64,000 nucleotides of DNA from contig JAACPJ010000003.1 in the NCBI GenBank assembly GCA_009995455.1, positions 124,001-188,000 on the forward strand, read 5' to 3'. The first letter of the stretch is position 1. Each line of letters begins with the position of its first letter. The notes beneath the pieces were generated by a model that did not search any database, was not told where the DNA came from, and saw nothing but the letters and a program-made list of their open reading frames with translations. A program made the translations under genes and the position numbers. Of this stretch, positions 1-64,000 are shown in pieces. This stretch comes from a bacterium. Its GTDB lineage: Bacteria; Patescibacteriota; Gracilibacteria; UBA4473.

Positions 1-78
1 GGCCAGCTGTTTGGTTCTTGAATCCACTTCTAGAAAGTGCGACACACCCCAGACAGGTTCTTTCACAAATCGGATGTA

Positions 79-3209
<3,131 letters not shown>

Positions 3210-3250
3210 ACATCCTGATTTTGAGAGATATTTGTTCTTCTCGAAATCTT

Positions 3251-3369
3251 GACGTTGGCATTTGGAGCGAAGGGGGTACACCTGTTCCCATTCCGAACAC
3301 AGCCGTTAAGTCCTTCAGCGCCGATGATACTTGGAGATAGTCCTGGGAAAGTAGGTCGATGCCAACGTT
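3251..3369 (+). rRNA. rrf: 5S ribosomal RNA (ends approximate)
   Basis: Terminal stem gacgttggca...tgccaacgtt; internal CCCATTCCGAACACAGCCGTTAAG and GGGAAAGTAGGTCGATGCC are typical 5S blocks. Confidence 0.95.
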
Positions 3370-3392
3370 AAGATTTTGATGAGAATCAACTA

Positions 3393-3420
3393 AGACACCT
3401 TTAATAGGTGTTTTTTTTTG
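3393..3420 (+). terminator. rRNA operon intrinsic terminator
   Basis: ACACCTttaatAGGTGT followed by a long T-run. Confidence 0.85.
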
Positions 3421-3435
3421 TTATAATTTGAGTAT

Positions 3436-4497
3436 ATGAAAAAGGCTAAATTGAATTTCGAGTTACTCGCTAACGTTTGTTTCGCTCCTGGGGCTCCTGG
3501 TTTTGAAGATCCTATTCGAAATTTAGTTTTAAAGCATTTATCTGGTTTAGTAGATTCGGTTTCGGTTGATAACATGGGAAATCTACTAGCAGTAAAAAAG
3601 GGTAAATCGCGTAAAAAGATTATGATAGCCGCTCATCTAGATGAACTTGGCTTTTTAGTGAGGCATATTGATGATAATGGTTTTATTCGATTTACCACTT
3701 TAGGTGGTTTTGACCCCAAGACGCTTAGTTCACAGCGAGTCTTAGTGCATGGATCTAATGAAGTGAAAGGAGTTATGGGAACGAAACCGATTCATAAAAT
3801 GTCGGCTGATGAAAGAGCGGCTGCCCCTAAATTAGAAGACTTTTTTATTGATACTGGGATGAGTAAAATGGATTTAGAGAAGATAGTTTCGGTAGGAGCT
3901 AGTGTCACCCGCCGTGGCGATTTGGAAGTTTTGGGTGATTGTTTGTGTGCTAAGAGCTTAGATAATCGAGTGGGAGTTTATATCCTGATTGAAGTTTTAA
4001 AGGCTTTAAAAGACGCACATTTGCCATGGGATTTTCACGCCGTTTTTACCGTTCAAGAAGAAGTGGGTTTACGTGGAGCGAAAGTGGTTGCGCATCATTT
4101 AAAGCCGGAAGTTGGTATAGGATTAGACACGACGGTTGCTTATGATACGCCTGAGGCACCGAATCAAGATGCAGGCACTCGCTTAGGGGATGGAGTTGGT
4201 ATCAAAGCCCTTGATAGTGGAGCCGTTGGTGATCGCCGACTCATAGATTTTTTACTTAGTCAGGCAAAGAAAGGTAAGATTAATCATCAACTGGCGGTTG
4301 TGCCAGGCGGTTCAAACGATACGGCCGCTATTCAATCAATGGTTCCTGGAGGAGCGATTACTGGGTCTATATGCATTCCAACCCGACACATCCACCAAAG
4401 CGTAGAGATGTGTAATACTAAAGATGTTTTGGATACGATTGATTTAGTAACTCAAACCGTTTTATCGGTTGATAAACTTTCTTTTAGGCACCTTTAA
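3436..4497 (+). CDS. M42-family metallopeptidase (glutamyl aminopeptidase/endoglucanase-like)
   Basis: AAHLDELGFLVRHI, SLDNRVGVYILIEVL, TVQEEVGLRGAK and PTRHIHQSVE motifs of M42 peptidases. Confidence 0.9.
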   Translation: MKKAKLNFELLANVCFAPGAPGFEDPIRNLVLKHLSGLVDSVSVDNMGNLLAVKKGKSRKKIMIAAHLDELGFLVRHIDDNGFIRFTTLGGFDPKTLSSQRVLVHGSNEVKGVMGTKPIHKMSADERAAAPKLEDFFIDTGMSKMDLEKIVSVGASVTRRGDLEVLGDCLCAKSLDNRVGVYILIEVLKALKDAHLPWDFHAVFTVQEEVGLRGAKVVAHHLKPEVGIGLDTTVAYDTPEAPNQDAGTRLGDGVGIKALDSGAVGDRRLIDFLLSQAKKGKINHQLAVVPGGSNDTAAIQSMVPGGAITGSICIPTRHIHQSVEMCNTKDVLDTIDLVTQTVLSVDKLSFRHL

Positions 4498-6224
4498 AGT
4501 TTTCGTTTGTACGGTACATACTGATTTAAAATATACCATTTAGGACGTTTCCAGGTTTGGTTAAAAGTTTTTTCATTTTGTTTTTTCACTTTTCCGGTTC
4601 TTTCATTGCCCTCTAGGAACAATACAAATTCTAATTCTTCATTGCCTTCTGTTTGTTCGCTGAATTTTTGGGCTAATTTATTGGGTCTAAAAACAGGGCG
4701 TCCATTTATAAGCTCTGTATCCAAATGCAAATTTTCCGCGCCAGCGTAAGCTTTGTAAATTACTTCTGAACATAAAAAGGCGTTGTCATTTCTAAAGTCG
4801 AAAGTGTAGTCATAGGGTTTGCCAACATAACTAAAAGCTCTTTCTATTGCTTTAAATTTTTCACTCTTGGTAACTTTGGGTCTTAAGACGGCCAAACAAT
4901 CACACAAGGCACTTTCTTCTACAATACTAATAATCACCCCCGTTCTTTTAGCTTCTATGATATTCGGCGAAAATCGTCCGATTTTTTGATTCATTTGTTG
5001 GAAAGTCTCGGGATATTGTTTTTTTAAGTGGGTTTTAGCGGATTGATTTTTTAGTTCTGATAAACCGCTAAATTTTTCATCAATTTGTTCTAAAGTTCCA
5101 GTATAGAATGCAAGATGAGTCCAAAAGCCAGGAATGCCTAAGTTGGTAGCGTGCCATTCTCGGCGCTGTAATAAAATGTCTCCCGGTTCTAGTTTATCTA
5201 AAAACGGGTTTAAAATTTTTGGCGTCAGTAAATAATCACGGTTGGCTGTACGCAAGTAACTAATTTTTTCGGCCGCGGTTTTTTGCAGTGGATACCAAGT
5301 TTGAAACGCTTTTTGTTCCATCACCTCAATCGGGTTGAGCAGCATCATTTTTGGAACGGATCTGATTTGGCTGTCTAAAAATTTTAATCCAGTGTTGATT
5401 AAGTTTAATAGTTTTTCTGGCTGTTTTTCATTGGGTCTTAAAAGGCTTAAATACGCTCTGCCTGCATTAAGCCGAATTAACGTTTTGGTATGGGTTAGTC
5501 TAAACTTTAAATGGCTGTAAATGTTTGCCGGAAGGGCGATGTTTTCGTTTGGGTGATTGAGGAATGTTGCCAAATTTTCATTATCGTTCACATTCCGGGT
5601 TAACGCTAAAATATTTTTATGCTGGGTAATTAAAGCCGCATAAGCGAGAACAAAGCAATTGGTGTGCAGCGTCGGGTTGCGCAACAAATCAATTTTGTAA
5701 AAAGCTCTATATCTTTGTTTGATTAGGTCGATTTCAAACGACACTTCAACAAATTGTTGCCACTGCTGTAGTAACTTTTCTCTTTTTAATTTTGATATCT
5801 GGCTTGGGTCAACGGTTTTCCAGTAACCGGTTTTTTTTACAATTCTTTCAAGTGTTTGATTTAGATAGACCAAATTATCTTCATCTTGATCGATCATACT
5901 TTTAATTTCTTCACCGGTCAGATTTTTGAGTGGCCCGGGTTCCCGAAAAATGAACTTATTAAAAATATACAGAAAGCCCGTTCCTCCCAGCAGCATGAAA
6001 GCGTATAAACCATACTCCGAGGCAATATTACCAAACCCTCTATCCTCCAAAAGGAGTAAATATCGCAGACTCAGCATTTCAAAAATAAAAAGAGCCAAAC
6101 TGAGACTTAAAAAACCAAGGGCTATGATTCTATGTCTTGGGTAAAAAGTACGAGTTGCCAGTATAATTAAGCCCACCGTGCTCAGCAGAACCGCGATCGC
6201 TAAACCCACTAAAATACTTTTCAT
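4494..6224 (-). CDS. Membrane protein with YiiX/YaeF-like permuted papain-fold (NlpC/P60-like) domain
   Basis: N-terminal TM helices; C-terminal PGDILLQRREWHATNLGIPGFWTHLAFYTG and NDNAFLCSEVIYKAY, giving the His and Cys boxes of permuted papain-like amidases. Confidence 0.7.
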   Translation of the reverse strand: MKSILVGLAIAVLLSTVGLIILATRTFYPRHRIIALGFLSLSLALFIFEMLSLRYLLLLEDRGFGNIASEYGLYAFMLLGGTGFLYIFNKFIFREPGPLKNLTGEEIKSMIDQDEDNLVYLNQTLERIVKKTGYWKTVDPSQISKLKREKLLQQWQQFVEVSFEIDLIKQRYRAFYKIDLLRNPTLHTNCFVLAYAALITQHKNILALTRNVNDNENLATFLNHPNENIALPANIYSHLKFRLTHTKTLIRLNAGRAYLSLLRPNEKQPEKLLNLINTGLKFLDSQIRSVPKMMLLNPIEVMEQKAFQTWYPLQKTAAEKISYLRTANRDYLLTPKILNPFLDKLEPGDILLQRREWHATNLGIPGFWTHLAFYTGTLEQIDEKFSGLSELKNQSAKTHLKKQYPETFQQMNQKIGRFSPNIIEAKRTGVIISIVEESALCDCLAVLRPKVTKSEKFKAIERAFSYVGKPYDYTFDFRNDNAFLCSEVIYKAYAGAENLHLDTELINGRPVFRPNKLAQKFSEQTEGNEELEFVLFLEGNERTGKVKKQNEKTFNQTWKRPKWYILNQYVPYKRKL

Positions 6225-6262
6225 TTGAAAAGATTATAAAGAATATGCCCAAACTTAACTAT

Positions 6263-6291
6263 AAAAAAACCACGGCCGGGCTCCGTGGTTT
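6263..6291 (-). terminator. Intrinsic terminator of the RRM gene
   Basis: CCACGGccgggctCCGTGG stem with a T-run in minus orientation. Confidence 0.7.
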
Positions 6292-6316
6292 TAGGTTTAA
6301 AATCTAAAGATTTTAA

Positions 6317-6577
6317 TTAGAACTCTTCACGAGGTCGAGCTTCGTTCACGAGCATATTTCGGCCCATAAAATCTTCTTCGTGTAGACCTTTGATCGCTGC
6401 TTGAGCGTCAGCGTCTTCTGCGAATTCAACAAAACCAAAACCGCGTGAACGACCTGGATTATCTCTTTCCATAATAATTACAGCGTCAGTAACTTCGCCG
6501 TAGGTTTCGAATTTTTGACGAAGATCGTCATTTGTAGCTTTCCAGCTAAGGTTTCCAACAAATAATTTGGTAGCCAT
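6317..6577 (-). CDS. RRM-domain RNA-binding protein (86 aa)
   Basis: RNP2 KLFVGNL and RNP1 RGFGFVEF. Confidence 0.95.
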   Translation of the reverse strand: MATKLFVGNLSWKATNDDLRQKFETYGEVTDAVIIMERDNPGRSRGFGFVEFAEDADAQAAIKGLHEEDFMGRNMLVNEARPREEF

Positions 6578-6734
6578 GTTTTAAGTAAAACTTAGTAAAT
6601 ATTGCAGTGGACTGAAAGCAAGGAACAAGTTTTACCCGGTAACTCAAGTCACGCTCTTCCCATCTCCTACAATTTAACGGTAAGGATGCCATTTAAAAAG
6701 TAAAGTTTTGCTTGTTCCTTTTTAAAGTCATAGA

Positions 6735-7574
6735 ATGATTAAAATGAAAAATAAAAAAACAATCGCCTTATTATTTACTTTATGTGTTCCGACTTTAACC
6801 CATGCGCTTTCGTTTGCGCCGGACACGATTTTTTTAACCGCCAATAACAAATCTGAGTGTTCGGCTATGGGGGGAACTTTTATGGAATGGTATGATGAAA
6901 CATACTGTACCAAGGAAGATGAGCTTTCAGTGTTTATGGATGTAAACCAACGGCACGCTCATTCTGAAGCTATTGCTTATGTAAAATCAAACGGCATTGT
7001 TAGTGGCTACGCCGATGGTACTTTTCGTCCTAATCAAATCGTAAACCGGGTGGAGCTTCTAAAAATATTAGTTGAGGCGGAATATCGGCAAACGCCTGAA
7101 TGTAAACGCGCTTTTTCTTATACCGATACAATACCAGAGGCTTGGTACAAACGTTATGTTCAAGTTTCTTCTTGTCTTGATATAGTGGGGGGATATCCAG
7201 ATGGATCTCTTAAACCCGATCAAGGAGTGTCGGTCACAGAGGCCAGCAAAATGATTTCAAATGCATTCCAGTTTGAAAACAATACCAAGAGTGATGTTTG
7301 GTACGAAGGCTTTATCAATAATTTAGCTATTCGAGGGGCACTACCAACGACGATTGAAAACATTGAATCGGCATTAACACGTGGGCAAGTGGCTGAAATT
7401 ATCTATCGATTAAAATCTGGTAAAACTAAACTAGCGACTCATACGCTCACCAGCCTGCGTTTAGCGGGAGGCACCTTAGATTCTTCTGCCATTATTCCAG
7501 AAGATTTAGATCTTAATGCTGAGTTAGACGCTTTTATGGAAGAAATGGGTGATGACGAGATGATGGATAACTAA
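6735..7574 (+). CDS. SLH-domain surface protein
   Basis: Signal peptide; AIAYVKSNGIVSGYADGTFRPNQIVNRVELLKIL and VGGYPDGSLKPDQGVSVTEASKMI SLH repeats. Confidence 0.9.
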   Translation: MIKMKNKKTIALLFTLCVPTLTHALSFAPDTIFLTANNKSECSAMGGTFMEWYDETYCTKEDELSVFMDVNQRHAHSEAIAYVKSNGIVSGYADGTFRPNQIVNRVELLKILVEAEYRQTPECKRAFSYTDTIPEAWYKRYVQVSSCLDIVGGYPDGSLKPDQGVSVTEASKMISNAFQFENNTKSDVWYEGFINNLAIRGALPTTIENIESALTRGQVAEIIYRLKSGKTKLATHTLTSLRLAGGTLDSSAIIPEDLDLNAELDAFMEEMGDDEMMDN

Positions 7575-7586
7575 GCGATTTAGCCT

Positions 7587-8285
7587 ATGAAACTTTTTTC
7601 AACTTTAGCTATTGGTTTATTGGGTATTGTTAACACCGCAAATGCGCAATTTGCGGATGTTTCGGGTTTTAATCCTCATGCTGATGCGATTGCTTATGTT
7701 CAAGCTGAAGGCATTGTTGCGGGCTATGCGGATGGAACTTTTAAACCGAATGACACTATTAACCGTGCCGAATTGGTGAAGATTATTGTCGAGAGTAGTG
7801 GCCGACCAGCAAATTGTGAAACGAGCTTTAGTTATATTGATGTGCCGGTGGGTGCTTGGTATTTGGATTACTTAGATAACGCTCGTTGTTTAGGGGTGGT
7901 TGGTGGGTATCCAGATAATACATTTAAACCGGGGAATGCGGTTTTGATGACAGAAGCGGCCAAGATTATTTCGAAGGGTTTGAACTTGCCGGTTGCCGAA
8001 AGTAATGGGGCATGGTTTGAAAGCTTTATTAATTATCTTGCGAGTAAAAATGCGATTCCATTAGACATAAATTCCATTGATTCAGAGCTGACTCGTGGCC
8101 AGATGGCTGAAATTATTTTTCGTTTAAAAACAGGCAATACCTCATTTCAAAGCCACACATTACAAAGTTTAATGCTGGGGCAAAGTAACTCACTAGATGC
8201 CCAAGTTGATTTGGATTTTGAAGCAGAATTAAACGCATTGTTAGAAATGCTTTCAGAAGAAGGCTTGATGGAAATTGATCAATAA
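7587..8285 (+). CDS. SLH-domain surface protein, paralogue of the upstream gene
   Basis: AIAYVQAEGIVAGYADGTFKPNDTINRAELVKII; same architecture as 6735-7574. Confidence 0.9.
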   Translation: MKLFSTLAIGLLGIVNTANAQFADVSGFNPHADAIAYVQAEGIVAGYADGTFKPNDTINRAELVKIIVESSGRPANCETSFSYIDVPVGAWYLDYLDNARCLGVVGGYPDNTFKPGNAVLMTEAAKIISKGLNLPVAESNGAWFESFINYLASKNAIPLDINSIDSELTRGQMAEIIFRLKTGNTSFQSHTLQSLMLGQSNSLDAQVDLDFEAELNALLEMLSEEGLMEIDQ

Positions 8286-8330
8286 TCGCCTTCGTTGATT
8301 AAAGTTTGCCATTAAGCATAATAGCGATCC

Positions 8331-10058
8331 ATGTTGCAAGCCACTGCCCTCAAAATTCTTAAAGCCGGACAAAACGTTTTTTTGACCGGTTCGGCTGGAG
8401 CCGGAAAAACGTATTTACTGAACCAGTATATTGCTTATTTGAGGGAGCACGGTATTACCGTGGCCGTAACGGCATCTACTGGGATTGCGGCCACTCATAT
8501 TGGAGGGCAAACCATTCATTCTTGGTGTGGACTGGGGATTAAAGATTTTATTACCCAGCAAGATTTAGAAAAAATCGCTAAACGGAAACCAGTGCGTGAT
8601 CGTCTGCAGAAAGTACAGGTTTTGGTGATTGATGAAATCTCGATGCTTTCGAAAGATAATTTAGCGGGCGTAAACCAAATCTTACAGTATTTTAAACAAT
8701 CAAATGCGGCTTTTGGCGGTATTCAAGTGATTTTTTGTGGCGACTTTTTTCAGTTGCCCCCCGTAAGCAAAGAACGGCGCCCTAGTTTTGAGCGATTAGC
8801 TTTTATGAGTCCGGCTTGGGTCGAAGCCCAATTACAAATTTGTTACCTGACTGAACAGTTTCGAGCTGGTGATTCTGATTTAATCAATGTGCTAAACGAA
8901 ATTCGCTCGGGTGATTTTTCAGATAGCAGTCAAGATTTACTGTGGGAAAAACTAGAACAAAGCGCGGAACATCCACCCGATAGTTCTATTATAAAACTTT
9001 ATACGCACAATGCGGATGTCGATAGCGTAAATGCCGAAGCTTTAAAAGCCTTGGAGGCGGATAAAGAATTTTTTTACGCGACCACCACCGGCGATAAAAC
9101 TTTGGTAGAAACGCTTAGAAAATCAGTCTTAGCGCCAGATGACCTGGTTTTAAAAGTTGGGGCGAATGTCATGTTTGTAAAAAATAATTACGAAGCGGGA
9201 TATATGAACGGGACGCTGGGAACGGTGACGGGTTTCTCGAAAGATGGCTGGCCATTGGTGACAACGTTTGAAGACGAGCAAATCGAAGCCAAACCGGCGG
9301 AATGGAGTGTGGTGAATGAATTTAATCAACCCGTCGCCAGTTACGCACAAGTGCCTTTGCGGCTGGCTTGGGCCATAACGGTGCATAAGTCACAGGGCAT
9401 GACGCTTGATGCAGCGGCGATGGATTTAAGTCGGACCTTTGAGCCTGGTCAGGGTTACGTGGCCTTGAGTCGAGTTAAAAGTTGGTCTGGGCTAAAGTTA
9501 CTGGGGTGTAATCAAAATGCTTTACTTGTGGATCCTTTGGTTTTAAAAGCCGATGCCCGGTTTCAAGAACTATCGGATGAAGGAGAAGTGGCATTTGGTA
9601 AAATTCCGGATGATCAGTTGAACATTATTTTTGATCAGTTTGTTTTCCGCACTGGTGGAACCTCTGACCCGATGCAGATGGAATTTAACCGTCAAAAAGC
9701 CGCGCAACCGATTGTGGTTAATAAGGCTTCAAAGGTTTCTACTTATGATCAAACTAAAGTGCTCATCAAAGCGGGTAAAAATTTAACCGAAATCGCTACC
9801 GCCCGTGAGTTAAGCGAAGGCACTATTATTACCCACATCGAAAAAATAATTAAAGAGGACCCGCAATTAGACTGTTCTGCTTTGCGTCCAGATGAATCCT
9901 TAATTACAATAGTTTATACAACGGTAGAAAAACTAAAACAAAATGCAATTGAAGCCGACTACGACTCCGATGGACGATTGAAATTGGGCTTAATTCACCG
10001 TGAGTTAAGCGGGGAACTTTCTTACGATACTTTAAAGCTGATTCTGCTATTTATATAA
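8331..10058 (+). CDS. PIF1/RecD-like helicase with C-terminal HTH-like region
   Basis: Walker A GSAGAGKTYLL, VLVIDEISML, CGDFFQLPPV, AWAITVHKSQGMT, YVALSRV; C-terminal helicase-associated HTH-like LIKAGKNLTEIATARELSEGTIITHI. Confidence 0.9.
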   Translation: MLQATALKILKAGQNVFLTGSAGAGKTYLLNQYIAYLREHGITVAVTASTGIAATHIGGQTIHSWCGLGIKDFITQQDLEKIAKRKPVRDRLQKVQVLVIDEISMLSKDNLAGVNQILQYFKQSNAAFGGIQVIFCGDFFQLPPVSKERRPSFERLAFMSPAWVEAQLQICYLTEQFRAGDSDLINVLNEIRSGDFSDSSQDLLWEKLEQSAEHPPDSSIIKLYTHNADVDSVNAEALKALEADKEFFYATTTGDKTLVETLRKSVLAPDDLVLKVGANVMFVKNNYEAGYMNGTLGTVTGFSKDGWPLVTTFEDEQIEAKPAEWSVVNEFNQPVASYAQVPLRLAWAITVHKSQGMTLDAAAMDLSRTFEPGQGYVALSRVKSWSGLKLLGCNQNALLVDPLVLKADARFQELSDEGEVAFGKIPDDQLNIIFDQFVFRTGGTSDPMQMEFNRQKAAQPIVVNKASKVSTYDQTKVLIKAGKNLTEIATARELSEGTIITHIEKIIKEDPQLDCSALRPDESLITIVYTTVEKLKQNAIEADYDSDGRLKLGLIHRELSGELSYDTLKLILLFI

Positions 10059-10174
10059 AAATACTTAAATAGTTATTTTTAAATACATTTATAATTAAGG
10101 TTGCAGCAATATGTTTGCAATATCTTTTTTTTTAATTACAATTTGTTTGTTATTTATTTATTAACCCCATAAAA

Positions 10175-12463
10175 ATGACGACTTGGTTATCGAAAATGGG
10201 AGCCAGTGCCCTCATGCTGAGTATTTCAGCTGTGGCTATGGCTCAGTCTTCGACCAATACTATTACTCAAAACGTAGTAGAGGTGGAAGTTTTTTCAACG
10301 CTGGAAGCAGCGGTGATAAAAGCTGATTTAGCAACGACGCTAAGCGGCGATGGTAAATTCACGGTGTTCGCACCAGACGACAGCGCCTTTTCTATGGCGG
10401 GAGATGCCGCGACGGCTTTAATGGCTGATGGCATGGAAGTTTCACTTAAAAATGTGCTTCTGTATCACGTAGTTCCCGGTGAAATCATGGCGGAAGATTT
10501 GGTAGACGGTCAAATGATTGAAACCCTTCAAGGTCAAAAACTTGAAGTCGATATCAATGGTTCAACGGTTATGATTGGTGGCGCTACGGTTGTGACGTCA
10601 GATATTGCTTCAAGCAATGGACTGATTCACCGAATCAACAAAGTTCTTATGCCAACGGCGGCGGATGAACTAACGGTGACTGAAAACATTGTTTTCCGAC
10701 CTTACCTAAACACTTTGGAAGCCGCTGTTATTCGAACAGACCTGGCTGACATGTTTAATGGTGACGCAGAATACACGGTTTTTGCTCCGGATGACGCGGC
10801 TTTTACAGCTGCAGGATCAGCCGCAACGGCTTTAATGGCTGACGGAATGGAAGTTTCACTTCGTAACGTTTTACAATACCACGTGGTAGCTGGAAAAGTT
10901 ATGTCTGATGATCTTACCGATGGTCAAATGATTGAAACCGTTCAAGGTCAAAAACTTGAAGTTGATATTAACGGTTCTGAAATTCGAGTTGGCGGCGCGC
11001 TTATTACAAATCCAAATGTAATGGCAAGCAATGGTGTTCTTCACCGATTGAATGCCGTGCTTATGCCTCCAAGTACAGAAGAGATGACTATTGCTGATAT
11101 CGTAATGGGCGTTTCTGATTTCTCTACTCTTGAAGGGGCTTTGAAAAAAGCTAACTTGGCTTCTACTTTTGCTGGTTCTGATGAATACACCGTATTCGCT
11201 CCAGATAATATGGCTTTTACTGAAGCAGGAACTGCTGCTGAAAATCTTATGATGGACGGTATGGAGTCTGATTTATCTGCGGTTCTACAATACCATGTAG
11301 TGGCTGGTAGTGTTATGGCGGAAGATCTTGAAGACGGTCAAATGATCGAAACTTTAAACGGTGCAAAATTAATGGTAGAAATCGATGGTGATAAAGTCAT
11401 GATCGACGGTGCCCAAATTACTATGGCTGATGTGCCAGCTTCAAACGGTGTTATTCACCGAATTGATGCGGTGTTAATGCCTGGTACAAACATGGAAGAA
11501 ACAATCGATCACTCTGATCAAACTATTGCTGAAGTAGTAATGGCCTTAGACGATTTCTCTACACTTGAAGCGGCTTTAACTCAAGCTAACCTTGTGGCTA
11601 CGTTTAACGGTAACACTAAGTACACGGTGTTTGCTCCAGATAACATGGCTTTTGCTGATGTTGAAGGAGACGTTAACGCTTTACTTGAACCTGGAATGGA
11701 AGCCGAACTGGCTAAAGTTCTTACTTACCACGTTGTACAAGGTACGGTTATGGCAGCTGATTTAACAGATGGCATGATGGTTGATACACTTAATGGTCAA
11801 CAATTATTGGTGACGATTAACGCTGAAAACGAAGTTCGAATTAACGGCGCCCTAGTAACTATGGCTGACGTTCAAACGAAAAACGGTATTATTCACCGAA
11901 TTGATGCGGTTTTACTGCCTCAAGTAATGGAAGTGCCAGAAATGCCTTTCAATGATATTACAGTTGATAACGATGTTGACGCTATTACAGAATTAAAAGC
12001 TCGAGGTATTATTGAAGGTTACCCAGATGGTTCTTACCGTCCGGCTAACAGCATCAACCGAGCTGAATTCATAAAAATTATTATGGAAGCCGAATTGGAT
12101 GATGAAGATATCTACGGTTCAAGTTGTTTTCCTGATGTAAATGACGAATGGTACGCGCCATACATTTGTACGGCTAAACGAATGGGAATCATTGAAGGTT
12201 ACCCAGACGGTACTTTTAACCCAGCCGGTGATATTCGAATGACAGAAGCTTACAAAATTATTGCTGAAACAATGTTTGAAACTCGAATTGGAGATGAAGG
12301 TTCTCTTTGGTACGACAAATACGTAGACGTTGCTATGGATCACGGTTTCTACCTTGGTCAAGACGTTGAAGTAGGCGCTCAAACTTCACGTGAACAAATG
12401 GCTACCATGATCTATGGTGCTCTAATGGACAAAGCGGACAACATGCCTGAAAACCAAAACTAG
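10175..12463 (+). CDS. Secreted protein with four fasciclin (FAS1) domains plus C-terminal SLH domains
   Basis: Four repeats of FSTLEAALxxA...YTVFAPDxxAF...VLxYHVVxGxVMAxDLxDGQMIETLxG...ASNGxIHRIDAVLMP, then RGIIEGYPDGSYRPANSINRAEFIKII SLH repeats. Confidence 0.95.
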   Translation: MTTWLSKMGASALMLSISAVAMAQSSTNTITQNVVEVEVFSTLEAAVIKADLATTLSGDGKFTVFAPDDSAFSMAGDAATALMADGMEVSLKNVLLYHVVPGEIMAEDLVDGQMIETLQGQKLEVDINGSTVMIGGATVVTSDIASSNGLIHRINKVLMPTAADELTVTENIVFRPYLNTLEAAVIRTDLADMFNGDAEYTVFAPDDAAFTAAGSAATALMADGMEVSLRNVLQYHVVAGKVMSDDLTDGQMIETVQGQKLEVDINGSEIRVGGALITNPNVMASNGVLHRLNAVLMPPSTEEMTIADIVMGVSDFSTLEGALKKANLASTFAGSDEYTVFAPDNMAFTEAGTAAENLMMDGMESDLSAVLQYHVVAGSVMAEDLEDGQMIETLNGAKLMVEIDGDKVMIDGAQITMADVPASNGVIHRIDAVLMPGTNMEETIDHSDQTIAEVVMALDDFSTLEAALTQANLVATFNGNTKYTVFAPDNMAFADVEGDVNALLEPGMEAELAKVLTYHVVQGTVMAADLTDGMMVDTLNGQQLLVTINAENEVRINGALVTMADVQTKNGIIHRIDAVLLPQVMEVPEMPFNDITVDNDVDAITELKARGIIEGYPDGSYRPANSINRAEFIKIIMEAELDDEDIYGSSCFPDVNDEWYAPYICTAKRMGIIEGYPDGTFNPAGDIRMTEAYKIIAETMFETRIGDEGSLWYDKYVDVAMDHGFYLGQDVEVGAQTSREQMATMIYGALMDKADNMPENQN

Positions 12464-12500
12464 ATTTCATTCTGAAATTCGCCATTGGTTAAAAATATTA

Positions 12501-12530
12501 AACCCCCGTCAGTGATGACGGGGGTTTTTT
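12501..12530 (+). terminator. Intrinsic terminator
   Basis: AACCCCCGTCagtgatGACGGGGGTTTTTT. Confidence 0.9.
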
Positions 12531-12537
12531 AGAACTC

Positions 12538-12581
12538 GATCCCGGGATGAGCCCATTCGCTGTGAATTACATCCCGGGATC
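12538..12581. repeat. REP/MITE-like palindromic unit, copy 1
   Basis: GATCCCGGGATGAGCCCATTCGCTGTGAATTACATCCCGGGATC: perfect 12-bp terminal inverted repeats; near-identical copy at 13211. Confidence 0.75.
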
Positions 12582-12635
12582 GCCAAGCCTGAATAAAGGG
12601 TTTTTGTTTAAGAGAGAAAGGTATGGTAGAATGAT

Positions 12636-13160
12636 TTGATGGAAAATTATTTAGTCATTTTTGCTTTGGTTCTAGTCGGCCTCGTTTATCTAGGGTTTTT
12701 GTATTTTCAAAAAAAGCAGAAAGATAAAACAACCGCTGATAAATTTAGAGAGGCTTATTATTTGAAAAATTCTTTAATGGATAAATATGAGAGAGCTTTT
12801 TATGAATCACTTAAAAGGCAGTTGCCAGTTAATTTAACTATTTTTACCAAAGTTCGGATTGAAGATTTTGTCGGTGTGAAAAAGCAAATTAAAGAACGCG
12901 CCAAGTTTCGCGGATATATTCGTTCTAGGCATTTGGATTTTTTAATCTGTGATAGTTATATGAAGCCCGTATTAGCCATTGAACTAGATGGTAGCTCGCA
13001 TAAAAGCCAAAAAGCACAGCAGACGGATCAGCGAAAGAACCAGATTTGTGAAGCGGTTGGCTTGCCACTAGAGCGAGTAAAGGTTGGTAGTAATTATGTG
13101 GCTGAATCTTTAAAAATTAGAAATTTACTGGTTGCTCCAGAAGCGAACGAAAATATTTAA
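12636..13160 (+). CDS. DUF2726 domain protein with N-terminal TM
   Basis: LDFLICDSYMKPVLAIELDGSSHKSQKAQQTDQRKNQICEAVGLPLERV, a DUF2726/endonuclease-like core. Confidence 0.8.
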   Translation: MMENYLVIFALVLVGLVYLGFLYFQKKQKDKTTADKFREAYYLKNSLMDKYERAFYESLKRQLPVNLTIFTKVRIEDFVGVKKQIKERAKFRGYIRSRHLDFLICDSYMKPVLAIELDGSSHKSQKAQQTDQRKNQICEAVGLPLERVKVGSNYVAESLKIRNLLVAPEANENI

Positions 13161-13165
13161 ATCTC

Positions 13166-13186
13166 ATCCTGAATTTGTTTCAGGAT
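13166..13186. repeat. Short palindromic unit ATCCTGAA-n5-TTCAGGAT
   Basis: atcctgaatttgtttcaggat directly after the DUF2726 stop codon; 8-bp stem; resembles REP-type units. Confidence 0.55.
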
Positions 13187-13210
13187 CTTCGATATTCGGC
13201 TTCTAATACT

Positions 13211-13249
13211 GATCCCGGGATGAGCTCATTCGCTGTGAATTACATCCCG
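13211..13249. repeat. REP/MITE-like palindromic unit, copy 2 (3' arm truncated)
   Basis: GATCCCGGGATGAGCTCATTCGCTGTGAATTACATCCCG; one substitution relative to 12538-12576. Confidence 0.75.
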
Positions 13250-13342
13250 TTTCTGCGATGAAAGTTTTAGCGTTCATAAAAACATAAAATCGGAAAACCC
13301 TGCGCGGGGGAAACTATAATAATGTTTTTAAGTTAATAATTT

Positions 13343-13933
13343 TTAGTCTCTTTGTCTTTTTAGGAACTCTACTAAATTTTCGTATCTAAAGATTACTTGG
13401 TTACCTGAAATTTTATACAAGAACTTGTAGTCAGTATTGAAGCTTAGCAATTCCATATTTTCTTTTTTTGCTATTAAGGCTATTTCACACATATCAAACG
13501 GAATAACTTCGCTAGGAAGCATCTTTCTCTTCTTAGTTTCTTTAATGTGCTGTGATTTTTTAGTATTTGCATCAATGTACAAATTCATTTTTCTCCATTC
13601 ATAAAAGAATTTATTCCAAGGCATAAGCTTTTTTGTGCCAGAAATGTAGAGCTTTGCTACTTTGAACCTTAAATAAGATATTTGTTTTGCTTTTAATAAT
13701 GGAGCTTCTTTATTTCTTCTTGGTGAATATATAGAAAGTCTGTAAAAAAAGGTTCCGCCCAGCCTATATTTGCTCACAGATGGCATATATAATTCATACT
13801 TTAGGCCTTCTTTTCTTCGCTTCGATAATTTTCCACCTTCTAAAAATTTAGCCAACAATGGGCAAATATCATCTTCGTCTCTATCAAGATAAACAAAAAC
13901 AGTTTCATCAACTAAATACTTTTTTCTTTCCAT
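13343..13933 (-). CDS. Hypothetical protein, PIN-domain-like (possible toxin/RNase)
   Basis: N-terminal YLVDETVFVYLD and C-terminal PFDMCEIALIAKKENMELLSFNTDYKFL resemble the acidic motif spacing of PIN domains; weak similarity by eye. Confidence 0.45.
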   Translation of the reverse strand: MERKKYLVDETVFVYLDRDEDDICPLLAKFLEGGKLSKRRKEGLKYELYMPSVSKYRLGGTFFYRLSIYSPRRNKEAPLLKAKQISYLRFKVAKLYISGTKKLMPWNKFFYEWRKMNLYIDANTKKSQHIKETKKRKMLPSEVIPFDMCEIALIAKKENMELLSFNTDYKFLYKISGNQVIFRYENLVEFLKRQRD

Positions 13934-13936
13934 AAA

Positions 13937-14107
13937 CTAAAGACCTGCACTTCTCAAAATTTGTTCTTTGTGCTTAGAAAAGTAGATCAACCCTTTTTCA
14001 TCAATAATATCTTTTATAATGCGGTCGGTTTTGCGCATTTTGGTTAGAGCTCTTGGTAGTTCAATGATTCCGAGTAGTATATTAGTCATTGATTTTTTTA
14101 ATTTCAT
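13937..14107 (-). CDS. Small ORF (56 aa) just upstream of the PIN-like gene; candidate antitoxin or partner
   Basis: Not in the supplied ORF track. My translation: MKLKKSMTNILLGIIELPRALTKMRKTDRIIKDIIDEKGLIYFSKHKEQILRSAGL, TAG stop; 3-nt gap to the PIN-like ORF. Confidence 0.5.
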   Translation of the reverse strand: MKLKKSMTNILLGIIELPRALTKMRKTDRIIKDIIDEKGLIYFSKHKEQILRSAGL

Positions 14108-14230
14108 TCAAATCATATTCTACAATTTGATTTGTGTACAATACTTTTCAATATTGACTTAATGAAGTCTTCATCAATTTGACTTCCCCCCTTTCCCAAG
14201 TAAAAACTTAAAGATTATTTTTAAAGTTTA

Positions 14231-16024
14231 ATGGAAATTCGAAACATCGCAATTATCGCCCATGTAGATCATGGAAAAACCACTTTGGTAGATTCGCTTT
14301 TAAAAGCGGATGAAATGAAAGACGCTCATTCTCAAGTGGCCGAGCGAGCGATGGACAGTAATGACCAAGAGCAAGAACGAGGGATTACGATCTACGCGAA
14401 AAACGCGGCCATTAATTATAAAGGTACGAAAATTAATATTGTTGATACGCCTGGGCATGCGGATTTCGGTTCAGAAGTAGAACGAGTACTACGAACCGTA
14501 GACGTTACCGTGCTGGTGGTAGATGCGTACGAAGGGCCAATGCCACAAACAAAGTTTGTACTTAGAAAATCCTTGGAACTTGGGAAAAAAGTAGTGGTAG
14601 TGATCAATAAAATTGATAAACCAGCCGCCCGACCAGAGTGGGTAGTAGACCAAGTTTTCGACTTGTTTGTAAAACTGGGCGCGACTGATGAACAATTAGA
14701 CTTTCCTTACATTTACGCCATCGCGCGTGAGGGAGTGGCCGTGAAAGAACTAACCGACGAGAAAAAAGATATTACGCCTCTACTCGACTTTTTCTTAGAA
14801 CACGTGCCAGCGGCCGATCATGACGACGCGGCTGACTTTAGAATGCAACCAGCGACTTTAGCCTACGATAACTTTTTGGGGCGAATCGCGGTAGGACGAG
14901 TGCATTCAGGAACCCTTAAAATAAATCAAAGTGTAACGGTTTTGAAGCCTGATGGCGCTAAACGGAGCGGTAAAATTTCTAAAATTTTTACCTATCAAGG
15001 GATGAAACGAGTTGAAGCTCAAACCGCCACCGCGGGAGACATTGTAGCGATTGCCGGTATTGCTGATATTTTTGTCGGAGAAACCATTGCTTCAAACGCA
15101 GAATCAACACCGCTACCGGCCATCACCGTTGATCCGCCAAGTTTGGCGATGTACTTTATGGTGAACGATTCACCGTTTGCCGGACAAGAAGGCAAATTAG
15201 TGACGTCTCGTCAAATTCGAGATCGTTTAGAAAAAGAACTCGAAACCAATGTAGGACTAAAAATTGAATTCCCAGAAAACTCTGACCGATTTAAAGTTTT
15301 GGGTCGAGGGGAGATGCATTTGGCAGTACTCATCGAAACGATGCGTCGTGAAGGCTTTGAACTGCAAGTGTCTCAGCCAGAAGTGGTAATGCAAGAAATT
15401 GATGGCGCTCAACACGAACCAATTGAACAAGTGGTGATTAATGTACCAGACGAAATGTCAGGGAAAATTATCGAAATGATGGGGAAACGAAAAGGGGAAA
15501 TGAAAAACATGGTGCTTGAAAACGGAAACACGATGTTGGAATTCGAAATGCCAGCTCGAGGACTTTTGGGAATTCGATCAAACTTCATCATCCACACTAA
15601 AGGAGAAGGGACGATGTTTAGCTCTTTCTCTCACTACGCGCCACATATGGGGAAAATCGAACGACGAATGGTTGGTTCGCTTATCTCTGGTGAAACGGGG
15701 GAATCAGTGGGGTACAGTTTATGGAAACTACAAGAACGAGGGCCACTGTTTATTGGTCCTGCGGTAAAAATTTACGAAGGGATGATTATTGGGGAACACA
15801 ACCAAGGTTCTGACCTAACGGTTAATGCCACGAAAGGAAAACAGTTAACCAATGTTCGTTCTTCTGGAACCGATGAAGCGGTGAATTTAACACCACCAAT
15901 TCCGGTAACGCTTGAAGTAGCGCTGGAATACATTAAAGATGATGAATACGTGGAAGCGACGCCACAAAATATTCGTCTACGAAAGAAATTTTTGAAAGAA
16001 AACGAACGAAAACGAAACAAGTAG
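14231..16024 (+). CDS. typA: Translational GTPase TypA/BipA
   Basis: [46 protein letters not shown], and TypA C-terminus [20 protein letters not shown]...[31 protein letters not shown]. Confidence 0.98.
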
Positions 16025-16047
16025 TTTTTGATAACTTCTAGTAAATA

Positions 16048-16080
16048 AAATCCTCGCTTCGGCGGGGATTTTTTATTTTA
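16048..16080 (+). terminator. Intrinsic terminator of typA
   Basis: AATCCTCGCttcGGCGGGGATTTTTTATTTT. Confidence 0.8.
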
Positions 16081-16092
16081 GTAAATATGTTT

Positions 16093-16250
16093 TTGACAAA
16101 TAAGTGTAAAAATTAATAATCGCGCAGTCTTATGAATTTTCAAGTGCTTAACCTCGTACTGCTAAAACTAACCGATCGGTAAGAGGCATTTTATTAACTT
16201 GAAAACTTAACTCTCTCCGATCTCTAAAAGATGCGGGGATTTTTTTTATA
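16093..16250 (+). ncRNA. Candidate small RNA: promoter, structured body and terminator
   Basis: TTGACA (16093-16098), 16-nt spacer, AATAAT (16115-16120); body closed by TTTTCAAGT (16137-16145)/ACTTGAAAA (16197-16205) with inner CCTC/GAGG and the palindrome ACCGATCGGT; then CCGATCtctaaaaGATGCGGGG-T8. Confidence 0.4.
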
Positions 16251-16275
16251 AGCCTTAACATTCCAAAATTTAATT

Positions 16276-16830
16276 ATGAGTATCAAAGTCCCAGATTTAT
16301 TAGCAGCCGATTGTAACGCGTGCGAATCACTCTGTTGCGTTGCGGTAAGCCGAAAAGAAGTAGATGGCTATAAATCTAATTGTGAGTCTGGAGAGGCCTG
16401 TGCAAATTTAGACATCACTTGTTTGCAAACGGGCTGTAGGGTTTACGGAATTCTAGATCAACTCGGCTGGGAGGCGTGTCACAAGTTTGATTGTTATGGT
16501 GCGGGACCGGTGGTTAAATCGGCTTTTGATCGTTTGGGAATTAGTTGGCGTAAAGCTAATCAAGTGGATCGTGAGTCTTTGTTCGCGTTTTTCCGTTTGA
16601 CCCGATTTGTGTTTAACCGTTTAGCCAGAGCGCCAAACCAATACCGGGCTTTAGTGTCTAACCAACAAGTAGAACAAGGTTTAGATCGAGCTTTTAAAAG
16701 CTTATTGTTAAACCCTTTAAATGATGATGAACAAATGTTTGAAGTTTTTTTAATTGAGTGTCCTCAGTTTCTATTACTTCCTGATATGAATGAGGATGTT
16801 TCGAGCTCCCAGATGATCGCGGCTGAGTAG
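16276..16830 (+). CDS. Cys-rich protein (putative metal or Fe-S binding)
   Basis: DCNACESLCC, CANLDITCLQTGCRVYGILDQLGWEACHKFDCYGAGP; similar by eye to Cys-rich N-termini of some pentapeptide-repeat proteins. Confidence 0.6.
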   Translation: MSIKVPDLLAADCNACESLCCVAVSRKEVDGYKSNCESGEACANLDITCLQTGCRVYGILDQLGWEACHKFDCYGAGPVVKSAFDRLGISWRKANQVDRESLFAFFRLTRFVFNRLARAPNQYRALVSNQQVEQGLDRAFKSLLLNPLNDDEQMFEVFLIECPQFLLLPDMNEDVSSSQMIAAE

Positions 16831-16837
16831 GATCCCG

Positions 16838-17296
16838 TTAAGCTTGTTGTACTCCTGTAAAAATTTTCACTTCAACTTCTCTATCAAATTGTTGTTTATA
16901 ATAATCTTTAATCAGCCGAATCACTTCAACAGAAAACGCTTCTTCGGCTTTTAAACCTGGCTGAGTGGCTGGGCAACTGCTGAGGCTAATCCAAACTCGA
17001 TTTCGATTTTGAGGATCGGTATAAAGTTTATACGGAAAAATTTTACAGGCTAACGGCCGAATATCTATATCTGGGCTAAACTCTAAAATCTTACATTGGC
17101 CTTCTGCACTCCCGCAATTGGTTTGTCTGATTTGAACGCCGCCTTCATTGGTGAAAACGATTCCTAATTCCTCAAAGGTCGTTTGAAATCTTGCTCGTAC
17201 TGAAGATTTAAAATCTTGTACGGTTTCCGCCACTCCAGTCGAGCAACAAGAAACGGGGCAAGCTGCCCCTAAACATTTGGGTAAAAAACCTTCCAT
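16838..17296 (-). CDS. YkgJ-like Cys-rich protein (putative Zn/Fe chelating)
   Basis: CLGAACPVSCCSTG, NCGSAEGQCKIL, IRPLACKIFPYKLY, SSCPA. Confidence 0.55.
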   Translation of the reverse strand: MEGFLPKCLGAACPVSCCSTGVAETVQDFKSSVRARFQTTFEELGIVFTNEGGVQIRQTNCGSAEGQCKILEFSPDIDIRPLACKIFPYKLYTDPQNRNRVWISLSSCPATQPGLKAEEAFSVEVIRLIKDYYKQQFDREVEVKIFTGVQQA

Positions 17297-17403
17297 GTTA
17301 TTCTTTTAGAATTATTTTTTCTAAGCGTCAATATTTCGGTTTATTGCCCGTCGTTTCTGTGGCATATTTACCAATCAGGTTTTTTAATATACAGTTTTGA
17401 TTA

Positions 17404-18837
17404 ATGAAATATTTACTCATATTGGCACTCAGTTTTAGTTCTGTTTTCACGGCTCAGGCCTTAAGATTTGATCCATCCCAAATGACAAATAACGGGGAAA
17501 TTGTGCCCTATAGTTGTGAGGTTTGGAACGATGGTTGTAATGACTGTGAAAAAACAGATCAAGGTTATATTTGTCCTCCCAAGACATGTGCCACTATGCG
17601 TATGGGCTATTGCCGAGTTGAAAAAATTTCAAACGAGCCCGCCATTTCACCTCAAATTATGCCTCGACGCCCTACGCGGCCGCCTAATTGTCAACGATGG
17701 TTTGATGGCTGTAATACTTGTGCCCAACAACCGAATGGAGTTTCAAGTACTTGTACGATGATGGCATGTGAAACTTATGATGAACCGAGATGTTTAGACG
17801 AAGTGAAATCAGAAAAACCAAGACAGATGGCAGAGATTCCCGCTAATTGCGAAAGCTGGTTTGATGGTTGTAACACTTGTGGAGTTCAAAATGGAAAACT
17901 AACCTTTTGTACGCAGCGTGAATGTATGAGTAATCCGACGACCGCCTATTGTAAATCGTATGAAGACGAGGAGAGCGATGACAATTCAACGGACTCTGGA
18001 GCGCCTGGGGCTGCGCCTGGCTGGGATCCTGGAGCGCCTGTATTAAGTTTGCCGTATGAACCAGATTCTAGCGGGGTGCCGTTTAACTGTTTAAGTTGGT
18101 TTGACGGCTGTAATACCTGCACGGTCTCTAGTGGCCAGGTTGGAGCCTGTACTCGTAAGTTTTGTTCCGAGAAAGAAAGACCGTATTGTTTAAAATTAAT
18201 GGAGTCACCCGACCCATTAGTTTTATCGGTCCCGTTTTCGGGCTCTATTACTCCTCAGCCCATATCTCCAAAACCACGCCCCCCCAAGCCAAATGTATTA
18301 CCGGATATTCCGGCTAATTGCGAAAGCTGGTTTGATGGTTGTAACACTTGTGGAGTTCAAAATGGAAAACTAACCTTTTGTACGCAGCGTGAATGTATGA
18401 GTAATCCGACGGCCGCCTATTGTAAATCTTTCACCAAGGATGAAGTTCCTGCTCATGCTCAGCCTGATGACCAGCTCCCTGCGATATCTCCAGGCAGGAA
18501 TTCAGAAGAAAGGGTTGATATCCCCAGTAGTGGTGATTTCTATTCTCAAGATGATTCGCCTTCAATTCCCGTAAATTGTATTAGTTGGTATGACGGTTGT
18601 AATACTTGTGGAGTGGAAAATGGAGCTTTAACTTTTTGTACGGAGATGGCTTGTGTTAACTCACAGATGGGAAAACCATACTGTAAAGCTTTTTCTCCAC
18701 TTGAAGTTCCGAGTAATACGAATCTAGGCGCCGATATTAATCCTTTGTCGACAGAGCCCCAGATGCAATTAGTTCAACCCGATAAACCAAATTTTTGGGG
18801 ATTTATTAAATATCACTTATTTGCTTGGTTTCGATAG
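17404..18837 (+). CDS. Secreted Cys-rich repeat protein (six repeats around W-[FYN]-DGC-N-[TD]-C)
   Basis: Signal peptide; six units such as NCESWFDGCNTCGVQNGKLTFCTQRECMSNPTTAYCK, each with six Cys. Confidence 0.85.
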   Translation: MKYLLILALSFSSVFTAQALRFDPSQMTNNGEIVPYSCEVWNDGCNDCEKTDQGYICPPKTCATMRMGYCRVEKISNEPAISPQIMPRRPTRPPNCQRWFDGCNTCAQQPNGVSSTCTMMACETYDEPRCLDEVKSEKPRQMAEIPANCESWFDGCNTCGVQNGKLTFCTQRECMSNPTTAYCKSYEDEESDDNSTDSGAPGAAPGWDPGAPVLSLPYEPDSSGVPFNCLSWFDGCNTCTVSSGQVGACTRKFCSEKERPYCLKLMESPDPLVLSVPFSGSITPQPISPKPRPPKPNVLPDIPANCESWFDGCNTCGVQNGKLTFCTQRECMSNPTAAYCKSFTKDEVPAHAQPDDQLPAISPGRNSEERVDIPSSGDFYSQDDSPSIPVNCISWYDGCNTCGVENGALTFCTEMACVNSQMGKPYCKAFSPLEVPSNTNLGADINPLSTEPQMQLVQPDKPNFWGFIKYHLFAWFR

Positions 18838-19284
18838 ATGCACAGTGATGCTCAATCGGTTTCGGCTTATTTAAAATCTTTGCCTATAGAGCGCCGCTTG
18901 GCGATAGAAAAAGTGCGAGCGGTGATTTTAGAAAACCTGCCTGATGGTTACACCGAAGTTATGAACTGGGGGATGATTACCTACGAAGTGCCTTTAGAGA
19001 TTTACCCAGATACTTACAATAAGAAGCCTTTGATGTATGCCGCTTTAGCCAGTCAGAAAAATTATATGTCGGTTTATTTAATGGGGCTTTACAGCCATCC
19101 AGAGATTGAAAAAAAATTTGTTGAAGCCAGCCAAAAATCGGGCAAAAAACTGAATATGGGTAAATGCTGTGTGCGATTTAAAAAGCTAGATGACCTAGAT
19201 TTAAACGCGGTTGGAGAAGTGGTTAAAGCCGTTTCCATGAAAGATCATGTGAAGAATTCTAAGGCTCGCGAAAAAAAGAAATAA
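18838..19284 (+). CDS. DUF1801 domain protein (YdhG-like)
   Basis: VSAYLKSLPIERRLAIEKVRAVILENLPDGYTEVMNWGMITYEVPL and GKCCVRFKKLDDL. Confidence 0.85.
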   Translation: MHSDAQSVSAYLKSLPIERRLAIEKVRAVILENLPDGYTEVMNWGMITYEVPLEIYPDTYNKKPLMYAALASQKNYMSVYLMGLYSHPEIEKKFVEASQKSGKKLNMGKCCVRFKKLDDLDLNAVGEVVKAVSMKDHVKNSKAREKKK

Positions 19285-19492
19285 AAAAGTTTGACGGTTT
19301 AAATATTCAGCCTAAATTCGGGCTAATCCAGATTCGTGTCATGGGCTCAACGTGAAGCGCCGGCGACTGGGGAAAAAATATACTTTGCTTTCACCTTAAG
19401 AAAGCAGTCATACAGAGATTGATGATATTGCGGTCACGCAAAAAGGTTCAATCCGAGTGTACATTTTCTCTTGTTGTTAATTTTGCTTTACC

Positions 19493-19828
19493 ATGCCAGA
19501 AATTCTTACGTCTTTATTAATGCTTGCTTACGCCGGAATGGGTGGAGTGGCGATTTTAGCTTTTGCTCCAACCATTAAAGATTTATGGATCGAAAAATCA
19601 GGAGTCAACAGCACCACTTATTTAGTGTGGCTTACAAACGCGGTTATTGGTTCTCTTTACGCGTTATTTATTGTTGGCGACTTTGTTATGCTTTTGATTT
19701 CATCGTTTTACGCATTGTGTTGTTGCATAGTGCTTAGTTTAAACTGGCGCTTTAACCGCCGAAACCGAGTTATTACTCTTAGCGTAGAGCCTGAGCCCTT
19801 GACTATAACGAACGAAAGTTTAGTGTAG
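19493..19828 (+). CDS. Small membrane protein, SemiSWEET/PQ-loop-like
   Basis: Three TM helices; FAPTIKDLWIEKSGVNSTTYLVWLTNAVIGSLYALFI. Confidence 0.45.
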   Translation: MPEILTSLLMLAYAGMGGVAILAFAPTIKDLWIEKSGVNSTTYLVWLTNAVIGSLYALFIVGDFVMLLISSFYALCCCIVLSLNWRFNRRNRVITLSVEPEPLTITNESLV

Positions 19829-19852
19829 GTTTAATTTATTAAGCCTTTTAGA

Positions 19853-20359
19853 ATGTCGAAAAAGTCAGAATTAAGACGTAGCACTAATGTGCGTTTATTT
19901 GTTTTGCTTGGATTGTTGGTAATACTCGCGATTTGTTATTTTGTTTTTGAAAAATTTAGACTTTGGATTTTGGGTTTAATCGCGGTAGTTTTAGTGGCTT
20001 TCGGTTTAGAGTTATCGGGAACTGATATGGATTTAGGAAAACTGATTGAAACCGGTTCGGTTAAAGAATCTATGATTACCAAAACAGAGAGTGGAATGTG
20101 GTTGATTAACGAATGTGAAAAGAAAGAAAATTTTAATTGTGATAATTTTGCTTACCAAGAGGAAGCGCAGACTTTGTTTGAAGAATGTGGGGGGATTGAA
20201 AATGATGTGCACGGCTTAGACCGTGATAAAGATGGGATCGTTTGTGAAGCGAACAAAAAACGCCCACTTGATGCAGGTTCAAAATCTGTGTGGGAAATTT
20301 TAGGTTACGAAGGGGAAGTTGAAGCCGATACTTCGGCTGAAGAGACGACTAATGAATAA
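19853..20359 (+). CDS. Membrane-anchored excalibur-like calcium-binding domain protein
   Basis: TM segments, then FNCDNFAYQEEAQTLFEECGGIENDVHGLDRDKDGIVCE. Confidence 0.8.
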   Translation: MSKKSELRRSTNVRLFVLLGLLVILAICYFVFEKFRLWILGLIAVVLVAFGLELSGTDMDLGKLIETGSVKESMITKTESGMWLINECEKKENFNCDNFAYQEEAQTLFEECGGIENDVHGLDRDKDGIVCEANKKRPLDAGSKSVWEILGYEGEVEADTSAEETTNE

Positions 20360-20384
20360 CAATTTTTTTAACTTTTTTATAAAC

Positions 20385-20936
20385 ATGAAAACTTTAAGTT
20401 TAGCTTTAATGCTGCTGGTTTTGGCGGGGTGTACGGTTTCGGCTCCTGGTAATAACGATAATATGCCTCCAGCACCGGTGCCAGTTGAGGAAAGTGAGAC
20501 AGGTGAAAATGATGATGATATAATGGATAACGATGAAGAGGAAAATTTTGAAGAGGAAGACCAATATTTACTTTCAAATCAAGATGGCGTGGTAATTGTT
20601 CTGGATGATTTATCGGAAAGAGAAACGATCCAATCGCCTTTAGAAATTAGTGGAACGGTTCGACGAGACTGGATGTTTGAAGGTTCATTCCCGATTACTC
20701 TGCTGACTCTAGACAATGATATTATTAAAGAATGGTATGGTACGGGGCCTTGGCTAGAACCACTTGATGGAGACACCTACGAAACGATGGAAGGCGATGA
20801 TATGATTCCTTTTATGGCCCTGATTGAATTTGACGCGCCTATGGATGGTGATTTAGGAAAGCTTCGTTTTGGAAATTCTGTAATCGCTGAAGAAGATGTC
20901 CCAGAATACGTTGAGATGATGATTTTGTGGCCATAA
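20385..20936 (+). CDS. Putative lipoprotein with Gmad2-like domain (start moved to MKTLSLALMLLVLAGC)
   Basis: Lipobox LVLAGC; IQSPLEISGTVRRDWMFEGSFPITLLTLDNDIIKEWYGTG. Confidence 0.7.
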   Translation: MKTLSLALMLLVLAGCTVSAPGNNDNMPPAPVPVEESETGENDDDIMDNDEEENFEEEDQYLLSNQDGVVIVLDDLSERETIQSPLEISGTVRRDWMFEGSFPITLLTLDNDIIKEWYGTGPWLEPLDGDTYETMEGDDMIPFMALIEFDAPMDGDLGKLRFGNSVIAEEDVPEYVEMMILWP

Positions 20937-20962
20937 GTTTGAATTATAGGTTTTGTAGTTTT

Positions 20963-20993
20963 CAAAAAGCCTCCTTTGTGGAGGCTTTTTTAA
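20963..20993 (+). terminator. Intrinsic terminator
   Basis: AAAAAGCCTCCtttgtGGAGGCTTTTTT. Confidence 0.85.
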
Positions 20994-21049
20994 TAAATTG
21001 AATTTTGTAGTTTTTTTGTATTTAGCTATAAGTTTTTAAAATTAAAACT

Positions 21050-21400
21050 ATGAGTTTAGATCAGTTACCGGTTGATGCAAAGCCTGAAAGGCAGCGAATG
21101 ATTTACGTAGAAGAATCTATAAACGTAATTGATTATGAGCCCTTTAGCGGTGTTACGATTACTAAAGATCAATGTACTCCCATAGAAGGCATAATGGTAG
21201 GGGGGCAATGGCGCTCCTACACGCATGTGATTCGAAAAAGAACTTTAGGTAATAAATTTCGGGTTTCAGGAAATGAGCCTTGTAGAGGATCTGATAAACT
21301 TGTTTTTTTTAACTCGGATGTGCACGGAACTTTTCACTGGCAAGCCGTTTATTCAACGGCTTTGTTTCTTGATGAAAGCCATCAAGTGTTTACCGTTTAG
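21050..21400 (+). CDS. Hypothetical protein
   Basis: Open reading frame with plausible start; no recognised family. Confidence 0.5.
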   Translation: MSLDQLPVDAKPERQRMIYVEESINVIDYEPFSGVTITKDQCTPIEGIMVGGQWRSYTHVIRKRTLGNKFRVSGNEPCRGSDKLVFFNSDVHGTFHWQAVYSTALFLDESHQVFTV

Positions 21401-22184
21401 GGGACCAAGGAAAAAACTTACTGGTATATTTAGCGTATTCTTGAAATTCGTCGTTATCGGCATAATGAGCTTCCGCCATAGGTACACCTGATACTTTTAA
21501 AATTAGAAAAGTAATAATGGCAGGGGTCAGAAATGCGATCCACCAGTACTGCGTGTTGAGTGTAATGATCCAGATACCCCACCAACTAACGACTTCACCG
21601 AAATAGTTCGGATGTCGGCTGTAACGCCAGAGTCCTTTTTTCATAATTTCCCCAGGTTTTTTGGTCTTTACAAATTTAGTTAATTGTTGGTCTGCCACGA
21701 CTTCAAAAAGAAAACCAAACGCCCAAACAAATACCCCAGCTCCAAGTAAATAAATATTAACCGTTGCTGGATATAAAATAGTTACCACTAGAGCCGACAT
21801 CATACCCAGCATTAATGCGCCCTGTAGCAAAAATACTTGCAAGTAAGAGCGGAGATAATAATTCTGCCAACTTTCACTCATTTTCGCGTAACGTGGGTCT
21901 TCTTTTTTCTTTTTAATGAAACGGATACCAATGTGGTAGGTAAGTCTTAATCCCCATATGGCCATTAGTGCGCTGATTACAATAGAAGGTATGAAGAGTG
22001 CTAAGTAAGGATTTATTTTGAGCACATACATTATAAAAGAGTAATTGGCTGCAATTGCTACGACCGCTATGGAAAAGCCCCAAAATACATCGGCAATTGA
22101 GTTTCGTTTTAACCATATGGAAAGTCCGAAGGCTAATGTTTGTATAATCCAAATGCCGCAAGCCAGTTTTAAAATTAGAAACAT
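21390..22184 (-). CDS. DUF1295 (steroid 5-alpha-reductase-like) membrane protein
   Basis: GFLFEVVADQQLTKF...GLWRYSRHPNYFGEVVSWWGI. Confidence 0.9.
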   Translation of the reverse strand: MFLILKLACGIWIIQTLAFGLSIWLKRNSIADVFWGFSIAVVAIAANYSFIMYVLKINPYLALFIPSIVISALMAIWGLRLTYHIGIRFIKKKKEDPRYAKMSESWQNYYLRSYLQVFLLQGALMLGMMSALVVTILYPATVNIYLLGAGVFVWAFGFLFEVVADQQLTKFVKTKKPGEIMKKGLWRYSRHPNYFGEVVSWWGIWIITLNTQYWWIAFLTPAIITFLILKVSGVPMAEAHYADNDEFQEYAKYTSKFFPWSPKR

Positions 22185-22185
22185 G

Positions 22186-22581
22186 TTAAATTTTTAGCCA
22201 GGTCGCTATGAAATATCCAATACAGGAAACGGATGCACCGAGAAAGGTGCCCCACATCATGTCATAAAAAGAAACACTCATAGGCCAATTTTTTAAGGTG
22301 GCTAAATTGGTCATATCATAAGTGGCATAGGTGAAAAAACCAAATAAAGCCCCCCATATTAGTGCTTGCTGCCACTGACCAGAATTAAGTCCTGGTTGCA
22401 CTCCAAAGAGAATAATTCCAATTATATAAACCAAGTAAAACAGAACGGCTGGGACATAATTTATTTGTACTAAATCGCCTAAATATTTGGCGTAAAGATC
22501 TTTTGCGACGAAATTTATCCAGAAAAAATCTATGATGAAAAAAACTGGAACGAGAGCCAGATACAAGTAAAAATATTTCAT
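22186..22581 (-). CDS. DUF2177 membrane protein
   Basis: FFIIDFFWINFVAKDLYAKYLGDL...WGALFGFFTYATYDMTNLATLKNWP. Confidence 0.85.
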   Translation of the reverse strand: MKYFYLYLALVPVFFIIDFFWINFVAKDLYAKYLGDLVQINYVPAVLFYLVYIIGIILFGVQPGLNSGQWQQALIWGALFGFFTYATYDMTNLATLKNWPMSVSFYDMMWGTFLGASVSCIGYFIATWLKI

Positions 22582-22687
22582 ATATTAAATGTATTTATAT
22601 TTATATTTTTGACTAGTATTTTTGTTTTTAGTTATAAGTAGGGAAGTGGCTTAAAAAATTTGACGCTAGAGTTAATTTTTCATTAGA

Positions 22688-24199
22688 ATGTATGGTATGC
22701 ATATAGAATTTAAAACTAATTTTAGAGGGTGGCTTGAAAATCATAGATGGAAACCAAAAGAGCTAGCGGAGAACTTAGGCGTTAGCCGACAAACCATTCA
22801 TCACTGGATGGATGGAAGCAGCACGCCTAAAAACGAAGAAGTTATCAGAAAGCTTTATAAGCTGGGCGGTGATAATTTGATTACCTTTATGAACCGAGAT
22901 GACAAACCAAGAATTGCAAAGCCTAGAGCCTATTTTGAAATTGAAGGTGGCACTAAAATTTCAGGTGAAATTCGTATTAATGGGGCGAAAAATGCGGCGC
23001 TCCCAATGCTATGTGCAGCTTTGCTCACGCCTGAAAAATGTACTTTTTTAGAAGTACCAAATATTACCGATATTGATAACTTACTGACTATTTTTGAAGA
23101 TATTGGTGTGAGCGTTAATCGTTACCCCACCGAACGAAAAGTAGAAATTGAAGCGAAGAAAGTAGATTTAGATAGGTTGGCAGATTTAGATGATGTTCGT
23201 AAATTTCGAGCTTCACTGTTAATGCTGGGGCCTATTTTAAGTCGCTTTGGACAATGTGAAATTTTAATGCCAGGGGGATGTGTAATTGGAGCTCGTTCGA
23301 ATTATATTCATACCGATGGGTTACAATTACTAGGGGCTGAGGTAGAAGAAAGTGATGATAGTTTAAAGGCAACCTTTGATCGTGAAGATTTAAAGAGCAA
23401 AAGAATTTTATTATCTGAAGCCTCGGTTACTGGAACCGAGAACCTGGCTATGTTTTTAGCCGGCCAAAATGATACGGCAGAGATTTATTTTTCAGCAGCG
23501 GAGCCTCATGTTTGCGCGACGCTTGAAATGCTGAATTCAATGGGGGCGATGATCGAAGGAATCGGAACGCATCATCTTAAAATTAAAGGGACTAAAATGC
23601 TAAAGGGGGGAACTTTCACCATTCCAACTGACGGTTTACTGGTAGGGACTTACGCGATAGCCGCGTTACTAACGCAAGGGGAGCTGATGATTAAGAATGT
23701 GAATCACCGTGAACTATTTTCATTTTATGGTTTGCTTAAACGCTTAGGGGCCCAATTTGAAATGCTCGATGATGCGCTTCATGTGTTGCCAAGTCCAAAT
23801 TTAAAAGCGATTCCCAAGGTGCAAACGGCTATTTATCCGGGTTTTTCCACCGATTTACAAAGCCCTTTAGGCGTTTTGCTGACTCAATGTGAAGGTGATT
23901 CACTGCTTTTTGAAACACTTTTTGAAAACCGTTTAACCTATTTGCTTGAACTTGAAAAAATGGGGGCAAAAGTACAAATCTTGAATCCGCATCAAGCGCG
24001 AATTAGTGGAAAAGTAAAACTAAGAGCGGCTGAGGTCCAAAGCTGGGATCTGCGAGCCGGAGCGGCGATGGTACTGGCTGGCTTAATTGCTGAAGGATAC
24101 ACAAAGGTCACCAATATTGATTACATAGATCGTGGTTACGAAGACTTTGTAGAAAATTTAAATAGCCTTGGGGCACACATAGAAAGAGTTGAAACCTAA
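22688..24199 (+). CDS. murA: UDP-N-acetylglucosamine 1-carboxyvinyltransferase with N-terminal XRE-type HTH domain
   Basis: N-terminus WKPKELAENLGVSRQTIHHWMDGSSTPKNEEVIRKLYKL; then INGAKNAALPMLCAALLT, MPGGCVIGARSNYIHTDGLQLLGAEV, and C-terminal WDLRAGAAMVLAGLIAEG...IDRGYEDFVENLNSLGA. Confidence 0.95.
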   Translation: MYGMHIEFKTNFRGWLENHRWKPKELAENLGVSRQTIHHWMDGSSTPKNEEVIRKLYKLGGDNLITFMNRDDKPRIAKPRAYFEIEGGTKISGEIRINGAKNAALPMLCAALLTPEKCTFLEVPNITDIDNLLTIFEDIGVSVNRYPTERKVEIEAKKVDLDRLADLDDVRKFRASLLMLGPILSRFGQCEILMPGGCVIGARSNYIHTDGLQLLGAEVEESDDSLKATFDREDLKSKRILLSEASVTGTENLAMFLAGQNDTAEIYFSAAEPHVCATLEMLNSMGAMIEGIGTHHLKIKGTKMLKGGTFTIPTDGLLVGTYAIAALLTQGELMIKNVNHRELFSFYGLLKRLGAQFEMLDDALHVLPSPNLKAIPKVQTAIYPGFSTDLQSPLGVLLTQCEGDSLLFETLFENRLTYLLELEKMGAKVQILNPHQARISGKVKLRAAEVQSWDLRAGAAMVLAGLIAEGYTKVTNIDYIDRGYEDFVENLNSLGAHIERVET

Positions 24200-24206
24200 A
24201 TAAAAA

Positions 24207-24236
24207 AGACCGTTCAGATAGAACGGTCTTTTCTTT
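24207..24236. terminator. Terminator between murA and the convergent gene
   Basis: AGACCGTTCagataGAACGGTCTTTTCTTT. Confidence 0.8.
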
Positions 24237-24253
24237 GTGATTGAATTTATAAA

Positions 24254-24817
24254 TTACCGGTTGGCTCTGTAGGTTCGGTAAGGAGCAAATTGGTATTTCA
24301 TGCTTTCTCGACATTCAAGTGGAGCGCCTTGACTAATTTTTAGTCGAGCCAGTTTGTTGGTTACTACGTCCGTTTCTGGCGTGTCGCATTTTTGGAATTT
24401 ATTGAAGAACAAAGCTGAATCGATTTGCATAAATGTCATACCTCGGAAGGCAATAGCTCCTGGAATAGTGTAAAGAATATGAGTTTCTTTGCCGGCTGGT
24501 ATTTCTTTCGGAAACAAACGACTTCCAATCTTTTGTCTGTTATCGGTGACGGTTTCCGTGCTCGTTTCAGATGTAACTTCAACTTCAGTAGTGGTTTCGG
24601 TGGTTTCTGTTGTTTCAGTGCTTTCTACTGTCTCCATTGTTTCAGAAGTTTCTCCACCCGCTTCCATGCTGGTGCCTTCTTCTTCGATCTGTTCAATAGC
24701 TTCGAATAAATCGTCAAATCCAGTTAGTGGATCTTCTTCCTCAGATTGAGCCGTGGCTAAATTTAGCGTGCTGAAACCGAGCAACATGGCAAGGACTAGA
24801 GTTTTAGAGTATTTCAT
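24254..24817 (-). CDS. Secreted hypothetical protein with Glu/Thr-rich low-complexity linker
   Basis: Signal peptide MKYSKTLVLAMLLGFSTLNLATAQ; ETMETVESTETTETTETTTEVEVTSETSTETV. Confidence 0.65.
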   Translation of the reverse strand: MKYSKTLVLAMLLGFSTLNLATAQSEEEDPLTGFDDLFEAIEQIEEEGTSMEAGGETSETMETVESTETTETTETTTEVEVTSETSTETVTDNRQKIGSRLFPKEIPAGKETHILYTIPGAIAFRGMTFMQIDSALFFNKFQKCDTPETDVVTNKLARLKISQGAPLECRESMKYQFAPYRTYRANR

Positions 24818-24914
24818 TTTTGTTGTTTTATTTTGAAATTATATTTTATTATACATTTTATTTACAATACATGCAAATATATTATTTATTTATTAAAATA
24901 CTTGTCTTAACAAT

Positions 24915-27050
24915 TTGAGCCGCTTAAATGAAACTATGAAAACTGTGTTGGCTCTATTAAGCCTTATCATCCTGTCTTTTGGCTTAGTATGGGGAATGCC
25001 CTTACCAAAAACTGAACTTTCTAAACAGTCTTTCAGTTTTTATGATAGAGCGGGAGAACTGCTTTATAAAGAATCCGCGTTTCAAGATAAATCAGAGGCG
25101 TTGCCAGAATTTTTACAGGCGGCCATTATAGAGCTGGAAGATCAGAATTTCAGAACTCATGCAGGCGTTGATTTTAAAGCTTTGCTTAGAGCCACAACTC
25201 AGAACCTAGCAGCGGGTTCGACGGTTTCAGGGGCTTCAACGATTACGATGCAATTAGCACGTCTTCGTTACTTAGAGCCTGAGTCTCGAAATTGGTGGTA
25301 TAAAATGCGTCAAACCTTTTGGGCTTTTAAGCTGGAGCAACAACTCAGCAAGACCGAAATTTTAAATGATTATTTAAACCGAGTGAGCCTGGGTTATAAC
25401 GTAAAAGGTTTCCCAGGGGCGGCGGATCATTATTTTTCTAAGCGTCTTGACCAACTTTCAATTGGCGAAATGGCCACTTTGCTAGCAATTGTTCAGAATC
25501 CAAGCCAGTTTAATCCAATTTCTAACCCTGAGCTTTCGGTGGAGCGACGTAATTTAATGTTGCGCCGGTTGCGTGAAGGGACGCTTATATCTGAAACAGA
25601 TTTCAATTTTTGGACGGCTGAGCCTTTAGTGATCAAACCTCATATAGAAAATTTTATCATTGCGCCTCATTTTGTTTTTTGGGTGAAAAATCAACTTTCG
25701 GAATTAAATTTACCCAATACTGAAATTAAGGTTTACACCACTTTAGATAAAACCTTATACCAAGATACGCTTCATATTCTGCAAGAGGTGATTAAGCGTG
25801 AGCAACAAAGTAAGAAGCTTTTTAACGGCTCTGTAGTTGTTCTTGATCGTCAAAACAATATTCGGGTTATGGTTGGTAGCCCTGATTTTTTTGATGACAC
25901 TATTGATGGGGCGGTTAATTTGGCCACTTCGGTGCGACAAACCGGTTCAGTATTAAAACCATTTCTTTACACTTTAGCGTTAGAAAAAGGCCTATCGCCG
26001 GCCTCAGCTTTGAATGACCAAAAAACAATTTTCCCCGAAGGTTATCTGCCGCGAAATTTTAATATTGAAGAAGAAAACGGATCTGTTCGTTTTCGAGAAG
26101 CCTTGGCAAATTCATATAACATAGCCGCTGTTGATTTATTAAACCGAATTGGCGTTGGGAACTTTTATGCTTTGCTGCGATCGGTGGGAATTAATCTGCA
26201 AGAAAGCGTAGATGATCTTGGGCTTTCTTTAGTGCTTGGTTCAGCGCAGGCGTCGTTACTTTCTGTCACACAAGCTTTTTCTGTTTTTACGCATCAAGGC
26301 GAACTGAGAGATTTAAATTTTATTGTGTCTTTAAAAACGACCGATGGTGAAGTTATATATGAACCCGCGCCAACGGGTGTGAAAAAAGTATTTTCCACTG
26401 ACAGTGCCGAGTGGGCGCAACAGGTTTTAAGTGACAATGAAGCCCGTTGGAAAAATTTTTCCCGGGGGAATAGTTTAGAACTTGATTTCCCAAGTGGTGG
26501 TAAAACAGGGACCTCTCAAGCCTTTAGAGATAATTGGGTTGTTGGATTTTCCCCTCAATTCACAGTAGGGGTTTGGGTTGGAAATGCGAATGGGGCTCCG
26601 ATGATAGCTAGCTCTGGGATGCAGGGCGCGGGCCCGATTTGGCAACGAGTCATGCAGCGCTTGCACCGCGATCAGCCACGAACTGACTTTATTTTTAAAG
26701 GAAATCGTACCTTAAGTAGGGTTTGTCGCCGACCGGGTGAAACTAATTGTTCGGAAAGAGTGCCCGTTTTTTTAACCCCAAAAGAGTTAAAAGCCTTAAA
26801 TACAGTTGAGGCTTTTTTACCAGAAACCTTTCAAATTGTTTATCCGGCAGAGGGCGATGTTTTTGCCGAGGGTTCTAGTTTATTGATTCAAACCCGAGGG
26901 GCGCAGAGCCAGGTGACCGAGTATCGTCACAATGGTGCGATTCAAACGTCTCCTATATTTGAAAATTTATCGGTTGGAATGCATGCGTTTGAAGTGCGAA
27001 CGCTTGACGGTGACAGCGATTTAGTTCACATTCTGGTTGAAGCATTGTAA
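24915..27050 (+). CDS. pbpC: Penicillin-binding protein 1C-like (GT51 plus transpeptidase)
   Basis: GT51 ELEDQNFRTHAGVDFKALLRA...GASTITMQLARL; SVRQTGSVLKPFLYTLAL; transpeptidase SGGKTGTSQAFRDNWVVGFSPQFTVGVWVGN; PBP1C-type C-terminal domain. Confidence 0.93.
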   Translation: MSRLNETMKTVLALLSLIILSFGLVWGMPLPKTELSKQSFSFYDRAGELLYKESAFQDKSEALPEFLQAAIIELEDQNFRTHAGVDFKALLRATTQNLAAGSTVSGASTITMQLARLRYLEPESRNWWYKMRQTFWAFKLEQQLSKTEILNDYLNRVSLGYNVKGFPGAADHYFSKRLDQLSIGEMATLLAIVQNPSQFNPISNPELSVERRNLMLRRLREGTLISETDFNFWTAEPLVIKPHIENFIIAPHFVFWVKNQLSELNLPNTEIKVYTTLDKTLYQDTLHILQEVIKREQQSKKLFNGSVVVLDRQNNIRVMVGSPDFFDDTIDGAVNLATSVRQTGSVLKPFLYTLALEKGLSPASALNDQKTIFPEGYLPRNFNIEEENGSVRFREALANSYNIAAVDLLNRIGVGNFYALLRSVGINLQESVDDLGLSLVLGSAQASLLSVTQAFSVFTHQGELRDLNFIVSLKTTDGEVIYEPAPTGVKKVFSTDSAEWAQQVLSDNEARWKNFSRGNSLELDFPSGGKTGTSQAFRDNWVVGFSPQFTVGVWVGNANGAPMIASSGMQGAGPIWQRVMQRLHRDQPRTDFIFKGNRTLSRVCRRPGETNCSERVPVFLTPKELKALNTVEAFLPETFQIVYPAEGDVFAEGSSLLIQTRGAQSQVTEYRHNGAIQTSPIFENLSVGMHAFEVRTLDGDSDLVHILVEAL

Positions 27051-27063
27051 TCATTCAAACCCA

Positions 27064-30000
27064 ATGAAAAAGTTCGTTCTAATGGCGGTCAGCTTTATTT
27101 TAGTGGCTTGTGACAAAGTACCGAGCGCACAAGACCTGAAAGATCTAGCCGAGATTGAAATTAACTTAGCCGATATTAATTTTGAAAATCCTGCAGAAAT
27201 TGATTTTATTTCTCCAGCAGAAAATTCAACAAATGTTAAAGGGTTGACGCCAATCACGCTGTTATGGAAAGAACCCGTATTAGCCTTACAAAATCAACAA
27301 CAGGCGAAAGCTTTTTTAGGGAAATATATAACGATTAGCCCTGAGCAAGAAGGGGAATGGCGGACGCTTGGAACAAGTGGAATTATGTTTCAGCCGCTAG
27401 AGCCTTGGAAACCTTCAACCAAATATACTTTAGGGGCTACGCCAGAAATTTTGGCTGACTTTTCTTACAGTTTTGAGACCGAGCGTTTAAGTTTGAATAG
27501 CAGTGACACGGATTTATTGGTCTCTAAAGAACCTATTCGTTTAAATTTTAACCAAGAAGTTTCATTAGGATCGCTCGAGAAAGCCATTAGTTTGACCTCT
27601 ATAGCGCCGACAAAAATAGACATCACTTATGGAACCAAAATCGATGAAAATGAAGAAAAAATAACCGATAAATCGATTTTAGTCTTAACGCCACAGTCTT
27701 CTTGGCCTGAAGCTACTTTATATACGTTAACGATTGCGGCTCCAGGGAGTTACTCCATAGATGGACCTTTGCCATTAGAAGAACCTATAAACTTAGAATT
27801 TACGACCGCTGGTCCTTTTGAACTTTCTCAATTTCAAGCGCCACCTTTTCATCAAAGATCCGCTGTGTTTACTTTTTCGTCTTTGGTTTCAAGTAAAACG
27901 TTTGCCGAGAATTTAGTGATTAAACCAGAACCAAAAAATTCATTAGTAGAAGAAGCCCTTAAATACTGGGTGGAAAACAGCTACGACAGCCAAAACTTTT
28001 ATTTAAGCCCGCCAGATGGAGCGTGGGATCCTGAAGTAGAATACGAAATTAGTTTTAAGCCTGGATTTACAGATACCGCTGGCCGAAATTTGAAATCTAA
28101 CGTGCCGTTCAAATTTCAAACCAACTTAGAAACTTTTTTTAGTCCGGTTTATATACCGGCGAACTACACCGTTTTTGCTCGTGACGCCAAACTTGAACCA
28201 ACATTTGTTTATGGTGGTAACACCACTCAATTAACGGTGTCGCTTAATGGACAAACTAAAACCTATCCGATTCCAGGTTCTTTGAAAAAAAGAAAAATTT
28301 GGACGCTGGATTTACCAAATCAGTTTCCACAAATTTTTAATACTGAGGGCCAAATTATACCAGGGAATTACAAATTAAATGTGGTAGCAGATTTTAAAGA
28401 AGATAATCGGTTTGCTTCTTTTGAAACGCGTTTCTTTGTTTCAGATTTTTCGGTTGAAATTAAAAGTGCTCCTAATGATAAAGTCCAAGTTTACGCTCAA
28501 CCCTATCCTGGTGAAACGGCTTTAGCCGAGGCTTTAAATATGGAGTTTTTTGTAGGAGATTGGCAAACAGAACGACGTTACAACCAAGTAAATGGCGTTG
28601 AAAGTGGTTATGAAACGATGATTCCACAGGGACAATTTAAAAGTGTAAAAGTCACGAGCGGGGATAAAGTCGGTTACGGTACACCACAGTTTAATCAAGG
28701 CATGAGCCCGTGGGATACGCAGGCTGAATTTGGTGATTGGCAATACAGCCAAACTTATTCGGGAGCGCTGTTTACCGATCGTCCCTTATACAAACCAAAC
28801 CAAAAAATTTACTTCAAAGGCTTGCTTCGGGAGCTCCAATTATTTGGTAAAAATTTTCCCTTAAAACCCGTAAGCGATAGTGCACTAGATTTAAATTATG
28901 AAATAGTGGTTTTTGACCCAGAATACAATGAAGTTGACCGCTTTAAGGGCGTGTCAGCCGCTGGTAGCTTTAATGGGGAATATATGATTCCGGAAGCTGC
29001 TAAATTAGGGAATTACCGCTTAGTTTTTAATATTATGAATGCTGACGGCACGTCTCCTTTTAGTATGGAAACGCCTTTTTGGGTTGAGGAATATCGAAAG
29101 CCAAACTTCTTAATCGAGAGTTCTTTTTCTGACACGACCGCCATTTTAGAGGAAACTTTAACCGCGAAAATCAGTGCGCAGTATGCTTTTGGTGGAGCCA
29201 TTACTAACAAACCTTTAAATTACACGGTGACTTTATTTGGGAATGAAAGATGTCGTTTCTGGTGCTGGGGACCACAAACAAGAAAAGATAAAGTGATTAC
29301 ATCTGGAGAAGCTTTGCTAGATGAGAATGGTGAATTTGCTTTGGAAATTGAGCTTAAGGATTTGGATTTAACCAATATTGATTGGAACTTGTTAACGCTC
29401 AATGCCACCGTAAATGTGAGTGATGCTGAACAAAGTTCTACCGAAATTTCAATTCCATTTGAAACCGCAAATCGAGAGATCGTGCTGAAAGCGATTCCAA
29501 ATTTCTTAGCCACACAAGAGACCGCAAAACTGGGCGGTTCGGTTAAAAACTTAACGGGTGATTTAATCGTTTCGGCTCCAGTTAAATTGCGATTGCTACA
29601 AACGAAATGGGTTCGCAATGAAAGAAAAAATGCAGATGGCAACTTTTATGGTGAATGGGAATCGATTGAAACAGAAGTAAAATCGGTTCAAACTAAAACC
29701 AACGAAAAAGGAGAATTTGAATTTGATTTCACCGCTCCAACCTCTGGTGGAGAGTATATTTTCCAATTTGAAACCACAGACGATAAAGGTCGACTCGCGT
29801 TGCTCGATAAATATTTCTGGGTGGCCGGGAATGATTTAGATCAAGTCAGAGAAAATAATACGAACAATATTTTATGGCTGTTTCCAAATCAAGATACATA
29901 CAAAATTGGTGAGACGGTCGAAGTGTTTTCCCCGAATGCTGAATTTGAACCAACGCGAGTGCATGCTACTTTAGAACGTGGCGAAGTGTTTGAAACGCTC

Positions 30001-32595
30001 GATTTTAACGTTGAAAATAGCACCGTTTCATTTGTGGTGGAAGATTGGATGAGCCCAAATGTATTTGTTTCAATACTGGTAGAGGGGATTGATGAAGCGG
30101 GAGAAATGCAGGTTAAGTGGGGCGCGCATCCGATTAAAATTGAAGATACAAGTCATACCTTGCAGCTTAAAGTAACGCCTGAAAAAATGATGTACCGTCC
30201 GGGAGATGAAGTGGTGCTGAATGTTGAAACTCAAGTCGCAAACCAAGGTCAAGCGGCTGAAGTGGCTATAGCCGTAGTGGATGAAACTTTGCTGGCTTTG
30301 AAAGCTCGAGTACCACTCGATTTGATGGAGTCTTTAATTGGAAAATGGCCACTCGGGGTTTCTACTTATCATACGTTAGCCAATTTTATGTCGGCTAAAG
30401 AAATGGCCGCTATTATGGAAGAAGTTCGACAAATTGCCGACCGAATGGAGATGGGCTTTGGTGGTGGTGGCGGTAAAGGGGATGATTTTAAACCGCGAGG
30501 AGACTTTAGAGATACGGCTGAATTTGTCGCTAAATTGGAAACTGGCGCTGATGGAAAGGGGACCTATAGTTTCAAATTACCAGACAACCTTACTACCTGG
30601 AATATCTTTGCGGTAGGGGCTACAAAAAATAATGCTTTTGGTACGAACACTTCAGATTTTCAAGTCTCATTGCCTTTATTGATTTCGGAAATTGTTCCAA
30701 ATTTCTTTCAAGCTGGCGACGAACTTGAATTAGGCTTACTAGTTTATCGCGATGATAGTGAAGTTAAAAAAGAAGATATTTTGGTGTCTTTGAATTTACC
30801 ACCTGAAATAGAAGTGGTGGGGGATTCTGAAAAAACGGTCAGTGTTGGCAAAGAAGCTCGAGTTTATTTTACTGTAAGAGTGAAACCTTCTCTTGAGTCT
30901 AAAACGATTAACTTTGGATACACCATTGAAAGTGAAGCTTCACAGTTAAAAGATGCTATTGCCTTAGAGCGTGAAATTTTGCCACCGGCCATGAGTTTGG
31001 CGGCAGCTGATTTTCAGAGAGTAGAAAATACTTATAATGTTCAAACTCTAGTCGATCCAAAATCGATCAACTCAAGCTTAACGGTTAAAATTTTTGCATC
31101 GCTTTCTAACTCGCTTGAAACATTGATTGATGTGGCTGAAAAAATTAACTATGGCTGCACCGAGCAACGTTTGTCTTTACTTGTGTCTAAAATTTATCAG
31201 AACAACTTAGATAAATCTTTGAACCGTGAAGTACCAAATTTAGCGCTTGATGAACTGGTTGAAACCCGGGATCAAATTGAAAAAAGTTTTATTGAAGGTG
31301 GTGGTTACGCTTTTTGGGAAGATTCAAATCGTGCGAACTTCTGGGTGACAACACAAGTATTGGAATACGCCCCCTTATTGGCTGAAAATAATATGCCTTT
31401 AAATCAGGAGCATTTAAGCGTATCTGCAGATTTCCTGAGAACTGAACTCTTTAAAACGTGTGACGATGGATTGAACTGGCAGTGTCCTGATCCAATTTCA
31501 AGAACTCATGCGGCTTCAGTACTAGTAGATTACAATCGGTTCGGGGTGAATGATTTAGACTTCTTAAAAAGTTATACTAATTCTTTAGAAGGGAAAATCC
31601 GTTGGATTCGAACGGCTCAGAAACTTGGGGATTTATCGCCAGCATTAGAAACCCTTAAGACACAGTATTTAACCGCGATTACTCAAAGCTATAAAAGAGA
31701 AGATCGTTACGGGTTTTGGAGTGAAACCGATGGCGCTTTTTACTCGCAAGATGAACGATTGACGGCTTTGATTTTTGAAACTTTGATGAATCAGAATGCC
31801 TTTGAAAATGAGTATGAGTTTATCGCGCGTTATTTGTCTGAAAGTCAGAAAGAATCACTCTCTGGAAATTCATCGATGCATGTTTTGAAAACATTAGCCC
31901 AATACGTTCAAACTCAAGAAACGGCTTCGGTGGGTGCGAATTTTAATCTTAAAAATATAACCGCAAATCAAACTTTGCTCGAAGGCACTTTGGCTCATTT
32001 AGAGGACGTTAAAACTTACAGTGCTACGAAGGTTGAACAAAGCCGTCAAAGCTATGAATTAACCACCGATAAACCAGTATTAATGGATTTTGTTTTAACT
32101 GAAACATTGCCAGCCTCAGACGTCGTTGCGAACGCCAAAGGTTTTTGGATTGAAAGAGAAGTGAATCTTTTACAGGGGTTAGAAGGCCAGCCTTTAAAAG
32201 ACGATAGCTTACAGCTGGGAGAAAACTATTTAGTCAAATTAAAGATCGTGACTCCTCGGGCACATAGACAAGTTTTAGTCGAAGACCCAATTCCAAGTGG
32301 AGTTGAAATTGTAAATTTTAATTTTGATAACGCTGACCAAACTTTAGAAGGCGCTCTTGGGACTGAGAATTGTGATTGGGGATGGTGTCAGCCATTAATT
32401 TCTCATCAAGAATACCGTTTAGATAGAGCTCGATTCTTTATTGATTACTTGCCGGCTGGCACTCATGAAATCACTTATATTCTTAGACCTAGATTAGCTG
32501 GTGACTTTGAATGGTTACCCGCTAAAGTTGAAGAGATGTATTTCCCTGAGATTGCAGCCAACACCGCTGGAAGAAAAATTGAAATTAAAAAATAA
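27064..32595 (+). CDS. Alpha-2-macroglobulin family lipoprotein (start moved to MKKFVLMAVSFILVAC)
   Basis: Lipobox LVAC; MG domains; YRPGDEVVLNVET; thioester-type NYGCTEQRLSLLV; adjacent to pbpC as in E. coli. Confidence 0.93.
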   Translation: MKKFVLMAVSFILVACDKVPSAQDLKDLAEIEINLADINFENPAEIDFISPAENSTNVKGLTPITLLWKEPVLALQNQQQAKAFLGKYITISPEQEGEWRTLGTSGIMFQPLEPWKPSTKYTLGATPEILADFSYSFETERLSLNSSDTDLLVSKEPIRLNFNQEVSLGSLEKAISLTSIAPTKIDITYGTKIDENEEKITDKSILVLTPQSSWPEATLYTLTIAAPGSYSIDGPLPLEEPINLEFTTAGPFELSQFQAPPFHQRSAVFTFSSLVSSKTFAENLVIKPEPKNSLVEEALKYWVENSYDSQNFYLSPPDGAWDPEVEYEISFKPGFTDTAGRNLKSNVPFKFQTNLETFFSPVYIPANYTVFARDAKLEPTFVYGGNTTQLTVSLNGQTKTYPIPGSLKKRKIWTLDLPNQFPQIFNTEGQIIPGNYKLNVVADFKEDNRFASFETRFFVSDFSVEIKSAPNDKVQVYAQPYPGETALAEALNMEFFVGDWQTERRYNQVNGVESGYETMIPQGQFKSVKVTSGDKVGYGTPQFNQGMSPWDTQAEFGDWQYSQTYSGALFTDRPLYKPNQKIYFKGLLRELQLFGKNFPLKPVSDSALDLNYEIVVFDPEYNEVDRFKGVSAAGSFNGEYMIPEAAKLGNYRLVFNIMNADGTSPFSMETPFWVEEYRKPNFLIESSFSDTTAILEETLTAKISAQYAFGGAITNKPLNYTVTLFGNERCRFWCWGPQTRKDKVITSGEALLDENGEFALEIELKDLDLTNIDWNLLTLNATVNVSDAEQSSTEISIPFETANREIVLKAIPNFLATQETAKLGGSVKNLTGDLIVSAPVKLRLLQTKWVRNERKNADGNFYGEWESIETEVKSVQTKTNEKGEFEFDFTAPTSGGEYIFQFETTDDKGRLALLDKYFWVAGNDLDQVRENNTNNILWLFPNQDTYKIGETVEVFSPNAEFEPTRVHATLERGEVFETLDFNVENSTVSFVVEDWMSPNVFVSILVEGIDEAGEMQVKWGAHPIKIEDTSHTLQLKVTPEKMMYRPGDEVVLNVETQVANQGQAAEVAIAVVDETLLALKARVPLDLMESLIGKWPLGVSTYHTLANFMSAKEMAAIMEEVRQIADRMEMGFGGGGGKGDDFKPRGDFRDTAEFVAKLETGADGKGTYSFKLPDNLTTWNIFAVGATKNNAFGTNTSDFQVSLPLLISEIVPNFFQAGDELELGLLVYRDDSEVKKEDILVSLNLPPEIEVVGDSEKTVSVGKEARVYFTVRVKPSLESKTINFGYTIESEASQLKDAIALEREILPPAMSLAAADFQRVENTYNVQTLVDPKSINSSLTVKIFASLSNSLETLIDVAEKINYGCTEQRLSLLVSKIYQNNLDKSLNREVPNLALDELVETRDQIEKSFIEGGGYAFWEDSNRANFWVTTQVLEYAPLLAENNMPLNQEHLSVSADFLRTELFKTCDDGLNWQCPDPISRTHAASVLVDYNRFGVNDLDFLKSYTNSLEGKIRWIRTAQKLGDLSPALETLKTQYLTAITQSYKREDRYGFWSETDGAFYSQDERLTALIFETLMNQNAFENEYEFIARYLSESQKESLSGNSSMHVLKTLAQYVQTQETASVGANFNLKNITANQTLLEGTLAHLEDVKTYSATKVEQSRQSYELTTDKPVLMDFVLTETLPASDVVANAKGFWIEREVNLLQGLEGQPLKDDSLQLGENYLVKLKIVTPRAHRQVLVEDPIPSGVEIVNFNFDNADQTLEGALGTENCDWGWCQPLISHQEYRLDRARFFIDYLPAGTHEITYILRPRLAGDFEWLPAKVEEMYFPEIAANTAGRKIEIKK

Positions 32596-32628
32596 GAGCT
32601 CGAAGTCGAAACTTATAAGCCCTTTAGA

Positions 32629-32662
32629 AACTCTGAATCTTAATATAGATTCAGAGTTTTTT
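32629..32662. terminator. Bidirectional terminator
   Basis: AAACTCTGAATCttaatataGATTCAGAGTTTTTT. Confidence 0.85.
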
Positions 32663-33398
32663 AGTTAAAGCGTTCCATAAAGATTTGTTCCTTGGCAAAA
32701 CCTTTTTCCTGTAAAATTTCTTGAACCGATTTTACCATTGCTCCATTTCCACATAAATAGAATTCAAAATCATCATTTTTTTCAAAGCTTTCTAGAATAT
32801 TTGTGATTCGGCAGTTCATGGCTTCGCACTTTAAACCGGCTGGGATTTTTAAATTCGCATCTCTTGATAAACCCAGTTGAACTTTGAGTTCGGCACCCCA
32901 TTGGTTCACTTCTTCTAAATAGGCTAAATCATCTGCATTTTGGCCCCCGTACAGCAATGTCATAGCTCGAGGAGTATCTCTGGCAGCTTCAGTTTTAATC
33001 ATCGCTCTAAAGGGCGCTATTCCAGTTCCCGTAGCACAGAATACTAAATGGGCTTGAGTATTTTCAGATAAAGTAAAATGACCAAAGGGGCCTTTGAATG
33101 GGAACGCATCTCCTATTTCGGCGGCATTTAGGGCTTCACTTCCAACACCTCCTGCAACAATTCGTACCATCAACTCTAGTGTCTTTTCGTCTGGGGTTGA
33201 AGCAATTGAATAAGCCCGCCAAGCCGTTTGGCTAAAACCGAGAGAAACAAACTGCCCGGCAGAGAAATTAAATGCCCCTTCATAATTTTCACCGGTCAAG
33301 GTTTTTAGGTTTGATAAACTAAAGTTAAGTTTAAGGGTGTCGGTGGCGGCTATTTCTTTTGAAACTAAAACTAGTTCTCCGGTTAAAATCGTATTCAT
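32661..33398 (-). CDS. Ferredoxin-NAD(P)+ reductase-like FAD/NAD-binding oxidoreductase
   Basis: AGQFVSLGF, WRAYSIASTPDE, FKGPFGHF, VFCATGTGIAPFRAMI, YLCGNGAMVKSVQEIL. Confidence 0.9.
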   Translation of the reverse strand: MNTILTGELVLVSKEIAATDTLKLNFSLSNLKTLTGENYEGAFNFSAGQFVSLGFSQTAWRAYSIASTPDEKTLELMVRIVAGGVGSEALNAAEIGDAFPFKGPFGHFTLSENTQAHLVFCATGTGIAPFRAMIKTEAARDTPRAMTLLYGGQNADDLAYLEEVNQWGAELKVQLGLSRDANLKIPAGLKCEAMNCRITNILESFEKNDDFEFYLCGNGAMVKSVQEILQEKGFAKEQIFMERFN

Positions 33399-33401
33399 AA
33401 G

Positions 33402-33647
33402 CTATTTTTTAAGGATGTTTTTTAAAATTTCGGCTAGGCCAGGGCCTGTCACATTGGAGTAATCTACGGGGTCTTTATCAGATTCGAAACGAACATTTAC
33501 CGCTGATTCGCATTTTCCCAGGCAAGCACAAGGCTCTACCTTTAGGGCCGTTTCAGACCCAGCTAGTTCGGCTTTGGCTCGATCAAATAAATAGGCTGAA
33601 CCGTAATCACTGCATACTCTACCGGTGCAGATTTTCAGACGGTTCAT
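33402..33647 (-). CDS. Thioredoxin-like [2Fe-2S] ferredoxin
   Basis: LKICTGRVCSDYGS...VEPCACLGKCESAVNV, a four-Cys thioredoxin-like [2Fe-2S] pattern. Confidence 0.8.
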   Translation of the reverse strand: MNRLKICTGRVCSDYGSAYLFDRAKAELAGSETALKVEPCACLGKCESAVNVRFESDKDPVDYSNVTGPGLAEILKNILKK

Positions 33648-35599
33648 TACATATTAAATTCGAAAATTTTGTTTTCGGTTAAGATCGTTACTTTTTGACC
33701 GCTCGCATCGATGTAGAAATCTCGAACATTTTGTAGGTCACCCGTTTCGTTTTGGAACATCACTTGACGTCGGTAAGTGGCAAACCGCTCCCCTTTAGTG
33801 AAGACCAGCAGTCTTTGATTATCCGGGTCTAACACATAAATGTAATCAAGTTCGGCGCTGGTGTAGATTTTGAGATTTGGTCCGCTGAACGGAATTGAAG
33901 GCAGTTCTCGGAATTCGTAATCCTGGGTTTCACCACGGAAGAGTTTTTTTATCTCTCCGCTGGCAGCAATCATGTAAATTGATCCATCAATGGTGAAGCT
34001 TACAACATCAGCGATTTCAATATTTCCCGTGTTGTAGGCGGTAGCCCCAGAGTAATTAGCACTTCTTCGTTCGTATTTCCAGATTTGGTTTTCTGTTGGA
34101 GAAAGGATGTACACGAATCGTCCGTAAGTTTTGATATCAATTCCTTTTTTCCAGTTTTCGTCTTGGGTTTGCATTGGGGTAATAATGCCTTCTCGGTATT
34201 CAATGAGTCTTGGGTCGTCGGTTAAGAATACTAATGTTCGTTGATCGGTTCGGCTGGCTCCGGCGAGGACACTTCCACCAGAAGAACTTAATTCCGCTGG
34301 TGACTCAACTACGTTTCGAACGGTTTTAATCACGCTTTTATTATCGAAGACATAAAAGCTTCCTTCTAGTTCAAGTAAACCTCGAGCCGATAAATTATCG
34401 CTTTTAGCGCCTAAATCAGCCACTAAGCTGGGAGTTACTTGTTTGGCATTTTCAACCTGTAATTGTTTATCTTTAATAGCGGCTAAAATAAATTGAGCAT
34501 CACTACGGAACAGTTTTGATTTAGATTTAAAGACTTCTTGCACCGATTGATCTGCTTTTTTTAAGTATTCTTTCGCCGATTCTCTTTCTCCTTGAATAAT
34601 AAACGTATCGGCTTGTTGCAACGCTTCGCGAGCAATGTTTAGTTCTTCTTTTAATTGAACTTCTTCTTCCGATTCCCAGCTAATTGATTTAACCCCTAAA
34701 CCAATAAGTAGCAGTACTAATACCGCTCCAGCTAAGATAACGAGATTCTTTTGTGGTCTAAATTGAGTCAGTTTTTTTAGACTCGCTGAGGCAGCGTTCA
34801 CACTCTGCATCGCTTTGTTTGGATTTTTAGCGGTTCGGTTATTAGAGAGGTTTGGAATCGATTCATTTCCAAGGGGATCTTTTTCAACCAAAGTTTCATC
34901 ACTGGTCATCGCTTCTTTTAGTGGAGCAGCCGCTTTTTCGGCTGTACTGACCATTTTATTTAAGAATCCAGCCGCGGGTGTTTCTTCTTTTTTACCAATA
35001 CCAATAATGGTAACGAGTAAATCTTCTTCTGATTTTTGTGAAAGTTCTTGTCTGAACTGATTTGAAGCTTGGCGGAAATTCTGTTTTCCTAATGTATCGG
35101 CTAACTCATTGGCGGTTAATGTTCGCAAAATGCGATTTGAACTGAGTAAAATGACGTCGTCGACCATCACTTGCCCGCTTAAGATATTTAAAAACAAATC
35201 TTCAGCTTGATCGGCAATTTCTGTAATCTGACTCACTCCGTGGTCGCGAATCAAGTAAGCTTCTGATGGACCACATTGACTAAGGTACAATTGGTGAAAA
35301 TCAAAATAAGCAACGACAATCTCAGGCGGATTTTTCCCAGTAATTTGATTCTTCTTGGCTTCTTGATTAGCGGCTTTTAGCGCGTCTTCAAAGCGATCGT
35401 AGTGATCTTCTATTTTTGAAGCTTCCATATGATCCACAATCGCCCCGAAAATTGTTTCGGCCATTGATTGTGGCTCTAGAGTTTCAGCCCCAAATTTTGC
35501 CAAGAAATAGAGTTCTTGTCCTTCACCAACCTTTTGGTGAAAGGCGAAACCAAGGTTTCCATCTGGATTTGTCTCGAACGTGTGAACCGAAAAGGCCAT
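33647..35599 (-). CDS. Hypothetical membrane protein: degenerate PP2C-like N-terminus, TM, C-terminal beta-propeller-like repeats
   Basis: LYLSQCGPSEAYLIRDHGVSQIT and VDDVILLSSNRI resemble PP2C cores without the metal-binding Asp motifs; TM NLVILAGAVLVLLLIGLGV; YIYVLDPDNQRLLVF-type repeats. Confidence 0.6.
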   Translation of the reverse strand: MAFSVHTFETNPDGNLGFAFHQKVGEGQELYFLAKFGAETLEPQSMAETIFGAIVDHMEASKIEDHYDRFEDALKAANQEAKKNQITGKNPPEIVVAYFDFHQLYLSQCGPSEAYLIRDHGVSQITEIADQAEDLFLNILSGQVMVDDVILLSSNRILRTLTANELADTLGKQNFRQASNQFRQELSQKSEEDLLVTIIGIGKKEETPAAGFLNKMVSTAEKAAAPLKEAMTSDETLVEKDPLGNESIPNLSNNRTAKNPNKAMQSVNAASASLKKLTQFRPQKNLVILAGAVLVLLLIGLGVKSISWESEEEVQLKEELNIAREALQQADTFIIQGERESAKEYLKKADQSVQEVFKSKSKLFRSDAQFILAAIKDKQLQVENAKQVTPSLVADLGAKSDNLSARGLLELEGSFYVFDNKSVIKTVRNVVESPAELSSSGGSVLAGASRTDQRTLVFLTDDPRLIEYREGIITPMQTQDENWKKGIDIKTYGRFVYILSPTENQIWKYERRSANYSGATAYNTGNIEIADVVSFTIDGSIYMIAASGEIKKLFRGETQDYEFRELPSIPFSGPNLKIYTSAELDYIYVLDPDNQRLLVFTKGERFATYRRQVMFQNETGDLQNVRDFYIDASGQKVTILTENKIFEFNM

Positions 35600-35746
35600 A
35601 AATTTTGTGGATATTTACCTATCAATTGTAAAGCAGTAGACAGAATTGCCAATTTGATGAGGTTGACGTTTTGTGCTAAAGTGTTTAAATTGTATTTGTG
35701 AATCTCTTTTCTATCAAGGATGCCACGTTCCGTGTGGTTTTATTGC

Positions 35747-36805
35747 CTATTGGGTTAATTGACTAATATCAAGTAATGGTAAACCGCTATCAGGCATGAT
35801 GCCCCATTTAATTGAAGGCGACATTTTTTCGACAAACTGGAGTTGAATTACTTCTGGATTGCTGGCTAAGGCTTCTCCTTTTAACCGAATCGATTCGGCT
35901 TCCGCTTCAGCTTCAATAATTGTTTTTTGTTTTCTGATTTCGGCTTCTTGTTTTTCAAACTCAGCTTTTTCAATTTTCTGTTGAGCGATTTGTTTTTCTT
36001 CAATGGCGTTTAAATAGCTCTGGCTAAAACCAATGTGCCGAATTAAGACATCGCCCAAAATTACATTTTTACTGCCAAAATTGGCTTTCATGGTGCTTTC
36101 AATTTCTTCTTCCATTTGTTGACGCGTGTTTTCGTTATAAAGTTCTTTTGAAGTGAAACCGGTTACTTTCTCACGAGTAATTGATCTGGCAGCGGGCCGC
36201 ACGACTTTATCCACATAATTTAAGCCAATGGTTCTATAGATCACACTGGCGTTATCACCATCAATTTGAAACTGAACGGTTAAATCAACGGTGACGGTTT
36301 GTCCGTCTTTTGTTAGGGCATCAATTGAATTATTACTGTCGTTACTTTGTAAGGCGTAATTTCGAACGGTTGATTCCGAGCTGTTAACCAAGCTTTGCAG
36401 CTGCAAGGCTTTGGTATTATTAATCATATCGGCTTCACTTAAATTGGCCGACATCGTATAGGTTTGCAGCCGAGTATTCATGAGAATAGCACTTTGCCAA
36501 AATGGAATTTTTAAATGGATTCCTTCACCAAGTTCACGCTCAAGCACTCCACGACCACGATCAAAAATAACGGCTACATGCCCAGCGGGCACACTGACAA
36601 AACCATCGAGTATGACTACAGTGGCTACGCCTAAAACTATGAGAGGGGTCAGAATGGAAGCAATGGTAGGAATTTTCATGGAGTTAAATGGATTTGTTTT
36701 TTTTGTAGTCATCAGAATATGGTTTAAAGTTCCTTTAAAGTAGTTTTGATATAATCTTATACTAAAAAAAATAAGCGTTTGGTCAAAGCTTGAAATTCCT
36801 GTCAC
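35747..36805 (-). CDS. SPFH/prohibitin-family protein (start probably internal, MTTKK.. or MKIPT..)
   Basis: VSVPAGHVAVIFDRGRGVLERELGEGIHLKIPFWQ...LTVQFQIDGDNASVIYRTIG...EAEAESIRLKGEALASNPEVIQLQFVEK. Confidence 0.9.
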   Translation of the reverse strand: MTGISSFDQTLIFFSIRLYQNYFKGTLNHILMTTKKTNPFNSMKIPTIASILTPLIVLGVATVVILDGFVSVPAGHVAVIFDRGRGVLERELGEGIHLKIPFWQSAILMNTRLQTYTMSANLSEADMINNTKALQLQSLVNSSESTVRNYALQSNDSNNSIDALTKDGQTVTVDLTVQFQIDGDNASVIYRTIGLNYVDKVVRPAARSITREKVTGFTSKELYNENTRQQMEEEIESTMKANFGSKNVILGDVLIRHIGFSQSYLNAIEEKQIAQQKIEKAEFEKQEAEIRKQKTIIEAEAEAESIRLKGEALASNPEVIQLQFVEKMSPSIKWGIMPDSGLPLLDISQLTQ

Positions 36806-36874
36806 AAATAAAATGCGTGTTGCGTTTTACCTACTGACTCACTATTAATAGTCTTGAGTTACCCCTCTACGCTG

Positions 36875-37432
36875 ATGAATAAGAATGTGCCTGCTGGCCG
36901 ATTGGTTGAAAATGCTATTGCTGGTGATGAAGAAGCTTTCTCATTGCTCTATGACAATTTCTACACCCCTATCTTTCGCTTTGTGCTGAAGAAAGTAAGT
37001 GACCCCGATTTGGCAGAAGATTTGACGCAAACAGTGTTTTTGAAGGCCTGGAAAGCCGATAAAGCCCTGGCCGCAAATCATCCGTCGCCACTGGCTTATT
37101 TTTACACCGTTGCTCGGAATTTAGTCACTGACTATTATCGAAAGCAAAAAACCGTTTCGCTTGAAGGCATGGATGAGGCGCAAGATAAGTTGCAAACCCT
37201 GCCCAGCGATGATCCAGATCCGCAAGCCATACTTGAATCCGTTGAGGCTCAGAATTTTGTAAAAGATTTACTCGGGAATATTAAAACTGAATATCGAGAG
37301 GTCTTGGATCTAAAGTTCTTAAAAGGTTATTCAAACGCTGAAGTGGCTGAAAAACTTGGGAAATCAGAAATGAATATTAGGCAAATTCAAGTAAGGGCGC
37401 TTAGAAAATTAAAATCTCATTTAAATAATTAA
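36875..37432 (+). CDS. ECF-type RNA polymerase sigma factor (start moved to internal ATG)
   Basis: DEEAFSLLYDNFYTPIFRFVLKKVSDPDLAEDLTQTVFLKAWK; EYREVLDLKFLKGYSNAEVAEKLGKSEMNIRQIQVRALRKLK. Confidence 0.9.
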   Translation: MNKNVPAGRLVENAIAGDEEAFSLLYDNFYTPIFRFVLKKVSDPDLAEDLTQTVFLKAWKADKALAANHPSPLAYFYTVARNLVTDYYRKQKTVSLEGMDEAQDKLQTLPSDDPDPQAILESVEAQNFVKDLLGNIKTEYREVLDLKFLKGYSNAEVAEKLGKSEMNIRQIQVRALRKLKSHLNN

Positions 37433-38076
37433 TGACTGCCATGTCCTCCATTACTGACCAACAATTTGAATCTATCTTACTGCGCTTAGAGAGCGGAGAA
37501 AGCATGGGTTCGGTCCAAGCAGATTTTCCGCATCTGACGGAAGACATAGCGGCGTTGCAAGATTTACAAGATTTCTTCTCCGCGCAAAGAACTTTGGTAA
37601 AACCAAATCCACAAGGTTTGAAATCGGTGTTAAGACAAGTTGACTTGCTTAACACTCCACCAGAAGATGATTCGACTTGGGGATCGTTTTTTACGAGCTT
37701 TAGTCGTTATGCTGGAGTGGCATTACCCGCTGTTTTAGTGCTGGGTGTCAGTGGTTATGTTTGGCAATCACAAGTGCCGGCGTCAGTCGCGCCTTCAATT
37801 GTGAGTGATCAACAAGAAGTGGCTTTAGTTTCTGCCGATGCCTTGCCAATGGCTCGTAAAATGGTCGCGCCTGCGGCTATGATGATGGCCGATTCCATGC
37901 CGGTTTCAGTTCAAACTGCTAATGCGGGAACGGCTGAAATGGATATGGAAGCTTTGGCGCAATCTTTAAGTGATGAATTTGCCAATGATATGGCAGAGTT
38001 CGAAAGCACGAAAGAATCATTAGAACCAATTTTTACCGAACAACTTTTTAGTTACCAACCGACCTCATCATTATGA
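37432..38076 (+). CDS. Putative anti-sigma-like membrane protein
   Basis: TAATG junction with the sigma gene; single TM YAGVALPAVLVLGVSGYVW; cytosolic N-terminus. Confidence 0.5.
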   Translation: MTAMSSITDQQFESILLRLESGESMGSVQADFPHLTEDIAALQDLQDFFSAQRTLVKPNPQGLKSVLRQVDLLNTPPEDDSTWGSFFTSFSRYAGVALPAVLVLGVSGYVWQSQVPASVAPSIVSDQQEVALVSADALPMARKMVAPAAMMMADSMPVSVQTANAGTAEMDMEALAQSLSDEFANDMAEFESTKESLEPIFTEQLFSYQPTSSL

Positions 38077-38498
38077 AATATTTAATTTTCGGTTTCGGAC
38101 TTTTATTTTCAACGGGCATGGCGAATGCTCAGTATGAAGATTTGGTAGCACAAAAAATGGAAAATCTTGTTTCTCTAGAGCAAACAGTTGAAGGCGCTAC
38201 GGCCCTTTCTGAAATGGATAAAGCTTGGGCTTTAAATCAAATTGAACAAAGTAAAACACAACTCATTCAAGCGAGTGAAGAAGATTTAGAAGCTTTGCAA
38301 CAAGCAGAATTTACGATCAACCAAACTTCTGAAAAAGTAGCCGCTCGATTACTCGCCGCCAAAAAAGCGCGTTTGATGGGCCGAGTGGCTTCACTTGATG
38401 CCATGATTGAACAATATCAAGTTGAAGGCTTAGACACGCAAAAATTAGAAGTGCTGAGCGCAGCGATGAAAATGCAAATTTCTGCGCTTATGGAGTAA
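38073..38498 (+). CDS. Secreted helical hypothetical protein
   Basis: Signal peptide; ATGA overlap with the upstream gene; Gln/Glu/Ala-rich helical sequence. Confidence 0.55.
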   Translation: MKYLIFGFGLLFSTGMANAQYEDLVAQKMENLVSLEQTVEGATALSEMDKAWALNQIEQSKTQLIQASEEDLEALQQAEFTINQTSEKVAARLLAAKKARLMGRVASLDAMIEQYQVEGLDTQKLEVLSAAMKMQISALME

Positions 38499-38595
38499 CT
38501 CTTAGTTGGCAGAAACCAATTAAAAATTGTGTTAGCTCAAAATCCTGCTTTAATATTAAGTTATGGTTTATTCCCTTAATTTTTAACTTTATTTT

Positions 38596-40530
38596 ATGGA
38601 ATACGTATCCCGATTTTTACAGTTAGTGGAATTGGAGAGAAAGGCCGAAATTAAAAGACATCGAGATGAAATGACACTCTTGACCGCTCGCGAGCGGCAA
38701 TCGCTTGGGCGCTGTGAGTTTTATTTGAGTGGGAAAAAAGCGCCGAGTGTTTTTCACTATACCGTCATTAAGTACAGCAAAGATCGTCCTTTAAACACGC
38801 GAATGAGTGTGGGGGATTTAGTTTTGGTGAGTCGGGGAAACCCGCTAGAGAGTGAAGTCTCTGGTACAATTACGAGTGTTAGTAAATTTGATATAACCGT
38901 CGCTTTTGAAAATGCGCCACCGCGTTGGGCATTTGGGTCGAGTTTGCGTTTAGATTTGTATTCAAACGATATGCCATATCGGCGAATGCAGGATAATTTG
39001 AAGCTTTTTTCTAAAATTAAGCACCCTTTAAAATCGGTAGTTTTAGGGGAACGTCCGATGTTTCCTCCAAAAATTGTAGAAGTTGAAGTGTTTAACAAAC
39101 AGTTGAACCATTCACAGATTGAAGCGATAGAATCAGCGCTTGGAACTCGGGATGGCTTTTTAATCCACGGGCCACCAGGAACCGGCAAAACCACGACCTT
39201 GGCCGAACTCATCTTTCAAGGTGTGCTTAGACGAAAACGTATTTTAGCCACTGCAGAATCTAACATTGCGGCGGATAATATTCTTATAAAATTGGCGGAT
39301 TATCCAGATTTAAAAATTGTTAGAATTGGACATCCCGCCAGAATTGTACCAGGTTATGAAGCCTATTCTCTACACGCTCATTTTCAGGCGCATCCTAAAT
39401 ACCAAGCCTTTAAAGGGAAATGGGAAGAAGTGACCCAAATGCGCTCAAAACAGACTACTTTTCAAAAGCCAAAAGACCGATTGAGAAGAGGTTTAACCGA
39501 TGCTGAGATAATGCAAAAAGGTCGGAGTGGCAAAGGCGCTCGTGGGATTAAGTGTCGAAAAATATGTTCTATGTATGGCTGGTTAAAACAGCAACAACGT
39601 ATAGAAGAAAAAGTGCACACCATTAAGGAACTCGAACAACAAATATTTAATGATATTTTAGCGGGTGCTGATATTGTAATTGGAACCAACTGTATGTCTG
39701 GAAGTGATTTAATGCAAAACCAGTATTTTGATATCGCGGTGATTGATGAAGGGAGTCAACAAGTTGAACCGTCGTCTTTGATTCCTTTAATGAAAGCGCG
39801 TCGATTTGTGATGGCCGGGGATGATCAACAGTTGCCACCCACAATTATAAACCCGAAAGCGATGGAATTGCAGAAAACTTTATTTGCCCGACTTAAAGCG
39901 CAGGCGCCTTGGAATGTTAAAATGCTTGAGGTGCAGTACCGCATGAATGATCAGATTTTGGCTTATCCTAAAAGTCAGTTTTACGAGTCTCGTTTGGTTT
40001 CAGATGCCTCTGTGGCGCAAAGATCATTGCTGGATTTAATTCCTCATGAATCACTAACTACGTCTGGCTACTTAACCCCGGCTTTTCCGGTTATTTTTAC
40101 CGATACCAGTTTGGAAGGCGAGGAAGCATTGGAATCTAGAAACGAAAAATCGTCTTCTTATGAAAATTTACATGAAGCCGTGCATGTACAGAAGGTAATT
40201 GAGGAATGTTTTAAATTTGGACTTCTGTCAGAACATATTGGTGTCATTGCGCCTTATCAAGCGCAAGTGAGACTCCTCACTCGACTTATAGGGGAAACCG
40301 GTGTTGAGATTAATTCGGTCGATGGTTTTCAGGGGCGTGAGAAAGAAGTGATCATTATTTCTTTTGTCAGAGCAAACCCCGAGCATAATTTAGGTTTCTT
40401 AAAAGATTTAAGACGTTTAAATGTGGCCATTACCAGAGCCAAAAGAAAGCTGATAATCATTGCACATGGTGAAACTTTAAAAGCACATCCCGTTTACGAA
40501 TCTTGGTTAAACCAAATTACAACGACCTAA
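38596..40530 (+). CDS. SF1B DNA2/IGHMBP2-like helicase
   Basis: LIHGPPGTGKTTTLAELI, FDIAVIDEGSQQVEPSSLIPL, MAGDDQQLPPTI, EVQYRMNDQI, SVDGFQGREKEVIIISFVR, NVAITRAKRKLIII. Confidence 0.93.
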   Translation: MEYVSRFLQLVELERKAEIKRHRDEMTLLTARERQSLGRCEFYLSGKKAPSVFHYTVIKYSKDRPLNTRMSVGDLVLVSRGNPLESEVSGTITSVSKFDITVAFENAPPRWAFGSSLRLDLYSNDMPYRRMQDNLKLFSKIKHPLKSVVLGERPMFPPKIVEVEVFNKQLNHSQIEAIESALGTRDGFLIHGPPGTGKTTTLAELIFQGVLRRKRILATAESNIAADNILIKLADYPDLKIVRIGHPARIVPGYEAYSLHAHFQAHPKYQAFKGKWEEVTQMRSKQTTFQKPKDRLRRGLTDAEIMQKGRSGKGARGIKCRKICSMYGWLKQQQRIEEKVHTIKELEQQIFNDILAGADIVIGTNCMSGSDLMQNQYFDIAVIDEGSQQVEPSSLIPLMKARRFVMAGDDQQLPPTIINPKAMELQKTLFARLKAQAPWNVKMLEVQYRMNDQILAYPKSQFYESRLVSDASVAQRSLLDLIPHESLTTSGYLTPAFPVIFTDTSLEGEEALESRNEKSSSYENLHEAVHVQKVIEECFKFGLLSEHIGVIAPYQAQVRLLTRLIGETGVEINSVDGFQGREKEVIIISFVRANPEHNLGFLKDLRRLNVAITRAKRKLIIIAHGETLKAHPVYESWLNQITTT

Positions 40531-40582
40531 AATCGAATTACGAAATTTGTCGGCACATTAGGCATAAGCTAGAATATGGCTT

Positions 40583-41203
40583 GTGAAAAAAAAAGGATTT
40601 ACGCTTATTGAATTGCTCGTGGTGATTGTGATTATTTCAATTCTCGCAGGGATAAGTGTGGCAACCTTAGTTGGCTATCAAGAAAAAGCGCGTATTGCCG
40701 CACAGCTGGCTAATTTACGCACTAGTATTAATGAACTTTTAGTCCTTCGCATAGATTATGAAAATGGCAGTTTATCGGCTTCAGATCTTATGCAAAAAGA
40801 CTTGAGAGTCGTAGAATTAGCGATCAATGTGGGACGCTTGCAGACAAAACAAAATTTAATCGATATTACGGGGAATACTTGTTCGGATTGTATTTGCCGA
40901 AACTTCGATTTCGTATCACCGATTGCCAATCCCGCTCAAGCCTGCATTGATAGATGGGATTTGATTTTAACGGCCATTAAGGCTTCTTCAGAAATTGATT
41001 TAAGTTTTATGAACAAGGACCCGTGGGGCTCGCCTTATCTAGTGGATGAAAATGAAGGCGAACAGCCTGGTAATTATTGTCGCCGAGACACACTTTTTTC
41101 GGCTGGTCCAGACCGTCGCCATGAAGCTATTGGAGAAGATGCCACGGGTGATGGGTATTCTATCCGGCTAGACTTTTACAACCGAAGTTTGTGTGGAGAC
41201 TAG
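40583..41203 (+). CDS. Type II secretion/type IV pilin-like protein (GTG start)
   Basis: Prepilin signal KKGFTLIELLVVIVIISILAGISVATLVGYQEKARIAAQLANL; C-terminal NKDPWGSPYLVDE...LFSAGPDRRHE (GspG-like). Confidence 0.85.
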   Translation: MKKKGFTLIELLVVIVIISILAGISVATLVGYQEKARIAAQLANLRTSINELLVLRIDYENGSLSASDLMQKDLRVVELAINVGRLQTKQNLIDITGNTCSDCICRNFDFVSPIANPAQACIDRWDLILTAIKASSEIDLSFMNKDPWGSPYLVDENEGEQPGNYCRRDTLFSAGPDRRHEAIGEDATGDGYSIRLDFYNRSLCGD

Positions 41204-41241
41204 TCTTGTGGTTTAGGGGTTTATAAATAGGCTGAGATCGA

Positions 41242-41592
41242 ATGAAATTATTGGCTAAAGTTTTGCTCGGTACCAAATTTTTCGCGCTCAGTTGTATTGC
41301 TTTTATGAGCACGACGAATGCTTTGGTTTTGCCGTGTCATGATATACCAGAAATAGAGAAGGCTAATTGTGAAGCCTGTATTCTATCTTTAGAAGCTTGG
41401 TCAGAGCCTTTAATTGAAAATCAGAATGCGATTGTTCTAGAAACTAATTCTATAACCGTTTCACCTTTCTTTTTTGAGCCGCCTTTAGTGAATTTAAAAG
41501 AGCAGTCATTAGAAATCCGACCACCTCCGCCGGACTTGAAACTTTGGCGTGGTGAAGAAATTTTTCAAGAACAAATAAAGCTAAGGCTCTAG
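41242..41592 (+). CDS. Secreted hypothetical protein
   Basis: Signal peptide-like N-terminus; no recognised family. Confidence 0.4.
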   Translation: MKLLAKVLLGTKFFALSCIAFMSTTNALVLPCHDIPEIEKANCEACILSLEAWSEPLIENQNAIVLETNSITVSPFFFEPPLVNLKEQSLEIRPPPPDLKLWRGEEIFQEQIKLRL

Positions 41593-41640
41593 AAATTTAC
41601 GAGGCGCTGACTTAATTTATTTTTCTTAATTTTTTTTAAT

Positions 41641-42501
41641 ATGCGATTTTTATTACTCTCAACTTTATTACTCTCAAGTGTTGCTTTTGCTCTGGAGCAG
41701 AGCGATTCAGCTATGGATCACTCTGTGCATATGCAACACGAAATGATGCCAACTCAAACGATGGTTATGCCGGTGATAATGCCGGTAATGGAAATGGAGA
41801 CCACTCATGAAGAGGAAACACACGTTACAGAAACTCATGATTCTGTAATGCCCGTACTGGAGATGCCAAAAATGTCACCGGCTCCATTAGTTGAAATGAT
41901 GGAAGATACCACAACTTGGCATGGGATGGACGCGCATCATTCGGCGGTTCCTTCTACTGAAGCTTTTGAACATATAAATCATACCTTGCACGAAGCCATG
42001 AATATTGAATATTCAGGTAACGCGGACATCGATTTTTTAAGAAGCATGATTCCACATCATCAAGGAGCCCTTGATATGGCAGATGTAGAAAAACAATTCG
42101 GAAAGGACGGTACGGTGAAAACTTTTGCCAACAAAGTGAAACGAGATCAAGTAAAAGAAATTCGTTGGATGCGAATTTTACTGCAAACGCTTGAATATGA
42201 GAATGCCAGTAATAGGTCGATCAATGAAGCTTCTATTGAAGCGAATAGAATGGTGAATATGAATATGCACCAAAATATGGCCGTTGAATTTACGGGCAGC
42301 GCTGATATTGATTTTATGACCGGAATGATTCCGCATCACGAAGGCGCTGTTGCCATGGCTGAAGTGGTACTTGAACACGGGAAAGATAAACGAGTTAAAG
42401 ATTTAGCTCGAGGCATTATTAATGCACAAACGAGTGAAATAACAACCATGAAAAAATGGCTGAGTCGTTTGAAATGGCGTTCTCAATTTTGGAGAGCATA
42501 A
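41641..42501 (+). CDS. Secreted DUF305 protein with two DUF305-like units and Met/His-rich N-terminus
   Basis: Duplicated DIDFLRSMIPHHQGALDMADV and DIDFMTGMIPHHEGAVAMAEV; N-terminal MDHSVHMQHEMMPTQTMVM. Confidence 0.88.
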   Translation: MRFLLLSTLLLSSVAFALEQSDSAMDHSVHMQHEMMPTQTMVMPVIMPVMEMETTHEEETHVTETHDSVMPVLEMPKMSPAPLVEMMEDTTTWHGMDAHHSAVPSTEAFEHINHTLHEAMNIEYSGNADIDFLRSMIPHHQGALDMADVEKQFGKDGTVKTFANKVKRDQVKEIRWMRILLQTLEYENASNRSINEASIEANRMVNMNMHQNMAVEFTGSADIDFMTGMIPHHEGAVAMAEVVLEHGKDKRVKDLARGIINAQTSEITTMKKWLSRLKWRSQFWRA

Positions 42502-42514
42502 ATCATTAATTCTT

Positions 42515-42544
42515 TAAAAAAGGGGCCGGAAGCCCCTTTTTTTT
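42515..42544. terminator. Bidirectional intrinsic terminator
   Basis: AAAAAAGGGGCcggaaGCCCCTTTTTTTT. Confidence 0.9.
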
Positions 42545-43454
42545 ATAAAGGACAACTGTTAAACAAATCTTGAATTTTTTGAGCTGATTTAATCAGTTTA
42601 TCGTGTTCGTCCTTGGTAAGTTCAATCGAAGGAACTCTCTCAATGCCCTTAGATCCAATAACGGCCGGGATACCAATCGGCGTATTTTTAAGTGTCTCAT
42701 CAGCGATAAAATGGCAGGGGGTTGAAACCGGAAGTAGCTCTTTGGTGTCATTTATAATGGCGTTTAATAATTTGATTGCAGCGGCCGCAATCCCAAAATA
42801 GGTAGCGCCTTTACCTTCAATAATGGTGTAGGCCGCTTTTTTAACTTCATCTTCAATTTTATTTTTTTCAGCCTCACTGATTTCTGGTTTTGGTCGAACG
42901 CTGCTCCAAGCCACAAACTCACTATCGCCGTGTTCACCTAAAACATAGCCATGAATGTGATTGATATTAATGCCCATTTTTTCCGCCAGTCGCCAGCGCA
43001 GTCGAGCCGAATCAAGTAAAGTTCCGGTTCCAAAAATTTGGGAGTCAGGAAGATCGAAAATTTGTTGCGCGGCTTGCGTTAAAATATCAACCGGATTGGT
43101 GACTAGTATAACAATGGCTTCCGGTTTTAGAGTGCCTAATTGTTTGGCAATAGACTGCAGAATGGTGGTGTTTTTTTGCAGTAAATCACATCGAGTCTCA
43201 CCCGGAGCTTGATTGGCCCCTGCGGTAATAATAATGACGTCCATTTCTTTAAGCCGAGGGTCTTCAAAATTAACGCCAGAGACTTGAGCGTGATGCGAAA
43301 AAAGCAAGGTGTCTTTTAAATCTAGTATTTGTGCGGCTTCCAACTCTTGGTTTAAATCGAGTAAAAAGAACTCGGCTCCAATATGCTTTGTAATTCCGTG
43401 ATTTATAATATGGGCTCCCACATGTCCGGCACCAATAACGAGTATTTTTTTCAT
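42543..43454 (-). CDS. ldh: L-lactate dehydrogenase
   Basis: IGAGHVGAHI; AGANQAPGETR (LDH-type Gln in the specificity loop); TNPVDILT; GTGTLLDSARLRWRLAE; GYVLGEHGDSEF. Confidence 0.9.
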   Translation of the reverse strand: MKKILVIGAGHVGAHIINHGITKHIGAEFFLLDLNQELEAAQILDLKDTLLFSHHAQVSGVNFEDPRLKEMDVIIITAGANQAPGETRCDLLQKNTTILQSIAKQLGTLKPEAIVILVTNPVDILTQAAQQIFDLPDSQIFGTGTLLDSARLRWRLAEKMGININHIHGYVLGEHGDSEFVAWSSVRPKPEISEAEKNKIEDEVKKAAYTIIEGKGATYFGIAAAAIKLLNAIINDTKELLPVSTPCHFIADETLKNTPIGIPAVIGSKGIERVPSIELTKDEHDKLIKSAQKIQDLFNSCPL

Positions 43455-43565
43455 AATTTAATTATAGCCTAAAAAAATAGGTTTTAGATAGATTGAATTC
43501 TTAGTTTATAAATATTTTTTTAATAGTACCTTGCATTAAACAGTAGTGTGTGATAAATTTTAGTT

Positions 43566-43898
43566 ATGAAGGAAATAAGTAATATTGAAAATAGGCAGGC
43601 GCAAATGCGTAAAGGCTTACTTGGGTATGCGGTATTGCTGTGTATTAAAAATAAGGAAGCTTATGCTGCGACGATTTTGGCGAATTTAAAAAAAGCCGAT
43701 TTGTTGGTGGTAGAGGGGACGTTGTATCCATTGCTCAATCGTTTTAAACGAGAAGGCTTACTCGACTATAAGTGGGAAGAATCACCTAGTGGACCTCCAC
43801 GAAAGTATTACGCTTTAACTGACTTAGGGATGAGCACTTTGGAGTCGCTTGAAGACACGTGGAAAGGGCTCTGCCAATCAATTAAAAAACTTAACTAA
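43566..43898 (+). CDS. PadR-family transcriptional regulator
   Basis: EGTLYPLLNRFKREGLLDYKWEESPSGPPRKYYALTDLG. Confidence 0.92.
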   Translation: MKEISNIENRQAQMRKGLLGYAVLLCIKNKEAYAATILANLKKADLLVVEGTLYPLLNRFKREGLLDYKWEESPSGPPRKYYALTDLGMSTLESLEDTWKGLCQSIKKLN

Positions 43899-43904
43899 AC
43901 TCAC

Positions 43905-45068
43905 ATGAAAGAAGTCGTAAATATTAATCTCGGTGGACTGGTGTTTTCAATTGAAAGGACAGCCTATGAAAAATTAAAAACGTATTTATCTCAAATTGAA
44001 GCTCATTTTAAAGAGGATGAAACGGGCTCAGAAATTTTGGAGGATATTGAATGTAGTATCGCTGAAAAATTTGTATCTCTTAAGAAAAGTTTACAGAAGG
44101 CTGTCACGATGAAAGACGTGGATCAAGCTATAGCCGATCTCGGTACGGTTGAAGATTTTGCCGATGATGGGTTGATTAATTCTGAGGTAACAGATTCAGA
44201 AATTAAAACCCCTAAAAGGCTCTACAGAGATAAGGAGACGGGAATGATTGGAGGCGTAGCCAGTGGTTTAGCGCAGTACTTTGGAATGGATCCAGTCATT
44301 CCTCGAATTGTATTTGTACTTCTTGTTTTTTGGGGCGGCTTTGGAATTTTAGCGTATTTTGTGTTGTGGATTATTGTCCCAGCGGCCAAAACGCCCGCTG
44401 AAAAATTGGCCGCACAAGGTAAGAATCATAACCTTGGCGAGTTAAAACTGTATGTAGAAGAAAAAATTAAAGCGATGCCCGCCAAAGAAATTCAGTCAAA
44501 AACAACTTTGTTAGTTAAGGCTGTATTTAGATTGTTATGGAATCTTATTAAAAAAATAGGACCGATTATTAGAATTCTGTTGGGGTTAACGTTTGTTTTT
44601 GTTTCCAGCTTGATGGTGTTTATATTTTCTACGTTGATGATGGCGGTTTTATTAGGACGATTTAAAATTTCAGCCGATAGCATTACGCTTTCAATTTTAG
44701 AAAATTTGCAGGCCGAATTGCCGGCTTTGTGGTCTTTATATACAGGATTTTATTTGGTGGTTATCATTCCGACGTTGATTGTTTTTCTGGCCGGAATAAG
44801 TCTGATGTTTAAAAGAAAACTGATAAACGCGTTGGTTTTTGGCGCTCTAACTTTGACTTGGTTAATGGCCTTAAGTTTTTTCGTTTTCAGAGTCGTTGAA
44901 GCCGCTCCCTACGTAAAAAAGTCAATCGACAAAATCGATCAATCTCAATTAGATAATCCAGACCATGTATTTTGCCTTTATTTAAACGGTGTGCCTCTTT
45001 ATGCAGACGAAAAGCGTTATCGAGACGTCGATTCTAGCGCCGACCTCGGTTGCCTCGAAAACGATTAG
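43905..45068 (+). CDS. PspC-domain membrane protein
   Basis: KRLYRDKETGMIGGVASGLAQYFGMDPVIPRIVFVLLVFWGGFGILAYFVLWIIVP. Confidence 0.9.
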   Translation: MKEVVNINLGGLVFSIERTAYEKLKTYLSQIEAHFKEDETGSEILEDIECSIAEKFVSLKKSLQKAVTMKDVDQAIADLGTVEDFADDGLINSEVTDSEIKTPKRLYRDKETGMIGGVASGLAQYFGMDPVIPRIVFVLLVFWGGFGILAYFVLWIIVPAAKTPAEKLAAQGKNHNLGELKLYVEEKIKAMPAKEIQSKTTLLVKAVFRLLWNLIKKIGPIIRILLGLTFVFVSSLMVFIFSTLMMAVLLGRFKISADSITLSILENLQAELPALWSLYTGFYLVVIIPTLIVFLAGISLMFKRKLINALVFGALTLTWLMALSFFVFRVVEAAPYVKKSIDKIDQSQLDNPDHVFCLYLNGVPLYADEKRYRDVDSSADLGCLEND

Positions 45069-46275
45069 AACGAGGTTTTGCGCTGTGATTTGCTTTCGCT
45101 AAAAATTCTTTAGTGGCCGGAATCTCAACCACCATTGACCCCATAGGGAACGGATGATCATTCACGGTTGGAATCTGTTTGTTGATTAGTTTGTGAATCG
45201 CCGCTACGTGCTTTTTTTCTTCTCTGTCAGAAAAAGACATCGCGATTCCACTCTGCTTTGCCCGTCCAGTTCGGCCAATTCGATGCACATAAGTTTCCGG
45301 TTCGTTTGGAATTTCAAAATTGATGACGTGACTTAGTTCATTAATATCAATTCCACGAGCGGCAATATCGGTTGCCACTAATACTCGAATTTTTTGGTCT
45401 TTAAATTTTTGGAGTGAGGCTTGCCGAGCATTTTGAGATTTATTGCCATGAATGGCTTCCGCTTTAACGCCAGCAGAACTTAAAAAACGGGCTAACTTGT
45501 CGGCGCCATATTTAGTTCGGGTGAAAACTAAGGCCGTGGGAATGGCTGGGTCTTGTAAAACGTGATGCAGTAAAGCTCTTTTGTTATCTCGGTCTACGTA
45601 ATACAGTTTTTGCTCAACGGTATCAGCCGTTGAAGAAACGGGCGCGACTTCTACTTTTTTAGGGTTGGTGAGTAAGCTATTTGCCAAGCCAATAATAGCG
45701 TCGGGCATGGTGGCTGAGAAAAACAAGGTTTGCCTTTTTTTCGGAATTTTGGCGATGATTTTTTTTACATCGTGAATAAAACCCATGTCTAGCATTCGGT
45801 CGGCTTCATCGAGCGTAAAGATTTTTAGGTTATCGAGTTTAACGTAACCCTGATTAATCAAATCATTTAAACGCCCTGGGGTGGCGACGAGAATATCAAC
45901 CCCTTCTTTTAGTTTTTTCACTTGCCAGTGTTGTTTTACGCCCCCAAAAATAACCGTGTTTTTTAGGTTTAAGCCTTTGCCGTAAGCCGTAAAGCTTTCA
46001 TCGATTTGGATCGCGAGCTCACGAGTAGGCGTTACAATCAATGCTTTAACCCCTGGGCCCCAATCACCAGTGCCTCGGGCTTGGTTAAGTCTTTCAAGCG
46101 TTGGAATCGCAAAGGCGGCGGTTTTACCGGTTCCCGTTTGCGCACATCCCATTAGGTCGCGTCCTTCTAAAATAGTGGGAATGGCTTGCGCCTGAATAGG
46201 TGTAGGCGTGGTATAGCCTTTAGCTTTGATGGCTTTTTGCAGGGTGTCAGATAATTTTAATTGGTCGAATTGCAT
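45034..46275 (-). CDS. DEAD-box RNA helicase, RhlE-like (start moved to MQFDQLKLSD)
   Basis: CAQTGTGKTAAFAIPTL, PTRELAIQ, DEAD, FSATM, HRIGRTGR; basic RGNRGRR tail. Confidence 0.93.
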   Translation of the reverse strand: MQFDQLKLSDTLQKAIKAKGYTTPTPIQAQAIPTILEGRDLMGCAQTGTGKTAAFAIPTLERLNQARGTGDWGPGVKALIVTPTRELAIQIDESFTAYGKGLNLKNTVIFGGVKQHWQVKKLKEGVDILVATPGRLNDLINQGYVKLDNLKIFTLDEADRMLDMGFIHDVKKIIAKIPKKRQTLFFSATMPDAIIGLANSLLTNPKKVEVAPVSSTADTVEQKLYYVDRDNKRALLHHVLQDPAIPTALVFTRTKYGADKLARFLSSAGVKAEAIHGNKSQNARQASLQKFKDQKIRVLVATDIAARGIDINELSHVINFEIPNEPETYVHRIGRTGRAKQSGIAMSFSDREEKKHVAAIHKLINKQIPTVNDHPFPMGSMVVEIPATKEFLAKANHSAKPRSNRFRGNRGRR

Positions 46276-46340
46276 GTGTAAATGGAACTTTCGAGCGCGA
46301 GTGTAGCCTTCGCTAAGGGAAAAGCGAACATTCTTAGCAC

Positions 46341-46371
46341 TATTTACTTGCAACTTAGTTGCAAGTAAATA
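46341..46371. promoter_or_regulatory. Putative Fur-family operator palindrome
   Basis: TATTTACTTGCAAC-TTA-GTTGCAAGTAAATA: perfect 14-bp arms, 3-nt centre; core TTGCAA-N5-TTGCAA; 12 nt upstream of the regulator ATG. Confidence 0.75.
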
Positions 46372-46383
46372 TTTTAGAATCAA

Positions 46384-46764
46384 ATGCGTCAAACTCCACT
46401 GTATAAATCGGTTCTTAAACATTTAAAAGCGAAGGCGATTCCGATTTCGGTGCCAGATCTGACTTTAGCGCTGGAAGCTCAGTCAATTCAGCCCAATAAA
46501 ACCACGCTTTATCGGTTGCTTGAACGCCTTGAAAATGAAGGTTTGGTGGAAACGGTGTTACTGGATAACAAAACGGCTTTTTATGAAATCAAAAAAAATC
46601 ACCATCATCACTTTGTGTGTGAGGACTGCTCGACCATAGAATGTTTGGAAGATAACGCTTTGGAACAAAAAATTCACGCACTCGAACACGATTTGTCATC
46701 TCAAGGTTTAAAAATTAAAACGCATCAATTTTCTTTTACGGGTCTTTGTGCCGCCTGCCAATAA
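46384..46764 (+). CDS. Fur-family transcriptional regulator
   Basis: PNKTTLYRLLERLENEGLVETVLLDNKTAFYEIKKNHHHHFVCEDCSTIECLED...FTGLCAACQ, a winged helix plus HHHHFVCxxC Zn site. Confidence 0.93.
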   Translation: MRQTPLYKSVLKHLKAKAIPISVPDLTLALEAQSIQPNKTTLYRLLERLENEGLVETVLLDNKTAFYEIKKNHHHHFVCEDCSTIECLEDNALEQKIHALEHDLSSQGLKIKTHQFSFTGLCAACQ

Positions 46765-46773
46765 TTAATTAAC

Positions 46774-47514
46774 ATGAACAAACTCCCATATTTTCGATAT
46801 TATTTAGAACTTATTTCGGTTCCGGTTTTTGCTTGGTTAGTGATTCACCTGTCTGGCCATGGCCTCATGCTTCTTAAAGATTCAGAGCATGAACATGAAT
46901 CGCACACCGCAACCGAGATTCATCAAACAGAAGCAGGCATAACCGAAGCCGAAGATCACGATGATCACTCTGATGAGCATTTAGAGCTAGAGTTACTGGA
47001 TTTAGATTTTTGGCTTTCAGGTGAAGTCTTAGGGGGATTACTGGTTTTGCTTTTATTCGTTTGGGTTTGGCACCGTAGACCGCTTAAGCGTTTTGTGCCC
47101 TGCAGTCACGACCACTGCCATCATAAAAATATTTGGCCGCATTTACTGGCGAGTGCAGCGTTTGTGTTTCATTGGTTTCCAGAAAGTCGACTACGTTTTG
47201 ATCTTTTGAGTAATTTTAGTGCTCATAATTTCGAGAGTATTGTTACCGCTATGGGTTTTTTGAGTCATTTCATGGTGGATATAATGGTGATGATTTTACT
47301 GATTAATTACTGGCCAAAACGATGGCAGAAAAGTTTAGCCTTAGGATTAATGCTTTGGTTTTGGGTGCTTTCATTTTGGATTGGTGAGAGAGGTGGGCTT
47401 TACCTAACGGGTTTGTCTGAACCGTTGGTTTTACTTATCAGTGCTTTTTTACTGGCCATGTTTGTGCATATGCCTCATAAACCGAAGCCGGTTTGCAAAA
47501 CCTGTGATCACTAG
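46774..47514 (+). CDS. His-rich polytopic membrane protein, putative metal transporter
   Basis: His/acid loop EHEHESHTATEIHQ...EDHDDHSDEH, CSHDHCHHKN, C-terminal CKTCDH; multiple TM helices; just downstream of the Fur-family gene. Confidence 0.55.
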   Translation: MNKLPYFRYYLELISVPVFAWLVIHLSGHGLMLLKDSEHEHESHTATEIHQTEAGITEAEDHDDHSDEHLELELLDLDFWLSGEVLGGLLVLLLFVWVWHRRPLKRFVPCSHDHCHHKNIWPHLLASAAFVFHWFPESRLRFDLLSNFSAHNFESIVTAMGFLSHFMVDIMVMILLINYWPKRWQKSLALGLMLWFWVLSFWIGERGGLYLTGLSEPLVLLISAFLLAMFVHMPHKPKPVCKTCDH

Positions 47515-47553
47515 ACTTTTGTTTTTCGCGTAATTGGTTAATTTTTAAGCGGA

Positions 47554-48114
47554 ATGACTGACAAAAAAATTAAACCTAAAACTGGAATAAAACCTTTAAC
47601 AAAAGCTTTTTGGGCGCTATCACGAGTGCGGCAAGAAGCTTTTTTAAAAAACTTGTACGATTTGTCGCCCCAAAATAAGGCCTTGTTTGCGCTCAGGCTT
47701 GGAGACGACACGAGTAAAGTGTTGGAAGATTTAAAAAAAGAAGTGCAGAAAGAAACCCTTAATCGAGTTGGGAAATTTAGAAAATTAAGACTTTCAAAAA
47801 TTAACGAGATTTTGCGTAATGCTGATAAATACGCTTTGCCGCTGCACCAACAAATAGAGCTAAAAAAAGAGGTTTGGCTGGGAATGCTGGCTTTTATTGT
47901 TTCAAAGTCTTATTTGCCAGACCGTTACCAAGTGGCGGCGGCTCGTCATTTAGATCAATATTTAAAAATGGTGAGTGACCATATCCTTGAAAAATCTGAA
48001 GTTGAAGAGCGATTAGAAAAAGATCGTGTCTGGTTGTTAAAGCTTTTTGAAAAAGGCTTTTATTTACCACATGTCGAAGAAGTTTATCTCAAGTGGTTTG
48101 TTGAAAAAGCCTAA
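47554..48114 (+). CDS. DUF6155-like hypothetical protein
   Basis: LTKAFWALSRVRQEAFLKNLYDLSPQNKALFALRLGDD. Confidence 0.5.
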   Translation: MTDKKIKPKTGIKPLTKAFWALSRVRQEAFLKNLYDLSPQNKALFALRLGDDTSKVLEDLKKEVQKETLNRVGKFRKLRLSKINEILRNADKYALPLHQQIELKKEVWLGMLAFIVSKSYLPDRYQVAAARHLDQYLKMVSDHILEKSEVEERLEKDRVWLLKLFEKGFYLPHVEEVYLKWFVEKA

Positions 48115-48184
48115 ATTTGAGTCCATAAAATAATAGTGGCTGAAATCTGGTGTATCTGTTAATTTAAGGCTGTTTAAATCAAAT

Positions 48185-49243
48185 ATGAAAAAACTGGTTA
48201 CAAACTCGGTGCAACATATTGGTAATTCTCCAGGTACTTTGTCTTACTCTGGGGTGCGCCACAGTCAAAAAGTGCAGTTGAGCTACTGGGAAAATTCTCC
48301 TGGTAAATCGCTCGATTTAACGCTTTTAGATAATTCTGAGATTCCAAAAACCAAAGATATAAATCAATGGATTAATGTTCAGGGTTTAAATGATATTGAT
48401 GTACTAAAATCTCTGGGGGATCAATTTGGTATTCATCCGCTTTTTCTAGAAGATATTTTGAATCCTGGTCAACGCCCTAAAGTAGAAACCATTGGGGACT
48501 GCTTACTGGTAAGTTTGCGCGCGCTTTCGTTTGATGAAACGAAACAAATCAGATCTTTCCCGGTAACTTTTGTACTAACGGGGACTGCGTTATTCTCCTT
48601 CTCTGAATTAGAAATTGATGACTGGTTAAACCCAATTCTAAAACGACTCAAAAACCCAAGTGGAGCGCTGCAGCAAAAATCAATCCACTATATTTTATAC
48701 GCTTTAATCGATGTACTGGTTGATCAATATTTTTCGGTGCTAGAAGGACTGGGTGACCAAATTCAATCGATTGATGAAAATATTTTCAAAAACTCTGACA
48801 GCAGTCAATTAGACGCTTTGTATCAACTCAAAAAGCAGCTTTTATATTTCAATAAACAAGCGAGTCCAGTGCCGGAGTTTATTCGTAAAATGCCGAATGA
48901 ATTACCCGAGAAACAATGGAAAGCGGTTAAAATTTATTTTGATGACTTGCTCGATCATAGTATGCAGGTGCAAGACATCACGAAAACATATTTAGAGTCA
49001 ATGAACAATCTGTTCGATTTATATTTTTCATTGGTAAACCTAAAAATGAATCGGACGATTCAAGCCCTAACGGTTATTACGGTCGTGTTTTTGCCTCTGA
49101 CTTTATTGGCCGGAATTTATGGTATGAACTTTACCACCATGCCGGGTCTTTACGATGATTTTGCTTTTTGGTGGATGATTATTGGGATGCTTTGTTTAAG
49201 TATCTTAATTTTATGGTTTTTGAAACGTAAGCAGTGGTTTTAA
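48185..49243 (+). CDS. corA: CorA-family Mg2+/Co2+ transporter
   Basis: HPLFLEDILNPGQRPKVE; MNRTIQALTVITVVFLPLTLLAGIYGMNFTTMPGL with the YGMN signature. Confidence 0.96.
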   Translation: MKKLVTNSVQHIGNSPGTLSYSGVRHSQKVQLSYWENSPGKSLDLTLLDNSEIPKTKDINQWINVQGLNDIDVLKSLGDQFGIHPLFLEDILNPGQRPKVETIGDCLLVSLRALSFDETKQIRSFPVTFVLTGTALFSFSELEIDDWLNPILKRLKNPSGALQQKSIHYILYALIDVLVDQYFSVLEGLGDQIQSIDENIFKNSDSSQLDALYQLKKQLLYFNKQASPVPEFIRKMPNELPEKQWKAVKIYFDDLLDHSMQVQDITKTYLESMNNLFDLYFSLVNLKMNRTIQALTVITVVFLPLTLLAGIYGMNFTTMPGLYDDFAFWWMIIGMLCLSILILWFLKRKQWF

Positions 49244-49318
49244 TTAAAAATATTTGACCTCAAAACACAAATGCAACTGATAGAAAGACATTTGCGCTAA
49301 AAAAATACTAAAATTTAA

Positions 49319-50080
49319 ATGAAAGAAGAAGGGTTAACCGATCGTAAGAGAATATGGGAAGTTGACCTTTTGCGGGCGTTAGCTGTTTTGGGAATGCTTT
49401 ATTTCCATTGGTTTTATTTGCTCGATTTCTGGAATTTAAAAAATACGGCTCTATTTGTTGATGGCTGGGAAATTTTTGGCAACACAATTCGAAACACTTT
49501 TTTTATGGTGGTGGGTGCGGGTTTAGTTTTGTCTTATCAGCACAGTCAATTAAAAGAACAGTCGTATTTAAGTTACGGAATTAGAACCATGAAAAAGGGT
49601 TTTATTCTTTTGGTCATAGGCGGTCTGATTACTTTTTGGAGCACTTTTTTTGCCCCTGACCAGGTGATTCGGTTTGGTGTTTTGTCATTTATTGGTACCG
49701 GTATGATTTTGCTGTGGCCCTTGGTGCCAAAATGGTACGCCTTAGCGGCGGTTACGGGTTTGTTGCTTTGGATAGAAAGTCAGTGGGGAGAAGTATGGAA
49801 CCAGGAATCATTATGGAGTTATATTTTGGGTTTTTATCCGCGTTATTGGCCGAGTTTAGATTACTTTCCCTTAGAACCTTGGTTGGCTTCAATTAGTGGT
49901 GGCGCTTTAATCGCCAGCCTAATATTTGAAAAGGCTGAGCGTCGTTACCCTTTTTTTAATCTGCCAAAATTTTTACAGCCCGTTATTTGGGTCGGGCAAA
50001 AAGCCCTGTGGATTTATTTGCTCCACATTCCGGTATTTGCCGCGCTCATTTGGGCGCTCGATAAAATTGGGGTTTACTAA
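49319..50080 (+). CDS. DUF1624/heparan-alpha-glucosaminide acetyltransferase-like membrane protein
   Basis: RKRIWEVDLLRALAVLGMLYFHWFYLLDFW; IWVGQKALWIYLLHIPVF. Confidence 0.8.
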   Translation: MKEEGLTDRKRIWEVDLLRALAVLGMLYFHWFYLLDFWNLKNTALFVDGWEIFGNTIRNTFFMVVGAGLVLSYQHSQLKEQSYLSYGIRTMKKGFILLVIGGLITFWSTFFAPDQVIRFGVLSFIGTGMILLWPLVPKWYALAAVTGLLLWIESQWGEVWNQESLWSYILGFYPRYWPSLDYFPLEPWLASISGGALIASLIFEKAERRYPFFNLPKFLQPVIWVGQKALWIYLLHIPVFAALIWALDKIGVY

Positions 50081-50081
50081 A

Positions 50082-51200
50082 TTATTTTGAATCGATTTTC
50101 ACTTTAGTGGCTTTAGAACCAGTGCTTTCACTCAGCCATTTTTCTTCTAGTTTTTTTATGAATCCGTTATCGCGTAATTCCATAATGTTTTTATCAATAC
50201 TACGAATAATACGCCAATCAACGCCATAACTAATAGCAATTCCATACAGTTCCTCTGAAAGCCGACCGGGCCGGATTGCCACTGAAATGCCGTCATCATG
50301 CGCCCGAGATTTAATATCTAAAAGCAGTGGCTGTTCACCAACAATGGCGTCAATTTCTCGGTTTTTAAGCGCTTCATATAATTCGTCTATACTGGCGGCA
50401 GCAAAGAGTTGTTTAAACTCATCCGCCCGTGGCGTCAGTCTAATATCGGCTGAACTTTCACTAATTAATCCCATGCGAACTTCAGAGTAATCGGTGTTTT
50501 CTTTAAACAACGCGTTTTCTTTTTTAAGGTCGTATCTTTCTATTACTTGGGCCGTTATAATACTCGAAAATAGCAGCGTTATTACCCAAAGCGGCCACAC
50601 TAAAATTCGAGAGGCGTGCCCCTGTACACTCCAGGGTTTTTTAAAGGCATGCCATAATCCATCCATAATTCCTGGCCAATAATGATGCTCTATTTCATCG
50701 TTATGACCCCTTTCTAGTAGCCAAAAAATGATTCCAAATATGACACAGAAAAACATGTATAAACCAATGGTTTGCAGCAAAATTGGGGAAAGCAGCGTAC
50801 TGAAATAAGTCAGTAAATTTATATCTTCGTCCCGGACTAAAACGTTAATTCCACTGAGTAAATAGGGCTGACTAAAAGCCATGTTTTCGCTCCGGCTGCT
50901 TCGAATGCTTACGGTGGCCAAGGCAAAATCTGCTTGGCGATTTCGCACCATATCGAGTACGTTTTGAAAACTCTCTTCTTCAACAAACGAGTAATTGAGT
51001 CCTATTCGTTCGGCGATTTCTTTCCACAATTCAACTTCAAACCCAACGTAGGTTTCGTCATCTACCTTTTCTACCATTCTTGGGAGCGGGCTTACCACCA
51101 CGGTATAATCCCGATTGGGTACGTCTTGCGCCTGCAGGGTTTGCGTATTTGAAAAGCCTAAAAACAAAGTCAGAAAGCCAAAAAATATATGTTTCATCAA
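50082..51200 (-). CDS. Ionotropic glutamate receptor-like channel (SBP half - TM - pore - TM - SBP half)
   Basis: S1 YVGFEVELWKEIAERIGL...ADFALATVSIRSSRSENMAFSQPYLLSG; TM LLQTIGLYMFFCVIFGIIFWLLERG; pore-like GLWHAFKKPWSVQG; TM LVWPLWVITLLFSSIITAQVI; S2 SIDELYEALKNREIDAIVGEQPLLLDI...LRDNGFIKKLEEKWL. Confidence 0.8.
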   Translation of the reverse strand: MMKHIFFGFLTLFLGFSNTQTLQAQDVPNRDYTVVVSPLPRMVEKVDDETYVGFEVELWKEIAERIGLNYSFVEEESFQNVLDMVRNRQADFALATVSIRSSRSENMAFSQPYLLSGINVLVRDEDINLLTYFSTLLSPILLQTIGLYMFFCVIFGIIFWLLERGHNDEIEHHYWPGIMDGLWHAFKKPWSVQGHASRILVWPLWVITLLFSSIITAQVIERYDLKKENALFKENTDYSEVRMGLISESSADIRLTPRADEFKQLFAAASIDELYEALKNREIDAIVGEQPLLLDIKSRAHDDGISVAIRPGRLSEELYGIAISYGVDWRIIRSIDKNIMELRDNGFIKKLEEKWLSESTGSKATKVKIDSK

Positions 51201-51265
51201 GGTTCATCGTATTGACCGTTGGTTTTTGGTAAATATAAATAAGAAGTTAATTAATAAATGATCTA

Positions 51266-51874
51266 ATGCGATATATAGCGACTCTTTCAGTTTCGGTTTT
51301 TTCGGTTTTAGCTTTAACGGCTTGTAATTCGAGTGATGGAGAATCTTCACTAGAATCGGCTTTAAATTCTATCGAGCCGAGTGTTATTGGTGAAAATATC
51401 GTTAATAATGGAACTGTAGCGGTGGAGGCGAACGCGGAGACAAACACGGCAACGGTAAATACGGTGGCCAATACGCAAACCGAAGTTATGGGGGACAATA
51501 AAGTTATTGGGCAAGAAACGCCAGTAGGCGATAATCCAGTTATGAATCCAGCCGGAGAAACGATTTTTAAAACTTCTCAAGTGCTTTTCCCAAAAGGGGG
51601 CGAGCGAATTGAAGTCGGCAAAAGCTATTTAATTCGTTGGGAGAGTGAAGGCATTAAAGCCGTTGATTTAGAATTGCACGAGTTTGGACGCAAAAAATTT
51701 ACCATCGCTGAACGAGTTTTAGCCGCACCGGGTAATTATTCTTGGACCCCGAGCAGACCGCTTTTAGCGGGTGAAGAATATAAACAGTACACCGTGGTAA
51801 TGGTTGATAGTGACACAATGGTTGCGCATGGTAAAAGTGAAAACGCTTTTATGTTACTGCCAGCGTCTGAGTAG
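51266..51874 (+). CDS. Putative lipoprotein with C-terminal Ig-like domain
   Basis: Lipobox LALTAC; QVLFPKGGERIEVGKSYLIRWESEGIKAVDLEL. Confidence 0.65.
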   Translation: MRYIATLSVSVFSVLALTACNSSDGESSLESALNSIEPSVIGENIVNNGTVAVEANAETNTATVNTVANTQTEVMGDNKVIGQETPVGDNPVMNPAGETIFKTSQVLFPKGGERIEVGKSYLIRWESEGIKAVDLELHEFGRKKFTIAERVLAAPGNYSWTPSRPLLAGEEYKQYTVVMVDSDTMVAHGKSENAFMLLPASE

Positions 51875-51892
51875 TGGTTAGGCATTTAATTA

Positions 51893-51925
51893 AAAGCCTT
51901 GTTGTTAAATAATAACGGGGCTTTT
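51893..51925 (+). terminator. Intrinsic terminator
   Basis: AAAAGCCttgttgttaaataataacgGGGCTTTTT. Confidence 0.6.
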
Positions 51926-51943
51926 TGGTGTTTCTAATGAAAG

Positions 51944-52936
51944 TTATTTTTTCTTTTTTTGGGCGAACTTCTTTTTGATTTTAAGAATTTTAAGGACCAA
52001 TTTTATTTGGCTCAGCAGAACTTTAAATACGAGACTTATTTTTTGAAACAGGCCTAAATGTTTAATTTCAATTTTGGCAGCGTGAGCTTTTATATAGGGG
52101 CTCGGGGCAAACTTATAGCCCAGCCTTTTGGCATAGTCATGGGTGAATCCAGCCCCTAAAAAGAAAATAATAAAAACATAGTAGAGAAACAAAATTACCA
52201 ATAATATTCCTGAACCTGCGCTGGCTCCTCCGTTAGCAAAATACCAAGCCAGTCCAAATTTTCCTAAGCCTAGCATTAAACTGGTGATAAAGCCGCCCAT
52301 CAAGGCCACTTTGAATTTCATGCGGGCATAAGAGATTCCCCAATAGATTAAGGCAAGTAAGAATGAACTCAGCAGCAGCGTGACGGTTTGGTTTATAGCG
52401 GCCGCTAATGAACTGGAAAAAGGAATATTCAGAGCGTCAAATAACCACGTTTGAAACACGCTGAAAAGCAGTGAGGCGACGAGTCCGATAGCGCCCACAA
52501 TAATAACGACGATTCCAAGGAATTTTTTTCCCCAAGCAATGTACCAAGGCGCCGATAGGGAATGGTAATCAAATCCCCAAACTTTACTTAAACCCCATTG
52601 AATTTGACCAAACAATCCCATGACAGCAAAAGCCAGCAAAGCAACCCCAAACAAGGCCGTAAGAAAGCTTTCATTGACGGTTTGGTTTTGGCGTGTTTCA
52701 ACCAAATTTGAAACGGTTTGAGCGGCTTCTGGTCCGAGAACACTTTGAAGCTGTTCTATCACCAGAGAGAACGCGTCATCCGCATATCCCAGCCAGAATA
52801 AACCGTACCATAAGGTTATCAACAGAGCCGGAAGAGCAAACAATCCATAGTATGCGGTGGCAGCAGCCACTTTAGTAATTTCACGCTTACCAAAGCTTTT
52901 TATCGAATCGGTGAGGGCTAATTTCAAGGCTTTCAT
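51944..52936 (-). CDS. YihY/UPF0761-family membrane protein
   Basis: REITKVAAATAYYGLFALPALLITLWY; FLYYVFIIFFLGAGFTHDYAKRLG. Confidence 0.9.
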   Translation of the reverse strand: MKALKLALTDSIKSFGKREITKVAAATAYYGLFALPALLITLWYGLFWLGYADDAFSLVIEQLQSVLGPEAAQTVSNLVETRQNQTVNESFLTALFGVALLAFAVMGLFGQIQWGLSKVWGFDYHSLSAPWYIAWGKKFLGIVVIIVGAIGLVASLLFSVFQTWLFDALNIPFSSSLAAAINQTVTLLLSSFLLALIYWGISYARMKFKVALMGGFITSLMLGLGKFGLAWYFANGGASAGSGILLVILFLYYVFIIFFLGAGFTHDYAKRLGYKFAPSPYIKAHAAKIEIKHLGLFQKISLVFKVLLSQIKLVLKILKIKKKFAQKKKK

Positions 52937-53907
52937 TTGGTGTTTTTATTTATTAAATAGGGCCAAGACGTAATCATTAATACGCCTATTGGAGCGGCGA
53001 CTATCAAGCCCCAGAAACCAAAAATAGCGCCGAGAAAAATTTGAAGTGTGAGCGTAAAGGCCGGTGGTAGAGAGACAGATTCTTGGTTAATAAGCGGTAG
53101 TAAAACATAGCTTTCGAGGGTTTGAATCAGTACAAATAATCCCAAAACCCACCAAACTTCATTCCCCCCTGAAAATAAAGCGATTGAGGCAGCTGGAATT
53201 AAAGCCATCAGCGGGCCAATATTGGGGATGAAAGAAAACAATCCCGCCAGTAAACCAAGTGTTAGCGCGAATTCAATGCCAATGACCGTGAGTCCTAACC
53301 AAGTAGCGAGACTGATAATGAGCATAGCGGCCAGTTTCCCTTTGAGCCAATTACTCAAGCCTTGATACACTTCCTTCTTCCAATCGTTAAAGACGGTCTC
53401 GTCTTTTACATTTAAAAACGATTTTAAGCCTTTAACGTAAGTCTTGGGTTGGGTGGCAATAAAAATGCCGGATATAAGAGTGAAAAAGAAAATCCCAAAG
53501 GCGCTAAGGGCCTGATTTAAGCTGCTTATGCTTGATAAACTAAAGCTTTCTTGCGCTTTGCCCAGCAGCGCTTGGCTCCATTGATTATTATTTACGTACT
53601 GCATGACTACGTCATAACCTTCGACTAATTTTTCGGTGATACCTCCTAACTGCGAATTAATTACCACGGCCGTAACACTTACAAAAGCGATTAAACTAAG
53701 CGCTAATATGGTAAATATCAAAAGTAAACTTACGTGTTTAGAGAATTTAGTCTTACGACTTAAAAACTCGGCTCCAATTAAAAAACCTATGGCAATTAGC
53801 ACCGCCAAAAACGGAGAAAGCACTAAACCCAGTTTAAAAAATTTTATAAAAAAGAGACTCAAAAGTACGAGCCCAAACGTGATAACCGTAGAAGCTTTAA
53901 GATTCAT
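52933..53907 (-). CDS. AI-2E/PerM family transporter
   Basis: LGLLAGLFSFIPNIGPLMALIPAASIALF; LPLINQESVSLPPAFTLTLQIFLGAIFGFWGLIVAAPI. Confidence 0.92.
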   Translation of the reverse strand: MNLKASTVITFGLVLLSLFFIKFFKLGLVLSPFLAVLIAIGFLIGAEFLSRKTKFSKHVSLLLIFTILALSLIAFVSVTAVVINSQLGGITEKLVEGYDVVMQYVNNNQWSQALLGKAQESFSLSSISSLNQALSAFGIFFFTLISGIFIATQPKTYVKGLKSFLNVKDETVFNDWKKEVYQGLSNWLKGKLAAMLIISLATWLGLTVIGIEFALTLGLLAGLFSFIPNIGPLMALIPAASIALFSGGNEVWWVLGLFVLIQTLESYVLLPLINQESVSLPPAFTLTLQIFLGAIFGFWGLIVAAPIGVLMITSWPYLINKNTK

Positions 53908-54099
53908 ATAATAGTTTTAACATATTTTTTTCTTTCTTTTAACCCAATCTAGTTTAAAAAGCCTGTGTTCCGTTGGTAGGCTTTATAATTTACTTTGTCA
54001 TATATAAATGATCAAAACGTTTACCTAAGTTGGAACTCGTTAAAATTTGTGTTTTAATTTTGTTTTCTTATAAAATGCGTTCGTTAATCCTAATATTAA

Positions 54100-54486
54100 A
54101 TGTCTGATAGCCGAAAAATCCTAATTATTGAAGACGATAAACAGTTGTTAGAGTTTTATAACTCTATCAAAGAAACTTTAGACGAGAATGTAGATTGTAC
54201 GATTGCTAGTAATGGAGATGAAGGTGTTTTAGCCTTAAATGAAAGTGTTTTTGACGCTATTATTTTAGACTTAGTAATGCCTGGGACTGATGGATACGCG
54301 GTTTTAGATTATTTGAAAGACTGTGAATTAAATCAAAACACGATGGTAACGGTTCTAACCAACCTTGATACGCAAGAAGATCGAATTAAAACTAAAGCTT
54401 TGGGCGTTCGTAATTACTACGTTAAATCTGATTTAACTAATAGCGGTATTAAAGATATTTTAAACGGAAATGCGCCGTTAGTTTAA
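54100..54486 (+). CDS. Response regulator receiver protein
   Basis: ILIIEDDKQLLEFY; DAIILDLVMPGTDGYAVLDYL; VLTNL; YYVKSDLT. Confidence 0.95.
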   Translation: MSDSRKILIIEDDKQLLEFYNSIKETLDENVDCTIASNGDEGVLALNESVFDAIILDLVMPGTDGYAVLDYLKDCELNQNTMVTVLTNLDTQEDRIKTKALGVRNYYVKSDLTNSGIKDILNGNAPLV

Positions 54487-55886
54487 CCCTTTGAGAGTTT
54501 AATTTTAAAGCAAATTTCATTTAGATTTTGACTCTCTTCCAAAGAAAGATCCGCCTTCATAGCTTCAAGTAAACGTTTGGCACTATATAAACCAAGCCCC
54601 GAACCATCGGGGTTCTTTTTTATACCGGCTGGCAGACGGGCCAGTTTTTCAAACATTTTTTTGCGGTCATCACTTTTAATAATTTCGGCTTGGTTTGAAA
54701 TTCTTAGCCAGAGATTTTTTTTGTCAGCCGTTAATTTAATTTTAATCGGAGCGCTGTTATCGCTGTAAAGCAGGGCGTTATCGATTAATATCACGAGCGC
54801 CTCGTTAAATAACGTAGGATCAATTAGAGCCGCTTTCTTTTTGGCCATATTCGAAGCTTCAATTTCTATGGTTTTGTTTGCGGCCTTTGCCCGAGCGTTA
54901 AAAGTGTTGGTGATGCTTTTGGTGACCACAGGTAAATTAACGGTTTTTAAATCTATTTCTAAGGCTTGCCCTTCAATTTTTGCAACTCTTAATAAATCCG
55001 TAATTAATTGATTCATGCGTACCACCGAATCATGAATGCTTTGAATCGTGCTTTTAATTTTTTCATTTTCAATAATGCCTTTGTCTCCGTCTAACAACGC
55101 TTCTAGGTTCCAACGAATGGCCGACATGGGCGTTCTAAATTGATGTGAAGAAATAGAGATAAAATCAGATTTAATTTCATCGAGTAATTTTTCACGGGTA
55201 ATGTTTTCGAGTTGCAGCACAAAATAAGACGCTTGGCCTTGAGCGTTTTTAACCAAAGACAAATTTAACCGCGCCCAAATAGTTTCACCGCTTTTGGTAA
55301 TCAATCTTTTTTGGGCGTTGTAGGTGCGTATTTCACCGGCCAGCAAAGCTTCGAGTTTTAAGGTTTGGGCGGCTTCTTCTGGGTGAAAAGTATCGGTGAC
55401 ATGGTGGTTGATGAGTTCGGATCTTTTGTAACCTAAAATTTCTAACAAAGACCGATTTAGCTTCGTCCATTTAAATTCTAAATCCACTAGAGCCATGCCA
55501 ATCGCCGCATTGTTAAAGGCTTCTAAGAACTTTGATTCACTTTCGGCTAATGACATTTTGGTGCTTGAAATTAAAGCAGCGGATCTTTTTTGCCATTCGA
55601 TAATCCAGCCCCCAACCACAATAATAACAAGGGTGAGCAATACTCCATTGAGCAAAATAATATAAGCCACGTACTGCCCGTTAATAATAAATTCAAAAAA
55701 TTGATTGATTGTGGCATCTGTGGCGTCTATTCCTGAAGCTTGTGATTCTTGTTGGGCGGCCGTTCGGATGGAGTACCAGCTGGCGTTTTGTGTTTTTACC
55801 AGCCAAAATAAAACGAGGGTAACACTCATTACGATGGTGCTAAAAAGCGATACGTAGGTCCAACATTTTAATGGATTCTTTCTCAT
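54483..55886 (-). CDS. PAS-domain sensor histidine kinase
   Basis: Two TMs; PAS FNNAAIGMALVDLEFKWTKLNRSLLEILGY; H-box ISSHQFRTPMSAIRWNLEALL; N-box EALVILIDNALLYS; DGSGLGLYSAKRLLEAM. Confidence 0.95.
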   Translation of the reverse strand: MRKNPLKCWTYVSLFSTIVMSVTLVLFWLVKTQNASWYSIRTAAQQESQASGIDATDATINQFFEFIINGQYVAYIILLNGVLLTLVIIVVGGWIIEWQKRSAALISSTKMSLAESESKFLEAFNNAAIGMALVDLEFKWTKLNRSLLEILGYKRSELINHHVTDTFHPEEAAQTLKLEALLAGEIRTYNAQKRLITKSGETIWARLNLSLVKNAQGQASYFVLQLENITREKLLDEIKSDFISISSHQFRTPMSAIRWNLEALLDGDKGIIENEKIKSTIQSIHDSVVRMNQLITDLLRVAKIEGQALEIDLKTVNLPVVTKSITNTFNARAKAANKTIEIEASNMAKKKAALIDPTLFNEALVILIDNALLYSDNSAPIKIKLTADKKNLWLRISNQAEIIKSDDRKKMFEKLARLPAGIKKNPDGSGLGLYSAKRLLEAMKADLSLEESQNLNEICFKIKLSKG

Positions 55887-56055
55887 AAGCTGAATTTGTT
55901 TTTTTAAATCTATAACCTGTCAAATTCTATTTTTAAAAGAATCGTGTGGCTTTGTAAATTCAATTGCGAATTATAAGCGGATGGTCTTTATTTTCGCTTT
56001 GAAATAGTTGTGAAAGCCCGTTAAAACGTTATAGCTTCTGGCGTAATAAAATTTT

Positions 56056-57522
56056 ATGAGCAAACAAGATACCGTTATCAAATTCCAAAACACGTCGTAC
56101 ATGTACTACGAAAGTAAAAAAGTCATTTTAGATGACGTCACTTTCAATGTTCGTCGCGGGAACAAAATTACTTTGATGGGCCAAAATGGGGCGGGTAAAA
56201 GTACTATTTTTAAAATGATAACGGGCGATATTAAACCAGATGAAGGTAAGATTCATATTGATTTGGGCGCGAGTATTGCGGTTTCAAAACAAATTATGGA
56301 AAAACAATACATGGAAATGACCGTGCGCGAGTTTTTTGGATCGGTGTTCAAAGAAAAAATTTATGATATTGACCGTAAAATTGCGGAAGTGCTGGAAACC
56401 GTGAACTTCAAAACGCCCTATGAAAAACAAATCAAAGATTTTTCTGGTGGTCAACAAGCGCGTTTGCTTTTGGCTCAGGCCTTGATTCAAAACCCAGATA
56501 TTCTGCTTTTGGATGAACCAACCAATAATTTGGATACCGAGGGGATTAACCATTTGATTTCATTTTTGATGATGTACGAAAAAACCGTGATGGTGATTTC
56601 GCATGACGCTGACTTTTTGAACTTGTTTACAGATGGGGTGATTTACTTAGACGTGCACACACACAAAATTTCACAGCACGTGGGGGATTACTTTGATGTG
56701 GTAGAAGAAATTGAAGCGCTGCGTACCAAAGAAAACCTTAAAAATGCGCGCCTGCAACGTGAGATTCAAAAAAACAAAGATCAAGCCAATGTGTTTGCCA
56801 AAAAAGGGGGGAAACTGCGTTTAGTGGCTAAAAAAATGCGTGAGGCCGCCGAGGAAGCCGAAGAAAATATGGTAGAAGTGCGTAAAGAAGATAAAACGAT
56901 TCGAGAATTTAGAATTCCGGTACAAGATGGGTTAGGAGCGGTTTCGTTGGCGATTGATCATTTAAGCGTTATGATTGACCATAAAGTGGTCGAGAAAAAA
57001 ATTAAACTTGAACTACGCCACGGTGATCACTTGCGTCTAAAAGGGCCGAATGGAATTGGAAAAACCACCTTGCTCGAACGAATCGCTAAAAACCAATGCG
57101 ATGGCATTAAAATTAATCCGCTGATTAAAATTGGTTACTACCGTCAAGATTTCTCAAATTTAGATTTCGATAAAACCAGCGAACAAATTTTGCTAGAGGC
57201 GATTGAAACCTTTGAAGGTGATAGCCTGGAACAACACATGCGTTCGGCCGCCTCTGGGTTTTTGTTCACGCGCCAATTGCTAGAAGCCAAAGTGGGCTCA
57301 CTATCTGAAGGACAAAAAGGTTTGTTGGCTTTCTGCCGACTGCGTTTAATGAAACCAGGCCTCATTATTTTTGATGAACCAACTAATCATATTAACTTCC
57401 GGCATATTCCGGTGATTGCAAAAGCCATGAAAGAATACAAGGGGACGATGATTGTGGTGTCGCATGTCGATGAGTTTGTAAAACAAATCGATATTGATGA
57501 AGTGCTCGATTTAGGGTTGTAG
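56056..57522 (+). CDS. ABC-F family ATP-binding protein
   Basis: Two Walker A (GQNGAGKST, GPNGIGKTT), FSGGQQARLLLAQAL, LLLDEPTNNLD, IIFDEPTNHIN. Confidence 0.95.
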   Translation: MSKQDTVIKFQNTSYMYYESKKVILDDVTFNVRRGNKITLMGQNGAGKSTIFKMITGDIKPDEGKIHIDLGASIAVSKQIMEKQYMEMTVREFFGSVFKEKIYDIDRKIAEVLETVNFKTPYEKQIKDFSGGQQARLLLAQALIQNPDILLLDEPTNNLDTEGINHLISFLMMYEKTVMVISHDADFLNLFTDGVIYLDVHTHKISQHVGDYFDVVEEIEALRTKENLKNARLQREIQKNKDQANVFAKKGGKLRLVAKKMREAAEEAEENMVEVRKEDKTIREFRIPVQDGLGAVSLAIDHLSVMIDHKVVEKKIKLELRHGDHLRLKGPNGIGKTTLLERIAKNQCDGIKINPLIKIGYYRQDFSNLDFDKTSEQILLEAIETFEGDSLEQHMRSAASGFLFTRQLLEAKVGSLSEGQKGLLAFCRLRLMKPGLIIFDEPTNHINFRHIPVIAKAMKEYKGTMIVVSHVDEFVKQIDIDEVLDLGL

Positions 57523-57862
57523 TTTTAAAACACAAATTAGATCCCAGGGTTAACTTTTTTGCCTGTTTTTTGCTTATCAGTTTTGCTGTTTTTTAAGAAT
57601 ATAGAAAAACTTAACATCCACCTTTCTAAATTAGTTATTTGAAACAATTTACTTGAGTTTTCAATCTAAAATGGGACTGCGCTATGTGAATACTTTTCAA
57701 ATTAAAATGTTTGAGTACTATTTTGGTTCATATGTAGGGCGGATTAAGTAACTTATTACTTTAGTATTGCACTTTTGCGTTTGACGAATGGCGGGCAAAT
57801 ATTTTTTTGCAGTTAAAGTTTTATTTAAAGGCTTGGTCAGAACCCTGTGCAAAATGGGCTTG

Positions 57863-57892
57863 TGTCAAACTTATTTATGTCAAACTTATTTG
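57863..57892 (+). repeat. Tandem 15-bp repeat overlapping a -35 box
   Basis: TGTCAAACTTATTTA TGTCAAACTTATTTG: two adjacent copies, 14/15 identical. Confidence 0.7.
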
Positions 57893-57917
57893 ACTTTTTT
57901 ACCTAAATAGTTATAAA
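57890..57917 (+). promoter_or_regulatory. Candidate sigma70 promoter for 57945
   Basis: TTGACT (57890-57895), 16-nt spacer, TATAAA (57912-57917). Confidence 0.6.
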
Positions 57918-57944
57918 ATAAAAACGAAATTAAATTTTTGGCAA

Positions 57945-58607
57945 ATGGGAATGAGACAATTTGGTCACGGTGCAGCTTTAGCAGGAGCGTTACTGGCCAC
58001 AGATGTGGCTAATGCCGATAATAATGGTGGCTTTGAAACTTTGCCAGTAGTGTCGACAACGGAAGTCGTTCCTGAAAATGTAGAAGCTTTAATTGCCCAA
58101 ATTCAAGCCACGCAAGCTGCCGCATCAGCTGCTTGTATGGAGGATTTTGTGGAAGAACGAACTAGCATGGCTGAATTTGGCCAATGTGACTTAGCGGCGG
58201 CACAACAGGCGAGTGCTGATTTAGCCAACCTACAAGCCGCGCTAGACAGACGGTTTGAAGCCATACAATTACAACACGCTAGTTTAAGTCAATTTTTAGA
58301 TATTTTATACCAATTACAATTAGCCGCTGGTGATAATGACGCAGCCATTGCCCAAATTCAAGACTTACGAGCCGAAGCTTTGGCGACTTTAAGTAGCGCC
58401 GAAACGATAGAAGAAATGACAGCTCGTATCGCCGCAGAAGCAGATGCCGCCGCTGCTTCAGCAGACGCTGCCGCTGCCTCGGCAGACGTTACGGCCGCAG
58501 AGAATGCCCGTTTACGAGCCGAGACTGAAGCCTTTCGAGCTCAATCGGCTTATTACGAAGCTCGAATTGAAGAAATTTGGAGATATATTGAAACCTCTGA
58601 TGTTTAA
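57945..58607 (+). CDS. Secreted Ala/Glu-rich coiled-coil hypothetical protein
   Basis: Signal peptide-like HGAALAGALLATDVANA; EADAAAASADAAAASADVTAAENARLRAETEAFRAQ. Confidence 0.65.
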   Translation: MGMRQFGHGAALAGALLATDVANADNNGGFETLPVVSTTEVVPENVEALIAQIQATQAAASAACMEDFVEERTSMAEFGQCDLAAAQQASADLANLQAALDRRFEAIQLQHASLSQFLDILYQLQLAAGDNDAAIAQIQDLRAEALATLSSAETIEEMTARIAAEADAAAASADAAAASADVTAAENARLRAETEAFRAQSAYYEARIEEIWRYIETSDV

Positions 58608-58672
58608 TTAAGGGTTTTTCAACTAATTGCAATTAAATTCTTATTGTGGTATAATAATAGGAATTTTTTATT

Positions 58673-60589
58673 ATGCCTGAGCAGTTTGGCCATTACGAAG
58701 ACGAAGCAGTGAACCCGGGTACGGTTTCACCCGACGCGCCTGCGCCTACGCCTGGTTACCCACCACCGGGTCAAGAGGAACGTTTGCTTGAGATTAGAGC
58801 GGCCGAAGCGGCGGCGAGCGTTGATGATGCCGATGCTTTACTTGCCGCACTAGACGATGCACCTGAGGCTTCGGACCGAATCGGTGAGTTGACGACTTGG
58901 GTAGCTGAAAATTACCCTGATATACAACCGCCCGATATAGGAGGTGAATCTTGTTTGCGGATGGAGGAGAGACGTCGCATGCGAGAGCCTGATTTTAACA
59001 TCATGGATAGTTCACCCATGGCAACTATGATGGCGAATACGGCTATTGAACAAGCCCGACTAAATGTTCCAGCCGCAGCAGCTGAGGTTCAAGAAACGGC
59101 CACAGCCGTGCTGGCTTTAGAAGCAGAACGTGACGCCACGGTCGCTGAAATTGAGGTAGTGGCGGCGCAGGTGGCACCAGACATGGTGCTGCCTCAAGCC
59201 GAAACAGGCGCGCTTGATGTGACGGCTTTGCCCAGCGCTGAAATGCAAGCCCGTTTAGCGGCAGAAACCGAAGCCTTAGCCGCCAATCGGCTCGCCGTAA
59301 CCCAGGCTGAAGCGGAGGCCGAAGCGGCGCGCGCACGTGTAGCCGAGGCTGAAAGTTTGCAACGTGTACAAATAGAGAGACGCACAGCAGAAACTGCGCG
59401 AGATGAAAGAGAGACCGCTAGAGATGAAAGAGAAACCGCCATTCAGCCAGAGTTAGTAGAAACTCGTGATGTGGCTTCAGATAGAGCTGAAACGAATGGC
59501 GAACGCTTAGCTGATGCCGCTAAACTACAAGCTGATTACGATGATTTAATCGCACGGGGCTTTTCTAAAAAAGACGCTTTACAGCAACTTTATGACACTT
59601 CTGAAAATCCTGAGCACAAAGAAAGATTAGGCAGTGTTCTTGCTACAATTTCGGCGTTAGAAAACGCTTTACCCGGCCGGGCGGACGTGGTGAGCCGTTT
59701 GATTGAGAGTTCTAGTTTAGATTTAGGCGCGCCTAATGCGGCGGCGGTGTTTGCGAACTTCCTTACCAATATGGAAGCCAGTGAAGAACTAAGTGAAGAA
59801 GAAAAAGCCACTTTACGAGAAGTCTTGGGGCACAACCCAACGGTGCAAAATGCCTCGGATGCACGGGAAGCTTTAGCCGCTGGCCGAGGGACGGAAACCT
59901 TACCCGATGGCACGACGCGTACCATTCCTTATACCGCTGAAGAACCTTTAGAATTAGCGAAAGGAGTAGAAGCTTATCCGGATCCGGAAAATCCGGGGAA
60001 CATGAAAATTAGAGCGCAGTTTGAAGATAGCGTGCTGGGCAGCCGAACGTTTAATTTTACGTGCCCTGAAAGTATGAGTGGCTCGGAAGCGACAGAGCAA
60101 ATCAACTTTTATTACATTAATGCCATTAAAGAAAGCTGTGGTATTACCGGTGGCACGCAACAAGGTGAATTTGTCACCCAAGCGTCTGCAGAGATTGATT
60201 TAAGTACCAATGGGGCGATGACTCAAGCGGCTCGATTTGGACGCATAACGATGGATAATTTAGTGGGTGGGTTTGATAACCAGTCGCAGTTTTTGACTTC
60301 TAGCCAAATTGAACAAGTTCGTTGGAGTTTTCAGTGGCTCATGCCGCGCGCTGATATTAGCGGAGATGCCGCCTTTGGCGATAACAGCGAAACGGCACGG
60401 GCCGAGGCCTTGGGGGGGCTTGGTCGAGACGGACTTATTTTTGATGCCAATGGTAATTTGAAAGAAGAAAATTACCGTCGCGCCGCGCAGTTTATTAACG
60501 GGCAACGAGCGCTCGGTTCAACTGAACCGAGTTACGAAGCGCTACGAGACTTTTTAGAAGGCACAGAAAGCACGAACGTTTCGGCTTAA
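58673..60589 (+). CDS. Ala/Glu-rich coiled-coil hypothetical protein (638 aa)
   Basis: Long ORF with coding character; Ala/Glu helical region AEAEAEAARARVAEAESLQRVQIERRTAETARDERETARDERETA; no recognised family. Confidence 0.75.
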   Translation: MPEQFGHYEDEAVNPGTVSPDAPAPTPGYPPPGQEERLLEIRAAEAAASVDDADALLAALDDAPEASDRIGELTTWVAENYPDIQPPDIGGESCLRMEERRRMREPDFNIMDSSPMATMMANTAIEQARLNVPAAAAEVQETATAVLALEAERDATVAEIEVVAAQVAPDMVLPQAETGALDVTALPSAEMQARLAAETEALAANRLAVTQAEAEAEAARARVAEAESLQRVQIERRTAETARDERETARDERETAIQPELVETRDVASDRAETNGERLADAAKLQADYDDLIARGFSKKDALQQLYDTSENPEHKERLGSVLATISALENALPGRADVVSRLIESSSLDLGAPNAAAVFANFLTNMEASEELSEEEKATLREVLGHNPTVQNASDAREALAAGRGTETLPDGTTRTIPYTAEEPLELAKGVEAYPDPENPGNMKIRAQFEDSVLGSRTFNFTCPESMSGSEATEQINFYYINAIKESCGITGGTQQGEFVTQASAEIDLSTNGAMTQAARFGRITMDNLVGGFDNQSQFLTSSQIEQVRWSFQWLMPRADISGDAAFGDNSETARAEALGGLGRDGLIFDANGNLKEENYRRAAQFINGQRALGSTEPSYEALRDFLEGTESTNVSA

Positions 60590-60605
60590 AAAGGTATTCA
60601 GGTTA

Positions 60606-61139
60606 TTATTTTAAATACGCACTCCATTGATCATGGAATTTTTTCATTTTGGGAATAATCACGGCTTGGCAGTAAAGGCTTTCTGGGTTATCGCGGTAAA
60701 AGTTTTGGTGTTCATCGTCAGCGGCGTAAAAAGCTTCGTAAGGTTCAAGGGTCGTTACAACTGGGCTGTCGAGTGCGGCTTGAATTTCAGCGATAACGCT
60801 TTTGGCCGTTTTTAACTGCGTTTCATTGTGATAAAAAATAGCCGAACGATATTGCGGGCCCGTGTCGGCGCCCTGTTTATTAAGCGTAGTCGGGTTATGG
60901 GTGGTTAAATGGACCTTGAGTAAAGTTTCAAAAGAAATAACGGTTGGGTCAAAATCTATTTGAATGGCTTCAGCATGCTTGGTTTGCCCGCTGGCGACGG
61001 CATAGTAATCCGCTTTTTCTTGGGTGTCGCCACTAAAACCAGAGACAACTTTTTCAACGCCTTTTAAGTTTTGAAAAACCGCTTCGGTACACCAATAACA
61101 GCCACCAGCCAACGTTGCTTGTTCTAAATTATTGTTCAT
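60606..61139 (-). CDS. msrA: Peptide-methionine (S)-S-oxide reductase MsrA
   Basis: ATLAGGCYWCTEAVFQNLKGVEKVVSGFSG; HAEAIQIDFDP; PQYRSAIFYHN; AADDEHQNFY. Confidence 0.97.
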   Translation of the reverse strand: MNNNLEQATLAGGCYWCTEAVFQNLKGVEKVVSGFSGDTQEKADYYAVASGQTKHAEAIQIDFDPTVISFETLLKVHLTTHNPTTLNKQGADTGPQYRSAIFYHNETQLKTAKSVIAEIQAALDSPVVTTLEPYEAFYAADDEHQNFYRDNPESLYCQAVIIPKMKKFHDQWSAYLK

Positions 61140-61587
61140 CTGATTCTTTGATTAAAGCCAGTCCGTTAATGCAATAACGCAGCCCCGTATCGCCACCGAC
61201 ATCAGGAAAGACGTGCCCCAAATGGGCATCGCAAACTGCACATTGGGTTTCTATTCGAATCATGCCGTGTGATTCATCGAGAATATAATTAATTACATTC
61301 TCTTTTACTGGAGTCGTAAAACTCGGCCAGCCGGTGCCCGAATTGAACTTTGTTTGAGCATCAAATAATAACTCGTTGCAACACGCGCAGTGATAAAGCC
61401 CTGGATTTACGGCTTCGCATAACGGTGAAGAAAAAGGGGACTCCGTGCCGTGCTGACGGGTAACTCGGAAAGTCGCTTCATCGAGTAATTTATGCCACTC
61501 TTCAGGTTTTTTTTCAACCCGCCGATCGGGTGTTTTATTGCCCTTTTTAGAAAGTTGCATCACGGTGTTCCAGTTGAGTTCTGTCAT
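61129..61587 (-). CDS. msrB: Peptide-methionine (R)-S-oxide reductase MsrB
   Basis: GLYHCACCNELLFDAQTKFNSGTGWPSF; VCDAHLGHVFPD; LRYCINGLAL. Confidence 0.97.
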   Translation of the reverse strand: MTELNWNTVMQLSKKGNKTPDRRVEKKPEEWHKLLDEATFRVTRQHGTESPFSSPLCEAVNPGLYHCACCNELLFDAQTKFNSGTGWPSFTTPVKENVINYILDESHGMIRIETQCAVCDAHLGHVFPDVGGDTGLRYCINGLALIKESDEQ

Positions 61588-61597
61588 GGTTTTAAGA

Positions 61598-62404
61598 TTA
61601 ATCAGCTATGGTTTGGGCTTTGTGAATTTGTTTTAAAAGTACTTTTTTCGGAATTAAGGGTTTGAGTTTAATAAGAATACGTGTCGCTAAATCGACACCA
61701 GTAATGACATCAAGGTCTCCATTCATCAGGCCTTTATAGCCCGCTTCTGCTACAGATCGTGAGCTGGCTGGGTGGCTAAACAGGGCGGTTTTATCCATAC
61801 CAGATCGGCCCCCAAAACCACTTTTGGTAGCGCCTGGCATCAAGTTTGTAACGGTGATGTTGTGCGCTTTAACTTCTTGCCATAACGCGTTGGAAAAAAA
61901 TTGCATGTAGGCCTTGCTTGCGTAATAGACGGCTTGTCCTGGCCCTGGTAAAAAGCTAGCGGTGGAAGACACATTTAAAATTTTGCCTTGTTTTCGTTTC
62001 ATCATGTCGGGTAAAAACAAACGACACAAGTAAGAAGGAGTGACCATGTTGACCATCATCATTGATTCATCTTTGGCCCATTCGCGTTTATAAAAATCGC
62101 CCACGCCACCAAAGCCAGCATTGTTAAACAAATATTTGATTTCAATGTTTTCGGCTTTTAGTTCGTCGTAAATTTCTTGAGCGGATTGTGGATCTGATAA
62201 ATCTTTTACGATTACTTTTACTTGAACGTCGTGTTTATCTTCTAGCTCTTTTTTGAGGGATTTAAGTTTATCTTCACTGCGAGCGACTATCACTAAATCC
62301 TTTTTAAGTTCAGCGTGAATATGAGCTAAATCTTGCCCTATACCTGAAGAGGCTCCGGTTATAAGGGCTACGTTTTTCATGAAATTTTGTAATTTTAAGT
62401 TCAA
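61598..62404 (-). CDS. Short-chain dehydrogenase/reductase
   Basis: ALITGASSGIGQDLA; LFNNAGFGGVG; VSSTASFLPGPGQAVYYASKAYMQFFS. Confidence 0.93.
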   Translation of the reverse strand: MNLKLQNFMKNVALITGASSGIGQDLAHIHAELKKDLVIVARSEDKLKSLKKELEDKHDVQVKVIVKDLSDPQSAQEIYDELKAENIEIKYLFNNAGFGGVGDFYKREWAKDESMMMVNMVTPSYLCRLFLPDMMKRKQGKILNVSSTASFLPGPGQAVYYASKAYMQFFSNALWQEVKAHNITVTNLMPGATKSGFGGRSGMDKTALFSHPASSRSVAEAGYKGLMNGDLDVITGVDLATRILIKLKPLIPKKVLLKQIHKAQTIAD

Positions 62405-62530
62405 AAATATTATATATAAAAATATGTATTTAGCGAAATAAATAAATACTTTTTCAATTATTTCTGCAATGTGCTATTCTTGCAATTGTAAAAAAAACTC
62501 TGGCTACTTTTACTTAACCCGCTTCTCTTT

Positions 62531-63184
62531 ATGAATGCCAATCCTTCAAATACCGCAGATCCTTTTGCGAAAGCTTTACCAAAAGGTGTTTTTACCCGCA
62601 TTGCACCTAAACTTAAATACAAGTCTATAAAAAGCGGTGAAAGAATCGATATAACCGGGAAAATTTTTTTTCTGAAATCTGGAGAAATAGAAATTATTGG
62701 CCTGCATGAAGGTAAAGAAGTCGTGATTGAGACGCTTTTTTCGGGCGATTTATTTGGGGATTTTTTCCCAGAGAAAGCTAACTTAGTAGAAATTCAAGCG
62801 ATCTCACGGATGAGTAACAGTTTGTGTTATGTAACGACCCCTAACTTTTGGGAGATTATTGATACGACGCCTTACTTGGCCAAATTATTTATGAAGTACT
62901 TAATTGAGAAACAGGAACTCTATCACTATAAAATTTTTACGGCTCCGTTGCCGGCACGTCATAAGATTATGTATGAAATTGAACTGCTTGAAACCAAGCT
63001 GAAACAAAGTTTTTGGGGGAAGTTGTTTAATATTCCGCTGAAAATTTCACACGAACAATTAGCCCATAAAACAGGCCTCAACCGGGTTACGGTGACACGA
63101 GAATTACAAGCCTTAAAAAAAGAGGGCCGAGTGGTACTCGACCCTAAAACCAAAGGCGTTCATCTGCAAAGAAAGAAGGTTTAG
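62531..63184 (+). CDS. Crp/Fnr-family transcriptional regulator
   Basis: cNMP-like KSGEIEIIGLHEGKEVVIETLFSGDLFGDFF; HTH ISHEQLAHKTGLNRVTVTRELQALKKEGRVVLDPK. Confidence 0.92.
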   Translation: MNANPSNTADPFAKALPKGVFTRIAPKLKYKSIKSGERIDITGKIFFLKSGEIEIIGLHEGKEVVIETLFSGDLFGDFFPEKANLVEIQAISRMSNSLCYVTTPNFWEIIDTTPYLAKLFMKYLIEKQELYHYKIFTAPLPARHKIMYEIELLETKLKQSFWGKLFNIPLKISHEQLAHKTGLNRVTVTRELQALKKEGRVVLDPKTKGVHLQRKKV

Positions 63185-63600
63185 GCTTCGTCTTCGTTTG
63201 CGTCTATATCCATGTCTGGGGCTTCAAGAAGTTGAATGTAGTAATCTTCAGAGCCATACAAAGTATAGAAATCAGTGTCTTGTGTTTTAGCGGCGTAAAC
63301 TTTTACGTCTTCGCCAATGTGTGAACTTAAATCACCAAAGCCCTCGACGCCCATTACTTTACCAACCGTTTCTTGTGACCAGCCCATAATTGCCGTGACG
63401 TGTTTTCCGCCAGCCATGATGTAGCATTCTCCGTCAGCAAAACAGCCCGTATTCACTTCTTCTAAAGGGGCGGTAAAGGTGGCCGCTTGATTGGTGTTCG
63501 GTGGAGTCGATGAATCTTCTTCTTCCATCATAACAGTATTACTACAAGCCATTAAAGCCATACTGAGAACTAATGTACCTGGCAAAACAATTGTTTTCAT
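63181..63600 (-). CDS. Putative lipoprotein (start moved to MKTIVLPGTL)
   Basis: Lipobox LMAC; acidic secreted protein. Confidence 0.6.
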   Translation of the reverse strand: MKTIVLPGTLVLSMALMACSNTVMMEEEDSSTPPNTNQAATFTAPLEEVNTGCFADGECYIMAGGKHVTAIMGWSQETVGKVMGVEGFGDLSSHIGEDVKVYAAKTQDTDFYTLYGSEDYYIQLLEAPDMDIDANEDEA

Positions 63601-63679
63601 GGTGATAAATTTATTTAATAGTTTTATATATACACAATTCAACGACAAGGGAATATTATTTGTGACTCTTCTGCGATTC

Positions 63680-64000
63680 TTAGTTTTTCTTTTGGCGGTA
63701 ATAATTCCAAATTAAATAAGCCACTAAGCTAACAAAAATGAGGTGTTCAATAATAGTAAAGGGCAAATTGGTATAAGAAATAGGGGAAATAAAAGGCGTA
63801 ATATCGAAGGGATAAAAGTGATTGTAAGCCGATTGCTGATGGGTGAGTAAATCTAGCACCGCGTGTGAGGCCATGCCGACAAAAAATGGCGTCCAGCTTT
63901 TTTTAAAAATCATGCAGCCCAATAATAGGGGCACTATCAATACAAATGAGTGTAGGGCTTCGGTCACTCCGTGAAGGGGAGATCGGTGAAACACGTAGTG
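63680..64000 (-). CDS. YdjM-like membrane-bound metal-dependent hydrolase, 5' part outside the window
   Basis: HRSPLHGVTEALHS and FFVGMASHAVLDLLTHQ resemble the His/Asp motifs of this family; the frame stays open to the window edge. Confidence 0.6.
   Translation of the reverse strand, partial: HYVFHRSPLHGVTEALHSFVLIVPLLLGCMIFKKSWTPFFVGMASHAVLDLLTHQQSAYNHFYPFDITPFISPISYTNLPFTIIEHLIFVSLVAYLIWNYYRQKKN

Follow-up and report, generated by a model that had tools for sequence, protein, structure and literature searches.

The window analysed here is a stretch of 64,000 nucleotides, and the receptor gene occupies positions 50082–51197 on its minus strand, running from an ATG at 51197 to a TAA at 50082 and encoding a protein of 371 amino acids with the topology of ionotropic glutamate receptors (iGluRs). 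This ATG is the likelier start, and the listed TTG at 51200 is located one codon upstream. The reading frame of 371 codons is intact and has no internal TGA, and as TGA serves as a stop in 2 of 34 long ORFs in this region of the genome no alternative code has to be assumed for it; some genomes of the same class read TGA as glycine (code 25). The gene stands alone, with no operon partner visible at the locus. The convergent neighbour is a plus-strand gene for an HGSNAT-type acyltransferase (49319–50080), and the divergent neighbour is a small lipoprotein-like gene, also on the plus strand (51266–51874), whose product (51266–51871) matches a Kre9/KNH-like Ig domain. The GC content and codon usage of the receptor gene are ordinary among its neighbours in the window, which speaks against a contaminant or misassembled contig. 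The host genome consists of 1.32 Mb in 23 contigs and is 93% complete; its small size, together with the use of code 25 by members of its class, suggests that it belongs to the Patescibacteria, class Gracilibacteria.

The protein begins with a signal peptide predicted from sequence (residues 1–23, 51129–51197, minus strand as for all features below), with the cleavage site placed by eye after LQA, and continues into a binding domain that is split in two. The first half, S1, covers residues 30–125 (50823–51110) and the second half, S2, residues 240–357 (50127–50480), both delimited by Pfam matches and by alignment to 2pyy. The SBP_bac_3 match spans residues 45–356 and is interrupted midway by a long insertion (E = 5.4e-22), and Lig_chan-Glu_bd matches S1. 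A search of the PDB gives the bacterial iGluR homologue 2pyy as the top match (3.8e-18), followed by amino-acid binding proteins and then by NMDA and AMPA receptors. According to Ger et al. 2010 (PMC2950845), an Arg in S1 and an Asp in S2 contact the alpha-carboxyl and alpha-amino groups of glutamate. The original prediction had placed an Arg and an acidic residue at these positions, and the alignments agree: R102 (50892–50894), in the context SIRSSR, is aligned with the S1 Arg binding the ligand alpha-carboxylate and does not vary across alignments A1 and A2. E288 (50334–50336), in the context VGEQP, is aligned with the acidic residue binding the alpha-amino group, which in most relatives is Asp (VxDxP) and here is Glu; 2pyy is among the sequences aligned. 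The S1 landmarks, including G52 and R102, are kept. The position of the stacking aromatic residue, PPF in many binding proteins, reads PRM, and is variable among the relatives too. As far as sequence can tell, the ligand-binding clamp looks intact.

The SBP_bac_3 domain has the fold of ABC binding proteins, and weak matches to GlnH, ArgT and MltF are found, so the product might serve an amino-acid ABC transporter as its binding protein or belong to a lytic transglycosylase as its binding domain, the two protein types that the original prediction had named as pointing away from a receptor. The GlnH, ArgT and MltF scores are however far under the NCBIfam cut-offs (MltF reaches 32 bits where 354 are required), Pfam detects no transglycosylase (SLT) domain, and the binding domain is interrupted by two transmembrane (TM) segments. 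The receptor gene is also the sole PF00497 (SBP_bac_3) match in the host genome, and no ABC permease of the PF00528 (BPD_transp_1) superfamily is detected in the 93% complete assembly, the missing part of which (about 6.5%) could hold one; the same domain is matched in 14 of 14 control genomes. With a single SBP_bac_3 gene and no detectable permease of the matching superfamily, a role as ABC binding protein is very unlikely, and the explanation as a whole, transglycosylase included, can be given hardly any weight.

Between S1 and S2 there are two hydropathy peaks, at residues 143–161 and 198–216. The first is TM1 (residues 143–161, 50715–50771), which is followed by a linker and the start of a pore helix (residues 162–185, 50643–50714), beginning with ERGHN and including YWPGIMDGLWHAF. 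Residues 186–195 (50613–50642), KKPWSVQGHA, take the place of the filter and the post-filter leg, and the second TM helix comprises residues 196–219 (50541–50612). The pore-loop-like segment GLWHAFKKPWSVQG is located at 50660–50619, with the next TM at about 50612–50541. A profile of the TM region was built from 17 pore-bearing homologues (four from Patescibacteria, one from a cyanobacterium and 12 encoded by proteobacterial plasmids), leaving out the window protein, and compared with 2000 versions in which the inter-TM segment alone was shuffled. The window protein scores 32.7 bits and the best shuffle 22.1 (0 of 2000 as good), and with a profile of the pore only the scores are 20.1 and 10.5 bits respectively. 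In their sequence, TM1, the linker and the start of the pore helix thus resemble bacterial iGluR channels beyond chance. The alignment to the profile runs through TM1, ERGHNDE and YWPGIMDGLWHAF and ends at residue 185, where the filter should begin, and the spacing between the TM peaks is 55 residues compared to 61–70 in the 17 homologues, indicating that about seven residues are missing. The protein accordingly lacks a complete re-entrant loop carrying a filter.

TVGYGD, reported as missing in the original prediction, is indeed found neither in the reading frame nor in the two other frames of the loop, and a frameshift was rejected as the cause, as these two frames hold no filter-like sequence. 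Two Lys and one Pro occupy the position where the filter would start. The second TM has lost its resemblance to that of the homologues and cannot be recognised as M2/M3 of an iGluR, 413 of 3000 shuffles being as good as the real sequence. Searching the PDB with the TM region alone gave solely the photosystem protein CP43 with an E-value of about 0.1, which was taken as chance. AlphaFold gave models of unusably low quality, with a pLDDT of 44 for the protein by itself and of 42 when one binding protein was added, and Foldseek found no match at E ≤ 0.001 with the former. The GluR0 topology that had been proposed is recovered with a split SBP_bac_3 domain, two TM peaks and a matched pore-helix start, the pore segment being truncated. 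Among the Pfam domains suggested for checking, SBP_bac_3 is thus present, and Ion_trans_2 and Lig_chan have no match in the window protein, each being matched by six of the ten members of A2.

GluR0 (Synechocystis slr1257) and the "Group 1" prokaryotic iGluRs of Ger et al. 2010 have in common with the window protein a signal peptide, the order S1-TM-pore segment-TM-S2, the Arg of S1 and the acidic residue of S2, whereas the window protein differs by the lack of TVGYGD, the loop shortened by about seven residues, the unrecognisable second TM and the missing Ion_trans_2 match. Having neither a TVGYGD-type filter nor an Ion_trans_2 domain, it falls outside the K+-selective Group 1, and with the filter strand gone and two lysines at its entrance, K+-selective conduction appears very unlikely. 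Ger et al. 2010 describe 10 of 22 prokaryotic iGluR homologues as being without the K+ filter, named "Group 2" and regarded as putative channels (PMC2950845), and filterless iGluR-type genes are common on proteobacterial plasmids; the absence of the filter was correctly predicted, but is therefore not surprising by itself. The window protein resembles Group 2, as described there, in topology, ligand-contact positions and lack of the K+ filter. The filterless relatives compared here have however a full-length loop (TM spacing 62–70) and a recognisable second TM, and the window protein has neither. One plasmid gene of this filterless type (L061:1486–2538) has a transposase gene in its vicinity and belongs to a conjugative plasmid of Salmonella enterica (CP074271.1), with similar matches on other Salmonella plasmids.

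The gene is sporadic in its own lineage. It is present in one of three genomes of the genus and was not found in the other two, and a full-length relative is present in 2 of 20 genomes of the family. Apart from the window gene the only full-length relative in the family is L002 (genome G013), which is also the best full-length relative of the window protein (107 bits, 27% identity); the two have the pore-helix motif YWxGxxDGxW in common and differ in that L002 has a loop of full length with TVTTVGYGDKAP. A separate gene for a K+ channel with two TMs and TVGYGD (L002:129–572) is located less than 1 kb from this canonical receptor gene. Full-length or near-full relatives are found in 4 of 353 genomes of the class, the window's own included, and a spread of 380 genomes of the phylum adds three, L003, L004 and L005. 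The survey of related genomes for the filter sequence, as suggested at the outset, thus shows K+ filters in L002, L004 and L005 (GYGD in the latter two) and none in L003, which still has the full loop length. L003 (1423–2544, genome G104) encodes a full-length iGluR-type protein with TGIFGQEERHP instead of TVGYGD, resembling the filter region of a cyanobacterial protein from Kovacikia (LIGQDVTMP). Viral contigs scanned with the window protein, L047A, L002, L021, L025 and L005 contained no relatives, and none were found in phage records. The sole match in the genome-contig scan, L019 from Anaerolinea, is an ABC binding protein.

A sporadic gene like this one could encode a receptor that came in by horizontal transfer, is no longer functional and is drifting, and the end branch of the window protein in a tree of S1 and S2 is very long (5.9 changes per site), as expected for decay. 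The occurrence in one of three genomes of the genus and in 2 of 20 of the family is in line with this, but the gene family is sporadic everywhere, the frame of 371 codons is intact, G52, R102 and the other S1 landmarks are kept, and GC content and codon usage are typical of the neighbouring genes. Decay is for these reasons considered improbable.

Other members of the class have relatives of this protein with an equally short pore loop or with none. Genome G515 (code 25) contains two tandem genes on the minus strand (L047:1498–3523) encoding S1-TM-TM-S2 proteins, L047A with a shortened pore segment (TM spacing 51) and L047B with practically none (spacing 38), and a fragment in genome G514 (L048, code 25) has a spacing of 34. 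The pair might possibly form a heteromeric receptor without a pore. TGA codons in these genes fall on conserved glycines, present at three such positions in 19, 17 and 15 of the 19 comparators, indicating that reading them with code 25 is sound. All three have S1 and S2 of the same family as the window protein. Their pore segments are reduced, to a similar length in L047A and completely in L047B and L048. The loops in the class range from full, over shortened (the window protein and L047A), to absent (L047B and L048). In the tree based only on S1 and S2, L047A, L047B and L048 group together (99/97), and the window protein is not placed. AU tests rejected neither holding it with L047 and L048 (p = 0.17) nor holding it with L002 (p = 0.38), so that this tree is compatible with one as well as with several loop-shortening events.

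Two readings of the protein can be set against each other with this evidence. It could still be a ligand-gated channel, unselective or differently selective, with the shortened loop KKPWSVQGHA forming in a tetramer a constriction that would be wide or carry positive charge. The best argument for this is the start of the pore helix, conserved beyond chance, which a pure sensor would not need. Several filterless receptors also have Lys or Arg near the filter, and the QG in KKPWSVQGHA presumably recalls the filters of animal iGluRs. Group 2 receptors without a filter are, as noted above, regarded as putative channels (PMC2950845). The loop is however about seven residues short of every one of the 17 pore-bearing homologues, the second TM is not recognisable as a gating helix, eight Lys per tetramer would be expected to repel cations, and relatives in the same class have dispensed with the loop. 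Such a channel is therefore a real but lesser possibility. The reading preferred here, to which we give a near-even chance, is that the protein descends from the prokaryotic (GluR0-type) iGluR lineage as a derived form with a degenerated pore, and that it works chiefly as a sensor or ligand-binding receptor anchored in the membrane. It is preferred over the unselective channel mainly because the same-class relatives with a short or absent loop have kept S1 and S2, and with them the clamp. Counted against the sensor are, besides the pore-helix start, the lack of a cytoplasmic output domain or a visible operon partner, and the long branch, which leaves a common origin with the loop-less relatives unsupported by the tree. 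Of the two outcomes originally offered, altered selectivity or a non-conducting sensor, altered selectivity is the less likely, given the missing loop residues and the lost similarity of the second TM, and lost or unselective conduction the likelier.

If the sensor reading is right, the clamp formed by R102 and E288 would close on an amino-acid-like ligand and pull on both membrane helices as in iGluRs. With the filter gone the movement of the helices would no longer gate a K+ current, and the protein might instead pass the motion on to some partner. The window protein would then probably be an amino-acid-type sensor without K+ conduction, and the loop-less relatives hint at receptors of this kind in the class.

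The absence of the K+ filter alone is known from Group 2 (PMC2950845); the novelty lies in pore loops that, in this class of bacteria, are shortened or missing. The full-text literature, as far as covered, contains nothing on iGluRs in combination with the candidate phyla radiation, and one unrelated paper in combination with Gracilibacteria. It is tentatively suggested that this patescibacterial class holds receptors of the iGluR lineage that lose the pore loop stepwise and keep the clamp, being non-conducting, 'metabotropic' and signalling by helix movement alone. If true, these proteins would amount to experiments of nature that retain the architecture of glutamate receptors and the ligand clamp but not the filter or the whole pore loop, and would test whether coupling of the ligand-binding domain to the helices is useful without ion flow. 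They would also bring a further lineage into the discussion of which came first, receptors with a K+ filter or filterless ones, and genes of the type 'SBP + 2 TM' in reduced genomes should then not be given the label of ABC binding protein or K+ channel by default.
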